DNA from: an uncultured Desulfobacterium sp.
GTDB taxonomy: Bacteria > Desulfobacterota > DSM-4660 > Desulfatiglandales > Desulfatiglandaceae
Reading direction: 5' to 3'
Assembly (NCBI GenBank): GCA_900258555.1
Contig: LT984854.1
Location: forward strand, 2,005,300-2,069,299
Length of the DNA stretch: 64,000 bases
Below, piece after piece: positions 1 through 64,000 of this stretch; the stretch's first letter is position 1, and each line of letters starts with the position of its first letter. Below the pieces are notes generated by a model, which was not told the DNA's origin, ran no database searches, and saw only the letters and a list, made by a program, of their open reading frames with translations. A program made the position numbers and the translations under genes.

Positions 1-46
1 AGCAATATTTTCAAAAGCAAGAAGGGGAGCCGATTCCTGATGATAG

Positions 47-95
47 TCGATTTGAAATCGACCCCTCATAAAACCCCTCGACTTATAGTCGAGGG
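47..95. repeat. Two short hairpins upstream of larC
   Basis: There is a perfect 7-bp inverted repeat with a 1-nt centre at 47-61 (arms TCGATTT/AAATCGA). A 9-bp inverted repeat with a 3-nt loop follows at 75-95 (arms CCCTCGACT/AGTCGAGGG). Both carry the word TCGA. They may be the tail of an upstream transcript or operator-like sites; nothing in view separates these. Confidence 0.4.
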
Positions 96-110
96 TGGTT
101 TAGTTATTCT

Positions 111-152
111 TTGCAGGTAGCCTTGCATCTGTAAGACTACCTGCAATTTTTC
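111..152 (+). terminator. Probable rho-independent terminator before larC
   Basis: A 10-bp stem (TTGCAGGTAG at 111-120 with CTACCTGCAA at 137-146) encloses a 16-nt loop that can add a short inner CTT/AAG pairing. It runs directly into a T-rich stretch at 147-152. This fits termination of a gene that ends left of the window, isolating the larC transcript. Confidence 0.65.
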
Positions 153-173
153 TCCCCCATACGGGACCTCGCT

Positions 174-1343
174 ATGAAAATTGCCTACCTGGATTGTTTC
201 TCAGGCATCAGCGGCGACATGTTCATTGCCTGTCTGTTGGACGCAGGGCTCTCATTTGATGAACTGTCAAAGCGCCTTCATAGCCTGCCCCTGGATGGTT
301 ATCAGATTGAAACGGTGCGACAGTCACGAGGTCATATCTTTGGCACACAATTTACCGTTAACCTCTCAAGTAACCAAAAGACACCAAGGGGTCTTTCGGC
401 AATCAAAGAGATCATAAACAAAGCAGACCTTAACCTGAACACAAGGGAAAAGGCGATCGAGATATTCGATCTGATTGCCGGTGTTGAAGGAAAAATCCAC
501 AATCTGGCCCCGGAAGATGTCCACTTTCACGAGGTCGGCGCAGTTGATTCCATAATTGATATTGTGGGGGCCGTCATCGGCATTGAGGCATTGGGCATAA
601 AATCCATTTATGCCTCTCACATACCGGTAGGTTCGGGTTTTGTTAAGACCGCCCACGGGGTCATTCCCGTGCCTGCCCCAGCAACAATCGAACTCTTAAA
701 AGGAATCCCTGTATTTGATCCGGGCATCAGGCACGAGATGGTAACACCGACCGGTGCAGCCCTTCTGAAGTGCCTGTGTTCGTCTTTCGGACCAATGCCC
801 CCTATGATCGTAAAAGACGTTGGATATGGGGCAGGAAAAAGGGATATCGAGGAATGCCCGAACCTGCTGAGGGTGCTGATTGGAGAGGAGAATCCAGATC
901 CTGCGGTGGAAACCGTTGTCCTGCTTGAGACAAACCTTGATGATATGAGCCCTGAATGGATGGGCTTTTTGATGGAGAGGCTGCTGGCATCAGGCGCGCT
1001 TGATGTGGCCTTTTTTCCGGTCCACATGAAAAAGAACCGTCCGGCCACTCAGATACAGGTCATTGCCAAACCCGATCAGAAAGAGGCCTTATTGGAAATC
1101 CTGTTTAAGGAAAGCACCACCCTTGGCATCCGTTTCTCATACAGCCAAAGGCGCGTACTTGAACGGGCCCAGGCGGAAGTCGAAAGCCCCTGGGGAAAGG
1201 TCAAGGTAAAAAAGGTAATCGGCAGGGATGGCTCGTTCAGTTTACAGCCGGAATATGAATCCTGTCGCGAGATCGCCCTTAAACAGAATGTGCCGCTTAA
1301 AGATGTTTACTACTGGGTATTGAGGTTAAACCAATACACTTGA
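174..1343 (+). CDS. larC: Nickel-pincer cofactor biosynthesis protein LarC
   Basis: LarC-family (DUF111) protein of 389 residues. In the lactate racemase cofactor pathway, LarC inserts nickel into the pyridinium bis-thiocarboxylate precursor in a CTP-dependent step. The N-terminus (LDCFSGISGDM) and the acidic/histidine segment EDVHFHEVGAVDSI are family hallmarks. The gene is one continuous ORF, not split by the frameshift known in Lactobacillus larC1/larC2. No larA, larB or larE is in view, so the client enzyme is unknown; many bacteria carry larC apart from lactate racemase. The stop codon overlaps the pgpA start, giving a tightly packed operon with pgpA, cinA, thpR and recA. Confidence 0.9.
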   Translation: MKIAYLDCFSGISGDMFIACLLDAGLSFDELSKRLHSLPLDGYQIETVRQSRGHIFGTQFTVNLSSNQKTPRGLSAIKEIINKADLNLNTREKAIEIFDLIAGVEGKIHNLAPEDVHFHEVGAVDSIIDIVGAVIGIEALGIKSIYASHIPVGSGFVKTAHGVIPVPAPATIELLKGIPVFDPGIRHEMVTPTGAALLKCLCSSFGPMPPMIVKDVGYGAGKRDIEECPNLLRVLIGEENPDPAVETVVLLETNLDDMSPEWMGFLMERLLASGALDVAFFPVHMKKNRPATQIQVIAKPDQKEALLEILFKESTTLGIRFSYSQRRVLERAQAEVESPWGKVKVKKVIGRDGSFSLQPEYESCREIALKQNVPLKDVYYWVLRLNQYT

Positions 1344-1867
1344 TGTCAAATGTCAAATCTGATAGCTTGCCTTATAGTCATGTGTTCAGAAAAGCCGGCC
1401 CTTTCGGAAAAGCGGCCATTATTCTGTCTACATGGTTCGGCATCGGACTTTTTCCGGCTGCATCCGGCACCGTAGGCTCTGTTGCAGCCTTGCCATTCAT
1501 ACTCTTTTTGAACATGCTTGAGTTATGGCAGAGGGTGCTGACAATTGCGATTTTCATTGCAATCTCGGTCTGGTCTTCAGGGCTCACCCAGAAACTTTTA
1601 GAAAGAAATGATCCGTCAGAGGTTGTAATTGATGAGGTTTCAGGTTTTTCCCTTGCAATGTTTATAGCCCCTTTTTCCCCTGCATCACTTGTCGTGTGTT
1701 TTTTCCTCTTCAGGATCTTCGACATCATAAAGCCTTATCCTATCAAAGACCTTGAGAGGCTGAAAGGCGGCATGGGGATTGTGATGGATGACCTGCTTGC
1801 AGGTATTTTTGCAGGGACAGCAACATGGGGGATCTTCCGGCTATATAATAACCTTTTCGCATCTTAA
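1343..1867 (+). CDS. pgpA: Phosphatidylglycerophosphatase A
   Basis: Dephosphorylates phosphatidylglycerol phosphate to phosphatidylglycerol at the inner membrane. The 174-residue product has the PgpA signature near the N-terminus (GLFPAASGTVGS), the acidic motif DEVSGF, and hydrophobic segments that would span the membrane. The ATG at 1343 shares its A with the TGA of larC. An in-frame TTG at 1340 is possible but less likely. Typical family length. Confidence 0.88.
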   Translation: MSNVKSDSLPYSHVFRKAGPFGKAAIILSTWFGIGLFPAASGTVGSVAALPFILFLNMLELWQRVLTIAIFIAISVWSSGLTQKLLERNDPSEVVIDEVSGFSLAMFIAPFSPASLVVCFFLFRIFDIIKPYPIKDLERLKGGMGIVMDDLLAGIFAGTATWGIFRLYNNLFAS

Positions 1868-1877
1868 CAGTGTAAAT

Positions 1878-3134
1878 ATGTACGGAGAAATAATAACAAT
1901 AGGCGATGAGCTTATATCCGGAAGGACGCTGGATCTCAATGCCCGGTATGCGGCAGGCAGACTCACAGCTTCCGGACTTCGTGTAAGCCGGATAACATCT
2001 GTTGGTGACGATCGTATCATGGTCTCCAGGACCCTTTCAAAGGCCCTGGAATCCTCTAGATTTGTCATTATCACCGGCGGGCTCGGGCCAACAGATGATG
2101 ACATGACAAACGAGATTGTGGCGGCGGCATTAAACAGGTCTCTCTGTCTTGACCGTCAGATGCTGGACAGGATAAAGAGACATATTGAGGCCAAGGGAAT
2201 CGAGTTGACTCCTTCCATTGAAAAAATGGCCTGGCTGCCTGAAGGATCAAGGATCATCAATCCCGATGGGGCCATGTGCGGATGCTGTATAATCGAACAG
2301 GGCGTTCGACTCTATTTTCTTCCCGGCATCCCGGACCAGATGCGCATGTTACTTGATAATTTTGTCCTGCCCGAAATCTTAAGCCTCTATGAAGCTGTCC
2401 CCTCTGTCGGACAGAATATCCTGAAACTTTATGGCGTCAAGGAGCATCAGATTGCGGAAACCATTAAGGCTATACGTAGCGAGACCGGTGATGTGGTTTT
2501 GGGGTTCTACCCCCATTTTCCGGAAAACCACATCACACTGAGTCTGAGCGGTGCGGATGAGCCTGCGGTTGTCAGCGAAATCCAGCGTGTGGAAAACCTG
2601 ATCAGGCGGCTTCTTGACCCTTTCATATTTGCCTCAGGCAATCAGGACATGGAAGAGGCTATTGGCAGGCAATTGATTGATAAATCCCTGACGATCTCAG
2701 TGGCGGAATCCTGCACAGGAGGGCTTATCGGCCACCGCCTGACCAATGTTCCCGGCAGTTCGGCATATTTCAAAGGCGGCGTGGTCACATACAGCAACCA
2801 GTCAAAGATGGATCTGATTGATGTCAAAGAGGAGACCCTTGAGACCTATGGGGCTGTCAGTGATCAGACTGTGCGCGAAATGGCGCAGGGTCTAAGAAAA
2901 TACTTTAACACAGACTTGACCCTTGCCGTCACCGGAATTGCCGGCCCTGATGGAGGAGGGCCTGAAAAACCCGTGGGCACTGTCTATATAGGTCTATCGG
3001 CGGGTAATCAAATATTTTCCGAAAGATACCGCTTCTGGGGAGACCGAGGCCAGATAAAACTGGAGATATCAACAATGGCCCTCGACTGGGTCAGAAGGTA
3101 TATCAATGGAGATCCGTTCATTCCTGGCGTTTGA
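1878..3134 (+). CDS. cinA: CinA-family protein, NMN deamidase/ADP-ribose pyrophosphatase
   Basis: Two-domain CinA of 418 residues. The N-terminal MoCF-like domain (GDELISGRTLDLN, GGLGPTDDD) belongs to the ADP-ribose pyrophosphatase group. The C-terminal domain (AESCTGGLIGHRLT, then TGIAGPDGG) is the PncC-type nicotinamide mononucleotide amidohydrolase used in pyridine nucleotide salvage. The ATG at 1878 lies 10 nt after the pgpA stop and matches the family N-terminus MYGEIITIGDE; an upstream in-frame start at 1788 would lie inside pgpA. cinA next to thpR and recA is a common bacterial arrangement linked to DNA-damage or competence expression. Confidence 0.9.
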   Translation: MYGEIITIGDELISGRTLDLNARYAAGRLTASGLRVSRITSVGDDRIMVSRTLSKALESSRFVIITGGLGPTDDDMTNEIVAAALNRSLCLDRQMLDRIKRHIEAKGIELTPSIEKMAWLPEGSRIINPDGAMCGCCIIEQGVRLYFLPGIPDQMRMLLDNFVLPEILSLYEAVPSVGQNILKLYGVKEHQIAETIKAIRSETGDVVLGFYPHFPENHITLSLSGADEPAVVSEIQRVENLIRRLLDPFIFASGNQDMEEAIGRQLIDKSLTISVAESCTGGLIGHRLTNVPGSSAYFKGGVVTYSNQSKMDLIDVKEETLETYGAVSDQTVREMAQGLRKYFNTDLTLAVTGIAGPDGGGPEKPVGTVYIGLSAGNQIFSERYRFWGDRGQIKLEISTMALDWVRRYINGDPFIPGV

Positions 3135-3705
3135 GTTGCCTGAACAGATAAAAAAGATACTCTCCGGTGTCCTGACGGACATGAGGCAGGCACCCACGGA
3201 TATCAAATGGGTAAGGCCTGAGAATATACATCTTACCGTGATCTTCTTGGGCAATATGGAGGTGAAGCTGATCGAAGACATGGGAGGAATTGTAAAGGGC
3301 GTATGTAGCAGGTTCCTGCCATTTAGCATGTCACTTAAGTCGGCAGGGGTATTTTCAAGCAGGCGAAATCCCAGGGTCCTGTGGATCGGACTTGTGGGCG
3401 ACATTGACAGGATGGGGGAATTCAGAGACACACTCCAGAGGGATCTCAGTCCATTCGGGATAAAAGAGGAAAAGCGGCGGTTCAGCCCCCACCTCACCCT
3501 TGGCAGATTCAAAAAGGGGTCTAAATCGGGTGTTCAACTTGATGATCTTCTGTTAAAATACGCGGGCCTCGAAAGCCCCTTGGTTACGCTTAATGAGCTG
3601 GTGCTTTTCAAGAGTGAACTAACGCCGAAAGGCGCAATATATTCAAGACTGGATGCGTGGCCCCTGGTTGGGGATACTAAAACTCTTACCAAAAAGGAGA
3701 CTTAA
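3106..3705 (+). CDS. thpR: RNA 2',3'-cyclic phosphodiesterase
   Basis: 2H phosphoesterase of 199 residues that opens 2',3'-cyclic phosphate ends of RNA (formerly called 2'-5' RNA ligase, LigT). Both catalytic histidine motifs are present: HLTVIFLG in the N-terminal half and HLTLGRFK in the C-terminal half. The start overlaps the end of cinA by 29 nt in another frame. The initial [12 protein letters not shown] matches the family start. Confidence 0.9.
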
Positions 3706-3710
3706 AAATT

Positions 3711-4760
3711 ATGGATAGAGACACTGCCGTAGCACAGGCCATTTCTCAGATCGAAAAACAATTCGGTCGCGGGTCCATTATGAAAATGGGGGATCATCCT
3801 GCCATTGATATACCCGTGATCCCAACAGGATCAATATCATTGGATCTGGCACTTGGAACCGGCGGTGTCCCTCGGGGGAGGATCATTGAGATATTCGGGC
3901 CGGAATCATCCGGAAAGACTACCCTTGCGCTCCATATAGCGGCAGAAGCACAGTCAAGGGGCGGAATGGTCGCATTTGTTGACGCGGAACACGCCCTTGA
4001 TGTGGCATATGCAAAAAAGCTGGGTGTCAATGTGGATGAACTCCTGGTCTCCCAGCCGGACACGGGCGAGCAGGCCCTTGATATAGCGGAGATACTTACC
4101 AGAAGCGGCGCCATTGATGTCCTTATTATAGACTCTGTCGCCGCCCTTACCCCAAGGGCTGAGATAGAAGGGGAGATGGGCGATCAACACATGGGACTCC
4201 AGGCCAGGTTAATGTCTCAGGCCCTTAGGAAACTGACGGCAATTGTCCATAAGTCCATGTGTTGTGTGATCTTCATCAACCAGATGAGGATGAAAATCGG
4301 TGTCATGTTCGGAAACCCCGAGACAACCACTGGTGGGAACGCCCTGAAGTTTTACGCCACCCAGAGACTTGACATCAGGCGTATAAGCTCCATTAAAGAA
4401 GGTGAGGAAACCATTGGAAGCAGGACACGGGTAAAGATCGTAAAAAACAAGATAGCCCCTCCCTTCAGACAGGCCGAATTCGATATCATATACGGAACGG
4501 GAATTTCCAAGGAAGGGGATATGCTTGATCTGGCCACCTCCATGGGAATCGTTCAAAAAAGCGGGGCATGGTATTCCTTTGGCGATGAGAGGATCGGGCA
4601 GGGGAGACAAAATGTAATACAGTTTTTGCTGGAACATAAGGATATCAAAGACAGGATCAGTAATCTTGTGATGGAAAAATCAGGACTCCTGAAGCCGAAA
4701 GAGGAAGTCAAAGAAGAGACAAGCACAGACAGCACTCAGGAAAAGAGGCCCAAAAAATAG
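3711..4760 (+). CDS. recA: Recombinase RecA
   Basis: Homologous recombination and SOS co-protease, 349 residues. Seen in the sequence: Walker [10 protein letters not shown], Walker B ([12 protein letters not shown]), the L1/L2 DNA-binding region around [15 protein letters not shown] and [10 protein letters not shown], and a charged C-terminal tail. It starts 5 nt after thpR with a GGAG-type site. No recX follows, unlike many recA loci; alaS comes next. No LexA-like operator was recognised because transcription probably enters from upstream. Confidence 0.97.
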
Positions 4761-4812
4761 ATTTACATACAGACATGGCGTTGACCGACCAATTAAACAT
4801 TCAGGCAATGAT

Positions 4813-7458
4813 ATGGATTCAAGAGAAATAAGATACAACTTTTTGGACTACTTCAAAAAACAAGGCCACGAGATTGTGGCCAGCTCTTCCCTTATTCCAA
4901 AAGACGACCCCACCCTTTTATTCACCAATGCAGGCATGGTCCAGTTCAAGGGCCTTTTTCTGGGAGAAGAAAAGAGGGGTTACGCAAGGGCAGCCTCTTC
5001 ACAGAAGTGTGTGCGCGCAGGCGGAAAACACAATGACCTTGAAAACGTAGGCTACACGGCAAGACACCATACCTTTTTTGAGATGCTGGGGAATTTTTCA
5101 TTCGGCGACTATTTCAAGGAAGAGGCGATCACATGGGCATGGGAATTGCTGACAGTTGGATACAAGCTGCCGGATCAGCGTTTATATGTATCTGTTTATA
5201 AAGACGATGATGAGGCATACAGGATATGGCAGGACAGGATCGGCCTCCCCCAGGACAGGATTATCCGTCTGGGCGACAAAGACAATTTCTGGGCAATGGG
5301 CGATACAGGCCCATGTGGTCCCTGCTCTGAGATACTGATTGACCAGGGTCCATCCGTTGGATGCGGTAGACCTGACTGCGCCCCAGGATGCGATTGTGAC
5401 AGATATCTTGAAATATGGAACCTGGTATTTACGCAATTTGATCGGGCCCCTGATGGGAAACTGGTCCCTCTTCCAAGGCCCAATATTGACACCGGCATGG
5501 GCCTTGAAAGACTCGCCGCGGTCGTTCAAGGTAAGACATCAAACTACGACTCAGACATCTTCAGGCGTTTAATATCCGGGATAGAAGAAGTCTCAGGGAA
5601 AAAATACGGCCAGGAGAAGAAAAGCAATGTAGCCTTCAGGGTCATAGCCGACCATGCCCGTTCAACCGCATTTCTTATTGGAGATGGGATCATGCCTTCA
5701 AACGAAGGCAGGGGCTATGTACTGAGGCGTATTATCAGAAGAGCCATTCGATTTGGTCATGTACTGGGCCTTACCAATTCATTCCTCCGATCCATGTGTA
5801 CCAAGGTAATTGAGACAATGGGTCAGGACTACAATGAACTGTTTCAGTCACAGGGCCTAATCGAGGGAGTTGTGGAAAATGAGGAAAGGCGATTTGCCGA
5901 TACGCTCCATTTCAGCATAAAGGTCCTTGATGAAGAAATAGCCAGGATCAAATCAAGAGGCGACAATCAGATACCGGGCGAAATGGTCTTTAAATTATAC
6001 GACACCTATGGGTTGCCGGCGGATATTGTAGAGGATATTGCACGAGACGAACGTCTTGGCGTTGATATGGACGGCTACAATGACTCCATGTCCAGACAGA
6101 AAAGCATGTCACAGGAATCCTGGAAGGGAAGCGGCGAAAAAGAGATTCCGGAGATCTATCGCAATCTGATCTCCAAAGGCATTACCACCACTTTTATCGG
6201 ATATGATTCCGAGGTCGCTGATGCCAGGGCAATAGCAGTGCTCTCCCATGGGACCGCTTCTGTGTCAGCCAATGACAGCTATCAGGCAGAGGTTGTGCTT
6301 GATAAAACCCCATTTTACGGGGAGGCCGGCGGACAGGTCGGGGATATCGGTGTGCTTGAAAATGAAGGCACGGTCTTTGAGGTCATTGGCACGGCAAGGA
6401 TAGGTCACGGTCTGGTTGTCCACAGAGGCCACATAGTCCGTGGAAGCCTCTCTGAAGGTGACAGGCTGAAAGCTAAAGTAAATATTTCAAATAGGAAAGC
6501 AACCGCTTGTAACCATTCAGCAACTCATCTTCTTCATAAGGCACTCAGGGATATATTGGGGGAGCACGTAAAACAGGCCGGATCCCTGGTTACGGCCTCA
6601 AGGCTCCGCTTTGATTTCAGCCACTTTACACAAGTGTCATCTGAAAAGCTGACCGAGGTGGAAAGGCAGGTAAACGCCTACATCCGTAACAATATGCCCA
6701 TCTGCACAGAAGAGATGACCAAGGATGACGCCATGAAGACCGGCGCAATGGCCATTTTCGAAGAAAGATACGGCGATACGGTAAGGGTGGTTAACATCGG
6801 CGACGGTATAAGCATGGAACTGTGCGGGGGCACCCACACAGCACGCACAGGAGACATCGGCCTATTCAGGATAGTAAGTGAGAGCGCTGTTGCGGCAAAT
6901 GTTCGAAGGATAGAGGCACTTACCGGAGATGAGGCCCTAAGCTACGACCAAAGGCTTGACAATGAGCTGAAATTTGCTTCATCCCTTCTTAAGACCAGTC
7001 AGGATAAGGTGACCGAGAGGATTGAACGGATTCTGGCGGAGAGTAAGGAAAAGGACAAAGAGATCGAAGTCTTGAAGGCAAAATTGCTTTCAAATAAATC
7101 AGACGATTTTCTCTCCGGCATAAGGGAGATTGGCGGGGTCAAGGTATTAGCCGCAAAAATTGATGCTGACTCACAAAAAGAACTCCGCGACTCAGCAGAC
7201 AAGATCAAAGACCGTCTTGGATCAGGCATCATCGTCCTGGGCTCAGAAAAGGACGGAAAGGCGATGTTGATCTGCATGGTGACAAAAGACCTGATAAAAA
7301 GATTCCAGGCAGGGAAGATTATCTCACGCTTGTCGGAAATAGTCGGTGGGAAAGGCGGAGGAAGGCCTGATATGGCACAAGGCGGGGGGGCTGATCCGGC
7401 AAAACTTGCCGCCGCCCTTGACGAGCTTTATGTGCTGATGGGAAAGGCAGAAGGCTGA
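4813..7458 (+). CDS. alaS: Alanine--tRNA ligase
   Basis: Full-length class II alanyl-tRNA synthetase of 881 residues. Order: catalytic core from the N-terminus (motif 1 region FTNAGMVQFK, motif 2 TARHHTFFEMLGNFSFGD), tRNA-recognition domain, editing domain with the zinc/hydrolytic motifs HSATHLLHKAL and CGGTH, and a C-Ala domain ending in the glycine-rich GGKGGGRPDMAQGG. It lies 52 nt after recA in the same direction and converges with bamD, leaving only 3 nt between the stop codons. Confidence 0.97.
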   Translation: MDSREIRYNFLDYFKKQGHEIVASSSLIPKDDPTLLFTNAGMVQFKGLFLGEEKRGYARAASSQKCVRAGGKHNDLENVGYTARHHTFFEMLGNFSFGDYFKEEAITWAWELLTVGYKLPDQRLYVSVYKDDDEAYRIWQDRIGLPQDRIIRLGDKDNFWAMGDTGPCGPCSEILIDQGPSVGCGRPDCAPGCDCDRYLEIWNLVFTQFDRAPDGKLVPLPRPNIDTGMGLERLAAVVQGKTSNYDSDIFRRLISGIEEVSGKKYGQEKKSNVAFRVIADHARSTAFLIGDGIMPSNEGRGYVLRRIIRRAIRFGHVLGLTNSFLRSMCTKVIETMGQDYNELFQSQGLIEGVVENEERRFADTLHFSIKVLDEEIARIKSRGDNQIPGEMVFKLYDTYGLPADIVEDIARDERLGVDMDGYNDSMSRQKSMSQESWKGSGEKEIPEIYRNLISKGITTTFIGYDSEVADARAIAVLSHGTASVSANDSYQAEVVLDKTPFYGEAGGQVGDIGVLENEGTVFEVIGTARIGHGLVVHRGHIVRGSLSEGDRLKAKVNISNRKATACNHSATHLLHKALRDILGEHVKQAGSLVTASRLRFDFSHFTQVSSEKLTEVERQVNAYIRNNMPICTEEMTKDDAMKTGAMAIFEERYGDTVRVVNIGDGISMELCGGTHTARTGDIGLFRIVSESAVAANVRRIEALTGDEALSYDQRLDNELKFASSLLKTSQDKVTERIERILAESKEKDKEIEVLKAKLLSNKSDDFLSGIREIGGVKVLAAKIDADSQKELRDSADKIKDRLGSGIIVLGSEKDGKAMLICMVTKDLIKRFQAGKIISRLSEIVGGKGGGRPDMAQGGGADPAKLAAALDELYVLMGKAEG

Positions 7459-7461
7459 TAA

Positions 7462-8133
7462 TTAACCGGCCTTTTTTTGAGCAAGGATCTCCTTGCATTT
7501 GTTCAGATATTCCAAGGCAACATGGTATTGACCAAGGTCCGGGTAGTTTTCCAATACAAACCGGTACCTGGCCATAGCTGCTTCGTATTCCTTATTTTTG
7601 AAATAGAAATGTCCTACATATATTTCGTGTTCCGCCAGGGCCATGTAGCATTCCCTCATCTTCCAGTGAGCCAGGTCGGCATATTCTGATTGGGGATAAT
7701 TTTTTGTCAAACGCTCAAATTCTTCCCTGGCAAGATAGGTATGTGATTGATCTCGATCGGTTGTGCGCACCTGATTAAATTGACACAACCCCTTTTGATA
7801 AATGACATAAGGGATATTGACGTTTTTGGGGTGAAGCCTCTGAAATTCATTATAGGCATTAAAGGCTTCATCGTATTTTTCTCTACGATAATAGGCGTCT
7901 GCCAGTTTTAGCGCTGCATCAATACAATGTTTGCTGTATGGGTATCTGTCTATAATCATCTGAAATGAGTCTATGGCACCCTGATAGTATCCCTTTTCAA
8001 AATAATTGTTACCTTCTTCCATAAGTTCATCAGCCGACTTCTCAGGCGGCTTTGTAGTAGCGCACCCCCAGCAAAACAAGACCGTAAAAACAAAAATGGG
8101 CGCAAACAATTGAACAAAAGTGCGATTTCTCAT
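7462..8133 (-). CDS. bamD: Outer membrane assembly lipoprotein BamD
   Basis: BamD-type tetratricopeptide lipoprotein of 223 residues, part of the beta-barrel assembly machinery on the periplasmic face of the outer membrane. The N-terminal signal sequence ends in a lipobox (LFCWGC, Cys at about 24). Helical repeats follow that are typical of BamD/YfiO, such as AIDSFQMIIDRYPYSKH and EFERLTKNYPQSEYADLA. The protein marks a Gram-negative cell envelope. Transcribed alone, convergent to alaS. Confidence 0.87.
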   Translation of the reverse strand: MRNRTFVQLFAPIFVFTVLFCWGCATTKPPEKSADELMEEGNNYFEKGYYQGAIDSFQMIIDRYPYSKHCIDAALKLADAYYRREKYDEAFNAYNEFQRLHPKNVNIPYVIYQKGLCQFNQVRTTDRDQSHTYLAREEFERLTKNYPQSEYADLAHWKMRECYMALAEHEIYVGHFYFKNKEYEAAMARYRFVLENYPDLGQYHVALEYLNKCKEILAQKKAG

Positions 8134-8199
8134 TGACTCACCTATACAGCATGATGGCGATGGAATTATTTAACCTATTTCAACTTTTATTATTTTAGC

Positions 8200-9126
8200 T
8201 TATCTCTTACCGCTTTCCAATCCTTCAATATACCTCTCCGCTGCAAATGCGGCTGTTGCGCCATCCCCTACTGCAGTGGATACCTGTCTGAGAAGCTTTG
8301 ATCTGATGTCCCCCGCGGCAAATACCCCAGTCACAGACGTCTCCATATTATCATTGGTAACAATAAAGCCCTGTTCGTCCAATTTGAGTTGACCCTTAAC
8401 AAGTTCGTTACTGGGGCTGTAACCTATAAAGACAAATACACCTTCAACAGGGAGAAATGATCCTTTTCCGGTTTTTACATTCTTCAGATCAATCCCTTCC
8501 ACGCCGTTATTTCCTTTGATCCGCGTTGGGACAGTATCCCAGATAATATTGATCTTTCCAGAGCTGAGTGCCCGTTCCCTTAAAAGCCGTGTCGCTCTGA
8601 GTTCGTCCCTGCGGTGGACGAGATGGACCTTGCTGACAAATTTGGTGAGAAAAAGCGCCTCTTCAACAGCGGTATCACCTCCGCCTATTATTGCAACCTC
8701 CTGGTCTCTGAAAAACGGGCCATCGCAGGTGGCGCAGTAGGAAACGCCCCTTCCGGTCAGAAGCTCCTCACCCTCGATCCCGATCTTGCGAGGTGTAGCT
8801 CCGCAGGCAAGTATTATGGCCTTGGCATCCAATTTCCCATTATTGGTGATAACGACCTTTTCTTCTCCGGATAACCTTAGTTCTCTTGCCTCCTCTATCC
8901 GCATTTCAAGACCGAACCTCTCGGCCTGGCGTCTCATCCGGTCAATCAGCTCAAAGCCGGAAATCCCCTCAGGAAATCCGGGATAATTTTCGACTATGTC
9001 AGTTGTAATGATCTGACCACCAGGAGAAAGCTTTTCCAACAAAACAGTCTTCAGTCGCGATCGAGCAGCATAGAGCCCTGCAGTGAGCCCTGCAGAAGCA
9101 GCGCCAATAATTATCAAGTCTTCCAT
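8200..9126 (-). CDS. trxB: Thioredoxin-disulfide reductase
   Basis: FAD-dependent reductase of 308 residues that passes electrons to thioredoxin. The N-terminal FAD motif (GAASAGLTAGLYAAR, the first glycine motif read as GAASAG rather than GxGxAG) precedes the redox-active CATC in SYCATCDGPFF and the second dinucleotide-binding GGGDTAVEEALFL. The C-terminal GVFAAGDIRSK closes the FAD domain. trxA lies 80 nt upstream on the same strand, so the two are probably co-expressed. The electron donor (NADPH, or F420/ferredoxin-type in some anaerobes) cannot be told from sequence alone. Confidence 0.93.
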   Translation of the reverse strand: MEDLIIIGAASAGLTAGLYAARSRLKTVLLEKLSPGGQIITTDIVENYPGFPEGISGFELIDRMRRQAERFGLEMRIEEARELRLSGEEKVVITNNGKLDAKAIILACGATPRKIGIEGEELLTGRGVSYCATCDGPFFRDQEVAIIGGGDTAVEEALFLTKFVSKVHLVHRRDELRATRLLRERALSSGKINIIWDTVPTRIKGNNGVEGIDLKNVKTGKGSFLPVEGVFVFIGYSPSNELVKGQLKLDEQGFIVTNDNMETSVTGVFAAGDIRSKLLRQVSTAVGDGATAAFAAERYIEGLESGKR

Positions 9127-9205
9127 ATCCTAACCCACCCTACCCATTGCATACACAAAAGCTAGGGATTCAGCTGACAGCTAAAGGCTGAAAGTTCGGC
9201 CCCGA

Positions 9206-9529
9206 TTACAGCATTTTTTTCAGTTCCCCATCGAGATAACTCTTGGTCTGGGCGCCGACTATCATTTTGACCACTTCGCCTCCCTTAAAGAGTATGAGGG
9301 TGGGGATGTTCCTGATCCCGAATTTAACCGGTGTTTCGCGATTCTTGTCAACGTCCATCTTGGCTATTTTGATTTTGCCCTGGTATTCCTGGGCCAACTC
9401 CTCGACAACAGGGCCGACCATCTTACACGGGCCGCACCATTCCGCCCAAAAGTCAACCATGGCAGGGATATCTGATTTCATGATCTCATCGTCAAAATTG
9501 CCGTCTGTCACGTGCAGCAAATCACCCAT
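9206..9529 (-). CDS. trxA: Thioredoxin
   Basis: Classical 107-residue cytoplasmic thioredoxin with the active site WCGPCK, the cis-proline segment IRNIPTLILFKGGE, and typical length. A GGAG ribosome site precedes the ATG. It lies upstream of trxB on the same strand. The 76-nt spacer between them carries a short CAGCTGACAGCTAAAGGCTG repeat-like word of the kind seen elsewhere in this window. Confidence 0.95.
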   Translation of the reverse strand: MGDLLHVTDGNFDDEIMKSDIPAMVDFWAEWCGPCKMVGPVVEELAQEYQGKIKIAKMDVDKNRETPVKFGIRNIPTLILFKGGEVVKMIVGAQTKSYLDGELKKML

Positions 9530-9620
9530 TTCTTATCTCCTTTACTGATTAATGAGGCGTTTTTGAGTTATGCCATTAGCATGGCCCAATGCCTTTGTCA
9601 ACAAAGAGGGCCTTATTCTT

Positions 9621-10238
9621 CTATTTTGCAGGTTGAGTAAGATCGGGCGGATAGATATATTTGGGATTCATCTCATAGGTCCAGGGCAGTCCCCACCACT
9701 GCCATCCATAGTGACGTCTTTGGTTAAAGCCATGGATCTTGTTTCTCATTGCAAGTTGCCGATAATATTTGTTCATATTGCTGTTTTCAAAATACGGAAA
9801 TTCAGGACCTTCGAAGCCGTCCTCAACATTGTATACGTTCTTAAAGCCTGCGGCAGCCAGATCCTTAGCTGCCATTGCGCTCCTTTCTCCATCACGGCAG
9901 ATGATTAGGAGGTTGTTTGTCTTTTGAAAAAGCTTGCTGATTTCCTTAATAAAATTAGCATTCTTATTGCCGAATTGATAACCATAATCATCACCTTTCT
10001 TTTTGAATTCATTGGACAGGTACAAATAAGGAAAGAGATAGGCTTCGGTGGGATGGCCTACGAACTGATATTCGGACCTGCTCCTGACATCTATGAGAAA
10101 AGTGTCTGGAACAGTATTTAGCATGTCATAGGCCTCGATGCTAAGAATTTTTTTTGCCTCTTGTGCTATAACTGGGCCTGTCAGAAAAAAAAGAGAACAA
10201 AAGGCAAAAAGGATACAAGCTGAAGAAACTCTTTTCAT
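9621..10238 (-). CDS. Exported rhodanese-domain protein
   Basis: The ATG at 10238 follows an AGGAAAG ribosome site and opens a 25-residue signal peptide ending near VIAQE; a longer in-frame start at 10274 would spoil this. The mature protein has one rhodanese domain: the N-terminal LIDVRSRSEYQFVGHP motif, then the active loop CRDGERS (CX4RS), then FKNVYNVEDGFEG. An aromatic- and basic-rich tail of about 45 residues (RRHYGWQWWGLPW and onward) lies outside the domain. A periplasmic sulfurtransferase or sulfide/thiosulfate-handling role fits a sulfur-metabolising anaerobe, but the substrate is unknown. Confidence 0.8.
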   Translation of the reverse strand: MKRVSSACILFAFCSLFFLTGPVIAQEAKKILSIEAYDMLNTVPDTFLIDVRSRSEYQFVGHPTEAYLFPYLYLSNEFKKKGDDYGYQFGNKNANFIKEISKLFQKTNNLLIICRDGERSAMAAKDLAAAGFKNVYNVEDGFEGPEFPYFENSNMNKYYRQLAMRNKIHGFNQRRHYGWQWWGLPWTYEMNPKYIYPPDLTQPAK

Positions 10239-10441
10239 AATGTCATCTTTCCTGGTTATGTGATTGTGCTGCAATTAAAAAGGTTGTAAAGTAATATTGA
10301 CAACCCTGGACAGACGGACTTTTGTGGGTCACTTGAAATCTTAACGGATAGAAAATTATCCAACGTCACACTGTTTGTCAATGGAAAACCTTTTTAATCT
10401 GCATATTATACCACGCCCGGCAGGGGTTATTAATAACTTGC

Positions 10442-10470
10442 TTGACAGATTTTTTCAGATATCTTAATCT
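10442..10470 (+). promoter_or_regulatory. Sigma70-type promoter for the DUF362 gene
   Basis: TTGACA at 10442-10447, a 17-bp spacer, then TAATCT at 10465-10470. Transcription would start near 10477, giving a leader of about 55 nt before the ATG at 10533. The ribosome site GAGGAGA lies just upstream of that ATG. Confidence 0.7.
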
Positions 10471-10532
10471 GTTACCATCTTTTCATGTAACTTATCATCA
10501 GCTCATCTTATTCGGACGAGGAGACGAAATTT

Positions 10533-11654
10533 ATGGCTTCCAGCAAGGTATTTTATTCCGATCTTAGGGCCTCTCACAGGCAAAATCTGATGGATAAACT
10601 GACCATGTTAATGGACCACACAGGGATCAGGGACATCGTCAAACCAAGGAGCCTTGTTGCGCTGAAACTACATTTCGGTGAGAAAGGCAATGTCGCATTC
10701 ATACGCCCTGTTTTTATAAGGCATATCGTTGACAAAATTAAAGAGCTTGGGGGAGTGCCGTTTCTTACGGATGCAAACACCCTTTATGCCGGCTCAAGGA
10801 GCGACAGCGTGACCCATATCAATACCGCGATCGCCAACGGGTTTGCTTATTCTACCGTAAACGCCCCGATTATCATTGCTGACGGTTTGCGAGGGGCATC
10901 AATATCTTCTGTCGCGATTAATCAGGAAACAATCAAGGTAGCCCATCTGGCAAAGGAAATAGTTGAATCCGATATCCTGATTAGTATTGCCCATTTTAAG
11001 GGACACGAACTGTCAGGCTTTGGTGGAACGATCAAGAATCTGGGAATGGGATGCGCTTCCAGAAGGGGTAAACTGGACCAGCACTCAGGGCTGTCTCCAA
11101 AGATAAAGCGCAAGAAGTGTATCGGTTGCGGTGAGTGTATAAACCATTGTTCACAACATGCGATCTCCCTTATGGAAGACAATAAGGCGATGATAGACCC
11201 TAAAAAGTGTATTGGCTGCGGTGAGTGCATCTTAATCTGTCCCAACGGTCTTATTGATATTGATTGGGGTGTGGATATGGAAATATTCCAGAAGAAGATG
11301 GCGGAATACTGTGTTGCTGTACTGAGGAACAAGCAGGACAAAGCCTTGTTTATTAATTTCCTGAGCAACATATCCCCGGCCTGTGACTGTTATGGCCATA
11401 ACGACGCCGCTATTGTCCATGATATAGGCATACTTGCTTCGAGAGACCCGGTGGCTATTGACCAGGCCTCTGTAGACCTTGTAAATCAAATGAGCGCAGC
11501 GGAAGGCAGTTGTATCAAAAAGGCCGTCAATCCCGGTGACGATAAATTCCGGGACATCTATCCAAAGATAGACTGGAATGTTCAGCTAAGACACGCGGAG
11601 AGAATCGGACTAGGCAGCAAGGACTATGAGATAGTGCCGATCCAGGCAGGATGA
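10533..11654 (+). CDS. DUF362-domain protein with two [4Fe-4S] motifs
   Basis: Protein of 373 residues. The N-terminal DUF362 domain occupies about residues 1-185. A ferredoxin-like module with two CxxCxxCxxxC clusters follows (CIGCGECINHC and CIGCGECILIC, about residues 194-235), and the DUF362 fold continues to the end. It is probably a cytoplasmic iron-sulfur protein; the biochemical role of DUF362 is not established. It is transcribed from its own promoter, divergent from the rhodanese gene. Such proteins are frequent in strict anaerobes. Confidence 0.8.
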   Translation: MASSKVFYSDLRASHRQNLMDKLTMLMDHTGIRDIVKPRSLVALKLHFGEKGNVAFIRPVFIRHIVDKIKELGGVPFLTDANTLYAGSRSDSVTHINTAIANGFAYSTVNAPIIIADGLRGASISSVAINQETIKVAHLAKEIVESDILISIAHFKGHELSGFGGTIKNLGMGCASRRGKLDQHSGLSPKIKRKKCIGCGECINHCSQHAISLMEDNKAMIDPKKCIGCGECILICPNGLIDIDWGVDMEIFQKKMAEYCVAVLRNKQDKALFINFLSNISPACDCYGHNDAAIVHDIGILASRDPVAIDQASVDLVNQMSAAEGSCIKKAVNPGDDKFRDIYPKIDWNVQLRHAERIGLGSKDYEIVPIQAG

Positions 11655-11664
11655 TACGACAAGT

Positions 11665-11770
11665 TTATAATTTTGAATTTTTAATGTTAAAGGTTGAATT
11701 ATGGATGTTGAATTATCATCGAATCCTTCCTCTAATTAAAAATTAAAAATTCAACATTCAACATCTATCC
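11665..11770. repeat. AT-rich inverted repeat of GTTGAATGTTGAA type
   Basis: The gap before coaBC consists largely of words TTGAATTTTTAAT and GATGTTGAATTA on the left. Their reverse complements (AATTAAAAATTAAAAATTC, CAACATTCAACATC) are on the right, and together they can fold into a long AT-rich hairpin. No coding sense. It resembles a dispersed low-complexity intergenic repeat. Confidence 0.6.
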
Positions 11771-11783
11771 AAGGAGACATGCC

Positions 11784-12986
11784 TTGAAAGGAAAAAAGAT
11801 CGTTGTCGGCGTCACAGGTGGTATAGCCGCCTATAAAACAGCCGAACTGGTCCGCCTCTTAACAAAAGCGGACGCATTGGTTCAGGTGGCAATGACATCC
11901 AATGCCTGCAGGTTCGTAACCCCTATGACCTTTGAAGCGCTTACAGGTAGCAGGGTGATTTACGACATGATGAGACAGGAAGGCCCTGACATGGAACATA
12001 TCACCTGGGGCCAAGAGGCAGACCTCATTATCGTCGCACCTGCTACAGCCAATTTTATCGCCAAAATGGCGTTGGGCATAGGAGACGATTTTCTATCCAC
12101 AATGCTCCTTGCGGCCACAGCCAAGGTATTGGTCTGCCCCTCGATGAACACCAGGATGTTCCTCAATCCTGCTGTGCAGAATAACATCATACTCTTAAAA
12201 GAAAGAGGCATTACCGTCATGGAGCCTGGTAAGGGGGAACTGGCCTGCCGTACAACAGGACCAGGTCGGCTTCCCGAGCCTTTTGAGATCGTGGAACTCG
12301 CCCATAGTATGTTGACTCTGCCCGACCTTTCAGGCCTGAATATCCTTGTCACGGCAGGACCCACTGTTGAACCCATTGACCCGGTCAGATTTATATCCAA
12401 CAGATCGAGCGGTAAGATGGGCTACGCCATTGCCAAGGCAGCAAGAAGGAGAGGGGCTGCCGTCACCCTTGTAAGCGGCCCTACGGCCCTGACACCCCCT
12501 TTCGGTGTGAATTTTCATCCAGTCAAAACCGCAGAAGAGATGAAACAGGCGGTCTTTGACAAATATACAGGTTGCGACATTATCATTAAGGCAGCTGCCG
12601 TTGCAGATTACAGACCCCGCGAATTTGCCGGGCAAAAGATAAAAAAAGGCGCTGACACACTTTCCATTGATCTTGTAAGGAATCCGGATATCCTTTCGGA
12701 ACTGGGGAAACTTAAGAGGAAATCATCCTGTATCCTGGTGGGATTTGCAGCGGAGACAGAGGATTTGTTCTTAAACGCCCGGAAAAAGCTCCAGGAAAAG
12801 AACCTTGACATGATCGTCGCAAACGATGTCTCCCGCAGTGATGCAGGCTTTGAAACCGACACCAATATCGTAAAGATGATCTTTAGTGACGGCAGTATTG
12901 AGGAATCTCAACTGATGTCAAAAGACGAGGTGGCGGATCTCATATTAGAAAGGTCAAAGTCCCTTTTTGAAATGGCGAATTCGTAG
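11784..12986 (+). CDS. coaBC: Bifunctional phosphopantothenoylcysteine decarboxylase/phosphopantothenate--cysteine ligase
   Basis: Coenzyme A biosynthesis, 400 residues. The N-terminal CoaC flavoprotein half has the catalytic histidine segment (MEHITWG), the PSMNTRMFLNPA motif, and the lid cysteine motif GELACRTTGPGR. The C-terminal CoaB half has NRSSGKMGYAIAKAA and the KxKK-type segment. The start is TTG at 11784, placed 7 nt after AAGGAG. The nearby ATG at 11779 runs into a stop at once, so the TTG choice is firm. Confidence 0.93.
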   Translation: MKGKKIVVGVTGGIAAYKTAELVRLLTKADALVQVAMTSNACRFVTPMTFEALTGSRVIYDMMRQEGPDMEHITWGQEADLIIVAPATANFIAKMALGIGDDFLSTMLLAATAKVLVCPSMNTRMFLNPAVQNNIILLKERGITVMEPGKGELACRTTGPGRLPEPFEIVELAHSMLTLPDLSGLNILVTAGPTVEPIDPVRFISNRSSGKMGYAIAKAARRRGAAVTLVSGPTALTPPFGVNFHPVKTAEEMKQAVFDKYTGCDIIIKAAAVADYRPREFAGQKIKKGADTLSIDLVRNPDILSELGKLKRKSSCILVGFAAETEDLFLNARKKLQEKNLDMIVANDVSRSDAGFETDTNIVKMIFSDGSIEESQLMSKDEVADLILERSKSLFEMANS

Positions 12987-12988
12987 AT

Positions 12989-13714
12989 ATGCACCAGGAA
13001 ATTAAAGAGTTATTTACCTGCATAACAAACCTTGTGGAGGCCTATCGGGATATGGGTTTTGACCCGCCTCCCATCAGGTCAGAAGAGATTGCCCATACGG
13101 AAAAAGATGCAGGCGAAAATAACAAACCTTCCCCCGCTCTTTATGTGAGCGACTCACTTAAGGCCTTGGAGGCAAGTATCGGCAATTGCAGACTCTGCAA
13201 ACTCCATAATCAAAGACGCCATCTTGTGTTTGGCGAAGGCAATCAAAAAGCAACACTGGTATTTGTAGGTGAAGGGCCGGGAGTGGACGAAGACCTATCA
13301 GGCCTACCTTTTGTGGGAGAGGCAGGTAAGCTTCTTACCAGAATAATTGAAAACGGCATGGGGCTTTCCAGGGAGGATGTATATATCTGTAATGTTGTGA
13401 AGTGTCACCCCCCAAAAAACCGGGATCCAGAAGAGGATGAGATTGAAAACTGCATGCCATTCCTAAAGAAGCAGATCAGCATAATCAAACCCAAGGTGAT
13501 ATGTGCTCTGGGTCGTATAGCAGGCCGGGCCATGCTGGGGGAGAGCTTTAAAATCACCAGGGACAGGGGCAAGTGGTTTTCCTTCATGGATATTCCAGTG
13601 CTTGCCACATATCACCCTGCATATGTATTAAGATACCCCACAGCAAAACGCCAGGTATGGGATGATGTAAAGGAAATCATGAAACATTTAGGCCTGGAGG
13701 TCAAAAATGGTTAG
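12989..13714 (+). CDS. udg: Type-4 uracil-DNA glycosylase
   Basis: Family 4 iron-sulfur uracil-DNA glycosylase of 241 residues that removes uracil from DNA. The four cluster cysteines show as CRLC and a C-x15-C pair beginning KCHPPKNR. The catalytic region GEGPGVDEDLSGLPFVGEAG and the late HPAYVLR motif are intact. The first 60 or so residues form a low-similarity linker before the domain. It starts 2 nt after coaBC and overlaps nfeD by 8 nt, so it is translationally coupled to both. Confidence 0.92.
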   Translation: MHQEIKELFTCITNLVEAYRDMGFDPPPIRSEEIAHTEKDAGENNKPSPALYVSDSLKALEASIGNCRLCKLHNQRRHLVFGEGNQKATLVFVGEGPGVDEDLSGLPFVGEAGKLLTRIIENGMGLSREDVYICNVVKCHPPKNRDPEEDEIENCMPFLKKQISIIKPKVICALGRIAGRAMLGESFKITRDRGKWFSFMDIPVLATYHPAYVLRYPTAKRQVWDDVKEIMKHLGLEVKNG

Positions 13715-15014
13715 GTTGCTGACCGTTTTCTGTTCATTGCTCACCTTTGTAATCCTCAGCGTTAATCCAATCTCTTCAACTCCCTCATTAGCAGCTACTA
13801 AGGGAGGTGCCCTGATCATCGAAGTGGAGGGGGCTATCAGCCCTGCCACGGCCTCATATGTTACCAGGGGGCTTGCTGAGGCAAAGACAACGGGTGCCGC
13901 CATCGCTGTAATCCGCCTTGACACCCCCGGCGGGCTGGGATCTTCCATGCGCACTATTGTCAAGGAGATTCTTAATTCACCAGTTCCTGTAATTGTGTAT
14001 GTGTCACCCAGGGGCGCAGGCGCCGCCTCTGCCGGTGTAATGATTACAGTCGCCGGACACCTTGCAGCCATGGCCCCTGGTACGAATATAGGTGCTGCAC
14101 ACCCTGTCTCAGCAGGAGGTAAGGATATTGAGGGGTCCATGTCCGAAAAGGTAGTAAACGACATGGCCTCCTATGGTCGCGGTATTGCCGAAGACAGGGG
14201 AAAAAACGGTCAGTGGGTTGAAAGGGCCATTAGAGAAAGCGTTTCAATAACAGCCGAAGAGGCGCTCAAACTCAATGTCATTGATATTATCGCAAAGGAT
14301 ACTGAAGAACTCCTTCGCCTTGCGGACGGCAAGGAGGTGACCCTGTCAAGCGGCAAGATCACGCTTAAGACCAAAGAGCTCAATCTGATATACTTCAAGT
14401 CTGATTTGCGCGACCAGATATTAAAAACCATAAGCGACCCAAATATTGCCTATATCCTGATGATGATCGGCCTTGCAGGGCTTTATTTTGAACTGGCGCA
14501 CCCAGGGGTTATTCTTCCGGGGGTTATAGGAGGGATATCGCTGATTCTCGCCTTCTATTCACTCCAGACCCTGCCGGTTAATTACGCCGGGCTTCTCCTT
14601 ATAGCACTTGCCATTATCTTTTTTATCGCAGAAATAAAGGTGGCCAGCTATGGCATGCTTTCAATTGGCGGATTGATTTCACTGATCATAGGCTCTATCA
14701 TGCTCTTTGAGGACATGAATGTCCCACTGAGAATCATATTACCCACTGTGATATTAGTCGGAGGCTTTTTTATCATAGTGGCCGGTCTAGCATTCAAGGC
14801 CCAGCGTGCAAGGCCCATGAGCGGTATGGAAGGCCTTTTGGGAGAGGTGGGTGTTGTAAGGGAACCTATTGATCCTGAAGGGCTTGTCTTTGTCCACGGT
14901 GAATACTGGCGTGCTAAGGCCGGCGAAAAGATAGTAGAAGGCGAAAATGTTGTGGTGGAAGGAGTTCACGGTCTGGTATTAAATGTTAGAAGGGCAAACA
15001 GACACGAGCTATAG
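13707..15014 (+). CDS. nfeD: NfeD-family membrane-bound serine protease
   Basis: Long-form NfeD of 435 residues. It opens with a signal peptide (first ~30 residues, ending SLAAT). A ClpP-like serine protease domain follows, with RLDTPGG, YVSPRGAGAASAGVMI (catalytic Ser in the ASAG turn) and GTNIGAAHPV. Next come four or so hydrophobic membrane segments (about 245-365) and a C-terminal soluble OB-fold domain. Long NfeD proteins cleave stomatin partners. The slipin gene 46 nt downstream is the expected partner. Confidence 0.92.
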   Translation: MVRLLTVFCSLLTFVILSVNPISSTPSLAATKGGALIIEVEGAISPATASYVTRGLAEAKTTGAAIAVIRLDTPGGLGSSMRTIVKEILNSPVPVIVYVSPRGAGAASAGVMITVAGHLAAMAPGTNIGAAHPVSAGGKDIEGSMSEKVVNDMASYGRGIAEDRGKNGQWVERAIRESVSITAEEALKLNVIDIIAKDTEELLRLADGKEVTLSSGKITLKTKELNLIYFKSDLRDQILKTISDPNIAYILMMIGLAGLYFELAHPGVILPGVIGGISLILAFYSLQTLPVNYAGLLLIALAIIFFIAEIKVASYGMLSIGGLISLIIGSIMLFEDMNVPLRIILPTVILVGGFFIIVAGLAFKAQRARPMSGMEGLLGEVGVVREPIDPEGLVFVHGEYWRAKAGEKIVEGENVVVEGVHGLVLNVRRANRHEL

Positions 15015-15060
15015 ACTTTCATAAAAAGATTTTCTTAAACTTATAAAAAAGGAGGGAAAT

Positions 15061-15813
15061 ATGTTCTCACAATTCTGGATCCTGGCATTGGTGTTTTTTA
15101 TTCTTTTTCTCACTTCAGCCATTAAGATTTTAAAGGAATACGAACGCGGAGTGATTTTCCGCCTTGGTCGAGTTATCAAAACCAAGGGACCAGGAGTGAT
15201 TATCCTTATCCCGGTCGTTGATAAGATGGTCAAGGTGAGCCTGCGCCTGATTACCATGGATGTGCCTGAGCAGGACGTCATCACCAAGGATAATGTCTCA
15301 ATAAAGGTGAATGCGGTTATCTACTTCCGTGTCATTGATCCGATCAAGGCGACTGTAGAGGTTGAAAACTACCCATTCGCCACATCCCAACTCGCCCAAA
15401 CCACTCTAAGAAGCGTTTGCGGACAGATGGAACTTGATGAAATCCTGTCGCAGAGGGAAAAGATCAATGCCCAGTTACAGGATATCCTGGATAAGTCTAC
15501 TGATCCCTGGGGTATTAAGGTTACCACGGTTCAGGTAAAACACATTGTGCTTACCGAAGAGATGAAGAGATCAATGGCAAGGCAGGCTGAATCAGAGAGG
15601 GAAAGGCGTGCAAAGATAATCAATGCAGAAGGCGAGTTCCAGGCGGCCACCACACTTAAGGAGGCCGCGGCAATAATCGCCAAACATCCTGAGGCACTTC
15701 AACTGAGGTATCTTCAGACAATCAGAGAAATAGCGTCTGAAAACAATTCTACAACATTTTTCCCCATTCCATTGGACTTGTTGTCTGTCTTTCTGAAAAA
15801 GGATAAGTCGTAA
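15061..15813 (+). CDS. Slipin (stomatin/SPFH-family membrane protein)
   Basis: 250-residue stomatin-like protein: an N-terminal membrane hairpin (about residues 3-22), then the SPFH domain beginning [13 protein letters not shown], then a C-terminal coiled-coil segment ([19 protein letters not shown]). A strong AAGGAGG ribosome site precedes the ATG. It scaffolds membrane microdomains, and the nfeD-slipin pairing is a well-known operon in bacteria and archaea. Confidence 0.92.
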
Positions 15814-15867
15814 TGTGGAAGGTTTCCAAATTGCAGTATTTTCATTTTAACCTGGAGGAGATATCTA

Positions 15868-16263
15868 ATGGAAGAAGAACTCAAGGCTGAAGAAACCAAA
15901 AATGAAGATCAACAGAAAGAAACCCCGACTGATGAAAAACCCCTCGATAAGATGACCGCCCCTGAATTGAGGGAAATCGCGAAAGGAATCCCGGGCGTTC
16001 AAGGTGCCCACGCCATGAAGAAGGAGGAATTGCTTAAGTTGGTCAAGAAACACAGGGGCATCAAAGACGAAGAACCATCGAAAAAGAAGACAACAAAAAA
16101 ACCGAAGAAGGCACTCACTCCTGCTGAGCTGAAACAAAAAATCGCGGCTCTAAGGCAAGAGAAGACAAAGGCCCGGGATGACAAAAATAAAAAGCAGATA
16201 GATATCCTGCGCCGGCGAATCAACCGCATGAAAAAAGTAACAAGAAAGGCCCCCAAGGCCTGA
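15868..16263 (+). CDS. Rho_N/SAP-like small basic protein
   Basis: 131 residues with three zones: an acidic N-terminus (EEELKAEETKNEDQQKE), a helical Rho_N-like motif in the middle (KMTAPELREIAKGIPGV, then MKKEELLKLVKKHRGI), and a very lysine/arginine-rich C-terminus. The Rho_N fold binds nucleic acid in Rho and related proteins, so RNA or DNA binding is likely. The exact function is unknown. GGAGGAG precedes the start. Confidence 0.65.
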   Translation: MEEELKAEETKNEDQQKETPTDEKPLDKMTAPELREIAKGIPGVQGAHAMKKEELLKLVKKHRGIKDEEPSKKKTTKKPKKALTPAELKQKIAALRQEKTKARDDKNKKQIDILRRRINRMKKVTRKAPKA

Positions 16264-16270
16264 TTTCAGC

Positions 16271-17002
16271 ATGTTCAAGGAAAAACAAAATGCCCCCCTG
16301 TCCCAGACCATGACCATTGCCATTATCCCAGCAGCAGGTTCGGGTGTCCGTATGGGGGGGGACAGACCAAAGCAGTTCCTTGCTCTTGATGGTAAACCAA
16401 TCCTTGCAATTACGCTAATGCCTTTTGAGTTGTGCTATGAAGTGGATGCGATTATAGTCGTAACCCAAAAGTCTGATATTGAATACTGTCAGAAAGAGAT
16501 TATCAACAGATACAAACTGACAAAGGTGATAAAGGTTGTTGCAGGAGGAGACAGGCGGCAGGATTCTGTCAGGTTCGGACTTGATGCTTCAGAAGGCAAG
16601 TATGAGAATATCGTCATACATGACGGAGTCCGTCCCGTCATATCGCAGATGGACATCAAAGAGATCATTAACGCCGGAAAGACCCACCGTGCGGTGATTA
16701 CAGGTCTTCCGGCCAAAGAGACAGTAAAGGAAATTGATAACGATTACAATGTGATTCGCACCCATGACAGAAGACGGCTGTGGCTGGTCCAGACCCCACA
16801 GATTTTCCGTTACAATGACCTCATGGAGGCGCATAAAAAGGCTATAGCAGAAGGCTGGCAGGAGGCGACAGACGATTCTCAACTGGTAGAGAGGCTTGGG
16901 ATCCCCGTCAAGGTGATAAAGGGTTCTGAAAAAAACATTAAGGTGACAACACCCGACGACCTTGAGCTGGCCGAATTTTTATTGAAACATATTCAGGATT
17001 AA
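16271..17002 (+). CDS. ispD: 2-C-methyl-D-erythritol 4-phosphate cytidylyltransferase
   Basis: MEP-pathway isoprenoid enzyme forming CDP-methylerythritol from CTP and MEP, 243 residues. Signature segments: IIPAAGSGVRMGGDRPKQF (CTP-binding), VAGGDRRQDSV, HDGVRP and the late WQEATDDSQLVE. It starts 8 nt after the preceding gene. An internal ATG at 16310 is an alternative start, since many homologues begin at about MTIAIIPAAG. No ispF is fused or adjacent. Confidence 0.93.
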   Translation: MFKEKQNAPLSQTMTIAIIPAAGSGVRMGGDRPKQFLALDGKPILAITLMPFELCYEVDAIIVVTQKSDIEYCQKEIINRYKLTKVIKVVAGGDRRQDSVRFGLDASEGKYENIVIHDGVRPVISQMDIKEIINAGKTHRAVITGLPAKETVKEIDNDYNVIRTHDRRRLWLVQTPQIFRYNDLMEAHKKAIAEGWQEATDDSQLVERLGIPVKVIKGSEKNIKVTTPDDLELAEFLLKHIQD

Positions 17003-17054
17003 GTTGAGCTATTAGCTGTTATCCGTTAGCTGATTCTAATTGCTCAAATTAGGT

Positions 17055-17990
17055 ATGATGACTCTTAAAATCGGCACAAGGGCAAGCAAACTCGCCCTTG
17101 CCCAGAGCAACTGGGTAAAAGCGCAAATCGAGAAAAGAAATCATGATATCAGTGTTGAACTGGTTCATATCAGAACCACAGGCGACAAGGTCCTTGATTC
17201 CCCTCTGAGTAATATCGGCGGAAAGGGTCTTTTCGTAAAAGAGATAGAAGATGCCCTCTTAGACAACCGTGTGGATGTGGCGGTCCACAGCATGAAGGAT
17301 GTACCCGCCGCATTGCCCGAAGGCCTGATCCTGTCTACATTCCCAAAAAGGGAAGATCCCAGGGACTCCCTGATATCCCAAGACAGCCTCACGCTTGATC
17401 AACTCCCCACAAACGCCAGGGTTGGCACCAGCAGTCTTAGAAGGGCAGCCCAGTTATTACATATACGAAGGGATCTTGATCTCGCACCTTTAAGGGGAAA
17501 TGTTGACACACGCCTAAAAAAACTCGAGGCAGGAGATTTCAGTGCAATCATACTTGCAACTGCGGGACTGAAGCGGCTTGGGCTTGAGAAACATATTACC
17601 ACGGTTATAACAACTGATCAGATCCTGCCCGCAATTGGTCAGGGTGCATTGGGTCTGGAAATAAGGGCCGATGACAAAGATACATTTGAGACAATAAAGT
17701 TTCTTAATCATGATGAAACCGAGGTGACGGTCAGGGCTGAAAGGGCGTTTTTACACGAGCTTGAAGGAGGCTGTCAGGTCCCTATTGCAGGCCTTGCCAG
17801 ACTCGAAGGCGAAACTGTTCACCTAACCGGGATGGTAGCAGAGCTTGACGGGAGCATGCTTATCCGTGATCAAATTTCCGGAACAATGAATCAGGCCGAA
17901 GAAATCGGTATTACCCTGGCCCGTAGATTATTGGAAAGAGGGGCGGATGATATCCTTAAACGCATATACGGTAACGGTATTTCAGGATGA
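17055..17990 (+). CDS. hemC: Hydroxymethylbilane synthase (porphobilinogen deaminase)
   Basis: Tetrapyrrole synthesis: polymerises four porphobilinogens. The N-terminus LKIGTRASKLALAQSN, VHSMKDVPA, the GTSSLRRAAQLL motif and the dipyrromethane-carrying Cys in ELEGGCQVPIAG are all present. Start placed at ATG 17055 (MMTLKIG); a TTG at 17040 and an ATG at 17058 are alternatives. The upstream gap contains an AGCTATTAGCTGTT..GTTAGCTG word repeat. Next gene is cobA-hemD, 26 nt downstream. Confidence 0.95.
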   Translation: MMTLKIGTRASKLALAQSNWVKAQIEKRNHDISVELVHIRTTGDKVLDSPLSNIGGKGLFVKEIEDALLDNRVDVAVHSMKDVPAALPEGLILSTFPKREDPRDSLISQDSLTLDQLPTNARVGTSSLRRAAQLLHIRRDLDLAPLRGNVDTRLKKLEAGDFSAIILATAGLKRLGLEKHITTVITTDQILPAIGQGALGLEIRADDKDTFETIKFLNHDETEVTVRAERAFLHELEGGCQVPIAGLARLEGETVHLTGMVAELDGSMLIRDQISGTMNQAEEIGITLARRLLERGADDILKRIYGNGISG

Positions 17991-18016
17991 TTTTCCCCTG
18001 TTTGTGAGAGCGCACT

Positions 18017-19582
18017 ATGACAAAGTCTAAAAAGGGCATTGTATATCTGGTCGGCGCAGGTCCTGGGGACCCGGGTCTACTTACAATAAAGGGAAAGGAA
18101 TGTATATCTGAGGCGGATGTTGTAATTTACGACTACCTGGCCAACAAGACTTTTCTCGATTATGCACGTAAAGACGCTGAGATAATCTATGTCGGCAAGA
18201 GTGGCGGATGCCATACTATGAGCCAGGACGAGATCAATGAAATGATCATAAAAAAGGGGCAAGAAGGACATACCGTTGTACGGTTAAAAGGCGGAGACCC
18301 GTATATTTTCGGCAGAGGTGGAGAAGAGGCACAGGAATGCTTCAAGGCAGGGCTTGCCTTTGAAGTCATCCCCGGAATATCATCCGCCATCGCTGTGCCG
18401 GCATATGCAGGAATCCCCCTTACCCACCGCGATTACACTGCCACTGTAACATTTATTACAGGCCACGAATCTCCTGAGAAAGAAGAATCAAATATTGCCT
18501 GGGATAAGGTTGCAACATCTGCCGGAACCCTTGTATTCCTTATGGGTGTTGGAAATCTTCCGAACATTACAGAGCGCCTGATGCAGCACGGACGTTCCGG
18601 CGATACCCCTGTGGCCGTCATTCGCAGGGGAACAGTCTCTGAACAGAAAACCCTCACTGGAAATCTGGACAATATCGCCAGGATGGTAAAAGATTGCGGC
18701 ATGAAGCCGCCTGCCATCATAGTGGTGGGAGAGGTTGTTAAGCTCAGAGATGAGCTCAACTGGTTTGAAAACAGGCCCCTTTTTGGAAAGAGAATAGTTG
18801 TTACAAGGGCAAGGCAGCAGGCAAGCGGCTTTGTTTCAGACCTTACCCGGTTGGGGGCGCAATGCATTGAGTTTCCCACCATTGAAATAGCACCACCTCA
18901 AAGTTGGGGTGCGCTTGATAAGGCTATAGACCACCTGGAAGATTTTCAATGGCTGTTATTTACATCAGTAAACGGCGTCAAGTATTTTCTTGAAAGGCTA
19001 AAGTTCCACCACAAAGACATCCGGGATCTCAAAGGGCTCAAGATCGGAGCAATAGGACCAAAGACGGCAGAGGCATGGACTACTCTAGGCATTATTCCTG
19101 ATCTGCTGCCGGATGAATACCGGGCTGAGGCCGTTATCGAATGTTTCAAAAAGATCGGTCCAATAGAAGGGTTAAAGATATTGCTGCCGAGGGCTTCAAG
19201 CGCAAGAGATGTGCTTCCTGACGAATTAACGAAAATGGGTGTTGAAATCTCTGTTGTACCTGCATATCAGACCATTCTGGCCGATCAAAATACACAGAAG
19301 GCCAGAGAAATGCTCAAGGATTCAAAAGTGGATATGGTTACATTCACCAGCTCTTCCACGGTTTTGAATTTTATTGATATGTTTTCCGAAGATAGCGCCG
19401 AGCTCATAAAGTGGATGAATCATGTAGCAGTTGCCTGTATTGGACCGATCACAGCTGAGACCGCAAGAAAAAAGGGGCTCTCCGTTGATCTGTGCCCAGC
19501 CGTATATACTATCGAGGCCTTAACCGACAGCATTGTAGACTACTATTCCAACCCAGCAGCGCTTGGGTGCAAAATGGACTGA
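18017..19582 (+). CDS. cobA-hemD: Fused uroporphyrinogen-III C-methyltransferase / uroporphyrinogen-III synthase
   Basis: 521-residue fusion. Residues 1-250 are SUMT/CobA (GAGPGDPGLLTIKG, VRLKGGDPYIFGRGGEE, VIPGISSAIAVPAYAGIPLTHR). Residues 255-521 are HemD (RPLFGKRIVVTRARQQ and later FTSSSTVLNFI). It converts hydroxymethylbilane to uroporphyrinogen III and methylates it to precorrin-2, feeding siroheme, cobalamin or heme by the siroheme route. This fusion beside hemC is common in anaerobes with siroheme enzymes such as dissimilatory sulfite reductase. No dsr gene is in view. Confidence 0.94.
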   Translation: MTKSKKGIVYLVGAGPGDPGLLTIKGKECISEADVVIYDYLANKTFLDYARKDAEIIYVGKSGGCHTMSQDEINEMIIKKGQEGHTVVRLKGGDPYIFGRGGEEAQECFKAGLAFEVIPGISSAIAVPAYAGIPLTHRDYTATVTFITGHESPEKEESNIAWDKVATSAGTLVFLMGVGNLPNITERLMQHGRSGDTPVAVIRRGTVSEQKTLTGNLDNIARMVKDCGMKPPAIIVVGEVVKLRDELNWFENRPLFGKRIVVTRARQQASGFVSDLTRLGAQCIEFPTIEIAPPQSWGALDKAIDHLEDFQWLLFTSVNGVKYFLERLKFHHKDIRDLKGLKIGAIGPKTAEAWTTLGIIPDLLPDEYRAEAVIECFKKIGPIEGLKILLPRASSARDVLPDELTKMGVEISVVPAYQTILADQNTQKAREMLKDSKVDMVTFTSSSTVLNFIDMFSEDSAELIKWMNHVAVACIGPITAETARKKGLSVDLCPAVYTIEALTDSIVDYYSNPAALGCKMD

Positions 19583-19616
19583 GGCTGAAAATGGCCTTTC
19601 CGTGGCCTCTATTTTT
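19581..19616 (+). terminator. Weak terminator after cobA-hemD
   Basis: GAGGC at 19581-19585 can pair with GCCTC at 19605-19609 (alternatively two GGCC words pair inside), followed by a short TATTTTT tract. The stem overlaps the stop codon. The pairing is short, so this is a modest call. Confidence 0.4.
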
Positions 19617-19684
19617 GCATTTTATGTATTTCAGCTAAATTATAAGTCAATTCCAGCCAAAAACCGCTTCGTTATATACTAATT

Positions 19685-19756
19685 GATAGGGTTATATAGG
19701 GAATTTTCCCTATAAATTTGGGATTTTCCCCTATTAAAATAAGGTATTCCCCCTAT
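19685..19756. promoter_or_regulatory. Cluster of five ATAGGG(n)AA half-sites upstream of csp
   Basis: Within 72 bp the motif ATAGGG occurs twice on the plus strand (19686-19691 and 19696-19703, the latter ATAGGGAA) and three times on the minus strand (19106-type sites at 19706-19713, 19726-19734, 19747-19756, read as TTCC(C)nTAT). The central pair makes a near-perfect dyad, TATAGGGAA-TT-TTCCCTATA at 19695-19714. This looks like an array of protein-binding half-sites ahead of the cold-shock gene. The regulator is unknown. Confidence 0.5.
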
Positions 19757-19802
19757 GGACACAAGTTATAAAAATAATTATAAACATTTCGTGACCACGG
19801 GG

Positions 19803-19865
19803 ATGTTTGTTGAATGCTGTCTTTGGGGTGAGTTCGGGCCCCCATTAAGACACAGTCCCAAACAT
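19803..19865 (+). promoter_or_regulatory. Long structured leader of the csp mRNA
   Basis: Three nested pairings are visible: ATGTTTG (19803-19809) with CAAACAT (19859-19865); TGTCTT (19818-19823) with AAGACA (19847-19852); TGGGG (19824-19828) with CCCCA (19840-19844). The last two stack into an 11-bp stem interrupted by two bases. It ends about 25 nt before the ribosome site of csp. Temperature-sensitive leaders are known for cold-shock genes of other bacteria; such a role here is inference. Confidence 0.5.
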
Positions 19866-19906
19866 GGACCGCAATAAAAAACAAATTTTTTAAGGAGGAA
19901 AGTGTT

Positions 19907-20107
19907 TTGGCAGAAGGCATTGTAAAGTGGTTTAGCAGTAAGAAGGGATTTGGATTCATCGAACAGAAAGAGGGTCCGGATGTGTTCGTCCATTTTTCCG
20001 GGATAACTTCAAGTGGCTTCAAATCTCTTAATGAAGGAGAAAGGGTCAAATTTGAAGTGCAACAGGGACCAAAAGGCCCCTCCGCGGTAAATGTTACTCA
20101 AGTCTAA
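19907..20107 (+). CDS. csp: Cold-shock protein (CspA family)
   Basis: 66-residue single CSD domain that binds single-stranded RNA/DNA. RNP1 reads KGFGFI and RNP2 reads VFVHFS. The start codon is TTG at 19907: AAGGAGG sits 8 or so nt upstream and no in-frame ATG or GTG is available. Monocistronic, with a structured leader in front and a strong terminator behind. Confidence 0.93.
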
Positions 20108-20128
20108 AAATATCACTTAATAAACAAC

Positions 20129-20170
20129 AAAACAGGCCTTTCGTGACCAATGAAGGGCCTGTTTTATTAG
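20129..20170 (+). terminator. Rho-independent terminator of csp
   Basis: AAAACAGGCC (20129-20138) pairs with GGCCTGTTTT (20156-20165), and the stem extends inward by TTTC/GAAG to about 14 bp with one G-U pair. A loop of roughly 9 nt follows, then a T-rich end. It may act in both directions. Confidence 0.85.
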
Positions 20171-20294
20171 AAAGGTGAATGATTCGTTATTACGCATGAC
20201 ACCACCTTATTTTCCTACATGCGCCGGAATAAAGCGTGTGAAACCCACAACAAGTAAATCGTATCCCACAAACTTTACAAAGTGTCTTAACTGA

Positions 20295-20576
20295 TCACCC
20301 TCCCCCTCCAGCAGAAAACAAACTTACGACATCATCTTGTTTAATAACAGTGTGAAGCTTATTAAGGCTGAAGATGTTAATGCCGTTAACTAAAATGATT
20401 GTCCCCTTTCTAAGAGATCCGTCATCTTCCAGCAGCTTTTTGATAATTATATCGTTACCTATTTTGTCTCTGATTTCATACAAAAATTCAATCACAGGTG
20501 TCTTATCCGCATCAATCTCGATTTCATCAATACCCGTCTTCTGTCTCAGGAGGGTGAAGAACCTGACCTTCGCCAT
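20295..20576 (-). CDS. MoaD/ThiS-like sulfur carrier protein
   Basis: 93-residue ubiquitin-fold sulfur carrier. The C-terminus FSAGGGG ends in the Gly-Gly that is adenylated and thiocarboxylated; FFTLLRQKTGIDE at the N-terminus matches MoaD. It lies downstream of the SDR/AOR genes on the same strand, so it may supply sulfur for the tungsto- or molybdopterin of AOR. A second MoaD-like gene sits in the Mo-hydroxylase operon. The gap of 326 nt to the SDR gene means co-transcription is uncertain. Confidence 0.8.
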   Translation of the reverse strand: MAKVRFFTLLRQKTGIDEIEIDADKTPVIEFLYEIRDKIGNDIIIKKLLEDDGSLRKGTIILVNGINIFSLNKLHTVIKQDDVVSLFSAGGGG

Positions 20577-20902
20577 CTTATTTCCTCAAAAGGGTTATGG
20601 TTTCTTATTTAAAAAAATATCTTGTTCTTGATAATAATATAAAATATCAGGAAAACGCAATCCATTAGGAAGGAGGATTGATTCTGTTTCGGGCTCTGGC
20701 CCCTTTATTCCTCCGCTAGCGGATATCAGTTAAATAAAGTAAAAAAAAGATTTTAAAACGGGGATACATGAGGGAATAGACCAGAATGCCACACCTTTTT
20801 TGCAAGGTGTGGCATCCGGGCTCTCTTGCGGACTTTCTTTAGGCCTCCATTATCTTCCAAAGAGTAATCCGTGCTCCATGAAATAGCTAAAGAGATATCT
20901 GC
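20577..20902. other. Gap between SDR and MoaD-like genes with a strong hairpin
   Basis: No gene recognised. A perfect 12-bp inverted repeat, ATGCCACACCTT (20786-20797) with AAGGTGTGGCAT (20804-20815), would form a very stable hairpin after the SDR stop on the minus strand, but no T-tract follows it. A CCGCTAGCGG palindrome lies near 20712. The hairpin may stabilise the 3' end of the AOR operon transcript. Confidence 0.5.
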
Positions 20903-21664
20903 TTAATGCAGGGCCATGCCGCCGTCAACAGCGACCAACTGGCCTGTCATAAAATCAGAATCATCTGATGCAAGAAAGAGTGCCGGCCCGACCAGGTCTG
21001 TCGGCTGCTGGTTTCTCTTTAAATGAACCATTGAAGCAACAAATTCTGCCAGTCCTGGGGGTTGACCGGGCATCTCTGTGCTGGCAGCGGTCAAGGTCAG
21101 TCCGGGACAGATTGTGTTGACAGTTATACCGAACTCCCCCAGTTCGGCGGAAGCACATCTTGTAAGCCCCATTACTGCAGCCTTTGATGCAGCATAATGA
21201 AGGAGAAACGGGATACCCATCAGCATGGTGGTTGAGGCTGTGTTGATAATCTTTCCCTTTCCGGCCTGCTTCATGTAGGGTACAACCGCCTTCATAGTCA
21301 GCCACTGGCCCTTAACATTGACTGAAAAAACCCAGTCCCATTCCTCGGGTGTGATCGTATCCCAGGGCTGCATGGACAGCCCTGAATAGATGGCAGCGTT
21401 ATTGAGCAGGACGTCTATCTTTCCATATTTTTCCACGGTTTTCTTGGCCATCATCTTGGTATCTTCCTCATTAGAGACATCCACCTTGAGGGCCATGGCC
21501 TCGCCGCCGTTGGCCTTAATTTCATCTACAACCTGCTGGCTCGTATCTAGTTTGCGCGCACAAATGACCACCTTCGCACCTTCCAGGGCGAACCTTAAAC
21601 TATAGTCTCTGCCGATACCCTGATTTCCGCCCGTAACTATTACGACCTTGTCTTTTAATCTCAT
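20903..21664 (-). CDS. Short-chain dehydrogenase/reductase
   Basis: Classical SDR of 253 residues. Cofactor motif TGGNQGIG, structural NNAA, catalytic Ser/Tyr/Lys region ending YAASK, and C-terminal SDFMTGQLVAVDGG are all visible. The ATG at 21664 is set by AAGGAGG 6 nt upstream; an upstream start at 21682 would overlap that site. Likely oxidises a hydroxyl or reduces a ketone intermediate. Being last among the AOR, FAD enzymes and small proteins, it probably works in the same degradation pathway. Substrate unknown. Confidence 0.87.
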   Translation of the reverse strand: MRLKDKVVIVTGGNQGIGRDYSLRFALEGAKVVICARKLDTSQQVVDEIKANGGEAMALKVDVSNEEDTKMMAKKTVEKYGKIDVLLNNAAIYSGLSMQPWDTITPEEWDWVFSVNVKGQWLTMKAVVPYMKQAGKGKIINTASTTMLMGIPFLLHYAASKAAVMGLTRCASAELGEFGITVNTICPGLTLTAASTEMPGQPPGLAEFVASMVHLKRNQQPTDLVGPALFLASDDSDFMTGQLVAVDGGMALH

Positions 21665-21696
21665 GGCATACCTCCTTCGCACAAAAGACTGTAATT

Positions 21697-21948
21697 TTAA
21701 AGTTTCTGCGGCTCACTTCCCTTTCTCCAGGGAAAGAGGAAGGCAAGCACAATTACCCATAATATAGAAGGACGAAGAAACCCGAATACCACAGGCCATA
21801 CGTCTTGGGGCTCAAGATAGGTTTCCAGGTGCCATTCTGCAGGAGATGTCGCCAGCGCATAAAGGCCCATATCGTCACCCTTAGGACTCATGGAAGTAAC
21901 ACCCGCCACGAGTTCGGTCTGGCCCAGTCCTGTTGATGCAACTCTCAT
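21697..21948 (-). CDS. AOR-associated small protein, paralogue 1
   Basis: 83 residues, no family recognised. It opens MRVASTGLGQTELVAGV, sharing the pattern STGLGxTELV with the neighbouring 95-residue protein. The C-terminal half holds one strongly hydrophobic stretch (about residues 54-70, FGFLRPSILWVIVLAFLF) followed by basic residues, so a single membrane anchor with the glycine-rich N-terminus in the cytoplasm is plausible. A GGAGG ribosome site precedes the ATG. The real coding status is supported by paralogy and by its place in an AOR operon. Confidence 0.65.
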   Translation of the reverse strand: MRVASTGLGQTELVAGVTSMSPKGDDMGLYALATSPAEWHLETYLEPQDVWPVVFGFLRPSILWVIVLAFLFPWRKGSEPQKL

Positions 21949-22111
21949 TTTTTCCTCCGCTAAAAATTAATTGATTAAGCCTTTGTCCCACATGTCGCTT
22001 CTCCGTTTCCAGATAAGCGGCAACCATGCCTGATAAAACCGGATGCATCCCCCTCCCCCTGTGAAACCAAAAGGAGACAATTAAGGGGAGAGGGATGGTA
22101 GGGAGGCAATA

Positions 22112-22399
22112 TTATGCCCTTTTCTTTACTGAGCCCTCTTTTGTAGAAGTCGAGTTCTCAGCAACAGCCTTTGGTTTTCCTACTGTTATCAGTGTCTTTA
22201 TTACAAACCATATGTTAGAGGGGATGAGGGCTCGCCACACAATGGCCCGCAGGTCTCTCGCCTGAAGGAACACCCTTACCCTCCACACAACCGGCTTTTT
22301 TATCTTCACCCTCATGATTACCCCGGACATCGAGGCTTCCATATCAACCAGGTCGCCCACGAGCTCCGTTGTTCCCAGTCCGGTAGATCTAAGTTTCAT
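22112..22399 (-). CDS. AOR-associated small protein, paralogue 2
   Basis: 95 residues, no family recognised. Starts MKLRSTGLGTTELVGDLVDM, the same STGLGxTELV pattern as the 83-residue protein downstream. A middle basic segment (VKIKKPVVWRVRVFLQARDLR) precedes an amphipathic stretch, ALIPSNIWFVIKTLI, and a charged tail. It starts 23 nt after AOR, with AAAGGAG as ribosome site. Both small proteins probably act with AOR, for example as membrane tether or electron-transfer adaptor; that role is inference. Confidence 0.65.
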   Translation of the reverse strand: MKLRSTGLGTTELVGDLVDMEASMSGVIMRVKIKKPVVWRVRVFLQARDLRAIVWRALIPSNIWFVIKTLITVGKPKAVAENSTSTKEGSVKKRA

Positions 22400-22421
22400 T
22401 GTAGCAAACTCCTTTCAACAA

Positions 22422-24266
22422 TTATTGACCCAAAGGCGGTACCATTGAGTATTTCTCTATACCAAGGTTTTTAAGCTTTCCATAATAGGGGACCCTGTTT
22501 TCATCCCAGCCCCTTAAATGGCAATAAAAGTCCATGGTCCTCTTAAGATCAAGCATGGCCCCCTTATTTGGGCCGTCGGGCAGTGGTTCTTTGTAGAACC
22601 TATCAGGCAGTTTCTCGTCTTCCAGCTTGATCCCCGCCTTGAGGTTAAAAAGCCTTTGCAGATTGAATATCCTCTCCCCAATAGACAGGAAATGAAATAT
22701 TCCGCCAAAGCCGACGCCGGTTGCAGCCATTAAAAGGGCGCAAACCTCTATCATAGTGATACCTGCTGAAGCAAAAAGGCAGAGTCCCGTGGCATCCCAG
22801 GCAGCAATCATATCCTGAGAGGCCTTTGATGCCATCTCCTTTCCCCTTTCCTCAATTGGGTCGAGATTTCCCGCTGTATGCAGAATCTCAAAGGGAATGG
22901 TATAACCTCTGCAGTGAGATGCCCCAATGGTGGATGTCATATAGCTTACGCCCATGCCCTTGGCGCCCCTTGGCTCATAGCCCGGCAGCTCCAACTTGTG
23001 CATGCCCATAAAGCACTCAAGATGACCCTGCTTTTGGGCGAGCCTATAGCCACCGTCAGCAAGAACATTTCCAAAGCCCTCTCTCTTGCCAATCATCTCG
23101 ACAAGTTTGAGCACCAGGGCCTCGTCTCCGAATTTGATCTCAAGACCTCCGGTATCCTCTTTGGTGAGATAGCCTTTTTCATACAACTCCATGGCGCAGG
23201 CAATGGTCCCACCGGTAGAGATGGTGTCAAGGCCTAAACGATTACAAAGGTAATTGGCCTTGGTAATGGTGTTGAGATTTCCTATGCCGAGATTGGAGCC
23301 TAAAAGCGCCAAGGTCTCGTATTCAGGACCTTCGCCCTCTTCTTCATACCCCGGCTCAGAGATCTTGGTGCCCCTGCCGCATGATATGACGCAGCCATAA
23401 CAGCCCTTCTTTTTCTGCAGAATGGTTTCAGACATCCTTTCACCGCTGATGTCCATGGCCTTTTCAAAGGCGCTCCTCTGAAAATTCCTGGTCGGCAGGA
23501 TGCCCATCTCGCTTAAAAGCATCACCATAGAGGCAGTGCCAAAAAGGGTGAAACCTTCGGTGCCTGGATTGGTTTTAAGCATCTCCACTGCCATCTTGGC
23601 AACCTGCTTTAATTCCTCTTCTCTTGCCACTTCCGCCTTCTTTGAACCCATCACAGCCAGGGCCTTCAGGTTCTTTGACCCCATTACAGCCCCGATTCCG
23701 CAACGGGCCGCTGCCCGGTGCTTGTCATTCATGATTGCGGCAATCAGAGACAGCTTCTCTCCGGCAGGTCCGATGCAGGCAATCCTAGGCCTCTTGCCCG
23801 AACCTTCCAAGTCTTTTCTGATAATGTCCTCGGTTTCATGGGAGTCTTTCCCCCAAATGTGGGCGGCATCCCTGAACTCTACACCCTCATCTGTTACCAC
23901 CACATAGACGGGTTTATCAGACTTACCTTCAAATATGATATGGTCATAACCGGCATTTCTCATGGCAGGGCCAAAAAACCCGCCGCTGTTGCCAAAGCCC
24001 AGTAGTCCGGTCAATGGTGATTTGGTTGTAACCATATACCTGGATCCCAAAGGCGCCGCAGTCCCTGTGAGCGGCCCAATAGAGAAGATCAATTTGTTGT
24101 CAGGTGACAATGGATCAACCTTAGGGTCCATCTCGTCCATCAGGATGTTTGTAGCCACACCATGACCGCCCAAAAACATCTTTTGGGTTTCAAGATCAAT
24201 ATCCTCTGCCTTGTAGGTCTTATTTGTGAGATCTATCCTTAGAATCTTTCCCAGCCAACCTTTCAT
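22422..24266 (-). CDS. aor: Aldehyde:ferredoxin oxidoreductase (tungsten enzyme)
   Basis: 614-residue AOR-family enzyme that oxidises aldehydes (or reduces acids) with ferredoxin using a tungsto-bispterin and one [4Fe-4S] cluster. The cluster cysteines are C289, C292, C296 (GCYGCVISC) and C496 (GLCLFA). This spacing matches the well-known Pyrococcus furiosus AOR pattern. The pterin loop segments RCGIGAVMGSKNLKA and GPLTGTAAPLGSR are intact. Ribosome site AAAGGAGG. The tungsten benzoyl-CoA reductase subunit BamB is a relative, but no BamC-I partners are present, so a free-standing aldehyde oxidoreductase is more likely. Confidence 0.92.
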   Translation of the reverse strand: MKGWLGKILRIDLTNKTYKAEDIDLETQKMFLGGHGVATNILMDEMDPKVDPLSPDNKLIFSIGPLTGTAAPLGSRYMVTTKSPLTGLLGFGNSGGFFGPAMRNAGYDHIIFEGKSDKPVYVVVTDEGVEFRDAAHIWGKDSHETEDIIRKDLEGSGKRPRIACIGPAGEKLSLIAAIMNDKHRAAARCGIGAVMGSKNLKALAVMGSKKAEVAREEELKQVAKMAVEMLKTNPGTEGFTLFGTASMVMLLSEMGILPTRNFQRSAFEKAMDISGERMSETILQKKKGCYGCVISCGRGTKISEPGYEEEGEGPEYETLALLGSNLGIGNLNTITKANYLCNRLGLDTISTGGTIACAMELYEKGYLTKEDTGGLEIKFGDEALVLKLVEMIGKREGFGNVLADGGYRLAQKQGHLECFMGMHKLELPGYEPRGAKGMGVSYMTSTIGASHCRGYTIPFEILHTAGNLDPIEERGKEMASKASQDMIAAWDATGLCLFASAGITMIEVCALLMAATGVGFGGIFHFLSIGERIFNLQRLFNLKAGIKLEDEKLPDRFYKEPLPDGPNKGAMLDLKRTMDFYCHLRGWDENRVPYYGKLKNLGIEKYSMVPPLGQ

Positions 24267-24281
24267 AGCACTCCTCCTTTG

Positions 24282-24337
24282 TTCAAGGCGACTGCGTCGC
24301 CTTGAATCGCGGCACTGACTCCGTCAGCGCCGCGATT
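24282..24337. repeat. Two adjacent hairpins (REP-like) between the FAD-enzyme and AOR genes
   Basis: Hairpin 1: TTCAAGGCGAC (24282-24292), loop TGC, GTCGCCTTGAA (24296-24306). Hairpin 2: AATCGCGGC-A-CTGAC (24305-24319), loop TCC, GTCAG-C-GCCGCGATT (24323-24337) with one mismatch. Both are G+C-rich with triloops, and they share a boundary base. They sit inside an operon, just upstream of the AOR ribosome site, and may stabilise mRNA or be a dispersed repeat. Confidence 0.7.
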
Positions 24338-24369
24338 ATGTTATAAAGTTGAGCTCATCCTCGAAAGAT

Positions 24370-26001
24370 CTACAACAGCCCCTTCTCCTTAGCGGCCTTT
24401 ACATGATCCGGTGGTTCCCACCATTTTTTAATTCCCAGCTCATCGCAGACCGCATCTGCTGCAAGATAGCCGTTTGCAAGCAATATGGTTCCACCAGGAT
24501 AGGTGCATGCACCACCCATGTATAGCCCCTTTATCGGAGACCTGTGGGTGGAACAAAACTCATTTGGTCTCATATAGCCCATCTGCAATGGGAGGTAGGC
24601 GCCCTGTTTGATTGAGCCCCTGACCATATCCATGAACTTTTTGGAATATTCATGGGGAGTGGATACGTAGATGTTTCTTACGTTTTCTTCGGTCATATTC
24701 GGTGCATATTTTTTGAGTACATTGATCATACCCCAGGCGTGCTCTTCCTTCTTTTTTAACGAACACCAGTTTTCGCTGTCGCCATCAAGATCATAGGGCG
24801 CCATCTTCCACATGGTTAGCGTATGGCCGCCTTGTGGAGGGCACTGCATCGGGTCATTGACCGTAGGTGTGACCGCCACATAGCCGCTGTTCAGGTCGCA
24901 TATGCCCTCACCTATCTTATCATACTGGCTAAGAAACTCTTCAGGTGTTTCATGGCCGATTACGTAATAAAGGGCCTTCGCCAGTTCCGGATCTTTTTCA
25001 AATACCTTTAATTGCGGGAGGCCTCTTAAGGAGACGTGGGTACCCAAAAATGCCCAGTGTTCCCACTGCCAGCCCTCTATGGATTCGGCGAAATCCTCAG
25101 CAATGTTATCCCTGCCGACCAGATCCAGGAAAGTCTGATGTAGGTCAACCGTGCTTATAACACCCTTGGTCGCCTCAAAGACCCTTCCGTCTTCCAGTTT
25201 AACGCCCTTTGCAACACCATTTTCTACAATAATGCTGGTGGGGATAACAGAGGTCATAAGCTTTCCTCCGTTTTCCATAACCACCTTCATCAGGGCCTGA
25301 GCCAGTGTATGGGTTCCGCCCACTAGCATCCTGTAACGATACATCCTGTCAATATACAGGGGCGCCAGATAGCCAAGGCCATCCTGACGCGGATCAAGAC
25401 CCCACATGCAGATATTGTGGAGCAAAAGGGCCTTAACCTGCGGGCTCTCAAACCATTCATTTACAATGGTGAGCGGGCTCTTGGTGTTATATTCGTTCAT
25501 CGCCTTACCCACGTCCGATTTCTCAAGTCTTAAGACCTGATCGAGGGCTGCCATGGGCTGGACATAGGTTGCGGGACCTATGAATTCTTTCATGAAATGC
25601 TCACTGATCTTTGTGAGCTCTCTATAGTTATCCGCGTCTTTCTTTGAAAACTGCTCAAATGATTTACATGTCCTTTCCACATCGCTATATAGACAGATAG
25701 CTCTTCCATCGGAAAAGGGCATTACGCACTGGACTTCCGGATAGATGTGGGTAAGGCCATGGCGGCTTATGAGCTCCAGGTCATTGTATGCAGGGGCGTA
25801 ATCAACCATCATCATGAAGAACGCATGGGCATTTACGCGAAGACGTGAAGTTCCGGTTAATTCTTCAGTGGCAGCGCCGCCACCCATCTCATGCCTTCGC
25901 TCAAGTAAAAGCACCTTAAGTCCAGCCTTTGCAAGGTATCCGGCAGAAAGAAGGCCGTTTGGACCGGCACCAATAACAACTACATCATATGTCCTGTTCA
26001 T
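24370..26001 (-). CDS. FAD-dependent oxidoreductase, phytoene desaturase-like (1)
   Basis: 543 residues with an N-terminal Rossmann FAD motif (VVVIGAGPNGLLSAGYLAKAG) and ERRHEMGGGAA after the second strand. The C-terminal FAD-binding MGGACTYPGGTILLANGY is typical of CrtI/amine-oxidase-type flavoproteins. Such enzymes desaturate or saturate C-C bonds in carotenoids, retinoids and related hydrophobic substrates. It is followed by AOR and preceded 19 nt upstream by a paralogue; the pair may form a heterodimer. No carotenoid genes are near, so a catabolic dehydrogenation is more likely. Confidence 0.78.
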   Translation of the reverse strand: MNRTYDVVVIGAGPNGLLSAGYLAKAGLKVLLLERRHEMGGGAATEELTGTSRLRVNAHAFFMMMVDYAPAYNDLELISRHGLTHIYPEVQCVMPFSDGRAICLYSDVERTCKSFEQFSKKDADNYRELTKISEHFMKEFIGPATYVQPMAALDQVLRLEKSDVGKAMNEYNTKSPLTIVNEWFESPQVKALLLHNICMWGLDPRQDGLGYLAPLYIDRMYRYRMLVGGTHTLAQALMKVVMENGGKLMTSVIPTSIIVENGVAKGVKLEDGRVFEATKGVISTVDLHQTFLDLVGRDNIAEDFAESIEGWQWEHWAFLGTHVSLRGLPQLKVFEKDPELAKALYYVIGHETPEEFLSQYDKIGEGICDLNSGYVAVTPTVNDPMQCPPQGGHTLTMWKMAPYDLDGDSENWCSLKKKEEHAWGMINVLKKYAPNMTEENVRNIYVSTPHEYSKKFMDMVRGSIKQGAYLPLQMGYMRPNEFCSTHRSPIKGLYMGGACTYPGGTILLANGYLAADAVCDELGIKKWWEPPDHVKAAKEKGLL

Positions 26002-26020
26002 TATCTTCGTCCTCCTTTCT

Positions 26021-27697
26021 CTAATAAATGCCTTCTCTTAAGACTCTTTTAACGATAGCGCCCCAATCCTTCTCAGGTGGCTTCTTCAAACCGTGCTGAT
26101 CTGCCATGACAGTATATACCCAGTAACCCTGCTCAGAGGTTGCTCCTCCGGACGGATGCCATGCAGATGAGGCAGGATAAAGATTCTTGATGGGAAAATT
26201 ATATAAATCGGCAAGTTGCGCTATCGGCCTGGTCCTGCCAAGCTGCGGACCATCCATATCTATAACACACCAGTTGCCTTGGGGGCCGAAATTGGGTGCA
26301 TGATTTGCGGTGTAATACGGTGTTATCGGAACATAACCGATGACATTATCCCAATGGACGTTCTCGCAGTACCTGTTCCAGAAAGCGATGCACTCATTGG
26401 CGTGCGTCTTTTCCAGTTCCTTCCATTTCTCCGCGGGATATCTTGTGGCGGGTTGAATAAACTGTTCTGTCAGGACTGTGGCCTTTCCGCCAGGGGGGGC
26501 AAAATAATCATGCTCGAACATGGACCAGTTAGCAATAACGAGGTTGAAGTCATTGGGGTCTGGCCACTCGCCCGCAAGACGCAGATGTGCCTCACGCTCG
26601 ATACAGTCAAGCCCCTTTCTGGCTAGGTTGATCCAGTTGGAGTACTTGATGTCAGGATCAAACTGCTCTGCCCTGTATATCGGCTGCTCCTTCAGAGCCC
26701 AGGTGTACCAGGATATGGCCACAAAATTTCTCTCGATATTCTTTACTGACTTCTGTACATCAGCGGGCCATACGGCTGGATCAGTAAGGTCATGGACCAG
26801 GTCAATCGGGTTTGCGCCGCATACAACGCCCAATTTTGCCGCAATCTCTGTACCGTCTGTCAGTCTTACTCCAGTGGCCCTTCCGTTTTCAATGATGATC
26901 TTTTCAACGGTCTTTCCGTGATGAAGCTCGCCGCCGTTCTCATAGATAACCCTCTGAGAGGCGTGGGCGCACTGATGGCTGCCACCCTTAATGGGAGCAC
27001 CGTCCATATAAGAATTCATAAGCGCCAAACCAATCAGGGCGGAACCATAGGCCGTGGGATTTACACCTGCTGACTGAGCGCCCCTGATACCAAGTGACTG
27101 AATCTCTGGGCTTTCGAACATTTCTCTCATTACCTGGCTAGCACTCATCATCATCCAGTGGGGCTTGATTCCACTTTCAGGGTTCATGATGAGCCTGTCC
27201 ATCACATCAGGTTGTCCAAGGGGTACAGGAGGGGTAAATGACCATTCGAGAGAAGCGGGGTAAAACAAATCAAACCATTTTTCCATGTAATAAATATAAG
27301 TCTCAGCGTCTTTTTCAGAAAATCTCTTTAAGAGATTATAGGTCTTGTCTTTAAAGCCCTCTTCCCAGATGGAATAAGATCCGGCCCATGAATCATCCTC
27401 CCTGAATACAACGGTCTGCGAAACCTTGGGCTGACACACCTGTACACCGTATTCCTTCCACTCCGGAAAGTCTATCCACACAGGTGCATGATGGTGCAAA
27501 TAGATGTGGATGTGGGAACAATGGTTGGCCACATGCCCGGGGGCAGGGCTTTCATCAGAACACCAACCGCCTCCCTCTTCATGCCGCGTCTCGAATAACG
27601 CCACCTTAAGGCCTCCAAACTTTGTAGCATACATGGCGTTAATCAGATTTTTGTTTCCTGCGCCTACATAAACAACGTCGTATGTCTTATCTGCCAT
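26021..27697 (-). CDS. FAD-dependent oxidoreductase, phytoene desaturase-like (2)
   Basis: 558-residue paralogue of the next gene downstream. The N-terminal dinucleotide motif is altered: VVYVGAGNKNLINAMY has GxGxxN in place of GxGxxG, while ETRHEEGGGWCSDE keeps the second glycine cluster. A histidine-rich stretch (NHCSHIHIYLHHHAPVW, about residues 57-73) is unusual and could bind metal. The C-terminus keeps the FAD-type segment LYPASSAWHPSGGATSEQGY. First gene after the sigma54-like promoter and probably the head of the AOR operon. Confidence 0.75.
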   Translation of the reverse strand: MADKTYDVVYVGAGNKNLINAMYATKFGGLKVALFETRHEEGGGWCSDESPAPGHVANHCSHIHIYLHHHAPVWIDFPEWKEYGVQVCQPKVSQTVVFREDDSWAGSYSIWEEGFKDKTYNLLKRFSEKDAETYIYYMEKWFDLFYPASLEWSFTPPVPLGQPDVMDRLIMNPESGIKPHWMMMSASQVMREMFESPEIQSLGIRGAQSAGVNPTAYGSALIGLALMNSYMDGAPIKGGSHQCAHASQRVIYENGGELHHGKTVEKIIIENGRATGVRLTDGTEIAAKLGVVCGANPIDLVHDLTDPAVWPADVQKSVKNIERNFVAISWYTWALKEQPIYRAEQFDPDIKYSNWINLARKGLDCIEREAHLRLAGEWPDPNDFNLVIANWSMFEHDYFAPPGGKATVLTEQFIQPATRYPAEKWKELEKTHANECIAFWNRYCENVHWDNVIGYVPITPYYTANHAPNFGPQGNWCVIDMDGPQLGRTRPIAQLADLYNFPIKNLYPASSAWHPSGGATSEQGYWVYTVMADQHGLKKPPEKDWGAIVKRVLREGIY

Positions 27698-27856
27698 TTT
27701 TCTCCTCCGTGAGTCTTAATTTTATCCTGATCAGGGCGCTTCCTCGGGCTCATAGTCATCTCAGGGCTTGTAAACAGCACCTTTATGATCTACAGGTCAA
27801 TGTCCAGGAATTCAGCAAAACAGCGCTCATTTCAGGTCGTGACAAGCTTATTAATA

Positions 27857-27872
27857 TACAAGACACATGCCA
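27857..27872 (-). promoter_or_regulatory. Sigma54-type promoter of the FAD/AOR operon
   Basis: On the minus strand TGGCATG-N4-TTGTA (plus coordinates 27872 down to 27857) fits the -24/-12 pattern TGGCAYR-N4-TTGCW, with exactly 10 nt between the GG and the GT. Transcription would start near 27845, about 148 nt ahead of the first FAD-enzyme ATG. The neighbouring gene encodes a sigma54 activator. Confidence 0.65.
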
Positions 27873-27944
27873 GACTATCAACATGTTAGTATTATTGATT
27901 ATTATTTCAGACTAATTGAGATTAATCGAAATGACGCTTAATAC

Positions 27945-27964
27945 ATCGGTCACAATTGACCGAT
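27945..27964. promoter_or_regulatory. Dyad upstream of the sigma54 promoter, candidate activator site
   Basis: Perfect 8-bp inverted repeat ATCGGTCA-CAAT-TGACCGAT. Its centre lies about 82 bp upstream of the -24 element and 110 bp upstream of the predicted start, the usual distance for an enhancer-binding protein. A T-run on the plus side makes it look like a terminator in that direction, but no plus-strand gene ends here. Confidence 0.6.
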
Positions 27965-28090
27965 TTTTTCAGAAAGCTTATGCTATTCTATTGAAATTCT
28001 GATTGAAATATTAACTCGCCATTAATGACCTTGTATGGTTCATTTATGACTTATATTATGTCTATTCGTCACAAACCCCTCAAATTTGAC

Positions 28091-29977
28091 CTACAGTAGT
28101 TTGTGTTTTTTCATTTTTCGATATAGTGTCTTTGGCGGGAGGCTCAAGATAGTGGAGACCTTGCCACGATGCCAGCGATTAAGGTCCAGTACATTTGATA
28201 TATATTGCCTTTCAAAGGCGTCCAGTGCCTCACGTAGGCCCATATTATTTTTTTCTGCTTCAAATAGAATTTCTGTTTGCTCAACATGCTGAGTCCCGGA
28301 GGCATCCAGAAAATCTATGAGCCCAAGCGTATTATACCGCTGCAAAACATTTTCAAGCTCACGGATATTTCCGGGCCAATCATAATTATACATGGCCTCC
28401 ATGATCTTTACGGGCAAGGTATCAATCTTTCTGGCCGCACCGAGCTTTTCAATAAAATATTCAGCCAAAAAGGGGATGTCTTCTTTTCTATCTCTTAACG
28501 GAGGAACAGATATGGGTATTATATGTACCCTGTAAAAGAAGTCTTCCCTCATGAGTCCGCTTTTTATCATTTCAGAAAGATTTCTGTTGGTTGCAACGAT
28601 AATCCTGACATCTGTCTTTTTTTCCTGATCTCCTCCAACGGGCCGATATCCACCGTCAAGGGCCCGCAGCAACCTTACCTGGTTTGCTGCAGAGAGTTCT
28701 CCCACTTCATCCAGAAAGAGTGTTCCCTCATTGGCGAGATCAAAGAAACCCTGTTTATCTTTATGAGCGCCAGTAAAAGAACCCTTTTTATGTCCAAAGA
28801 ATTCACTTTCAAACAAAGTTTCAGGGATGGCCCCGCAGTTTACGGCAACAAAAGGTTTATCTTTGCGAGCGCTCATCTGGTGGATGCTGCGGGCAATCAA
28901 CTCCTTCCCCGTCCCGGACTCACCATAAACCGCAACACCGACATTTGAAGAACTGGCCTTCATAATAAGATCATATACCTTTTGCATAGCAGGGCTCTTT
29001 CCTACAATATCGCCCAATCGGTAACGATCTTTCATTGTGGAGCGAAGGGTTATGTTCTCACGGAACAGATCATCCTTCTCCTCCTCAATTGCAATCTGCC
29101 GCAGTTTTATCTCGGTAATATCCCTGAGGGTAGCAAGTATTGCAGGGTTTCCTTCCCATGTAATCTTCTTGTCTCGCGCCTCCACCCAGAAGTCACGGCC
29201 ATCAGGGGTCAGGCATTGTGCAACAAATATGCCTTCACTAATATCCCCCTTTATCAATGCCTCGCCTTCTTTTTCAAAATATCTTTGGAGATCAGGACAG
29301 CTAAGAACATTAAGATCAAGTCCAACAGGGTTTTCAAAATTCCGGCACCCGAACATAATAGCAAAGGCATTGTTTACAAATTTGAGCTTACCGTTCTGTA
29401 TGACAATAACACCATCAGCAACATTTTCAGTAAGAATACGATATCGTTCTTCACTCGCCTCGAGTTCAGCCTCTTTTTTCTTTCGGCTTCGCAAGTCGTG
29501 AATAATTGCCAGAAATGCGGGTTTTCCGGAATGGGTGAATTTGACCCCGCTTACCTCGATAGGAACAGGCGTGCCGTCTTTGCGCACAATCACGGAATCC
29601 AATCTTACACTGCCGAACTTTTGTATTTTGGAAATGTATTCATCCTTTAGTTTGTGACGTTGCTCAGGGATGATGATATCTTCCGCATGGGTACCTACGA
29701 TTTCGTCATATGAATAACCCAACATCTGGCAATATGCCTTGTTTGTATCAATATAAACGCCATCCTCATCAATGAGTGCAATACCGTCCATCGCAGCATT
29801 AAAGACCCGCCTGTATAAACTTTCACTGTCCAAGGGTCTTTTATTGTCAGGATGACGCAATAAATTTTTATTTATTTTTATCAATTTAATCCAATTTTTA
29901 GGTTTAATCAGGTGGTAATTTTGCTGGAAGTAAGCTTCTGAGTTATAATTATATTTATTCTCAAGCACAAAGGGCAA
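28091..29977 (-). CDS. PAS-domain sigma54-dependent transcriptional activator
   Basis: 628 residues: PAS 1 (about 56-160), PAS 2 (about 176-290), AAA+ domain (325-555) with Walker A GESGTGKE at 352-359, the sigma54-contact loop GSFTGA at 399-404 (Ser in place of the usual Ala), and a C-terminal Fis-type helix-turn-helix (585-628). No receiver domain, so it probably senses a ligand through the PAS domains. No ATG lies near the N-terminus; the reading starts at TTG 29977 or GTG 29968, so the start is uncertain. It lies between the CoA-ligase and FAD/AOR operons and likely activates the latter. Confidence 0.88.
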
Positions 29978-30045
29978 GGCTTATTTTTGGGTGGGAATTA
30001 AAGCCTTACTCCTCTGTGCATCTGTTTATGAATCATCTATATCAA

Positions 30046-31479
30046 TTACTTCGCCCTCAGATCAAGGATCCTCTTTGACTTGAACTCCGCCCTCGGCAAG
30101 CTACCATAGGCAACAGATTCTATCTTGGGATTGACCTGACATTTGTCAAATATCCTGGTTTGGAGAACACCTAATAGCCTTTCATGGTCATTTTCCGGAA
30201 CTTCGGGCATGATTTCTACCTCAACCACCAGGTTGATCATACCCTTTTTTCCATCCATAAGCTTTAATCTGTACTCATTTCCAAATTCATTTATGGACCT
30301 TACCGCCTCCTCGATGTTTGCCGGAAACACATTAACACCGCTGATGTGAATCATATCATCCGCCCTTCCCTGGACCCCGTTCTTGGCCATTCTGAAACTC
30401 CGTCCGCAAGGACAGTCCATGGACTGGATGTTCATAATGTCATTTAGATTAAATCTTAATATAGGCTGAGACACTGTACTGACACTGGACCAGACAATAG
30501 TGCCGTTTTCTCCGTCCGGCATAGGCTCAAAGGTCTTGGGGTTAAGTATCTCGGGAATTCCTGAATCTTCCGTAAAGTGCAGATTGGAATTTCTTCCCTG
30601 ATCCTTTGTCTCATAAACACAGGTATGGGCATGTCCGCCAAGGGCACCCACCTCCGTTGTGCCGAATCCGTCGCAGACATCACATCCCCAGAGGTTCATC
30701 AGGCGTTTTCTGGTTGCATATAACGATCCGCCAGGCTCGCCTCCGATAAGGATTTCCCTGATCGAAAGGTCTTTTGCGCTTATTCCCTTCTCCCTTATTG
30801 TCTCACCTAGATATATCATATAGGTAGGAGTGCCCAGCAGCAGTGTTGGCCTGTAGTTAAGGATATGGCCGATCCTGGCCTCAGTAGGCATAGGGGGTCC
30901 TGCAGGGATTGCGGGGATTTTCATCAGTTCAAGACCCTTTAAGTGCGCCCATGCAAACATGTGGGTGATAAATGGGGCGCAGAACATCGCGAGATCCCCT
31001 CTTCTAAAACCGCTCATATACATATGCCTTGCCGCCTGCCAGGCCTGGGTTACTCGATCAAAGCTTGTGTATCTGCATGGAACAGGGGCGCCTGTCGAGC
31101 CTGTTGTCCACCAGATGGTCCATCCGTCCTGTTTCCAGTAGTGGTCATCAAGACAAGAAAAATCCCCCCATGGAGGACAAGCAGCAATACTCCTTCTGAG
31201 ATCCTCCTTATCTGTTACTGGGATTTTATGCAGGTCATCAATAGATTTTATGTCCTTCGGCGTCAGCCCTGCCTCTTTATATTTCTTGCTGTAGAAAGGG
31301 CTATACTCATAAATGTATCTGAAGGCCACCTCTAGTTTTTCACTCTGGATCTCTTTTATCTTATCAAGACCAGCCTTTTCTATCTCCGGGGCCCAGCAAT
31401 CATCCGTCGCCGGCTCATCTAAATGGGGCGTCCATTTTCTAATGACGTCCATAAACATTTTTCTTGTATCTTGTGACAT
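30046..31479 (-). CDS. Phenylacetate--CoA ligase-like AMP-forming ligase
   Basis: PaaK-type acyl/aryl-CoA ligase of 477 residues activating a carboxylic acid with ATP and CoA. The P-loop reads TTGSTGAPVPCRYT, the adenylate motif GFGTTEVGALGGHAH, and the C-terminal domain GRADDMIHISGVNVFPANIEE. ATG 31479 lies 8 nt from AAGGAG; the ATG at 31485 is only 2 nt from it. A short cysteine/histidine segment (HTCVYETK and PCGRSF) is typical of this branch. As last gene after the Mo-hydroxylase set it suggests an aromatic or similar acid as substrate. Confidence 0.85.
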   Translation of the reverse strand: MSQDTRKMFMDVIRKWTPHLDEPATDDCWAPEIEKAGLDKIKEIQSEKLEVAFRYIYEYSPFYSKKYKEAGLTPKDIKSIDDLHKIPVTDKEDLRRSIAACPPWGDFSCLDDHYWKQDGWTIWWTTGSTGAPVPCRYTSFDRVTQAWQAARHMYMSGFRRGDLAMFCAPFITHMFAWAHLKGLELMKIPAIPAGPPMPTEARIGHILNYRPTLLLGTPTYMIYLGETIREKGISAKDLSIREILIGGEPGGSLYATRKRLMNLWGCDVCDGFGTTEVGALGGHAHTCVYETKDQGRNSNLHFTEDSGIPEILNPKTFEPMPDGENGTIVWSSVSTVSQPILRFNLNDIMNIQSMDCPCGRSFRMAKNGVQGRADDMIHISGVNVFPANIEEAVRSINEFGNEYRLKLMDGKKGMINLVVEVEIMPEVPENDHERLLGVLQTRIFDKCQVNPKIESVAYGSLPRAEFKSKRILDLRAK

Positions 31480-31519
31480 AACCATGACTCCTTATTAATG
31501 ACTTTTTTTCTTTGGGCCG

Positions 31520-32254
31520 TTAAATGGCCCTTATCTGACCACAATCCTCACAATCATGATGCTTTTTCAATTTCATCTCTGTAAATGTTGAGCTGAGTCC
31601 GTCGTAGACCAGCAACCTGTCAGTCAATAATCTCCCGATACCAACCAGATATTTGATCACCTCCGCAGCCTGAATAGAACCTATGACCGCAGGTGCCACC
31701 CCAATAACGGGGAATTTTATCGCTTCCGCACCTTTTTTATACAAACATCGAAGGCAGGCGGATTTTCCAGGGATCATGGTCATTGCCCTTCCTTCAAAGC
31801 CATAGACGCCCCCATGAAAAAATGGCAGACTTTTCTGGAGCGCAATCCTATTCAGCAGATACCTGGTTGGAAAGTTATCCAGGGCATCAACTATCAGATC
31901 GCACCCAGCAGTCAGTTCAGAAACATTTTCTTCTTTTATCTCCTCAGCTAAGGCCTCAATAACGACTTCGTAATTAAGGCTATTGAGCCTCTCTTTGGCA
32001 GATACGGCCTTCATTCTGCCCAAGTCTGAATCCCCATGCAGAACCTGTCGATTAAGATTGCTGAGTTCAACCTTGTCTCGATCAACAATACGGATTCTGC
32101 CAACGCCTGCAGCGGCAAGATAGATCGCAGCAGGCGATCCTAATCCACCGGCTCCCGCAATAAACACCGATGCACTTTTTAGTTTTCTCTGTCCTTCCTC
32201 GCCAAATCCTCCAATCATGACTTGGCGCTCATATCTTTCACCGGTCATCAACAT
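31520..32254 (-). CDS. moeB: MoeB/ThiF/HesA-family adenylyltransferase
   Basis: 244 residues. E1-like enzyme that adenylates the C-terminal glycine of MoaD-type carriers. ATP-binding GAGGLGSPAAIYLAAAG, the SNLNRQVLH arginine motif, and two zinc CxxC pairs (CLRC and CEDC) are present. Its ATG abuts the stop of the MoaD-like gene, so the two are surely co-translated and act together in molybdopterin sulfuration for the Mo-hydroxylase encoded upstream. Confidence 0.9.
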   Translation of the reverse strand: MLMTGERYERQVMIGGFGEEGQRKLKSASVFIAGAGGLGSPAAIYLAAAGVGRIRIVDRDKVELSNLNRQVLHGDSDLGRMKAVSAKERLNSLNYEVVIEALAEEIKEENVSELTAGCDLIVDALDNFPTRYLLNRIALQKSLPFFHGGVYGFEGRAMTMIPGKSACLRCLYKKGAEAIKFPVIGVAPAVIGSIQAAEVIKYLVGIGRLLTDRLLVYDGLSSTFTEMKLKKHHDCEDCGQIRAI

Positions 32255-32536
32255 TTAACCGCCGCCTGAGGGGGTCATGATATCTATCGTGTCACCGGAT
32301 CCGAGCACAGAGTGGAGTGTCGCAGCCTCGCCGTTGACAAAGACTATAATAGTATCCTCTAACGGCCGTCCAAGCCAGGGTATGGCCTTGAATATATCTA
32401 TTACCCTGCTCCCTTGTTCCAACTCTAAGGCAATCGGCTCCCCCATACTCCTGGAAAGACGCACATCCTCCGGCAGGCTGGCGCTGATTACATCGTATGA
32501 CCTGATCTTGATTTCTATTGTGGAACTCATTACCAC
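32255..32536 (-). CDS. moaD: MoaD-like sulfur carrier (Mo-hydroxylase operon)
   Basis: 93-residue ubiquitin-like carrier ending in the reactive Gly-Gly (TPSGGG). LRPSQGM-type core is replaced by AIPWLGRPLEDTIIVFVNGEAA. Start is GTG at 32536 (5 nt after AAGGAG) or ATG at 32530 (11 nt). The partner adenylyltransferase follows directly. Differs clearly from the MoaD-like protein at 20.3 kb, so the island carries two dedicated carriers, one per metal-pterin operon. Confidence 0.85.
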   Translation of the reverse strand: MVMSSTIEIKIRSYDVISASLPEDVRLSRSMGEPIALELEQGSRVIDIFKAIPWLGRPLEDTIIVFVNGEAATLHSVLGSGDTIDIMTPSGGG

Positions 32537-32548
32537 CCAAACTCCTTA

Positions 32549-33574
32549 CTACTTTCCAAAGGAACACCGGGGGTAATTACATTCCGGGCAGTCACGACAG
32601 AGACCACCGTGGCCAAGAGAGGCCAGTTCCCGTCTGCCAATGTGTTCGCCGGACAGTACGCGAGGCAACACCAGATCCAATACGGTAGTACGGTGGTGGA
32701 GGCCGCAGGCGGGCATTCCCAAAAGCGGCACATCATCAAAGTAGGCGGCAAGAAACATGGCGCCTGGTAATACTGCAGCGCCATAATATACCTCTGTTGC
32801 CCCAGCCATTCTGATACCCTGACGAGTCACATCATCCGGGTCAACACTCATACCCCCGCTTACAATCAGAAGATCACAACCTCTCTTAAGATTGGAAGAT
32901 ATTACATTAGCGATTGCTTCTGCATCATCAGGGGCATAGTCAATGTTGATCACCTCTGAGCCAAGGGCATTAAGCTTTTGACTAAGTATAGGGGCAAAGC
33001 CATCTTCAATCAGACCGTGATAGACTTCACTTCCAGTGATAACCAGCCCCGCCTTGGCATGGCGCATGGCCTTGACCTTCAATACCCCCCCATTTTTCGA
33101 TGCAATAGCCGCAGCATCTTCGATTGGCGCCCTCTTCATTATAAGTGGTATAGCGCGGGTTGCAGCAACCTGCTCACCCTTTTTTACATGGGTGTTATTG
33201 TGCAGCGAGGCGCACATTACTTCCTCAACCATATTGAATTCAGCTAGGGTATCAATATCAACACAAAAGATGCCGTCTCTGTCCGCTAATAATTTTATTT
33301 TGCCTTCTCTTGGATCATCGTCCCATGCAATACCTTCTCCTGAAAGCGAGCTGGCCAGTATAGAGGCTGCCTCGTTTTCGTGGATCTCATCCTCCTCAAG
33401 ATCTATTAAATATAAATGATTTTTTCCAAGACGCTGTAAGTGGCATATATCTTCATTACAAACCACATGCCCCTTTCGAAATGCAGTGCCCTTGAACTCA
33501 CCCGCCCGTATCTCTGTAATGTCATGCGCTAGTGCAGTTCCTACAGCATCTTTTAACTTTATTGTCTTTCTCAT
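32549..33574 (-). CDS. Molybdopterin-binding (MoeA/MoCF-like) protein with C-terminal Cys motif
   Basis: 341 residues from ATG 33574 (GAAGGA ribosome site; the longer frame from 33622 lacks one). The MoCF-type domain shows LLIVSGGMSVDPDDVTRQGI and GAAVLPGAMFLAAYF. The C-terminus carries a cysteine cluster CRDCPECNYPRC that could bind zinc or an Fe-S cluster. This family often accompanies xanthine-dehydrogenase-type operons and is thought to help insert or mature the pterin cofactor; the exact step is not established. Confidence 0.78.
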   Translation of the reverse strand: MRKTIKLKDAVGTALAHDITEIRAGEFKGTAFRKGHVVCNEDICHLQRLGKNHLYLIDLEEDEIHENEAASILASSLSGEGIAWDDDPREGKIKLLADRDGIFCVDIDTLAEFNMVEEVMCASLHNNTHVKKGEQVAATRAIPLIMKRAPIEDAAAIASKNGGVLKVKAMRHAKAGLVITGSEVYHGLIEDGFAPILSQKLNALGSEVINIDYAPDDAEAIANVISSNLKRGCDLLIVSGGMSVDPDDVTRQGIRMAGATEVYYGAAVLPGAMFLAAYFDDVPLLGMPACGLHHRTTVLDLVLPRVLSGEHIGRRELASLGHGGLCRDCPECNYPRCSFGK

Positions 33575-33706
33575 GATATTCGGTCCTTCATCAAAACCTA
33601 CAGCAGTCACCCTATATAACAATTTTTTGGAAGGTTAATGATGAGAGGTGTTTGTTTTTGGGGGCGTCTTCAGTGTCAACTGCCTAACGCCCCCTATTTG
33701 CAAATA

Positions 33707-36073
33707 CTACTTCCCTTCTTTTTCCTTTAATGCCCTCAGAATCTTCTCTGGGGTAATGGGAAGAGACTTGATGGACACGCCAACAGCGTCATAGATGGCA
33801 TTGGCTATAGCAGGCGCTGTGGGTATGGTAAGGCCCTCGCCCGCTTCCTTCCCTCCAAATGGGCCATGGATATCATCGGTGTCTATAACGATGGAATCCA
33901 CCGGCGGCATATCCAGGGCGGAAAGGATCTTGTAGTCCTGGAAGTTGGCGTTAATCATATAACCCTTATCATCAAACTTACATATCTCGGTAAGGGCATA
34001 ACCGAGCGCCATATGAATAGATCCTTCGAGCTGACCCTCAACGGCCAGTGGGTTCAAGGCTATGCCGCAGTCATGGGCGGTAGCCGAATTGAGCACACTC
34101 ACCTGCCCGGTTTCCTTGTCCACCTTTACCTCCAAGACCTGTGAACCAAAGCTCCAGGTTGGAGACACAACCGTACCCTCTTGTAAGTGTGAAGACGGGG
34201 TGAAAATGCCTCTACCAAGGACAGGGGCACCCTTGTTGGCGTTCTGGTGCGCCATCGCGGCCTCGGCGATTGTCATACTTTCACCGGTCCTAACTATAAA
34301 GATATTTCCATCCTTGATATCAAATGCATCCTGAACCTTGAGCCCCAGTTTGGCACCAGCGGCGATAAAGAGCTGACGTCTGGCGTCTTCAGCAGCGGCC
34401 TTTGCCGCGTTACCCGCCATCATGGTCGTCCTGCTGCTGAATGCACCGGTGTCTCCTGTTACGATGCCGGTGTCATCGGACTTGATTGTAACAGCGTCAA
34501 GGCCTACACCCAAGACCTCTGCTACGATCATGGAGATAACAGTATCGCAGCCCTGCCCTATTTCAGCCATCAGGGTGAATATGTGGACAGTGCCGTCCTG
34601 ATTGACCCTGACCCAACACTCAGCATATGGACGCTTGGTGTTGAAGTAGTTATATAGAGCGCCGCAGAAAAAGCCATAAGACCCTATACCCAAACCGTGT
34701 CCGTCAGGCAACTTACCGTATTTTTCCCTCCAGTTCATTCTTTCGGCAGATCCTGCAATAGCCTCCTGCAAACCGCAACTTGAGACGTGACATATATTGG
34801 GGATCTTTACATCTCCCGGCTGAGTAGCATTCATAATCCTCATGGCCGCGGGATCAACACCGATCTGTTTTGCGATAAGGTCAATCATGTGATCAAGGGC
34901 GAATACCGGTTGCATAGCACCGTGGCCCCTCATGGCCCCTGTAACAGGCAGGTTGGTATATACGTGCCTGCCGTTATATCTGTAGTTGGGAATCCTGTAC
35001 GGCAGTGTGCCAAGGATACCGGTAATCATGGTTGTTGTAACATTGTAGCTGTGGTGAGCCCCGCCATCGAGGGTGGTGCTGAACTCTACAGCATGAATCT
35101 TACCGTCTTTCTTGACACCGACCTTCACGTCCATTTTCATGGATGTCTTCTGGCGGCTGTTGACAAAGGTCTCTCTCCTGGTGTATGCGATCCTAACAGG
35201 CTTTCCGGTCACCTTGGAAAGAAGGGCTGAGCAGAATGCGTCGCCCATCAATTCAAGCTTGCACCCGAACCCGCCGCCGGTAAATGTCCTGATTATCCTG
35301 ATGTCGCCCTCTTTCATGCCAAGGGCCATAGCAAGCAGGCACTGAACAAAGTATGCAGACTGGGTGGAGGTATAAACAGTCAGTTTGCCTGTTGAATCAA
35401 ATATGGAGACGCTTGCCAGGTTCTCCATTGGCACATGCTGTACAACCTGTGTCTTAAAGGTATCAGACATTACAAAATCGCATTTATCCCAGGCAGTATC
35501 AACATTTCCCACCTCAATGCGGCGGTTAACGCTGATGTTATTCTTGATGCCTTCATGGATTTCAGGGGCGCCGTCCTTAACCGCATCTTCAGGAGTCAAA
35601 AGAGCGGGCAAAACATCATATTTTACATCAATCAGGTCAAGTGCTTCAATTGCGGTGTCTTCATCAATGGCTGCAACGGCCGCGACCTCGTCACCCACAT
35701 AGCGCACCTTATCTAAGGCGAGACCTTGCTCGTCCATTGTCTCTTCACGGAGACGCCACAAGCCGTATCTTGCGCCAATAGTGTCTTTGCCTGTAACCAC
35801 TGCCTTTACGCCGGGCAGTTTCTCAGCCTTGCTGGTATCAATGCTTATAATTTTAGCATGGGCATACGGGCTTCTCAGTATCTTCCCATAGAGCATGCCG
35901 GGGAATTTCATGTCAGCAGCATACCTTGCCTCACCCGTAACCTTATTTTTGCTTTCTATCCTAGGAACGCGTGTGCCTATTACAGAAAACTCCTTTTTCA
36001 GAACCTCCCTGTTTCTTAACCAGAAACCCGCTGCAGGAGATAACTTTCTATCTACTTGTTGTGCTTGAGTCAT
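33707..36073 (-). CDS. Molybdenum hydroxylase large (Mo-pterin) subunit
   Basis: 788-residue catalytic subunit of the xanthine dehydrogenase family. Seen: GTRVPRIESKNKVTGEARYAAD at the start of the domain; GGGFGCKLELM (Q-loop region); MRGHGAMQPVFAL; and the catalytic glutamate segment GGKEAGEGLTIP near the C-terminus. It lacks the AYxCSFR motif of form I CO dehydrogenases. Substrate unknown: the enzyme hydroxylates an electron-poor carbon, for example of an N-heterocycle or aldehyde. It lies 26 nt after the FAD subunit. Confidence 0.9.
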   Translation of the reverse strand: MTQAQQVDRKLSPAAGFWLRNREVLKKEFSVIGTRVPRIESKNKVTGEARYAADMKFPGMLYGKILRSPYAHAKIISIDTSKAEKLPGVKAVVTGKDTIGARYGLWRLREETMDEQGLALDKVRYVGDEVAAVAAIDEDTAIEALDLIDVKYDVLPALLTPEDAVKDGAPEIHEGIKNNISVNRRIEVGNVDTAWDKCDFVMSDTFKTQVVQHVPMENLASVSIFDSTGKLTVYTSTQSAYFVQCLLAMALGMKEGDIRIIRTFTGGGFGCKLELMGDAFCSALLSKVTGKPVRIAYTRRETFVNSRQKTSMKMDVKVGVKKDGKIHAVEFSTTLDGGAHHSYNVTTTMITGILGTLPYRIPNYRYNGRHVYTNLPVTGAMRGHGAMQPVFALDHMIDLIAKQIGVDPAAMRIMNATQPGDVKIPNICHVSSCGLQEAIAGSAERMNWREKYGKLPDGHGLGIGSYGFFCGALYNYFNTKRPYAECWVRVNQDGTVHIFTLMAEIGQGCDTVISMIVAEVLGVGLDAVTIKSDDTGIVTGDTGAFSSRTTMMAGNAAKAAAEDARRQLFIAAGAKLGLKVQDAFDIKDGNIFIVRTGESMTIAEAAMAHQNANKGAPVLGRGIFTPSSHLQEGTVVSPTWSFGSQVLEVKVDKETGQVSVLNSATAHDCGIALNPLAVEGQLEGSIHMALGYALTEICKFDDKGYMINANFQDYKILSALDMPPVDSIVIDTDDIHGPFGGKEAGEGLTIPTAPAIANAIYDAVGVSIKSLPITPEKILRALKEKEGK

Positions 36074-36099
36074 TTTATCCTCCCTTCGTGCAATACAGG

Positions 36100-36963
36100 C
36101 TATTTAGCTTGTTCCATGGCTTGTTTTATTGCTCGTTTCGTATACACCTTGACTATCTCCGTCCGGTAGAAAGCCGAACCTCTGACATCATCAATGGGCT
36201 TTGCTTCCTGTGAGGCAATCTTTCCTGCTTCTTCCAAAAGGGCGTCGTCAATCTTCTTGCCCTTGACCACAGCCTCAGCCTTCTTCGCCCGGATAGGTGT
36301 AGGGGCAACGGCGCCGAGCGTTATCTTTATATCCTTGCACGAATCGCCTTCCCTGGTAACAACCACTCCCACTCCAACGATAGCCAAGTCAACAGAAACA
36401 CGGGACATCTTTAGATAGGCGCCTGCGGTTTTCGCCGGTTGGTTGGGCACCTGGATTTCAACCAGGAGTTCCCCTTTGCCAAGAACTGTCTTTCCAGGTC
36501 CTGTAAAGAAGTCCTCAAGTGCTACTACCCTCTCTCCCTTTGGACCGGCGATTTTGGCCTTGGCCCCGAGACAAATCAAGATGGGTGCGGTGTCTGCTGA
36601 TGGGGCTGCATTACACAGGTTGCCACCTATTGTCCCCATATTACGGATCTGGACTGTGGCCATTTTCATGGGCACTTCTGCCAGACAGGGAAATTTCTCC
36701 TTAACGACCGCGGAATTTGCAAGGTCAGTAAGTGTAGTCAAGGCTCCGATCTTGATTCCATCGGCATCTGCCTTGATGTAGCTTAAATCGCTGATTGCCC
36801 TGAGACCGATCAGGTATTCGGGTCTGATTTTTCTTTCCTTCATAACATTCAGGACATCTGTTCCGCCTGCCATAACCTTGGCCTTATCCCCGTGTTGAGC
36901 CAAGAGTGAACAGGCCTCTTGGACAGTCTTAGGACCCAAATATTCAAATTTTGGAAGCCTCAT
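36100..36963 (-). CDS. Molybdenum hydroxylase FAD subunit
   Basis: 287-residue FAD_binding_5/CO_deh_flav_C subunit. FAD motifs AGGTDVLNVMKER and TIGGNLCNAAPSADTAP are intact. ATG 36963 overlaps the stop of the 2Fe-2S gene (ATGA), typical of coupled translation. The extra [4Fe-4S]-binding loop of 4-hydroxybenzoyl-CoA reductase HcrB, which should bring four more cysteines in the first 160 residues, is absent, so this is not a dearomatising HcrABC enzyme. Confidence 0.9.
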   Translation of the reverse strand: MRLPKFEYLGPKTVQEACSLLAQHGDKAKVMAGGTDVLNVMKERKIRPEYLIGLRAISDLSYIKADADGIKIGALTTLTDLANSAVVKEKFPCLAEVPMKMATVQIRNMGTIGGNLCNAAPSADTAPILICLGAKAKIAGPKGERVVALEDFFTGPGKTVLGKGELLVEIQVPNQPAKTAGAYLKMSRVSVDLAIVGVGVVVTREGDSCKDIKITLGAVAPTPIRAKKAEAVVKGKKIDDALLEEAGKIASQEAKPIDDVRGSAFYRTEIVKVYTKRAIKQAMEQAK

Positions 36964-37430
36964 TTTTTCCCTCCTTCCGCAAGAGCCAATATAGCCTCGA
37001 CAATCTTTGTATACCCTGTGCAGCGGCAAATATTGCCGGCAATGCCCATTCTCACATCATGCTCAGTAGGCTTGGGGTTTTGTTCCAGTAATGCAGTGGC
37101 TGACATAACCATGCCGGGAGTGCAATATCCGCACTGGATGGCTCCATGATCCACAAAGGCCTGTTGAACAGGGCTCAGTTTGCCATTCTTGGCCTCTCCT
37201 TCAATTGTACGGATTTCCCTCCCCTCAGCCTCAACGGCCAGGGTAAGGCATGATGTCACGGTCTTTCCGTCCATTATAACCGTGCAACTGCCGCAATCTC
37301 CTTGTTTACATGCCTCCTTGGTTCCGATCAGGTCGAGCTCTTCACGCAATACTTCTGCAAGAGTACGGTAAGGATGAATGGCTACTTCGTAAGGTTCGCC
37401 ATTAACCTTTAGATGAATCAAGCGCTTCAC
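36960..37430 (-). CDS. Molybdenum hydroxylase 2Fe-2S subunit
   Basis: 156 residues binding two [2Fe-2S] clusters. The plant-type cluster uses C41, C46, C49 and C61 (CKQGDCGSC). The second uses CGYC and CRCTGY in the C-terminal half. The start is GTG at 37430, 9 nt after AAGGAGG. It heads the operon and follows the MarR-type promoter/operator at 37536-37585 by about 120 nt. Confidence 0.92.
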   Translation of the reverse strand: MKRLIHLKVNGEPYEVAIHPYRTLAEVLREELDLIGTKEACKQGDCGSCTVIMDGKTVTSCLTLAVEAEGREIRTIEGEAKNGKLSPVQQAFVDHGAIQCGYCTPGMVMSATALLEQNPKPTEHDVRMGIAGNICRCTGYTKIVEAILALAEGGKK

Positions 37431-37535
37431 AGTGATGTACCTCCTTAAAGTTTTTATTCATTATCAAACCACTTAACGAAGTGAAAAAAGACACTCCCTT
37501 CATCACTTCAACAATTAAAAAGTTCTTGCCACCGT

Positions 37536-37585
37536 AATTTGTTTACATGCGAACATTCGGTAGCAGACAAATTATAATATGTCAA
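37536..37585 (-). promoter_or_regulatory. Promoter/operator unit A, Mo-hydroxylase operon (MarR site)
   Basis: Minus strand: -35 TTGACA (37585-37580), 17-bp spacer, then TACCGA (37562-37557) inside a dyad with arms AATTTGTTTACATGCGAA and AATTTGTCTGCTACCGAA (37536-37573, 13/19 matching). The spacer-plus-box word TGTCTGCTASCGAATGTT recurs in units B and C. Transcription would start about 120 nt before the 2Fe-2S gene. Confidence 0.75.
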
Positions 37586-37864
37586 GGGGAAAAAATACCT
37601 GGAATCATAATAAATCCCCTAACTTATCAATATTATTAAATTAAAATAATTTCACCTCGTTCGACACAATCTCTTGTGTCTGGAAATTTATTCCAGAACC
37701 GGGCCGCGGACATTCTGTTTCACCATTAAACCAGGAAAACAAGAAGCAGCAATCTATAGAGGCAGTGTCAAACCTGTGAAATATCTGTAACAGGAGGGGT
37801 ATATCAGGGCGCCGCCCGATAACAAAACAATCAGGCGGCGGCTCCTAAGATTAAACTTCAATTA
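37586..37864. other. Remaining gap downstream of the DUF1329 gene
   Basis: AT-rich. Two abutting hairpins lie at 37663-37680 (GACACAA-TCTC-TTGTGTC) and 37680-37696 (CTGGAA-ATTTA-TTCCAG). A 9-bp hairpin with one wobble pair lies at 37812-37838 (CCGCCCGAT with ATCAGGCGG), close behind the DUF1329 stop; no T-tract follows it on the minus strand. No small gene recognised. Confidence 0.5.
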
Positions 37865-39232
37865 TCAGCGACCGCTGAAGACCTTCCTCAGATTTTCCAT
37901 ATTAAAATATTCAGGATTTATACCGGCCTTTTCAGCATCCAGGTTAAAATAATTATCCATCATATAGTTATTGCTTGAGTGAATCCTTTGCACATCAGCA
38001 ACCAGAAAACCAATAGGCATCATGCAGCCGTCTTTTCCAACTCCCCAACAGTGGTTATAGAAAAGATACGGCCTTCCCCTTCTGTCATAAAATTCCACAT
38101 AAAAACAAGCAGATGACTCAGGATCAAGATACATAACCGCCCTTGAAACAGTAGAAACTATCTTGGGCACATATTCCAACATCATGGTGTTTACACGCTG
38201 ATAAAGTTGATCTGCAGCGCCTCCGCCGGGTTTATCCTTTATTTCCTGCAACTGGTAGGTCGCTGTCCTACCGCACAGCAACTCTTTTCGTCCCAGATAC
38301 TTCCATTCATAATTGGTAGGTTTTCCCTGAAAGCCTGTAGCTGCGTCATATGTGATGTCCTGGCCGCCAGGCAGCTTGTCCCACCTCTGGGAGGCGGACA
38401 TCCTCCTGACCCTTCTTAGTGAAGTTATATACATCCACTGATCATCCGCCTTGTCAGGGTCGTCATAACGGTGGGTAATGATTACAAGCCCTTTCAGATC
38501 ATAGGGGAATGCAAATCCCATTGCGGAATAAAAGGAGTAATTATTTGGATTCGGCAGTTTTTCCGGCACGTCGTCCCCATATATACGCCCCTTCCACCAG
38601 TAATAGTTCTGCTCCGCCTGGCTATACCTTTTATTGCCTTTTTTGTCCGTGACCCCTGTACAAAAACGGACGATCATCTGTTGACCATAGATAAGAGATT
38701 GGACGAAGTTCCACCCCATCTCTCTGCCATCCGTACTACCTGGAAAGGGCATGCCGTTTTTATAATTTATCAGATGGCCTCTTTCATTAAGCTTGGCTGT
38801 CCCCTTGTTTTTCTTTGAGGCCTCATCCACCTTCTTTGTATTATCACCCCATTGCTCTCTGGGAATGTGGGCAGTTTCGTTCATCCGTGTCTCACCCCAC
38901 AGATCAGGGTGGGTGCAGATGTCGTACCATATTTCAGGAACAAGATCCTTAATCTCCTCAATGGGTTTGGCCTTATAACCCCAGGAATTGATAATTGTCT
39001 GATTTGGGAACGCCTCTCCGCTGCGGATGATATGGAATTGATCACGGGGTATCTCAGCGCAATAAAACCCGTATCACTTGTCTGGATGATCCCCAGGAAT
39101 TGTTGGAGGCACCATTTTACTGGTATCGTCCCAGGCCTCAGCAGCCACGCCCGATTTTGGTGCGATAGCCACAATGGAAATCACACCTGTCGCAAAGATC
39201 AACCGACACAAACAACGAAACAACTTATCCAT
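37865..39232 (-). CDS. Exported DUF1329 protein with in-frame UGA, candidate selenoprotein
   Basis: Read through one TGA, the frame from ATG 39232 codes for 455 residues. That ATG is preceded by AGGAGG and opens a signal peptide (residues 1-33, ending VAAEA). The TGA is codon 53 (39076-39074), in GDHPDK-U-YGFYC. After it the frame stays open and in family: INSWGYKAKPIEEIKDLVPE, REQWGD, YWWKGRIYGDD. The usual alternative, starting at Met117 (38884), would drop the signal peptide and has no ribosome site. DUF1329 proteins are outer-membrane or periplasmic lipocalin-like proteins found near genes for hydrophobic-compound degradation. The TGA could be selenocysteine, a nonsense mutation, or a sequencing error. 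Confidence 0.65.
39039..39076 (-). promoter_or_regulatory. SECIS-like hairpin starting at the in-frame UGA
   Basis: On the minus strand the UGA begins a stem-loop of 38 nt. UGAU pairs with AUCA; after a bulged G, ACGGG pairs with CCCGU; an internal loop with three U residues follows, then UAUU pairs with GAUA around a GCGCUGA loop. Bacterial SECIS elements lie directly after UGA, with a bulged U and a short apical stem; this resembles that plan. The GU of the canonical apical loop is not evident. Confidence 0.5.
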
Positions 39233-39395
39233 TTCCCTTCCCTCCTAAAATGATTAATTAAGAAAAAAACCTTATCTTAAATAGGCCGACTATGTACCTT
39301 TACATGGCCGACCGTTGCCCCCATCATGATGATTAACTCATTTAACCTTATTTCAGACAGAACATGGTCTTAAGAACCTGGTCGAAATCATTTTC

Positions 39396-39434
39396 ATGCG
39401 AACATTCGCTAACAAACAGTATAGGCTTTGTCAA
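39396..39434 (-). promoter_or_regulatory. Promoter/operator unit B, DUF1329 gene (MarR site)
   Basis: Minus strand: TTGACA (39434-39429), 17-bp spacer, TAGCGA (39411-39406), continuing AATGTTCGCATG. The core TGTTTGTTAGCGAATGTTC matches units A and C. Predicted start about 39399, giving a leader of about 165 nt before ATG 39232. Confidence 0.72.
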
Positions 39435-39520
39435 TAAAAAAGTTATAGTTATGAAATAAGTTATGACACGTGAGTAGCTGATATCCTTATAAAATAAAAA
39501 TATATTTTTCCGCTACATAT

Positions 39521-39955
39521 TTAAAAATCGAGATCTAAAAATGTTGACAGATGCGAAGCAAATTCTTCCAGGTTGGTAGCACCCATTTGAGATTCAATGG
39601 TGCCTTCAAGATTAAGAACCGTCTTTTGGATATTGGCGTGTAGTTCCCTTGCCTTATCAGTTAGTTTTATGATGTTTAAACGACCGTCCTGAGGGTCTGG
39701 TTCTTTGGTGACCAGTCCCAGTGCCTCAAGACGTGTAACCATGGTGGCTGCACCGGCCTTTCCCATCTTAAGTCTCTTTGCAAACTGGCCGAGACTTATG
39801 TCTTCTTCCAGTATAAGTATACCAAGGGCAATCAGTTGTTGAGCAGTAAGGCCAACCTTGGCAAGTTCCCGGTTGTAATGAGCGACTATTTTTCTTGCTG
39901 CACGTGTGAGTTGGGTACAGAGAAAATACTTTGATTCAATTTTGATGGTCTGCAT
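39521..39955 (-). CDS. MarR-family transcriptional regulator
   Basis: 144-residue winged-helix regulator: GLTAQQLIALGIL (helix preceding the HTH), LGQFAKRLKMGKAGAATMVTRLEALGLV (recognition helix), and the wing EPDQDGRLN-type segment KEPDPQDGRLNIIKLTDKA. MarR dimers usually repress and release DNA on binding a phenolic or CoA-linked ligand. Its own promoter unit (C) overlaps the start codon, so autoregulation is likely. The same operator occurs before the DUF1329 gene and the Mo-hydroxylase operon, making this the probable regulator of the island. Confidence 0.88.
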   Translation of the reverse strand: MQTIKIESKYFLCTQLTRAARKIVAHYNRELAKVGLTAQQLIALGILILEEDISLGQFAKRLKMGKAGAATMVTRLEALGLVTKEPDPQDGRLNIIKLTDKARELHANIQKTVLNLEGTIESQMGATNLEEFASHLSTFLDLDF

Positions 39956-39956
39956 G

Positions 39957-39992
39957 GAAACATTCGCTAGCAGACAATTATTTCATAGTCAA
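39957..39992 (-). promoter_or_regulatory. Promoter/operator unit C, marR (autoregulation, leaderless)
   Basis: Minus strand: TTGACT (39992-39987), 17-bp spacer, TAGCGA (39969-39964), then AATGTTTCC and the marR ATG at 39955. Expected start at about 39957 leaves 0-2 nt before ATG, and there is no ribosome site, so the mRNA would be leaderless. The outer arms TGTCTGC and GCAGACC (minus strand) flank the site as a dyad. Confidence 0.72.
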
Positions 39993-40001
39993 GGAAAAAA
40001 T

Positions 40002-40898
40002 TTACAGAGCAATTGCCGTCAGTTTCAATACTGTCATACCTCCTGCTTCTTTGACCAATTCCAGCTCTTGCCTGTTTTTCACTAACAGGGCTCCGACAAA
40101 ACCAAGGGCATTAATGGAGATAGGTCCGAAAAACTCGACAGACCTGGGAACCATCAGCATCCATTCACGCGTAAAAATAAGGTTATAGGGGCCGATTTGT
40201 CTTGTCTCTTCCGGATCAACAAAGCTGTTTAAACCCACAGCTTCCAGCATCCTGCGATAAAGTAAATATGTTATCCCGGCAGCCTTGGGTATCTGCCCTA
40301 AATCGTCCGAAACCAATCTCACAAATGAATGAACAAAGGGTAGATCGGGAATCAGGCCCAGTCCACCTTCAAATACGGCCCCCCTAAAGAGGGGCTCAAT
40401 GGGCACCCCTGGCCCATTTTTTACCAACGGCATCGGTATCATCTGAAGATGCTTATGCCGTTGACTCGCTCCGGCAGACTCTCCTCCGTTATAAAAGGCC
40501 AGGCCTTCAAATTCCGCCATACATGCCCATATGGCCTCAAAATCCTGCTCGTTTAACAGCATATCCTGATCTTCAAAGAATCTTGTAACAATTAACAGGT
40601 GATGATCAATCACATTAAATTTATTTAAAAGGCATACATGGGTCTCAGAGATATTGGAAACAAAGAGTTCATTTTCATAGGGAAGGAAGGGATTTTTTCT
40701 TTCACCCCTTTCTTCTGACCCTCCCTTCTCTTCCGCCTTTCGCGCAAGACTTGATATAATGCGAACCAAAAAATCAACTCCACAGTCATAAATAAACATA
40801 CCTTCAGTTATTATGGGCTTGAGCGCACCGATCCTGATTGCGCGGGCAGTGGTTTCAAGCGTTTTATCCCACAGGGTACCTCTTTCAAGTTGTATCAT
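40002..40898 (-). CDS. ATP adenylyltransferase / Ap4A phosphorylase-like
   Basis: 298 residues of the HIT/GalT-like Ap4A phosphorylase family, which splits diadenosine tetraphosphate to ADP and ATP using phosphate. The catalytic motif HKHLQMIP follows GGESAGASQR. HVCLLNKFNVIDHHLLIVT and the C-terminal ATP_transf domain are also visible. It lies upstream of marR on the same strand, separated by promoter unit C. A link to the island is not evident. Confidence 0.82.
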   Translation of the reverse strand: MIQLERGTLWDKTLETTARAIRIGALKPIITEGMFIYDCGVDFLVRIISSLARKAEEKGGSEERGERKNPFLPYENELFVSNISETHVCLLNKFNVIDHHLLIVTRFFEDQDMLLNEQDFEAIWACMAEFEGLAFYNGGESAGASQRHKHLQMIPMPLVKNGPGVPIEPLFRGAVFEGGLGLIPDLPFVHSFVRLVSDDLGQIPKAAGITYLLYRRMLEAVGLNSFVDPEETRQIGPYNLIFTREWMLMVPRSVEFFGPISINALGFVGALLVKNRQELELVKEAGGMTVLKLTAIAL

Positions 40899-41462
40899 TT
40901 TATTTTCCTAACGCGCTACTGGCTGCAGCAACGCAGTTAATTAACAAAGGCCAAGGCCTCATTTATTAAAAAATCATGCCCATCACAATAGAAAAAATAC
41001 AGCGGGAATACAAGAGACTCAACATACATAGATCATACACGAATTCCATCCTGGACCTCGAAAACGCACCATAATGGACTGGAAGGCATCATTATTCCTT
41101 AAAATCAGAAGAATTTCTGAGAGCAACATTATTGACGAAGATATCCACAAAAATGACATTCATTAAATCACATTGATTTAACTGATCATTTATATCAAAT
41201 AAAACGTCTTTTTTATCGGATGGTTATGGTTTTTATAGGATTTTTTTTAGCTTGGACATTTTATAATTTAAAATTTTGCACCCCTAATTCCGATGAAACT
41301 CGTTGAAGGAGCAGCGTTTAAAAAGAAATTAGGTGTGCAAAAGAAGTCAGGAGACAGAAGTCAGAAGTCAGAATAACTGATGAATATTCCGATTAAATTC
41401 TGGCTACTGAATTCTGGATTCTGACTTCTTTTCACAACGAAGATCAGAATCTAACCCATCAA
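40899..41462. other. Non-coding gap with several inverted repeats
   Basis: No gene recognised. A hairpin TTAAATCA-CAT-TGATTTAA lies at 41163-41181. A small element has 16-bp terminal inverted repeats (15/16 matching), TTTTGCACCCCTAATT at 41274-41289 and AATTAGGTGTGCAAAA at 41327-41342, spanning 69 bp. Directly after it come CAGAAGTCAGAAGTCAGAAT words (41346-41375) and the inverted ATTCTGGATTCTGACTTC (about 41410-41429). Confidence 0.55.
41274..41342. repeat. 69-bp element with 16-bp terminal inverted repeats
   Basis: Arms TTTTGCACCCCTAATT and AATTAGGTGTGCAAAA differ at one position; the 37-nt interior has no coding sense. No clear target-site duplication was seen at the ends. It could be a miniature mobile element or a long hairpin RNA. 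Confidence 0.5.
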
Positions 41463-41639
41463 TACCAATTGTTTTTGTATGAAAACCGCGGTGCGAAACT
41501 TAAGGTTACTATCTGTAGCGGCTATACAATGGATGACCCAATTCGGGAAATCATTAATGCAGGGGCTAATGGATTTATCCAGAAACCTTATTCCCTTTCC
41601 ACTCTATCTTCAAAGATAGGCGAGGCATTGGGCCTCTGA
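41463..41639 (+). pseudogene. Remnant of a response-regulator receiver domain
   Basis: The frame ending at TGA 41637-41639 reads KVTICSGYTMDDPIREIINA, then GANGFIQKPYSLSTLSSKIGEALGL. This is the C-terminal third of a receiver domain as found in hybrid histidine kinases: the SGY segment after beta-4, and the conserved Lys-Pro (QKP). The upstream part of the domain, with the phosphorylated Asp, is missing and no start codon fits, so this is a gene relic. It ends 26 nt before the tRNA-Ala gene on the opposite strand. Confidence 0.7.
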
Positions 41640-41664
41640 AGACTGCTGCCGTGAAACAGGGAAC

Positions 41665-41740
41665 TGGTGGAGATGATGGGATTCGAACCCACGGCCTGTA
41701 CGTTGCGAACGTACCGCTCTCCCAACTGAGCTACATCCCC
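41665..41740 (-). tRNA. tRNA-Ala (anticodon CGC)
   Basis: Cloverleaf on the minus strand: acceptor GGGGATG/CATCTCC (one G-U), D-stem GCTC/GAGC, anticodon stem GTACG/CGTAC around loop TTCGCAA (anticodon CGC, reading GCG), T-stem GTGGG/CCCAT with TTCGAAT loop. The 3' CCA is encoded at 41665-41667. Confidence 0.93.
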
Positions 41741-41982
41741 ACGCGATTTTTTTAAAGCACGATATCCTAATATCTGCATAAGAAATATAACAGCCTTTGA
41801 TTTGCCCGTATTATAAACACCCTGATCATAAAATCAATGAGTTTCGTAATTGGGCATGCCCATAAAACCAAAATACGATGGTCTCACTACTTATAAAAAA
41901 AGATTTAGCCACCCCTGAATTTCGTACCCGCCCTTTTAAAATATTTGACAATCACTCCTATTACGCATAAAAAGTTTTTCAT

Positions 41983-42059
41983 GCCCCCGTAGCTCAGGTG
42001 GATAGAGCACCAGATTCCTAATCTGGGTGCCGTGCGTTCGAGTCGCGCCGGGGGCACCA
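41983..42059 (+). tRNA. tRNA-Arg (anticodon CCT)
   Basis: Acceptor GCCCCCG/CGGGGGC, D-stem GCTC/GAGC, anticodon stem CCAGA/TCTGG around TTCCTAA (anticodon CCT, reading AGG), T-stem GTGCG/CGCGC with TTCGAGT loop, discriminator A and encoded CCA. Confidence 0.93.
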
Positions 42060-42325
42060 TTAAAATCAAATACTTATCGTAAATGTCCAGGTTTTTTATT
42101 TCAAAGGCTTTTTTTGTCCAGGAACTGCTCATAAATTTCGATACATGGACTGCCTGCAAGGAAATTTATTATCTCCTTTTCTTTATTTTTTTAATGCTAT
42201 AATTTTAGCTAACATACAATATACTGACATAAAGTCTTTTTTTTATAGTTGGTCCTTTTATATATTTTAAATTATAATTAAATCCAAATTTATATTGCAC
42301 TGTCTATTCAGTTTAAATGTATGTC
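42060..42325. other. AT-rich gap after tRNA-Arg
   Basis: No gene, terminator or repeat recognised; the sequence is strongly AT-rich. Regulatory sites for the next operon begin at 42326. Confidence 0.5.
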
Positions 42326-42343
42326 CTGACTGACTGATCAGTC
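42326..42343. promoter_or_regulatory. TetR-type operator copy 1
   Basis: CTGACTGACTGATCAGT at 42326-42342, containing the 12-bp palindrome GACTGATCAGTC (42332-42343). It matches the operator in front of tetR (CTGACTGAGTGCTCAGT, minus strand 58821-58805) at 15 of 17 positions. It lies 46 bp upstream of the -35 box of the kinase operon. Confidence 0.65.
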
Positions 42344-42387
42344 GGGTTATATCTTCTGGATTTTTAAGGCTTTTTTTTAAATATAAC

Positions 42388-42416
42388 TTGACAAACAGTT
42401 TTAAAAATCCTAAATT
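42388..42416 (+). promoter_or_regulatory. Sigma70-type promoter of the plus-arm kinase operon
   Basis: TTGACA at 42388-42393, 17-bp spacer, TAAATT at 42411-42416. Transcription would start near 42423, about 64 nt before the kinase ATG at 42487. Confidence 0.75.
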
Positions 42417-42486
42417 CCGATCCCAAAAATTTGCATTTGCTCATGATCTACTTTATTATCCTGACCTTGAAAGGAAATTAGGGTAA

Positions 42487-44238
42487 ATGGAAGCAACGGA
42501 ATATTATCGTACATTAACCAGGAGGATGGTCACATCCATTATGCTGGTTTCATTCCTACCCCTGCTCCTCTTTGGCGGAATCGTCGGCTATCAATTCCAA
42601 ACATCCTACCGCGAAAAGACCATTGATCACCTCAGGGAACTGGTCCAGAAACACGAACAGAATATAGACGCGTTTCTATATGAAAAACTCTCCTATATCC
42701 GTGTAATGGCCCAACATAACAGCCTGAAGGACCTGAGTAATGAGCAGTTTTTGGAGAAACGACTCCTGACCCTCCAGAATATATACGGCGGGGTCTTTGT
42801 AGATTTGGGGGTGGTTGACTTTGACGGACACCAGATCGCCTATGCCGGACCATTCCAGTTGATGAAGGCCAACTACTCAGACGCGGACTGGTTCAAGGAG
42901 GCCATCAACTGTGAATATTCTATCAGCAATGTCTTTCTGGGGCTGAGAAACCAGCCTCACTTCATTGTAACGGCCAAACGCGAGAGCGACGGTAGACAAT
43001 GGGTCCTGCGCGCTACAATTGATTTTGTCGCCTTTAATTCCCTGGTTGAAAACCTTCGCATCGGTGAGACCGGCTCTGCCTTTATCATGAACCGGCAGGG
43101 GGAGTTTCAGACCACGCCGCATGTCAAACCATCTCGGGGAAACGATTTTTTCCTCAGGGTTCTTAAGGAATCATCCGAAAGTACGACCTCGACACCCCTT
43201 GTTGTCGGGGGATTGCCTGATTCAGGTCCCGCTGCTACTGGTGGAGTACCACTCAGCAGTGTGACTGTGACAGAGGATGTGGATTTTTTCGGTGATGGCC
43301 TTATCTACGTAATGTCACCCCTTAAAAACAACGATTGGATACTGGTCTTTCAGCAAGGCAGCAAGGACGCCTTTAAGGATCTTTACCAGGCCCGAAGGCT
43401 CGCGCTGCTGATCCTTTTTGGCGGGTGTCTTGCCATTGGAATACAGGTCGTGGTCATAACGCGCAGGATGGTGAGAAGAATCAAATGGGGAGACAGTGAA
43501 CGGGACAAGATGAACGAGCAGGTAATTGAGGCCGGAAAGCTGGCTTCAGTTGGGGAACTAGCCGCAGGGATCGCCCATGAAATCAATAACCCTGTGGCTG
43601 TCATGGTGGAAGAGGCAGGCTGGATAGATGATATCCTTTCTGAACCTGATTTCCCCACAGATGAAAACCTTGATGAATTGAAGCGCGCACTGACGCAGAT
43701 CAGGACCCAGGGGGCACGCTGCAAGGAGATTACCCATAAGCTCCTAAGTTTTGCCAGAAAGACCGACCCACATGAACACGAGGTAGATATTAATGAACTG
43801 ATGGATGAGATCATCAGTCTCTGCGAGCAGAGGGCAAGATACAGCAACGTAAAGATCAACAGAAACTTCGCCTCGGATTTGCCCCGTGTCCTGGCCTCAC
43901 CATCAGAATTGCAGCAGGTTTTCCTGAACCTGATCAACAACGGCGTTGACGCCATAGGGGCCAATGGCGGTACTGTGGAGATCACTACAAGGAGCGAGAA
44001 TAAATATGTGGTAGTGGATGTAGCAGACACAGGAGCGGGGATCCCCAAGGTGAACCTGGGAAGGATCTTTGATCCCTTTTTCACTACCAAGCCTGTCGGT
44101 AAGGGAACGGGACTAGGATTATCCATATGCTATGGCATCATAAAGAAGCTTGACGGTCAAATCAGTGTCAATAGCGCCGTAGGCATGGGAACCACATTTC
44201 ACGTGCGTATCCCATTCAGTCAGCAGCAAAAGGATTAA
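42487..44238 (+). CDS. Cache-domain sensor histidine kinase (plus arm)
   Basis: 583 residues. A membrane segment at about 16-34 and another at about 300-320 flank a periplasmic double-Cache-like sensor (segments GVVDFDGHQIAYAGPF and DADWFKEAI). Next comes the cytoplasmic HisKA domain with the phospho-acceptor in ELAAGIAHEINNPVAV. The HATPase has an N-box (FLNLINNGVDAIG), G1 (DTGAGIP) and G2 (KGTGLGLSI). Closely parallels the minus-arm kinase at 53.0 kb in domain plan. Likely partners are the single receivers directly downstream. Confidence 0.92.
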   Translation: MEATEYYRTLTRRMVTSIMLVSFLPLLLFGGIVGYQFQTSYREKTIDHLRELVQKHEQNIDAFLYEKLSYIRVMAQHNSLKDLSNEQFLEKRLLTLQNIYGGVFVDLGVVDFDGHQIAYAGPFQLMKANYSDADWFKEAINCEYSISNVFLGLRNQPHFIVTAKRESDGRQWVLRATIDFVAFNSLVENLRIGETGSAFIMNRQGEFQTTPHVKPSRGNDFFLRVLKESSESTTSTPLVVGGLPDSGPAATGGVPLSSVTVTEDVDFFGDGLIYVMSPLKNNDWILVFQQGSKDAFKDLYQARRLALLILFGGCLAIGIQVVVITRRMVRRIKWGDSERDKMNEQVIEAGKLASVGELAAGIAHEINNPVAVMVEEAGWIDDILSEPDFPTDENLDELKRALTQIRTQGARCKEITHKLLSFARKTDPHEHEVDINELMDEIISLCEQRARYSNVKINRNFASDLPRVLASPSELQQVFLNLINNGVDAIGANGGTVEITTRSENKYVVVDVADTGAGIPKVNLGRIFDPFFTTKPVGKGTGLGLSICYGIIKKLDGQISVNSAVGMGTTFHVRIPFSQQQKD

Positions 44239-44304
44239 GATTTGAGCATAACCCAGATATTGGGTAAAGATGGATATTTCTGAATAGAAAATAAGGAGGT
44301 AAAA

Positions 44305-44537
44305 TTGAGTTCGCCGGTTGTACTGTTAGTGGATGATGAAGTCCCCTTTGTCAGGGCCTTGACCAAACGCCTGAGCAAAAGGGGTTTTACTGTAAAGGCT
44401 GCATTTAACGGAGAGGAGGCGCTGGGAGTTCTGGCAAAGAAACCCACGTCACAAAATGCATGTTGTTATTTTGGATGTGAGGCTGCCCGGCGTGGATTGC
44501 ATCGCCATATTAAGACAGATCAAAAAGGAGGAAAAAA
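44305..44537 (+). pseudogene. Broken receiver-domain gene (tandem duplicate)
   Basis: Starts at TTG 44305 after GGAGG and reads SSPVVLLVDDEVPFV, nearly the same as the intact receiver at 44538. A shift near 44450 breaks the frame: the family sequence resumes one frame over as KMHVVILDVRLPGVDCIAI, then LRQIKK. It stops where the next receiver gene's ribosome site begins, so the second half is missing. A failed tandem duplication is the simplest reading. Its end overlaps the neighbour's control region. Confidence 0.8.
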
Positions 44538-44972
44538 GTGAGTTCACCAGTTGTGCTGTTAGTGGATGATGAGGTCCCCTTTGTGGAGGCGCTCGCCAAA
44601 CGGCTGGGCAAAAGGGATCTTACTGTTATGTCCGCCTTCAGCGGAAATGATGCGCTGGAGGTCCTGGCAAAGGAACCAAAAATTGATATCGTGATTTTGG
44701 ACGTGAAGATGCCCGGCATGGATGGCATTGACACGTTAAGGGAGATCAAAAAGGCCTATCCCCTGGTTGAGGTGATAATGCTCACAGGACACGCTACCGT
44801 AGAGACAGCCATTGACGGGATGAAACTGGGCGCCTTTGATTATCTGATGAAACCATGTGAGATAGATAAGCTGATGCACAAAGTCAAGGAGGCAAAGGAT
44901 AAAAAAAGGACACATGAAGAAAAGATCCGGCAGGCGCGTATATCTGAGATTGTTACGCGCGGCAGAGGATAG
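44538..44972 (+). CDS. Single-domain response regulator
   Basis: 144-residue receiver without output domain: acidic pocket VDDE, phosphorylated Asp in VILDVKMPG, Thr in MLTGHAT, Lys in LMKPCE, and a helical basic tail of about 25 residues. Start is GTG 44538, preceded by AAGGAGG. Probably relays phosphate from the upstream kinase. Confidence 0.9.
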   Translation: MSSPVVLLVDDEVPFVEALAKRLGKRDLTVMSAFSGNDALEVLAKEPKIDIVILDVKMPGMDGIDTLREIKKAYPLVEVIMLTGHATVETAIDGMKLGAFDYLMKPCEIDKLMHKVKEAKDKKRTHEEKIRQARISEIVTRGRG

Positions 44973-44982
44973 GTGATTTTTA

Positions 44983-45372
44983 ATGACTAATGGCGAGCAG
45001 ACACAGGCAGCGCCCATAAGGCTACTTCTGGTGGACGACGAGGAAGGTTACGTAAATGTCCTATCCAAGAGGATGACCAAGAGGCGCATAGAGGTTACCC
45101 CCGCCTTAAGCGGAGGCGAGGCCATCCGGATCTTGCGAAAACAGGACTTTGATGTCGTCATCCTGGATCTTAAGATGGAAGATATGGATGGAATAGAGGT
45201 CCTCAAGATCATAAAAAAGATGATTCCGGAACTGCCTGTTGTAATGCTCACCGGTCATGGCTCTGAGAAGGCGGCGAGGGAAGGCTTGACGCACGGTGCC
45301 TATGACTATCTCACCAAACCCTGTGAACTCGATGATCTGTTGAAGAAGATCAGAGAGGCCTGCGGGAGGTGA
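44983..45372 (+). CDS. Single-domain response regulator
   Basis: 129-residue receiver: LLLVDDEEGYV, VVILDLKMEDMDG (Asp phosphorylation site), VMLTGHGSE and YLTKPCELDDLL. The N-terminus carries a short extension (MTNGEQTQAAP). No output domain. Follows the preceding receiver by 10 nt. Confidence 0.9.
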   Translation: MTNGEQTQAAPIRLLLVDDEEGYVNVLSKRMTKRRIEVTPALSGGEAIRILRKQDFDVVILDLKMEDMDGIEVLKIIKKMIPELPVVMLTGHGSEKAAREGLTHGAYDYLTKPCELDDLLKKIREACGR

Positions 45373-45394
45373 GCCTAATATACAGGAGGTCTAT

Positions 45395-45949
45395 ATGCAG
45401 GATATCAAAGTGAAGGAACGGATGGTTCCTTTGAATGACTACGCAACGGTCAAGGAGGATGCTACTCTCTACGATGCGGTGCTCGCCCTTGAGTCCGCAC
45501 AGAAGGGCATCGAACCTGGCCGAGAAAAACACGCTGCGGTTCTGGTGTGTGACAATAACGGAAAGGTGATCGGTAAACTGACCAGGTGGTCTATATTAAG
45601 AGGTATCGAGCCTCAGTACAAGCACATTGGAGATCTGAAGGAGACCTCACGGTTTGGGTTCAGTCCGGATTTTATAAAGTCCATGCTGACCAATTACGGC
45701 CTTTTCAGGACCGCCCTCCAGGACCTGTGCAAAAAGGCCGCGGAGGTCAATGTGAAGGACCTGATGCAGACCCTGTCGGATATGGAATACATTGATGAAA
45801 ACGCAACCATTGATCAGGCAATACATCAGCTTGTCATGGGGCACCTGGCATCACTCTTGGTCACCCGCGGCGGGGATATTATCGGTATTTTGAGGCTGAG
45901 CGATGTGTTTAATGAAGTCTGCGCGCAGGTCAAGGCCTGTAAGCTATAA
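45395..45949 (+). CDS. CBS-domain pair protein
   Basis: 184 residues with two CBS motifs: MVPLNDYATVKEDATLYDAV to GKVIGKLTRWSILRGI, and DLMQTLSDMEYIDENATIDQ to GDIIGILRLSDVF. They are separated by a longer linker that includes KETSRFGFSPDFIKSMLTNYG. CBS pairs bind adenine nucleotides and gate transporters or enzymes. Its position between receivers and an anion carrier suggests it senses energy state for that carrier. Confidence 0.85.
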   Translation: MQDIKVKERMVPLNDYATVKEDATLYDAVLALESAQKGIEPGREKHAAVLVCDNNGKVIGKLTRWSILRGIEPQYKHIGDLKETSRFGFSPDFIKSMLTNYGLFRTALQDLCKKAAEVNVKDLMQTLSDMEYIDENATIDQAIHQLVMGHLASLLVTRGGDIIGILRLSDVFNEVCAQVKACKL

Positions 45950-45994
45950 AGTGACCCGGCCTGAACGGACCGGGGTTACAGGAGGAAATCAGTA

Positions 45995-47452
45995 ATGTCG
46001 GCAGTAACTGAAAAATTCGATTGGAAACGTGTATTCTTTATATTGTTGGGTTTATCACTTTTTTTGGTTATATATTTTCTGCCTCCTTGGAAAGATGCTG
46101 TGGATCCCACGGGCAAGGCATTTCAGCTCACCCGTGAAGGCAAGGCCTCAATTGCGCTCTTTTTGATGGCTGGTATCTGGTGGGTGTTTGAGGTGCTCCC
46201 AATAGGCGTGACCAGTATCGCCATAGGCGTAATGCAGGCCCTATTCGCCATACGGTCTGCAAAGGATGCCTTTCGGGATTTCATGGACCCGTCGGTTATG
46301 TTCATATTCGGGTCTGTAGTAGTGGGGCTTGCTTTCACGAAATCCGGCCTGACCAGACGTCTTGCGTACAAGATGCTTGCTGTTGTGGGAGACCGGACGA
46401 GCATGATCGTTCTTGGTTGTCTCGCAGTCACTGCGGGGCTCGCTCACTTCATGGCCCATACAGCGGCAGCGGCCACTGTCTTTCCGATACTTATCGCCAT
46501 CAATGATCTTTACGGAGAGGGAGAAAAACAGACCAAGTTCGGAAAATCCCTGTTTATTGGTATGGCCTATGCCGCGGGAGCAGGCAGTGTCATCACCATG
46601 CTCGGATCCGCCCGCGCACCCGCGGCCGCAGGGATGTTCAAGGAGTTCACAGGCCGTGAAGTGGGATTCTTCGATCTTACTATGTATCTGTTCTTAATTG
46701 GATGGGTGATGGTATTTCTGATTTGGGTCTACCTAAGTATATTTCTTAAACCGGAAAAAACACGTATCGAAGGCCTTAAGGAAAAGGTCAAAGAGCTTTC
46801 CGCCAGTCTTGGACCCATTACCAGAAACGAAATATTTGTTATAATTTGTGTCCTTATGGTCGTTTTGATCATGGGCATCCAATCCTTTGTACCCGCACTC
46901 AAACCTCTCGACAGGGCCGCCATTATGTTGGTCTCAACGCTTTTTTTCTTTATATTCAAGGTCCTTACCGTTAACGAACTGGAGGACATTCCCTGGAATA
47001 TCATCCTTCTTTTCAGCGGTGCAATGAGCATTGGCTTTTGTCTCTGGCAGACGGGTGCGGCCCAGTGGATGGCTGTAAACTGGCTAATCATGTTCCAAAA
47101 GGCCCCTTGGATGGTATTTGTACTGGGCATCGCCTTCTTTGTCCTGGTGATGACCAATTTCATCATGAACGTAGCAGCCATCGCCATATCCCTGCCGGTC
47201 TCCCTGGTCATAGCAAAGTACCTGGGTGTTGCGCCCGACGTGATCCTCTATGCCTCTCTGGTCACAGCCGGTATGCCCTTTGTGCTCTTGATCGGGGCCG
47301 CCCCCAATGCGATCGCCTATGAGTCACGACAGTTCACTACAGGGGAGTTTTTTAAACATGGTGTATTAATGAGTATTGTCCTGATGATAGTTTTGGCCAT
47401 TGCCATTCTGACCATCTGGCCCATGCTCGGGATGCCGATATTGGCGAAATAA
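45995..47452 (+). CDS. DASS-family (SLC13) anion transporter
   Basis: 485 residues with 11 or so membrane segments. Family motifs: the first helix-turn region HFMAHTAAAATVFPILIAI and the late MTNFIMNVAAIAISLPVSLVI, each near the sodium/substrate-binding hairpins. Members carry dicarboxylates, sulfate or citrate with sodium. Substrate cannot be read here. GGAGG ribosome site. Followed by a strong terminator at 47558. Confidence 0.85.
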   Translation: MSAVTEKFDWKRVFFILLGLSLFLVIYFLPPWKDAVDPTGKAFQLTREGKASIALFLMAGIWWVFEVLPIGVTSIAIGVMQALFAIRSAKDAFRDFMDPSVMFIFGSVVVGLAFTKSGLTRRLAYKMLAVVGDRTSMIVLGCLAVTAGLAHFMAHTAAAATVFPILIAINDLYGEGEKQTKFGKSLFIGMAYAAGAGSVITMLGSARAPAAAGMFKEFTGREVGFFDLTMYLFLIGWVMVFLIWVYLSIFLKPEKTRIEGLKEKVKELSASLGPITRNEIFVIICVLMVVLIMGIQSFVPALKPLDRAAIMLVSTLFFFIFKVLTVNELEDIPWNIILLFSGAMSIGFCLWQTGAAQWMAVNWLIMFQKAPWMVFVLGIAFFVLVMTNFIMNVAAIAISLPVSLVIAKYLGVAPDVILYASLVTAGMPFVLLIGAAPNAIAYESRQFTTGEFFKHGVLMSIVLMIVLAIAILTIWPMLGMPILAK

Positions 47453-47799
47453 AAAGGTTTATGGCTTATAGATGAATTAGCGTATAACACGAAGATTATT
47501 TTAGCCACGAATGGCATGGCATAGGCTAGCTGATTGACGATGGTTTTAGCACAATTTGGCGTCCGGCCCTAGGCTGGACGCCGTTTTTTACAACCTGTAA
47601 AAAAACATGACGATTATACGACCCGCCTCCGAACCATCTGTTTGTGGCCTTTCATGATAATTTAAACCATAATAACAGGTTATAATCCCTGTTCCCTTAT
47701 CTTATTTGTTGCATACTGCTTGATCAGTTTGATGAGGCTTAGAGGAAGGAAAAGCTGTTTTCAGTTTCTAATCATAAATGGAGTCGAGGCGAGAAAAGG
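47453..47799. other. Gap between the two anion carriers
   Basis: Contains the terminator at 47558-47589 and, at 47713-47728, ATACTGCTTGATCAGT, which matches the TetR operator consensus at 12 of 16 positions. No clear -35/-10 pair was recognised. No small gene seen. Confidence 0.45.
47558..47589 (+). terminator. Rho-independent terminator after the DASS carrier
   Basis: GGCGTCCGGCC (47558-47568), loop CTA, GGCTGGACGCC (47572-47582) with one G-U, followed by GTTTTTT. A strong, textbook stem and T-tract. Confidence 0.92.
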
Positions 47800-49551
47800 A
47801 TGAATAGAAAAACAATGAAAAGGGGCACTCTGTTGCTGTTAATACTGATGTTCACCATTATCCCTGGGGCCGTCTTTAATGCCGCCGCTGAAGAAGGGGC
47901 GCTCACCACAGGTCTGACAGATACCATGATTGTGTCAGGGACCATTACCAATGCACAAGGAAAACCCATTAAGGAGGTGATCCTTCACTTCACAATAAAC
48001 GGAAAGGAAGCCGAGTTGGCCGAGGAGATAAGCACCTCCAAGGCAGGCCGTTACGAGGCGGAGATCCCTGTCCAACGAGGTCTTTTACCTGGGGTAAGGG
48101 TCGAGCTGACAGGAGAGAAACCTTGCTATAAAACCGTCGAGAATATTCCACTAAGTAATATCGTCCATGAACGGACTAATGAAGATGGCGGGACTCGTTT
48201 TCTGGCCCACCACAGTTTCAGCATGTCACGCACGACCACACCGGCATTCTGGATCGCCACCCTGATACTCATAGCAGTCTACGCGCTTATAGCCTTTGAG
48301 CTGATGCACAGGACCCTTGCGGCGTTGATGGGTGCAGCCCTGATCCTGACCATCACTTACACGGCGGGAACATTTAACCCGAATTATACAATACTGACCT
48401 TTGAAGACGCTATGCACGCCATTGATATGAACGTGATATTTCTTTTAATGGCCATGATGATCATAGTGGGAGTATTAAAAAAGACCGGCGTATTTCAGTG
48501 GACAGCGTTTAAGAGCTACCAGCTGGCCAGGGGAAACGTCTTTGCCCTGGCCTCCATCCTGATGGTGGTAACAGGTGTGACATCGGCCTTTCTGGATAAT
48601 GTGACCACCATGCTCCTGATTATTCCTGTTACAATCGAGATCGCCCTGACGCTCAAGATCAACCCTGTGGCCTTTCTGCTGCCTGAAGCCTTTGCATCCA
48701 ATGTGGGAGGCACGGCAACCCTTATAGGCGACCCTCCTAATATCATGATTGGGTCATACGCCAAGCTGAGCTTTATACAATTTGTCCAGAACTTGACCAT
48801 AATCTGCATTATATGTCTGATCTTCACAGTAGTGTTCTTCTGTATTTACTACAAAAAAGAATACCTGAAGGCCCAGGTGGGAGACGTGGGAAAAATGATC
48901 GCCCACCTGAGGGAAGAGTACAAGATCACCAACGCCAAACTGCTGACTCAGGGCTGTATCCTCCTTGGTATTACCATTTTTCTTTTTATCATACACGGGG
49001 CGCTTCACATGGAGCCCAGCATTGCCGCCATGTTCGGCGCTACCATCCTGCTCGTAATCAGCAAGGTTGATATTGTCGAGATGCTTGAGCACGAAATCGA
49101 GTGGCCGACCCTGATATTTTTCATGATGCTCTTTATTGTTGTAGCAGGGGCAGAGGAGACAGGGCTTATCCAGATTATAGCAGACTGGGTAAAGGACCTT
49201 TCACAGGGCTCCCTTGTCGCTGCCATTTTGATGATCCTGTGGGTATCGGCGTTAGCTTCGGCCATCATAGACAACATCCCCTTCACTGCAACCATGCTGC
49301 CTATTGTGGCATATCTCAATACGGTTATCCCTGGGGCCGAAAACGGGATTCTGTGGTGGTCTTTGGCCCTTGGTGCCTGTCTGGGAGGAAACGGAACCAT
49401 GATCGGCGCCAGCGCCAATGTGGTCACCGTCGGCATGGCGGAGCGTGCAGGTCACCCGATTTCATTCATGTATTACCTAAAGGTGGCCTTTGTCCCCATG
49501 ATTGTCACAATAATTTTTTGCTCTGCGTGGCTTTTACTGGTTGAAATATAG
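47800..49551 (+). CDS. ArsB/NhaD-type ion transporter with exported N-terminal domain
   Basis: 583 residues. A signal peptide (about 1-30, ending NAAAE) is followed by an extracytoplasmic beta-sandwich-like module (IVSGTITNAQGKPIKEVILHF, residues ~45-140) of the carboxypeptidase-regulatory type. Ion-transporter-superfamily membrane segments follow from about 145. Two internal repeats show the signature: AFLDNVTTMLLIIPVTIEI with VGGTATLIGDPPNIMIG, and SAIIDNIPFTATMLPIV with GGNGTMIGASANVVTVG. This matches ArsB/NhaD/CitM carriers (Na+/H+ or anion). The periplasmic module is uncommon and may sense substrate. Confidence 0.85.
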   Translation: MNRKTMKRGTLLLLILMFTIIPGAVFNAAAEEGALTTGLTDTMIVSGTITNAQGKPIKEVILHFTINGKEAELAEEISTSKAGRYEAEIPVQRGLLPGVRVELTGEKPCYKTVENIPLSNIVHERTNEDGGTRFLAHHSFSMSRTTTPAFWIATLILIAVYALIAFELMHRTLAALMGAALILTITYTAGTFNPNYTILTFEDAMHAIDMNVIFLLMAMMIIVGVLKKTGVFQWTAFKSYQLARGNVFALASILMVVTGVTSAFLDNVTTMLLIIPVTIEIALTLKINPVAFLLPEAFASNVGGTATLIGDPPNIMIGSYAKLSFIQFVQNLTIICIICLIFTVVFFCIYYKKEYLKAQVGDVGKMIAHLREEYKITNAKLLTQGCILLGITIFLFIIHGALHMEPSIAAMFGATILLVISKVDIVEMLEHEIEWPTLIFFMMLFIVVAGAEETGLIQIIADWVKDLSQGSLVAAILMILWVSALASAIIDNIPFTATMLPIVAYLNTVIPGAENGILWWSLALGACLGGNGTMIGASANVVTVGMAERAGHPISFMYYLKVAFVPMIVTIIFCSAWLLLVEI

Positions 49552-49574
49552 AAAAAAACTCAGGAGGGAATAGT

Positions 49575-50009
49575 ATGGCTTACAAATGTATCGTATGTGG
49601 AGTCACTGGTTCCGCCCACGCTCAGGGTGCGGCACTTGAAGCAGCAATACTGGCTAAACAAGAGAACGCGCGTTTGGTATATGTCTATGCCGCTGATATC
49701 TCATTTTTAAAAAGTGGAGTGGCGGGTCACAAGGGTGTGGAAGATTCACTGGTGCGTCTCGGAGAACACATCCTTGATATGGCCGGACAACTGGCTGCTA
49801 ACGTGGGTGTGGAAGCAAAAAAAGTGCTGAAAAAGGGGCCTGTTATTGATGTATTAAAATCGGTTGTCGCAGAGGAAAAGGCCGACCTATTGATATTAGG
49901 CCACGAAAAGCGGACGATCTTTGAAAAGGCCTTATTCCGTGGAGAAGTAGAAGACCACATAAAAGAGCTTGAGTCTCAGTCGGGTGTAACGGTAAAGATT
50001 ATCCAATGA
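49575..50009 (+). CDS. Universal stress protein (UspA family)
   Basis: 144 residues. N-terminal strand KCIVCGVTGSAHAQGAALEAA and the ADLLILGHEKRTIFEKALF segment; the usual ATP-binding GxxGxxxxxxxxxGS is altered (GHEKRTIFEKALFRGEVEDH), so nucleotide binding is uncertain. GGAGG ribosome site, 24 nt after the transporter. Usp proteins often accompany ion carriers and may modulate their activity. Confidence 0.85.
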   Translation: MAYKCIVCGVTGSAHAQGAALEAAILAKQENARLVYVYAADISFLKSGVAGHKGVEDSLVRLGEHILDMAGQLAANVGVEAKKVLKKGPVIDVLKSVVAEEKADLLILGHEKRTIFEKALFRGEVEDHIKELESQSGVTVKIIQ

Positions 50010-50040
50010 TTCTAATGAGGTAATTCATCATAAAAAGTGC

Positions 50041-50069
50041 TTGACAAATTAATAAAATTAAGATGAAAT
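50041..50069 (+). promoter_or_regulatory. Possible promoter for the tandem RNA elements
   Basis: TTGACA at 50041-50046 with a 17-bp spacer to TGAAAT (50064-50069), a weak -10. Transcription would start around 50076, just ahead of the first RNA copy. No similar pair was seen between the two copies. Confidence 0.45.
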
Positions 50070-50097
50070 ATTACTCAGCTCTTATAAAAGAACAATG

Positions 50098-50216
50098 TTT
50101 TCGGGTCTGGAGCTTATTAATATCTCCAGAGGCAGACTTTTAGGTGCATTTTTTACGCACCTGAAAAGATAGATTGTCGGGCCGCAATCTGAGCAGTCAG
50201 ATTGCGGCTTTTTTTT
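50098..50216 (+). ncRNA. Structured RNA element, copy 1, ending in a terminator
   Basis: About 119 nt: TTTTCGGG, hairpin 1 TCTGGAG/CTCCAGA, AGAGG linker, hairpin 2 with GGTGC/GCACC and CTTTT/AAAAG around a bulged G, then AGATTG, then the terminator stem GCCGCAATCTGA-GCAG-TCAGATTGCGGC (50181-50208) and eight T. AGATTG (50171-50176) can pair with CAATCT (50185-50190) in the terminator's 5' arm, which would disrupt it: the layout of an attenuator or riboswitch. Not matched to a known class. Confidence 0.65.
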
Positions 50217-50262
50217 GCCCAGAGAAATTCTGAGTTTTATTGCACAATCGAGACATTTAAAC

Positions 50263-50382
50263 TTTTCGGGTCTGGAATTTAACTATATATCCAGAGGGTA
50301 GATTTCCGGGGACGTTTCTTAAACCTCGGGAAAAATAGATTGTCGGGCCGCAATCTGAGCAGTCAGATTGCGGCTTTTTTTT
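50263..50382 (+). ncRNA. Structured RNA element, copy 2, ending in a terminator
   Basis: Same plan as copy 1. Hairpin 1 is TCTGGA/TCCAGA. Hairpin 2 has a different sequence but keeps pairing and the bulged G: TTT-CCGGGG with CCTCGG-G-AAA, where G4 forms a wobble pair. The final 46 nt, including the AGATTG/CAATCT pair (50337-50342 with 50351-50356) and the terminator (50347-50382), are identical. Covarying hairpin 2 between copies is strong evidence for selection on the fold. Confidence 0.65.
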
Positions 50383-50450
50383 GCCCAAACGTATAAGGGG
50401 GAAAACCTGCGGGCTTAAATTTTAAAACCATATTCTATGGAGGATTAGTC

Positions 50451-50612
50451 ATGGTTGAAAATCTGTTAGGCATTGTAAAAAGTAACCCGGTTGTCTTTGG
50501 AATATTCTTCGCTGTAGTTTGCATCGCAGCAGTTATCAGCATAATAAATGCCAGAAATGAAAAAAAGGCTCAAAAAAGACCATTGCCTGCAGGAGACACA
50601 AAAAAAGCCTAA
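50451..50612 (+). CDS. 53-residue single-membrane-segment peptide
   Basis: Short gene with a clear ribosome site (TGGAGGA, about 8 nt before ATG). The product starts MVENLLGIVKSNPVVFGIFF and has one hydrophobic segment (about residues 13-32, PVVFGIFFAVVCIAAVISII). A basic C-terminal tail (NARNEKKAQKRPLP) follows, expected in the cytoplasm. No family recognised. It lies directly after the second RNA terminator, so it may be the gene controlled by the tandem RNA. Distinct from the low-complexity word repeats that follow it. Confidence 0.65.
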   Translation: MVENLLGIVKSNPVVFGIFFAVVCIAAVISIINARNEKKAQKRPLPAGDTKKA

Positions 50613-50621
50613 GGTGGGAAA

Positions 50622-50668
50622 AGGGTTACGAGTTGACTGCGTCATCCCGTAACTCGTAACTCGCAACC
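50622..50668. repeat. GTAACTCG word repeat in inverted array
   Basis: GGGTTACGAGTT on the left faces AACTCGTAACTCGCAACCCC on the right, forming an imperfect hairpin between two converging gene ends. Low-complexity repeats of this style recur in the window. Confidence 0.55.
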
Positions 50669-50672
50669 CCGC

Positions 50673-51515
50673 TCACTCAAAATGCAGCATCTTGTATGCG
50701 GAACGAAGTGCACTGGCTGTAGGCACGGGGACGATGTTGACCCTGATATCCGTGATGCCTGGAATATTTTCGACCATTTTTCTGATCTTGTTGGTCAGCT
50801 CCTGTTCGCGGCCAGGGTCATCCTTGATGGCGATAAAGGCCACTCCGTCTCTAACCGTGACGTTGACGTCTGTAAACTGGTTGACAAGTATAGACTGGAG
50901 CTGGCTGGTTAATACGAGGTTATCCAGTATCTGTTGAGATTCAGAGGTGGTCTGAAAACACGAAAGTTTCGCTGCATTTGCCAGGATGTTAACCGCATCC
51001 TCCACCATCATTGTTTTTACGTGCAGGACGATGTCATACAGGCTGGAATCCCAGGTGTCCGCGCCATAGAGATGCAAGCCCCATTTGCGGCGCTCATCGT
51101 CATCCTTTTTTATGATGTAACGTGCATCTTCTTCGGAAATATTCTCCCGTCTCATTTCCTCCTTTACCCTGTCTTCAGGGTCGGCGATAATCCTGACCTT
51201 GAGTACATGAGGTACCTGCTGAAGAAAAAAATGACCGGCCAACCCGTGATAGACGACATTATCGTTTTTGACATGTTGCAACAGGATATCCCGGATAAAG
51301 GCAACGTAAGTCTCTTTTCCTCGGGTGAATCGGTCAAGTATTGAGGGCGCATCATGGATTGCCCTGGCAAGTTTTATCTCAGGGATATGAAACTTATCGG
51401 AGGCCTCCAGCAGAATCTCCCGCGAAATGCATCTGTAGCCCAATTTCTTGGCCAATTTTTCTGCTACTTCCTTGCCCCGGCTGTAACTACCCCTGGATAT
51501 GGTTATAATAGACAT
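50673..51515 (-). CDS. Cytidylate-kinase-like protein with BON-like C-terminus
   Basis: 280 residues. The N-terminal 200 match the cytidylate kinase-like (AAA_26/Cmk2) group: ISRGSYSRGKEVAEKLAKKLG, where the P-loop is GSYSRGKE, then YRCISREILLEASDKF and RIIADPEDRVKEEMRRENIS. The last 75 residues resemble a BON-type domain (VNVTVRDGVAFIAIKDDPG, GITDIRVNIVP). True CMP kinase activity is doubtful; the family is frequent beside SulP carriers in Desulfobacterota. It is last in the minus arm. Confidence 0.78.
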   Translation of the reverse strand: MSIITISRGSYSRGKEVAEKLAKKLGYRCISREILLEASDKFHIPEIKLARAIHDAPSILDRFTRGKETYVAFIRDILLQHVKNDNVVYHGLAGHFFLQQVPHVLKVRIIADPEDRVKEEMRRENISEEDARYIIKKDDDERRKWGLHLYGADTWDSSLYDIVLHVKTMMVEDAVNILANAAKLSCFQTTSESQQILDNLVLTSQLQSILVNQFTDVNVTVRDGVAFIAIKDDPGREQELTNKIRKMVENIPGITDIRVNIVPVPTASALRSAYKMLHFE

Positions 51516-51531
51516 TATAATTTCCTTTCGT

Positions 51532-51960
51532 TTAAACCCCTCTGGATACTAAAATATCTCTTACCTTGGCCTCCCGGATGCGATCTTCGTGCTCGGTCTT
51601 TCTTTGATGGGCCTTGTTGATATCGGCTGAAAGCTTTTCTGTGTCGCATGGTTTCAGAACGTAATCATAGGCCCCGAGCTTCATGCCTTCGATGGCCGTA
51701 TCAACTGTAGCTTTGCCCGTCAGCATGATCACTTCAGTCAGGGGCTTTACGGCCTTGATCTCACGAAGCGCCGTAATACCATTCATGCCCGGCATGGCCA
51801 CATCCAGAATAACGACATCAAAATCATGGTTTTTCACTTTTGCGAGTGCGTCTTCGCCGCTGAACGATGTATCAACATTATAGTCACGTATTTTCAATCG
51901 CTCAGACAACACCTGTACGAAATCTTCCTCATCATCCACCAGCAGAATCCGTGTCTTCAT
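51532..51960 (-). CDS. Single-domain response regulator
   Basis: 142-residue receiver: ILLVDDEEDFV, VVILDVAMPGMNG (Asp), MLTGKATVDTAIEG, YVLKPCDTEKL. Helical tail. Precedes the cytidylate-kinase-like gene by 16 nt. No DNA-binding domain. Confidence 0.9.
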   Translation of the reverse strand: MKTRILLVDDEEDFVQVLSERLKIRDYNVDTSFSGEDALAKVKNHDFDVVILDVAMPGMNGITALREIKAVKPLTEVIMLTGKATVDTAIEGMKLGAYDYVLKPCDTEKLSADINKAHQRKTEHEDRIREAKVRDILVSRGV

Positions 51961-51981
51961 GAATGCACCTCCTTAAAATGT

Positions 51982-52647
51982 TTAGTTTTTAATCTCCGTT
52001 GGCAGGGTAAGAACTATCTCACCCCTGTCACGGTGGGTGGACAAATCCCCAGCAAGTATTTCAACCAGGGCTTCCTCCCTTTTTCCTGGAAATATACGAC
52101 TGAAATCTCCTGTTACGCCTTCTGGCATGGCAAATCTGATCGCTATGGCATTATCCACCTTTTCGGCGTTTAAAACTACCCTTTTACCGTGACCGGCTTC
52201 GTCCATAGCGTAATCGAGGCAGAGCCAAACGATATTTTCCAGCAAAAACTGGTTTGTGTTAATCCTTATAGGGTTATGGATAGGGGCAAGCTCCACTGCC
52301 ACTCCGCGCATGGAGGCAAATCTGTTTGAAAGGCTGACAACAAGTGTCAGAGTTTCGGTAATATCAATGCGCTTTTGAAATTCATCAACACTGTGGGCGA
52401 AGGTATTCATATTGAGTATAATACCGTCAGCGCGCTGGATCTGCGATATAATCTTTCCTGCAAGGGTTGTCAGACGTTCCGGTTCCAGGGGTCTGCCCTT
52501 ATTGGCCATCAGCACAAGGTCTTCCATCAGGCCTGCATTCTCGTTTATAATGGCGAGGACATTTTTGATCTCATGGGATATGGATGCCGTCATCTTTCCA
52601 AAATACTGAAGACCCGATTCGAAGGCCGCATTTAGATCAATGGTCAT
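51982..52647 (-). CDS. Degenerate histidine-kinase-like protein
   Basis: 221 residues, soluble. A HisKA-type helix with the His box FGKMTASISHEIKNVLAII is followed by a region aligned to HATPase but without recognisable G1/G2 glycine motifs. The N-box position reads FLLENIVWLCLDYAM. It may be a phosphotransfer module (Hpt-like or receiver-binding scaffold), not an active kinase. The start overlaps the end of the preceding receiver gene by 4 nt, so the two are coupled. Confidence 0.7.
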   Translation of the reverse strand: MTIDLNAAFESGLQYFGKMTASISHEIKNVLAIINENAGLMEDLVLMANKGRPLEPERLTTLAGKIISQIQRADGIILNMNTFAHSVDEFQKRIDITETLTLVVSLSNRFASMRGVAVELAPIHNPIRINTNQFLLENIVWLCLDYAMDEAGHGKRVVLNAEKVDNAIAIRFAMPEGVTGDFSRIFPGKREEALVEILAGDLSTHRDRGEIVLTLPTEIKN

Positions 52648-53018
52648 ATTGAACCTCCAACAGAATTAAGAGCCGTGTTTATTTTTTCGATGAGCAGCCT
52701 GATGTCCAACGGCTTTATCAGATAAAACTCGGAGCCGGCTTCTTCGGAGCCGGCCTTATAATCGGCTTCCGATCCATGGCCTGTCATAAAGATAAACTTC
52801 ATGTGAGGGTTCCTTTTCTCCAATTCCCTCTTTAGATTGATCCCGCTGATCCTGGGAATTTTAACATCAAGCACAGACAGGTCATAGGACTCAGTTTCAG
52901 CCTTTAAAATTGCGTCTTCTCCGTTCGTCACCCAGTCCGCATCAATGCCCCTCATGGCCAATCTCTCAGCCAGGGTGGCGACCAGTTCTTCCTCATCATC
53001 CACGAGCAATATGCGCAT
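52644..53018 (-). CDS. Single-domain response regulator
   Basis: 124-residue receiver with LLVDDEEELVATLAERLAMR, SVLDVKIPRISG (Asp), FMTGHGSEADY and LIKPLDIRLLIEK. A 1-nt gap separates it from the upstream kinase stop and it overlaps the degenerate kinase-like gene: tightly coupled three-gene unit. Confidence 0.9.
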   Translation of the reverse strand: MRILLVDDEEELVATLAERLAMRGIDADWVTNGEDAILKAETESYDLSVLDVKIPRISGINLKRELEKRNPHMKFIFMTGHGSEADYKAGSEEAGSEFYLIKPLDIRLLIEKINTALNSVGGSI

Positions 53019-53019
53019 C

Positions 53020-54753
53020 TTAGTCCCCCTCCGCTTTTATGTTTTTAAGCGGCAATGTAATGCTGAAAGTTGTGCCCTTGCCTACCTCGCTCTGCACGCT
53101 GACACTTCCCCCGATTTCATGTACAAGGCTATAAGTAATGGAAAGTCCCAGACCCGTGCCTCCTTGTCCTGTCTTGGTGGAAAAAAAAGGCTCAAATATG
53201 TGTGTCAGGTCTGTCTCAGGAATACCGCAACCGTCATCGGTGATGGTAATCAAAATCGAGTTCCGGTGCTTCATCTCAGCAACGATATCAAGATGTCCCC
53301 CGTCGCTCATAGCAGCAAATGCATTGTTCACAATATTTAGAAAAATCTGCTGTAACTTACCCCTGTCGTTTTCAAAATCAGGAATATCCTTTTGAACCTT
53401 AACTGAAACAACAATGGATCTATATTCCGCCTCTTTATTTAAAAAATCAAGGACTTCGTTAATAACTTCCTCAAGATTAATACTCTGAAGACTGACGTTC
53501 ATGTGGCGGGCGAATCTCAGAAGGCGTCTGGTTATCTTTCCGCATCTGTCCACTGAGGAAATGATGGAGTCCACAATGCCGATAAGTTTATGATCTTTGG
53601 CGTAAATGTCCTTGAAGGTGAACAGATCTTTGATAAGCCCCGCCTTCTCGTTGATTATGGCCAGGGGATTGTTTATCTCATGCGCAACACCGGCGGCTAG
53701 GCGACCGATGGAGGCCATCTTGTTTGAATACTCCATCTCATGAAGGATCATAATCCTCTTTTCGTCGGCCAGGTACATCCTGTTGATCAGGTAGGTCGCT
53801 ATCCCAACGATCACAGCCAATATGAGGATGATACTTCCTATCAGAAATCCAATAAGTTCCAGACGGGTCTTTTGCCATGATTCGATCAGGGCCTTTTTTT
53901 TCTTCACAATCATCAAGATAAAGGGTGTTTTGTCGATGTATCTGTAACCTATGACAATATCTCTCCCATTGGAGTCTTTTCCTTCGACCACTTCGGTTTG
54001 GGAAGAATAAGGAGGTACAGGCAGTGGTACCTTTTCCAGGACATTACCATTCTCGCGGGATGATGTCTGGAGAACGCCCTGATGATTTATAATGAAGGCA
54101 TCACCCAAACGATCCAATTCTACGCTTGAAAGAACACTTTCAAATATAGCAATGTCAAGGCTGGCCCGGAGCACAAAAAATGAGCCCTCGCTCAAATCGC
54201 GTCTGACCGCAATGACCATATGAGGAACCTTGCGAAAGCCCAAGAAGACATCGCTTATATACACGCCGCCCTTCACCACCTGCATGTACCAGTCCTGATC
54301 ACTGTAATCTTTGTTTAAAAGGCTGTACGGCCCAACATAATTGGTCTGTCTGCCGGATGAATCAATCACACCGAGATCCGTAAACTTGCCGAATCCCTCT
54401 CGAAGATTCATTAATATTGAGTTAAGTCTGGCCGTGTTGTTAAGCGCAGTCAGGTCATTGTCCCGTGCGATAAAGTCAAGCGATAAACTACGCTCTTCAA
54501 GAAAGAAAGATACGGATCTTCTAATGTTGGATACGGTCCTGGCCGTACGTAACATGATATCCGACTCAACAGAACGTCTGGTAACATTGTAATCTACAAT
54601 AGTAATAAATATGAGGGGACCAAGCGAGACAGCAACTGTCACAAGCACCGACACCTTCCATATTAAAGGAAAGTTGACCAGTCTCTTTGCCGGTCCTCCA
54701 GGCACATGTTGATAATCCCAGAATCTGGGTTTAAATCTTTGAAGTAAAGACAT
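53020..54753 (-). CDS. Cache-domain sensor histidine kinase (minus arm)
   Basis: 577 residues. Membrane segment at about 31-50, periplasmic double-Cache-like sensor (LGVIDSSGRQTNYVGPYS, SDQDWYMQVV), second membrane segment at about 295-318. HisKA acceptor in RLAAGVAHEINNPLAI; HATPase N-box IFLNIVNNAFAA, G1 ITDDGCGIPE, G2 GGTGLGLSITYS. Same plan as the plus-arm kinase, and the sensor motifs GxxDxxGxQxxYxGP are shared. Suggests two copies of one sensing system. Confidence 0.92.
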   Translation of the reverse strand: MSLLQRFKPRFWDYQHVPGGPAKRLVNFPLIWKVSVLVTVAVSLGPLIFITIVDYNVTRRSVESDIMLRTARTVSNIRRSVSFFLEERSLSLDFIARDNDLTALNNTARLNSILMNLREGFGKFTDLGVIDSSGRQTNYVGPYSLLNKDYSDQDWYMQVVKGGVYISDVFLGFRKVPHMVIAVRRDLSEGSFFVLRASLDIAIFESVLSSVELDRLGDAFIINHQGVLQTSSRENGNVLEKVPLPVPPYSSQTEVVEGKDSNGRDIVIGYRYIDKTPFILMIVKKKKALIESWQKTRLELIGFLIGSIILILAVIVGIATYLINRMYLADEKRIMILHEMEYSNKMASIGRLAAGVAHEINNPLAIINEKAGLIKDLFTFKDIYAKDHKLIGIVDSIISSVDRCGKITRRLLRFARHMNVSLQSINLEEVINEVLDFLNKEAEYRSIVVSVKVQKDIPDFENDRGKLQQIFLNIVNNAFAAMSDGGHLDIVAEMKHRNSILITITDDGCGIPETDLTHIFEPFFSTKTGQGGTGLGLSITYSLVHEIGGSVSVQSEVGKGTTFSITLPLKNIKAEGD

Positions 54754-54796
54754 ACCTTAAAGGCAGAATTCAGAATCCAGAAGTCAGAATTCAGGA

Positions 54797-56020
54797 TTAT
54801 CTACCTGCCTTCCTCTCCTTGATCTTTTCGTTGGCCTTTTTGATCGTATCACTCAAAAGTCCTATATCTACAGGCTTTTGAAGATAGGCAAAGGCGCCCA
54901 GTTTCATACAGACCTCTTTATCAGCATCGGAACCATGCCCGGTGAGGATAATGACCTCAATCTCAGGTTGGGTCTCTTTAACCCTTCTTAAGACCTCTAT
55001 GCCGTCAATGCCGGGCATCTTGAGATCAAGTATCATAACATCAGGCTCATCTTCCTTTACCAGGTCAAGGGCTGACTGTCCGTCATATGCGACAGCCGAA
55101 CCCATGTCTCTCATCAACAGACGCTCTGAAAGGGTCTGGACAAATTCTCTTTCATCATCAACAAGCAGTATCTTTGACGGCATCTCGAAATCATACCTCC
55201 TGTAAATATCTGTCTGGTGGAAATCAGGCCCTACCTTTGTTTCAACGGATTTTACCCCGGCTATCTTTTGGGCAATGGACTTGAGTTCTTCCTCAAGCCT
55301 GCCCAGCATTAGGACATGCTTGTTGATAGTGATGGTAACCTTTCCGTCTTTGGCGCTTACCCCCACATTATGACCCTCCAGCACAAGAGCCACCTCTACA
55401 CTGGATGCGAGAAGGAAGTCCTCCACTGCCTTTTTGGAATCCTCGGTCGGCCTTACCGCATCCTTAACCAGGTTTTCCTTAATGATGTTCCCTGCTTCTT
55501 TCGCAGTCACTTTGTCGGAAGGTATTATAATGTCATATATTGACGGATCCCACGGATCATTCTTATTATAAATAGAATTCACCCACGATGCGCAGTCTTC
55601 ATCCTGTCTTCGTATCAGTTTTATAGCCTCACTTTCAGACAGGCCCTCTTCATGAACAGCAGCGGAGATCCTGGACTTCATGTCTGCAATTATACAAACT
55701 CGAAGCGCATGACTGACATCTTTTGGTATCAATTGACTTGAAAAACCTGAAATCACAATTTGATCGCCTGAAAGAACCTGCGCCAATGCGAGCTTGAGGT
55801 GGGAGATAGAGCGTTCTCTTTCATGTGTAAATTTATTGAAAACCGAGGTCCTGGCGGTAAACGCCCGCTCTATTTTGGTCTCGGCGATGCGGGAAAGCCT
55901 GCTCGCCTCTGAGACGATCTCCTTATCAGTTAAGAGCTTGTATCCCGTACCATCCAATACGTTTTTGACAATAGGACCTTTCTGACAAAAGGAACCACTG
56001 AATACAGTTATAATAGACAT
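54797..56020 (-). CDS. Cytidylate-kinase-like / receiver fusion protein
   Basis: 407 residues from ATG 56020 (GGGGG-type ribosome site; the longer frame from 56119 runs into the SulP end). Residues 1-200 are cytidylate kinase-like, with a degenerate P-loop (VFSGSFCQKGPIVKNVL). Residues ~205-275 are BON-like (VGVSAKDGKVTITINKHV, GVKSVETKVG). Residues ~285-405 are a receiver with LLVDDEREFVQ, MILDLKMPGIDG and LTGHGSDADKE. It fuses into one chain what the last two minus-arm genes encode separately, linking the kinase-like domain with phosphorelay signalling. Confidence 0.82.
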   Translation of the reverse strand: MSIITVFSGSFCQKGPIVKNVLDGTGYKLLTDKEIVSEASRLSRIAETKIERAFTARTSVFNKFTHERERSISHLKLALAQVLSGDQIVISGFSSQLIPKDVSHALRVCIIADMKSRISAAVHEEGLSESEAIKLIRRQDEDCASWVNSIYNKNDPWDPSIYDIIIPSDKVTAKEAGNIIKENLVKDAVRPTEDSKKAVEDFLLASSVEVALVLEGHNVGVSAKDGKVTITINKHVLMLGRLEEELKSIAQKIAGVKSVETKVGPDFHQTDIYRRYDFEMPSKILLVDDEREFVQTLSERLLMRDMGSAVAYDGQSALDLVKEDEPDVMILDLKMPGIDGIEVLRRVKETQPEIEVIILTGHGSDADKEVCMKLGAFAYLQKPVDIGLLSDTIKKANEKIKERKAGR

Positions 56021-56045
56021 ATTAGCCCCCTTATTCCATACGCTT

Positions 56046-58172
56046 TCAGGCTGCGTGACCGACAGTGAGCAGCGGACAATATTCTTCGACCACATCCCTG
56101 TGGGTCTTTGAATGTACATCTCTTATTGCCTTTTCCATGGTCGCATATACATGATCCTCACCGATCTTTTCAGGAAAATGCATACGCTTGAGTACCTTCA
56201 TCACTGATTCGTTTACGCCGCTTAAAGATAGATCAATGCCGGCGCTTCTGATACGATCCACAAGCAAGGACAATGTCTCCTCACCTGATGCGTCAATATC
56301 GTTGATACCATTGCATACGATGATTATATGCCTCAAGTTCTCTTTTTTAAGCATCAACTCCGTTATCTTATCTTCAAGATAACTGGAGTTTGCAAAGAAG
56401 AGCGGACCGTCAAAACGGACCATGGAGATATATTTGCATTCACTTAATTCGTGTGTAGATATACACCTAAATGCCTGGTCTTCATGCCTGGCCAGGGATG
56501 CGACAGTCGGTCTCATGCTCTTGTATAAAAATACCGAAATGGAAAGTATGACTCCGATCATTATGCCCTTGTCCAAATGAGGGGCAAACAGGAGCGTGAA
56601 AAAACAGGTGATGATAGAGATCGCACCGTCATACCATTGGGCCTTCCAGGCATGAATAAAACCCGATACGTTTATCAACCCGACCACCGCCATCATGATA
56701 ACCGCAGCCAGCACGGATTGGGGCAGATGGTAGAGTAGAGGTGTAAAGAAAAGAAGCACTATGACCACCGTCAGGCTGGTGAATACGCTGGACATCCCCG
56801 TAACCGCCCCTGCCTGAAGGTTGACTGCTGATCTGGAAAACGAGCCCGAAGTGGGGTAACTCTGTCCAAAGGCGCCGAGCGCGTTTGCTACACCCTGGCC
56901 GATCAGCTCCTGGTTGGGGTCAAGACGCTGACCAGTCTTGGCAGCCATGGCCTTTGCTATTGAGATGGCCTCCATAAACCCCAGCAAAGATATGATTGCT
57001 GCAAAGGGCAGCAGATGCATTATAACACTAACCTTGATCTCCGGAACATTGAAAGAAGGGAGTCCGCCGGGGATTTCACCCACAACAGAGCCACCGCCAT
57101 TCATTGCAATCTTGTCCGTCTTGATCGGATTATTGCCCACCTTCACGCACCAGGTCCTTCCGTCACTTTTCACATCTGCAGGTATTTGGTCCTTGAGATA
57201 GAATTCGAGAGAGCCGCTCGACCCGGCGACACCCGCAAACAGGAGTGCCCTGATCTGTTCGCGATAACGATGTGCCTCATCCTTTGCGCGCTCGAGCTTA
57301 ATGGAAATCACATTTTCATCGTGCTCGGCCTCAAGTATCGAAAGATTATCATGAGATTCTTTGGCCTTTTCAAGTCTTGCGGATACCTTGGTCCTTTCTT
57401 CTGCAAGCCCCGGTATGGTATTGACCGCAATGTTAAAAGACATTATCAGTTCCTGTGCCTTGGCCGATTTAAGGGCGGATATGTTGACGTCCGCGTTATG
57501 CTGAAAACCTATAGCCCAGGAGATGACCGTAGTAAGGACAACTGCTACAAGCACATTGGGGAGTTTGGGCGCGAGCCTTTTTAAACCGTACATAATCCCG
57601 AATGCAAGCACACCCATAAAAAACGTCGGCCAGTGGGTATAGGTGGTTGCTGCCTTAATCACACGGATGATTGTCTCGTAGTGGTGCGGGGCCTCATCCA
57701 CCGATACGCCGAATATCTTTGAAAGCTGCGAGGTGGCAATGATGAAGGCCGCGGCATTGGTAAAACCGTTAACCACAGGGTGGGATAAAAAATTGACCAC
57801 AAGACCCAGTCTCAAAAGGCCCAGGCAGAATTGAAAGATTCCCACAAGCAGGGCCAGAAGAATAGCATAGACGACGAAACTTTCGCTGCCTGCCGTGGCA
57901 AGGGGGCTCAGCGACGCGGAGGTCATAAGAGAGACAACGGCCACAGGCCCTGTGGCGAGTTGCCGGCTGGAGCCGAATAGGGATGCAACCATGGGAGGAA
58001 GAAATGCCGCATATAATCCGTAGTATGGAGGCAGGCCCGCCAGTTGGGCGTAGGCCATTGACTGGGGGATAAGGACCAGGGCCACTGTAAGCCCTGCAAG
58101 AAAATCAATCCTGAATTTACCGACACTGTAATCCTTGAACCAGTCAAGGAATGGCAAGATCCTGTTCAACAT
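56046..58172 (-). CDS. SulP-family anion transporter with STAS domain and large insertion
   Basis: 708 residues. N-terminal SulP core with the signature DFLAGLTVALVLIPQSMAYAQLAGLPPYYGLYA, membrane helices from about 20-220 and 380-550, and a C-terminal STAS domain (about 565-690). Between about residues 225 and 360 lies an extra-membrane insertion with a charged helical stretch (AEERTKVSARLEKAKESHDN through DEAHRYREQI), probably a coiled coil on the outer face. Typical SulP proteins have no such insert. Substrate (sulfate, bicarbonate or other anion) unknown. Confidence 0.85.
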   Translation of the reverse strand: MLNRILPFLDWFKDYSVGKFRIDFLAGLTVALVLIPQSMAYAQLAGLPPYYGLYAAFLPPMVASLFGSSRQLATGPVAVVSLMTSASLSPLATAGSESFVVYAILLALLVGIFQFCLGLLRLGLVVNFLSHPVVNGFTNAAAFIIATSQLSKIFGVSVDEAPHHYETIIRVIKAATTYTHWPTFFMGVLAFGIMYGLKRLAPKLPNVLVAVVLTTVISWAIGFQHNADVNISALKSAKAQELIMSFNIAVNTIPGLAEERTKVSARLEKAKESHDNLSILEAEHDENVISIKLERAKDEAHRYREQIRALLFAGVAGSSGSLEFYLKDQIPADVKSDGRTWCVKVGNNPIKTDKIAMNGGGSVVGEIPGGLPSFNVPEIKVSVIMHLLPFAAIISLLGFMEAISIAKAMAAKTGQRLDPNQELIGQGVANALGAFGQSYPTSGSFSRSAVNLQAGAVTGMSSVFTSLTVVIVLLFFTPLLYHLPQSVLAAVIMMAVVGLINVSGFIHAWKAQWYDGAISIITCFFTLLFAPHLDKGIMIGVILSISVFLYKSMRPTVASLARHEDQAFRCISTHELSECKYISMVRFDGPLFFANSSYLEDKITELMLKKENLRHIIIVCNGINDIDASGEETLSLLVDRIRSAGIDLSLSGVNESVMKVLKRMHFPEKIGEDHVYATMEKAIRDVHSKTHRDVVEEYCPLLTVGHAA

Positions 58173-58195
58173 ATGCGATATACACTCCTAAATCT

Positions 58196-58777
58196 TTATT
58201 GTTTTGATAATATCCTGCGACACGACTCAATAAGCTCGTTTGATAGCGCTCCTGCATCGTAAAGACTATAAGTGTTAAACCGGACCAGACCGTCAACCAT
58301 AGCAAAGATGATCAAGGCGGTTTTTTTCGCAGGTACGGGTCCGACAGAGCCATCCTCCTGCCCGCGGATTATGGCCTGCTCAAATATATCTGAAAGACAA
58401 CTGTAAATAGACTCCAGGTGCTTACGGCAGACTGGATTTACCCTTGCCAGTTCATAGGCGTCATGGCGGTGTAAAAGCAGGAACCGGTCTTCCATGGCGC
58501 CGGCCAGATAGAGATAAAAGGAAATTGCATCCTCCATCATCTCTAGACCAGTCTCAAAGGTCCTCCCCGCAATATACCTCTCAAATTCCCTCGTGATATC
58601 ATCTTTAAATTCCTCCAGTATGGATAAAAATAATTTCTCCTTGTTTTCAAAATGATAAAAAATCGTCCCCTGAGCGACCCCGGTTAATTTTGACAGATCC
58701 GCCATTGAGGTCTCCCTGAAACCCCTTTGCGAAAAAAGTCTTGTTGCAACATCCATGATGTCTTTTTTCTTGGACAT
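58196..58777 (-). CDS. TetR-family transcriptional regulator
   Basis: 193 residues. N-terminal helix-turn-helix (RGFRETSMADLSKLTGVAQGTIFYHFENKEKLF), then an all-helical ligand domain. It lies 24 nt before SulP on the same strand and behind an operator that overlaps its transcription start. The same operator occurs ahead of the plus arm, so it probably regulates both arms. Confidence 0.9.
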   Translation of the reverse strand: MSKKKDIMDVATRLFSQRGFRETSMADLSKLTGVAQGTIFYHFENKEKLFLSILEEFKDDITREFERYIAGRTFETGLEMMEDAISFYLYLAGAMEDRFLLLHRHDAYELARVNPVCRKHLESIYSCLSDIFEQAIIRGQEDGSVGPVPAKKTALIIFAMVDGLVRFNTYSLYDAGALSNELIESCRRILSKQ

Positions 58778-58804
58778 AGCCCTAAAAACCTATCAAATGA
58801 ATTA

Positions 58805-58855
58805 ACTGAGCACTCAGTCAGTTTTTAATATATAACCCTACCTCAATTGTGTCAA
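58805..58855 (-). promoter_or_regulatory. tetR promoter with TetR operator copy 2
   Basis: Minus strand: TTGACA (58855-58850), 17-bp spacer, TATATT (58832-58827), then the operator CTGACTGAGTGCTCAGT (58821-58805) containing the dyad ACTGAG-CA-CTCAGT. Binding would block initiation, so autorepression is expected. Confidence 0.78.
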
Positions 58856-58945
58856 GAAAAATTTTTTATCCTCACATTTCAATAAAAATGATTGAATCTG
58901 CCTGTTTTTTAAGATAGATATCATCGTGATCTGGAAAAACCCGAA

Positions 58946-59054
58946 CGCAGGGGCGAACACAAGCTTGGCCCTTACCCGGCCTGACCACCTGGAATCAAAC
59001 GGGTTGAAAACGCATAACAATTTCGCAGGGGCGAACCTTGTGTTCGCCCCTGCG
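58946..59054. repeat. GGGGCGAAC dispersed repeat, direct and inverted copies
   Basis: CGCAGGGGCGAACACAAG at 58946-58963 recurs as CGCAGGGGCGAACCTTGTG at 59024. The latter forms a perfect 13-bp hairpin with GTTCGCCCCTGCG (59042-59054) and a 5-nt loop. This is a known style of dispersed palindrome in many deltaproteobacterial genomes. Confidence 0.7.
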
Positions 59055-59075
59055 CGGCACAAACGAGGAACCACA

Positions 59076-60497
59076 ATGAAACATTTAGAACGACTATTGG
59101 ACAGGGTTATTCACCGCACCAAAATAAACCTGAGAGAATTTGACTTTGATATTGACGCCCATGTCAGAGGTCTTGTGCCCCTGGATCAATTTACAAGATT
59201 TTACGCCTATTATGGAATCACCTCCCACCATCCCATCCATTTTAATTTTACAAACTCGGCCCTGTCAGGAAGCTATTTTCTTGGGAAGTGCAGTGTGGCC
59301 AATTCTATCCTTTACAAGAGTGATATCCGTGGTGATGAATTGAAACAGACAGACGAAATATTCACTTTCCATGATTCAAGCATTGTCCTGGACGACGATG
59401 AAATGATATCCATCAAAAACAGCCTGCTGATGAAGACACTGGTGCACAATTTCTCGCATGATCCTGAAAAGGTAGACCTTTTTCTGATCAAGAATACAAT
59501 CGCATGCCCATACGCCAATATCCACGGATCTCCTGTGGACGGCTGTTTTCTGGGTCCCTTCGCCACTATTGACCTGACCACAGGGCACGATGTCATCATC
59601 GGCCCATTTTCATATGTTCAGACAGGCTCGCTGGCACATACCAATGTGGGGCCCGGCCGCATATGGGTTAAAAACGGCGACATATTCGATTTCAAGTACA
59701 AGTTCGATGAAGAAATTTTAATGCACTATATAGGCTTTGCTCCGGGAAGAGGCGTGATGGGACGCTTTATAGATTTTGCTGAAGACCTTAAAACCGATTT
59801 TCAACGCATATACGACGTGGTCCACATGGAGGCCCCGATAGAAGTGCCACCCGGCGCGTCTCTTAACCGTTATGCCGTGTTTCAGGGGGAAAGCCGTATA
59901 GAAGAAAACGTACTGGTAGCCCAGAGGGCTTTTGTTGAATCATCATGGCTGGGCAAGGGCGCCAATGCCCAGGAGAATTGTTATATAAGCCATTCCCATC
60001 TGGAAGGTTATAATGTTACCGCCCACGGTGCAACCATAATCCATGCCCGTTTAAAGCCGAAGGTCTTTGTAGGATTTAATTCCTTCCTCCAGGGAAAAGA
60101 AAACGCTGAATTAACTGTAGGAGAAAGCTGTATAATAATGCCCCATACCATAATCCGCATTGACAGACCCTTGGATATCCCGCCAGAACACCTCGTCTGG
60201 GGATACATCCGAAATCAGGAAGATTTTAAAAATCACAGCATGTCGCTCGATGATTTTTCCAAGATCAGCGATTTGCTTAAGAAAGGAAATTTGCAGTTTA
60301 AAGGTGACGGCTCAGCCTTTGTACAGGCCTTCAAAAATCGAATAGAGCACATCCTGGAGGCAAACGGCGCGTATTTCGACGGAGAAAAGATGAGTGGCCA
60401 TGCCCAGAAGGGCCAGAACATCTCGTTTAACATAATTCAACCCTACCCAAAAGGCCCTCGGGAGGGGCTGTATCCCTCCATTGAGATAAACCCTTAA
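59076..60497 (+). CDS. Hexapeptide (left-handed beta-helix) transferase-like protein
   Basis: 473 residues from ATG 59076 (GAGGAA ribosome site); the longer frame from 58926 runs through the palindromic repeat and is unlikely to be coding. Several runs of hexapeptide-type turns are visible (GSYFLGKCSVANSILYKSDI, VFQGESRIEENVLVAQRAFV, ENAELTVGESCIIMPHTIIR), so a left-handed beta-helix acyl- or nucleotidyltransferase-like fold is likely. Activity and substrate are unknown. Ends 54 nt before the ubiD-like gene in the same direction. Confidence 0.6.
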   Translation: MKHLERLLDRVIHRTKINLREFDFDIDAHVRGLVPLDQFTRFYAYYGITSHHPIHFNFTNSALSGSYFLGKCSVANSILYKSDIRGDELKQTDEIFTFHDSSIVLDDDEMISIKNSLLMKTLVHNFSHDPEKVDLFLIKNTIACPYANIHGSPVDGCFLGPFATIDLTTGHDVIIGPFSYVQTGSLAHTNVGPGRIWVKNGDIFDFKYKFDEEILMHYIGFAPGRGVMGRFIDFAEDLKTDFQRIYDVVHMEAPIEVPPGASLNRYAVFQGESRIEENVLVAQRAFVESSWLGKGANAQENCYISHSHLEGYNVTAHGATIIHARLKPKVFVGFNSFLQGKENAELTVGESCIIMPHTIIRIDRPLDIPPEHLVWGYIRNQEDFKNHSMSLDDFSKISDLLKKGNLQFKGDGSAFVQAFKNRIEHILEANGAYFDGEKMSGHAQKGQNISFNIIQPYPKGPREGLYPSIEINP

Positions 60498-60551
60498 AGG
60501 CAAGGGAGAAGGCAGACATTAATGTCCCACATATTGAAATGAATTTATACT

Positions 60552-62000
60552 ATGCGTCATAAAAACTTACAGCAGTTTATCAAGGTGCTCGATTCTGCGG
60601 GAGAGCTTGCCAGGATCGCGGCAATGGTTGATCCAAGGCTTGAGCTGACTGAAATCGCTGACAGGGTCAGCAAGGCTCATGGCCCGGCACTCCTCTTTGA
60701 AAATGTAAAGGGCTCTTCATTTCCACTTTTGATAAACGCCTTTGGCAGTTATAAACGGATGAAGCTTGCCCTGATGTGCGAGTCCTTTGACGATATTGCC
60801 CAAAGGATAGAGGCCCGGATGAAGATCCGTCCGCCAAGGGGTCTTTTGGAAAAGATCGGTATGCTTTTTACCCTGAAGGAGATGGCTGACATAATCCCTA
60901 GGAAGGTCCGCACTGCACCATGCCAGCAGAAAATGTTCGACGACCCAAAAGGACCTATGCTCGATATGCTGCCGATACTTACCTGCTGGCCGATGGACGG
61001 AGGGCCGTTTATCACCCTTCCCCTTGTCATCACAAAAGATCCTGATAGCGGGATACAAAATCTGGGCATGTATAGGATGCATAAGTATGATAACGCCACA
61101 ACCGGTATGCACTGGCAGTACAACAAGGATGGTAACCGTCAATTTGAAAAATACAAGTCACGCGGGGAGCGTATGGAGGTGGCTGTCGCCCTTGGCGGAT
61201 CACCTCTCGTTACCTATGCTGCGACAGCACCCCTTCCCCCTGATATTGACGAACTGATGCTTGCGGGCTTTATCGGCTCATCCCCAATAGATATAGTCAA
61301 GGCAAAAACTGTGGATCTCCTTGTGCCGGCTGAATCTGATTTTGTCATAGAGGGCTATGTTGATCCAAATGAAGAGAGGATCGAGGGGCCTTTTGGAGAT
61401 CACACCGGGTTTTACTCCGCTGCTGATTCATATCCCGTGTTTCACGTCACATGCATCACTTGTCGAGAAGATGCGGTATATCCTGCCACTATTGTCGGGA
61501 AGCCGCCGATGGAAGACTGTTACATGGCCAAGGCAACTGAAAGGATCTTTCTTCCCATGTTAAAGATGCTTGTTCCTGAGATGGTGGACATGGAACTCCC
61601 GATGGAAGGAGTGTTTCATAATTGCGCCCTGGTGTCCATTGACAAGAAATTCCCCGGACAGGCGAAAAAGGTCATAAATGCCCTCTGGGGTCTGGGTCAG
61701 ATGGCCTCTACAAAATACATTTTGGTCTTTGACAAGGATATTGATCTGAGTGACTCTGCAACGGTGGTCTGGAAGCTGTTTAATAATGTTGACCCGAGAA
61801 GGGATCTTATCATATCTGAAGGCCCGCTGGACGCCCTTGACCACTCTGCGCCCTACCCCAATTTCGGCGGAAAGATGGGCATTGACGCCACCAGAAAGAC
61901 ACGGGATGAGGGCATGGGTCGCCCATGGCCGGATGAAATCTCAATGAGCCAAGACATAAAAGAGTTGGTGACCAGGCGCTGGAAGGAATATGGACTTTAG
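60552..62000 (+). CDS. mqnL: UbiD-family decarboxylase, probable menaquinone pathway
   Basis: 482 residues of the prenylated-FMN-dependent UbiD family. Core segments: YRMHKYDNATTGMHWQYNKDG, GPFGDHTGFY, and the catalytic E-R/E region near EDCYMAKATERIFLP. The next genes are a UbiA-type prenyltransferase and mqnE, so it most likely decarboxylates 1,4-dihydroxy-6-naphthoate-type acid in the futalosine route. Gene name by context. Confidence 0.85.
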   Translation: MRHKNLQQFIKVLDSAGELARIAAMVDPRLELTEIADRVSKAHGPALLFENVKGSSFPLLINAFGSYKRMKLALMCESFDDIAQRIEARMKIRPPRGLLEKIGMLFTLKEMADIIPRKVRTAPCQQKMFDDPKGPMLDMLPILTCWPMDGGPFITLPLVITKDPDSGIQNLGMYRMHKYDNATTGMHWQYNKDGNRQFEKYKSRGERMEVAVALGGSPLVTYAATAPLPPDIDELMLAGFIGSSPIDIVKAKTVDLLVPAESDFVIEGYVDPNEERIEGPFGDHTGFYSAADSYPVFHVTCITCREDAVYPATIVGKPPMEDCYMAKATERIFLPMLKMLVPEMVDMELPMEGVFHNCALVSIDKKFPGQAKKVINALWGLGQMASTKYILVFDKDIDLSDSATVVWKLFNNVDPRRDLIISEGPLDALDHSAPYPNFGGKMGIDATRKTRDEGMGRPWPDEISMSQDIKELVTRRWKEYGL

Positions 62001-62835
62001 GCTGTTTTCAAAACTGATACTGATAGAACAGACCTTTTTTGCCATGCCCTTCGCGCTGATCGGTGTGATCTTTGCCGGCGGTGGGACAATAATAACATGG
62101 GTCCTCGCAATCGTAGCCCTGGCCGCAGCCAGGACAGCGGGGATGTCATTTAACAGGGTGATTGATGCTCAAATTGATGCAAAAAATCCCCGGACCAGCG
62201 ACAGGCCCGTCCCAAAAGGTGAAATAAAGACTTCTACAGTCTGGTGGACGGCCATCATCTCTTCTATCGTGCTCATAGCCTCATCGTTAATGCTGAACAG
62301 GCTCTGTTTCTATCTGTCATTTCCGGCTGTGGCCATGCTGTTTACCTATTCCTATTTCAAGCGGTTTTCATCCTCTTCACACTTTTATCTGGGCTTTGTC
62401 GAGGCCGCAGCTCCCATAGGGGGTTATCTTGCGGTTACAGGTGAATTCGCACTTGTCCCCTTTGTCCTTGGTCTTGCCATAATGAGTTGGATTGCAGGGC
62501 TTGACATTGTCTATGCATTACAGGATATGGATTTTGATTCAAAACAAGGTCTACATTCCATACCGGTTCAAATGGGAAAAGAAAAGGCTCTGCTCCTTTC
62601 CTTAACAAGTTACATCATTTCCATATGCGCGTTGATCTATGCCGGAATTCTTGCACATATGGGTCTTGTATATTGGATCTCGCTGATCCCGATTGCGGCA
62701 ATATTCACCTATCAGCAGATCCTTGCCAGGAGAAAGGATATTGTCTCTTCCATAAATACATTTTTTAAGGTCAACATGTTTATATCACCGATCCTATTGT
62801 TGGGAAGTCTTATGGATGAGCTTATAATAAACTAA
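61990..62835 (+). CDS. mqnP: UbiA-family prenyltransferase, probable menaquinone pathway
   Basis: 281 residues, eight or so membrane helices. The two aspartate-rich prenyl-PP binding motifs are NRVIDAQIDAKNPRT and DIVYALQDMDFDSKQGL. Overlaps the ubiD-like gene by 11 nt. Expected to prenylate the naphthoate intermediate of futalosine-type menaquinone synthesis. Confidence 0.87.
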   Translation: MDFRLFSKLILIEQTFFAMPFALIGVIFAGGGTIITWVLAIVALAAARTAGMSFNRVIDAQIDAKNPRTSDRPVPKGEIKTSTVWWTAIISSIVLIASSLMLNRLCFYLSFPAVAMLFTYSYFKRFSSSSHFYLGFVEAAAPIGGYLAVTGEFALVPFVLGLAIMSWIAGLDIVYALQDMDFDSKQGLHSIPVQMGKEKALLLSLTSYIISICALIYAGILAHMGLVYWISLIPIAAIFTYQQILARRKDIVSSINTFFKVNMFISPILLLGSLMDELIIN

Positions 62836-62841
62836 ATTAAC

Positions 62842-63966
62842 ATGAAACTGATAAATGACATAAAAGACAGCACCCTGAGGGCCATTGCCCGAAAGGTAGA
62901 AGACGACGTTCCTGTAAGCAGGCAAGACGCCGTCTACATGCTCCAGACCAATAACATCCTGGACCTGGCCACAATCGCGCAATTTATGAGACTACGACTT
63001 CACGGCGATGTCGCATATTACGGCGTCAACATGAACCTGAACTATACCAACATCTGTGAACTGCGCTGCCCTTTGTGCGCGTTTTCCTGCAACAAAGGAG
63101 ATAAAAAGGCTTACCTTCTTTCTCTTGATGATATCGAAAAAAAGGTAAAAATCGCTGTGTCCTATGGCATTGATGAGGTCCACATTGTCGGCGGACTAAA
63201 CCAGGACCTTGATATTGCCTATTTCGAGCAGATGTTCACATCCATTAAAAGCATAAAACCTGATATCCATATCGTAGCCCTCACAGCCGTTGAATACGAC
63301 TACATAGCCAGGAAGAATAATCTATCCCTTGAAGAGGTATTCAGGCGACTGATCAATGCAGGGGTTAATGCCATGCCGGGCGGAGGTGCCGAGATCTTTT
63401 CTCCCGAGATACGAAACATTATTGCACCCAAAAAGATTTCAGGCAAGAGATGGCTTGAGGTTATGAGGACAGCCCACAATATGGGTCTTAAGACAAACGC
63501 AACAATGCTTTACAACCACATAGAATCAGCAGAAGACATAGCAGATCACCTGTGGCAAATCCGTGCACTCCAGGATGAAACCAATGGCTTTAAGACCTTT
63601 GTGCCCCTACAGTTTCATGGAAAAAATACGGCCATATTCCAAAGACATGCAACTACCGGCTATGACGATATCAGAATTTATGCTACCAGCAGGATCTTCC
63701 TTCACAACGTGCCGCATCTCAAGGTATTGTGGATGTACGTGGGAGAAAAGATGGCCCAGGTCCTCCTAAGATTAGGAGTAGATGATATGGGCGCAACCTA
63801 TCATGACGAGAAAATCGTGCATTCCGCAGGGGCAAACACACCTGATTATGGATCAGAGCCCTATCTTAGAAGCCTTATTAAAGAGGTCGGGCTTATACCT
63901 GTCAGGACTACTGCGGCCTATAATAAAATTGATACAGGCAATAATAATGAATCTAGGTCACATTGA
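62842..63966 (+). CDS. mqnE: Aminofutalosine synthase MqnE
   Basis: 374-residue radical SAM enzyme with the cluster motif CELRCPLC (CxxxCxxC, after NLNYTNI) and IDEVHIVGGLNQDLD and ALTAVEYDYIARKN, characteristic of MqnE. It joins SAM-derived adenosyl to the enolpyruvyl-benzoate made by MqnA. Followed and overlapped by mqnA. Confidence 0.9.
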   Translation: MKLINDIKDSTLRAIARKVEDDVPVSRQDAVYMLQTNNILDLATIAQFMRLRLHGDVAYYGVNMNLNYTNICELRCPLCAFSCNKGDKKAYLLSLDDIEKKVKIAVSYGIDEVHIVGGLNQDLDIAYFEQMFTSIKSIKPDIHIVALTAVEYDYIARKNNLSLEEVFRRLINAGVNAMPGGGAEIFSPEIRNIIAPKKISGKRWLEVMRTAHNMGLKTNATMLYNHIESAEDIADHLWQIRALQDETNGFKTFVPLQFHGKNTAIFQRHATTGYDDIRIYATSRIFLHNVPHLKVLWMYVGEKMAQVLLRLGVDDMGATYHDEKIVHSAGANTPDYGSEPYLRSLIKEVGLIPVRTTAAYNKIDTGNNNESRSH

Positions 63967-64000
63967 TTACCTCAACTGCTATCCGTTCTATTACCACATG
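63947..64000 (+). CDS. mqnA: Chorismate dehydratase MqnA, N-terminus only
   Basis: ATG 63947, overlapping the end of mqnE by 20 nt, opens MNLGHIDYLNCYPFYYHM, running off the window. The GHIDYLNCxPF opening is the usual MqnA/MqnD start and the position after mqnE fits the futalosine pathway, where MqnA makes 3-enolpyruvylbenzoate from chorismate. Only 18 codons are visible. Confidence 0.8.
   Translation, partial: MNLGHIDYLNCYPFYYHM

Follow-up and report, generated by a model that had tools for sequence, protein, structure and literature searches.

Few RNAs sense Na+ or Li+ directly, and how near-identical folds discriminate between the two ions is an open question. The described classes closest to the locus considered here are the Li+-I riboswitches (nhaA-I, RF03057), which target NhaA, and the Na+-I RNAs (DUF1646; RF03071). 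A terminator-bearing nhaA-I variant, termed Na+-II, has been described in Desulfobulbus propionicus, where Na+ raises the full-length transcript (White et al. 2022, PMC9646797). In the accessible portions of that paper, U is given at position 54 in most nhaA-I RNAs and C in the D. propionicus Na+ sensor, a C54U change in the latter broadened the response to Li+, Na+ and NH4+, the terminator platform is reported only for Deltaproteobacterial variants, and trehalose-6-phosphate synthase is mentioned. Li+-I riboswitches also occur as tandem, 'pseudo-cooperative' elements, for which six doublets and one triplet are listed in the available text of PMC9481103.

The window analysed here is a 64,000 nt stretch of contig LT984854.1 from an uncultured Desulfobacterium sp. 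It contains two direct-repeat units of about 115 nt, with starts 165-166 nt apart and 82-83% identity. They are probably tandem nhaA-I-type alkali-cation riboswitches, each consisting of an aptamer and an intrinsic terminator, placed before the gene for a small single-helix membrane protein, and with Na+ as the likeliest ligand. The features of the region are as follows.

47800-49551, + strand: NhaD/ArsB-type (CitMHS) transporter, upstream neighbour given for context (Pfam CitMHS, 1.2e-80)
49575-50009, + strand: universal stress protein (USP), upstream neighbour given for context (Pfam Usp, 2.7e-13)
50041-50046, + strand: candidate -35 element TTGACA, with candidate -10 element TGAAAT at 50064-50069 (spacer 17)
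50103-50216, + strand: copy 1, whole unit of aptamer and terminator
50103-50190, + strand: copy 1, nhaA-I-type aptamer with GGGU, P1, AGG, extra hairpin and P2 with the UCGGGCCG loop (RF03057 match)
50107-50112 / 50124-50129, + strand: P1 of copy 1
50138-50166, + strand: extra hairpin of copy 1 (UUUUAGGUGC / GCACCUGAAA), inserted between P1 and P2 in this lineage only (folding, RNAalifold)
50171-50190, + strand: P2 of copy 1, the antiterminator, with AGAUUG at 50171-50176, the UCGGGCCG loop, and CAAUCU at 50185-50190 (pairing, folds)
50181-50216, + strand: terminator 1, a 12-bp stem with GCAG loop and T8 (perfect inverted repeat 50181-50208, T8 50209-50216)
50268-50382, + strand: copy 2, whole unit of aptamer and terminator
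50268-50356, + strand: copy 2, nhaA-I-type aptamer (RF03057 match)
50272-50276 / 50290-50294, + strand: P1 of copy 2
50303-50332, + strand: extra hairpin of copy 2 (UUUCCGGGG / CCUCGGGAA) (folding, RNAalifold)
50337-50342 / 50351-50356, + strand: P2 of copy 2
50347-50382, + strand: terminator 2, same sequence as terminator 1 (inverted repeat 50347-50374, T8 50375-50382)
50451-50612, + strand: target gene for a 53-residue protein, with a GGAGG ribosome site just upstream (reading frame, orthologue in G064)

The GGGU and AGG, P2 with its loop, and the terminator show no difference between the two copies; P1, the extra hairpin and the predicted ground-state fold differ. The pattern of loop plus terminator occurs twice in the window and in none of 100 shuffles, ruling out chance repeats. 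A first-pass annotation of this DNA had described structured tandem elements with covarying hairpins that end in the same 12-bp GCAG-loop terminator and T8, and both descriptions stand, the former by folding against shuffles and by two-sided pair changes, the latter at 50181-50216 and 50347-50382. Its statement that the copies share a fold holds for the conserved elements but not for every predicted minimum, as copy 2 on its own folds otherwise: without the terminator, its minimum is another structure (-23.7 kcal/mol). In the minimum-energy folds, the G that it described as bulged in hairpin 2 pairs as a G-U wobble.

The same annotation could match the conserved words to no known class. They are, however, those of the nhaA-I core (5' GGGU, P1, AGG, and P2 with the conserved UCGGGCCG loop), which is present in both copies. 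In a sensitive Rfam scan, RF03057 gave 23.0 bits (E 0.025) for copy 1 and 20.6 bits (E 0.096) for copy 2, and both copies align over model positions 1-55, the full model length. Neither reaches the curated gathering cut-off of 37 bits, which is a detection threshold, and for this reason the pair is filed as an nhaA-I variant and not as a plain member. Under stricter filters, an RF03057 search of the window's own class missed even the window copies. Spot 42, Aar and other weak Rfam matches were rejected, being far below gathering.

A covariance model (R1) was built from three sequences of the genus, namely both window copies and a single copy from a sister species (G064); it scores 103.4 and 106.5 bits on copies 1 and 2, from which it was built. 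Across 395 genomes of the phylum, R1 recovered a third copy in the window's own genome (G000, C2:983333-983421, 56.2 bits) and further RNAs in G328, G213 (three in a row), G379 and G403. RF03057 gives 40.1-53.6 bits to the RNAs of these last four genomes and to one carried by L079, a contig named Thermodesulfobacteriota, so that R1, by recovering RNAs above the RF03057 cut-off, establishes continuity with accepted nhaA-I members. Of the 39 matches of R1, those taken as real were the three of G000, the three of G213, and those of G328, G379 and G403; the other 30 were chance-like where the sequence was read, a few short loci being scanned only for the loop. Within the own class (85 genomes), R1 found the element in G000 (three copies) and G064 (two), five copies that make up a genus regulon new here, and its weaker matches in five more genomes (26.2 bits or less) look like chance. 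Searched directly, RF03057 exceeds its cut-off in 37 of the 395 phylum genomes. Since the relatives found with R1 pass the Rfam cut-off and 37 genomes exceed it, the window RNAs are, judged by sequence, a diverged branch of nhaA-I. The first-pass annotation had set conservation in Desulfobacterota for its idea, and relatives were indeed found (G064, G328, G213, G379, G403), and a strong hit to a known Rfam family against it. That hit came indirectly, as the window copies themselves lie below gathering and the relatives found by the genus model above it. The anions, nucleotides and c-di-nucleotides it put forward as ligands gained no support.

The genus RNAs differ most clearly from other members in the linker that joins P1 to P2, a stretch of 38-39 nt with a hairpin in the four tabulated genus RNAs, against 3-15 nt in the other 61. 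The hairpin of copy 1 has a folding energy of -12.8 kcal/mol, compared to a mean of -3.3 for shuffled sequences, none of 500 of which folded as well, and that of copy 2 has -11.0 compared to -7.8 (P = 0.09, alone not significant). It folds in all five genus RNAs (the window pair, the third copy of G000 and two in G064), and in all except window copy 2 (P = 0.09) it does so better than shuffles (P < 0.03). RNAalifold on the five sequences kept 12 pairs, seven of which have changed on both sides in at least one sequence. Relatives without the hairpin score 40.1-53.6 bits, so this insert of about 30 nt, confined to the genus, probably costs the window copies their RF03057 score.

The AGATTG words that the first-pass annotation called pre-terminator (50171-50176, 50337-50342) and paired with CAATCT in the terminator 5' arm (50185-50190, 50351-50356) form aptamer stem P2, the 3' arm of which doubles as part of the terminator 5' arm. 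That pairing is found in both copies and the two folds are exclusive, so the proposed choice between antiterminator and terminator agrees with both the shared CAAUCU and the fold energies. The terminator is favoured over the P2-forced fold by 14.7 kcal/mol (copy 1) and 12.9 kcal/mol (copy 2), and the minimum-energy fold of copy 1 before the terminator 3' arm exists is P1, hairpin and P2. An AGAUUG inside the terminator repeats the P2 5' arm, and because the two compete for the same CAAUCU, a ligand that locks P1 and P2 would be expected to give read-through. When no ligand is bound, the terminator 3' arm (AGAUUGCGGC) would take the shared strand from the P2 5' arm (AGAUUG), ending transcription; a bound cation would hold P1 and P2 together and RNA polymerase would read through, making an ON switch. 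The output would form part of a Na+/salt response, with the small protein probably made only when cell sodium is high. Transcription may start from the local candidate promoter. Its TTGACA is also kept upstream of the RNA in G064 and precedes the second locus of the regulon in both genomes (G000, G064); the element at 50041-50046 is absent from the hits of a promoter consensus scan.

Two complete aptamer-plus-terminator units precede one ORF, and as both would have to be passed in series, read-through would multiply. A response model with an assumed leak of 10% and maximum of 90% predicts that on going from one unit to two the range grows from 8.9-fold to 80-fold, and the effective Hill slope from 1.00 to 1.13. 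The stacking of units had been read earlier as a logic for a steep ligand response; the stacking stands, but in the model steepness is minor, and the chief gain of the tandem would be lower leak and wider range unless the units interact.

The target gene lies on the same strand, 68 nt past the second T-run, a layout common to the two species, and the gene that follows it is convergent. The 53-residue protein has one hydrophobic stretch (residues ~11-34, no charges) and a basic tail. Its G064 orthologue is 79% identical, and as dN is 0.12 and dS 0.79, with 26 of 53 codons differing and 14 of these synonymous, the ORF probably encodes a real protein under purifying selection. No family in Pfam or NCBIfam matched above cut-off. 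The 395 genomes were searched with an alignment of the window protein, its G064 orthologue and a 50-residue protein of G386. Convincing matches were confined to G000 and G386, which had both contributed to the query, and the other 15 matching genomes had E values of 0.0065 or weaker; a widespread family was accordingly rejected. The window protein and that of G386 share 34% identity and a K-x-N-P before the helix, which is suggestive of kinship. In both the window and G064, the small gene comes directly after the genes for the NhaD-type transporter and the USP, and its product may be an accessory of that transporter. The best NCBIfam match of the transporter is MamN (187.8 bits, below the MamN cut-off of 500). 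Farther on, among many two-component genes of the window, are proteins with cytidylate-kinase-like domains (50673-51515 and 54797-56119, - strand); PF13189 was found in the former, and the latter is alike by eye and has a response-regulator-like C-terminus.

Of the 67 matches of RF03057 in the phylum, four weak ones (25.3 bits or less; G349, G406, G336 and G167:C33:22350) were left out, and those of G265 and G428 were dropped as probable chance hits in coding sequence. The resulting RNA table has 65 rows, or 52 distinct RNAs after three poorly fitting rows were dropped before the pairing statistics. Among these 52, standard pairs fill 98.4% of P1 cells (81.4% shuffled) and 91.7% of P2 cells (82.9% shuffled), the shuffle being indicative only in both cases as relatives are not independent; two-sided changes occur in all six P1 columns and four of the six P2 columns, and sliding the partners by one drops the pairing of both stems below 63%. 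Of 62 copies, 52 have a terminator stem that uses the P2 3' arm and reaches at least 12 pairs, as do 10 of 1240 shuffled controls; this threshold replaced one of at least seven pairs, which 484 of the 1240 controls reached. A loose DNA-pattern scan of contigs gave 119 stretches with one true element recognised (L079), and a scan of viral sequences gave no element. By comparison with the 37 of 395 phylum genomes, those over the cut-off numbered three of 185 in the class of a Pseudomonas and three of 289 in the class of a Bosea, centre included, both draws being centred on genomes chosen because they matched. In these draws, the supposedly rare variant form thus occurs in a larger share of genomes than the other.

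The 62 copies (leaving out the window pair and the first G064 copy) fall into 54 loci in 40 genomes, seven of which are arrays (six doubles, one triple), and the window is an eighth. Aptamer identity within arrays spans 60-100%, so some probably arose by recent duplication and at least one, that of G117, is probably old. At the site where the window has two copies, G064 has one, with an identical terminator. The second locus of the regulon has the same switch with extra hairpin and TTGACA (L285:5334-5450 at C2:983333 of the own genome, L385:1501-1610 in G064) and in both species the gene after it is OpgC/acyltransferase-like; GpgS-like and MpgP-like genes come before the locus in G000. In G213 (L286:7814-8164, - strand), three near-identical nhaA-I units, each with a terminator, precede a gene for a 159-residue protein with an N-terminal membrane segment. 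Similar-looking proteins are present in G185 and G117 (both doubles), and the one of this type that was scanned had no Pfam match. G152 (L317, C12:49433-50008, - strand) is alone among the phylum genomes in having G-C basal P1 pairs; its two copies, one of which lacks a terminator, lie about 0.5 kb from each other and precede a gene for an OmpA-type protein. The first unit of the double array L336 (G243 C26:17435) has GTGT in place of GGGT and a broken P1 pair, and looks decayed.

Next genes were called heuristically, some probably wrongly, and the 53 scanned in the phylum include two CPA2-type exchangers, two Na/Ca exchangers and one CitMHS/NhaD-type transporter resembling that of the window; NhaA, the Li+-I target, was found in none of the 53. 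Nine of ten next genes of Pseudomonadota nhaA-I RNAs were scanned, the frame of the tenth having been called wrongly, and gave seven NhaA, one CitMHS/NhaD-type and one Mrp/NADH-dehydrogenase-type protein. Neighbours in the phylum also include solute genes resembling GpgS (glucosyl-3-phosphoglycerate synthase; 361-375 bits, below the model cut-off of 700), MpgP (mannosyl-3-phosphoglycerate phosphatase) and TreZ. In G292, the gene for a 54-residue single-helix protein heads an apparent operon with GpgS- and MpgP-like genes, recognised by their likeness to scanned ones, and in G386 that for the 50-residue single-helix protein precedes a CitMHS-type transporter gene. These neighbours fit salt physiology. 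The commonest next gene (8 of 53, mainly family f58) encodes pentapeptide-repeat proteins with signal-like N-termini, an unexplained partner (L322, L323, L328, L329, L332, L333, L337 and L366), and Peripla_BP_6-type periplasmic binding proteins follow seven of the 53 switches, mostly of the C54 form (L324, L327, L340, L343, L344, L351 and L352).

Na+ is the likely ligand of the window pair, because an intrinsic terminator exclusive with P2 and a Deltaproteobacterial (Desulfobacterota) host reproduce the Na+-II setting, no next gene is nhaA and the neighbours are of salt type. As to the host, the phylum draw around the window includes G292, which has its matches on the same contigs and at the same positions as G499, the genome of the named Thermodesulfobacteriota isolate Yes70-18. 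Weighing against this are the sub-gathering scores, the many next genes without an evident sodium link and the base at position 54, which was assigned by inference to the P2-loop site that has C for U in 10 of the 65 tabulated RNAs. With a GUCGGGC loop, both copies have U there, not the C of the D. propionicus switch. This U and the identical P2 loop are what the pair shares with Li+-I RNAs, but sensing of Li+ in the classical manner appears improbable. The terminator platform is reported only for Deltaproteobacterial variants in the part of PMC9646797 that was available, NhaA follows none of the 53 phylum switches, the next gene here encoding a protein without family match, and the basal P1 pair is C-G in both copies, not the G-C of Li+-I. 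That pair is pyrimidine-purine (Y-R: C-G, U-G or U-A) in 51 of 52 distinct Desulfobacterota RNAs and G-C (GGGUG...CAGG) in all 10 over-cut-off Pseudomonadota nhaA-I RNAs seen (Fisher P 1e-10, computed on hand-entered counts and ignoring relatedness); it separates the lineages and may set ion preference. A broad alkali/ammonium sensor responding to Na+, Li+ and NH4+, like the published C54U mutant, would account for U54 in a Y-R P1 background, which other Desulfobacterota RNAs also have. Such breadth is possible but on the unlikely side, as the mutant is one change in another RNA, for which natural U54 members may compensate.

Two further readings concern the pair as a unit. As P1, the extra hairpin and the predicted ground-state fold differ between the copies, these might differ in ligand or affinity and act as a two-input or graded gate instead of a simple double gate, an idea we doubt given their identical GGGU, AGG, P2 with loop, and terminator; tandems of the class are also assumed to be homotypic in the available text of PMC9481103. 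It is very improbable that no ligand is involved and that the copies are just a pair of strong terminators behind the USP gene, or of short terminated sRNAs, with a chance likeness to nhaA-I. The strongly favoured terminator fold and the scores below the Rfam cut-off would suit such an origin, but not the conserved unpaired nucleotides, the covarying P1 and extra hairpin, the conserved upstream TTGACA, or the same-strand gene 68 nt past the second T-run in two species.

Returning to Na+ sensing, we tentatively propose, as possible rather than probable, that the Desulfobacterota nhaA-I RNAs are a distinct specificity group in which the Y-R basal P1 pair, and not C54 alone, sets preference. Most of them, those with U54 like the window tandem, would then be natural Na+ or multi-cation sensors governing a salt regulon of antiporters, compatible-solute genes and single-helix proteins; the small protein here would be induced by Na+ and serve the neighbouring NhaD-type transporter as an accessory, and the genus-specific third hairpin would tune folding speed or affinity. 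The RNA set offers natural contrasts (U54 versus C54; G-C versus Y-R basal P1) with which specificity can be tested. It also ties a variant that was called rare, and described next to genes without a known function, to Na+ transporters and compatible-solute genes, and it points to small membrane proteins as likely members of the salt response.

As far as the accessible portions of PMC9646797 and PMC9481103 extend, the class, its terminator-bearing Na+ variant (2022), and tandem and triple arrangements are already known. The covarying extra hairpin, the genus regulon, the 53-residue target beside an NhaD-type transporter and the basal P1 contrast are new here. A search of the open literature, the supplement of PMC9646797 lying outside it, found neither this locus nor the extra hairpin, the basal-pair contrast or the GpgS/MpgP association. 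With Na+-I, the window RNAs share the two-stem plan and the exclusivity of P2 and terminator, as given in the available part of PMC9337991, but that identity was rejected, as RF03071 had no match at E up to 10 in 49900-50600; it had none either in 15 genomes picked by DNA pattern. The 5' GGGU, the AGG after P1 and the UCGGGCCG P2 loop are those of Li+-I, from which the pair differs by a basal P1 C-G instead of G-C, the terminator, the lack of nhaA and the sub-gathering score. Closer is Na+-II of D. propionicus as portrayed in the accessible text of PMC9646797, with the nhaA-I core, a terminator sharing P2, a host in Desulfobacterota, a next gene of unknown function and an expected ON response; the window differs from it by U at the assigned position 54, the hairpin of about 30 nt between P1 and P2, and the tandem. 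As in the pseudo-cooperative riboswitches, so far as these are covered in the available text of PMC9481103, complete aptamer-plus-terminator units stand in series before one ORF, and unlike those published tandems, the copies here are about 82% identical, each has the extra hairpin, and the target is a tiny single-helix protein.
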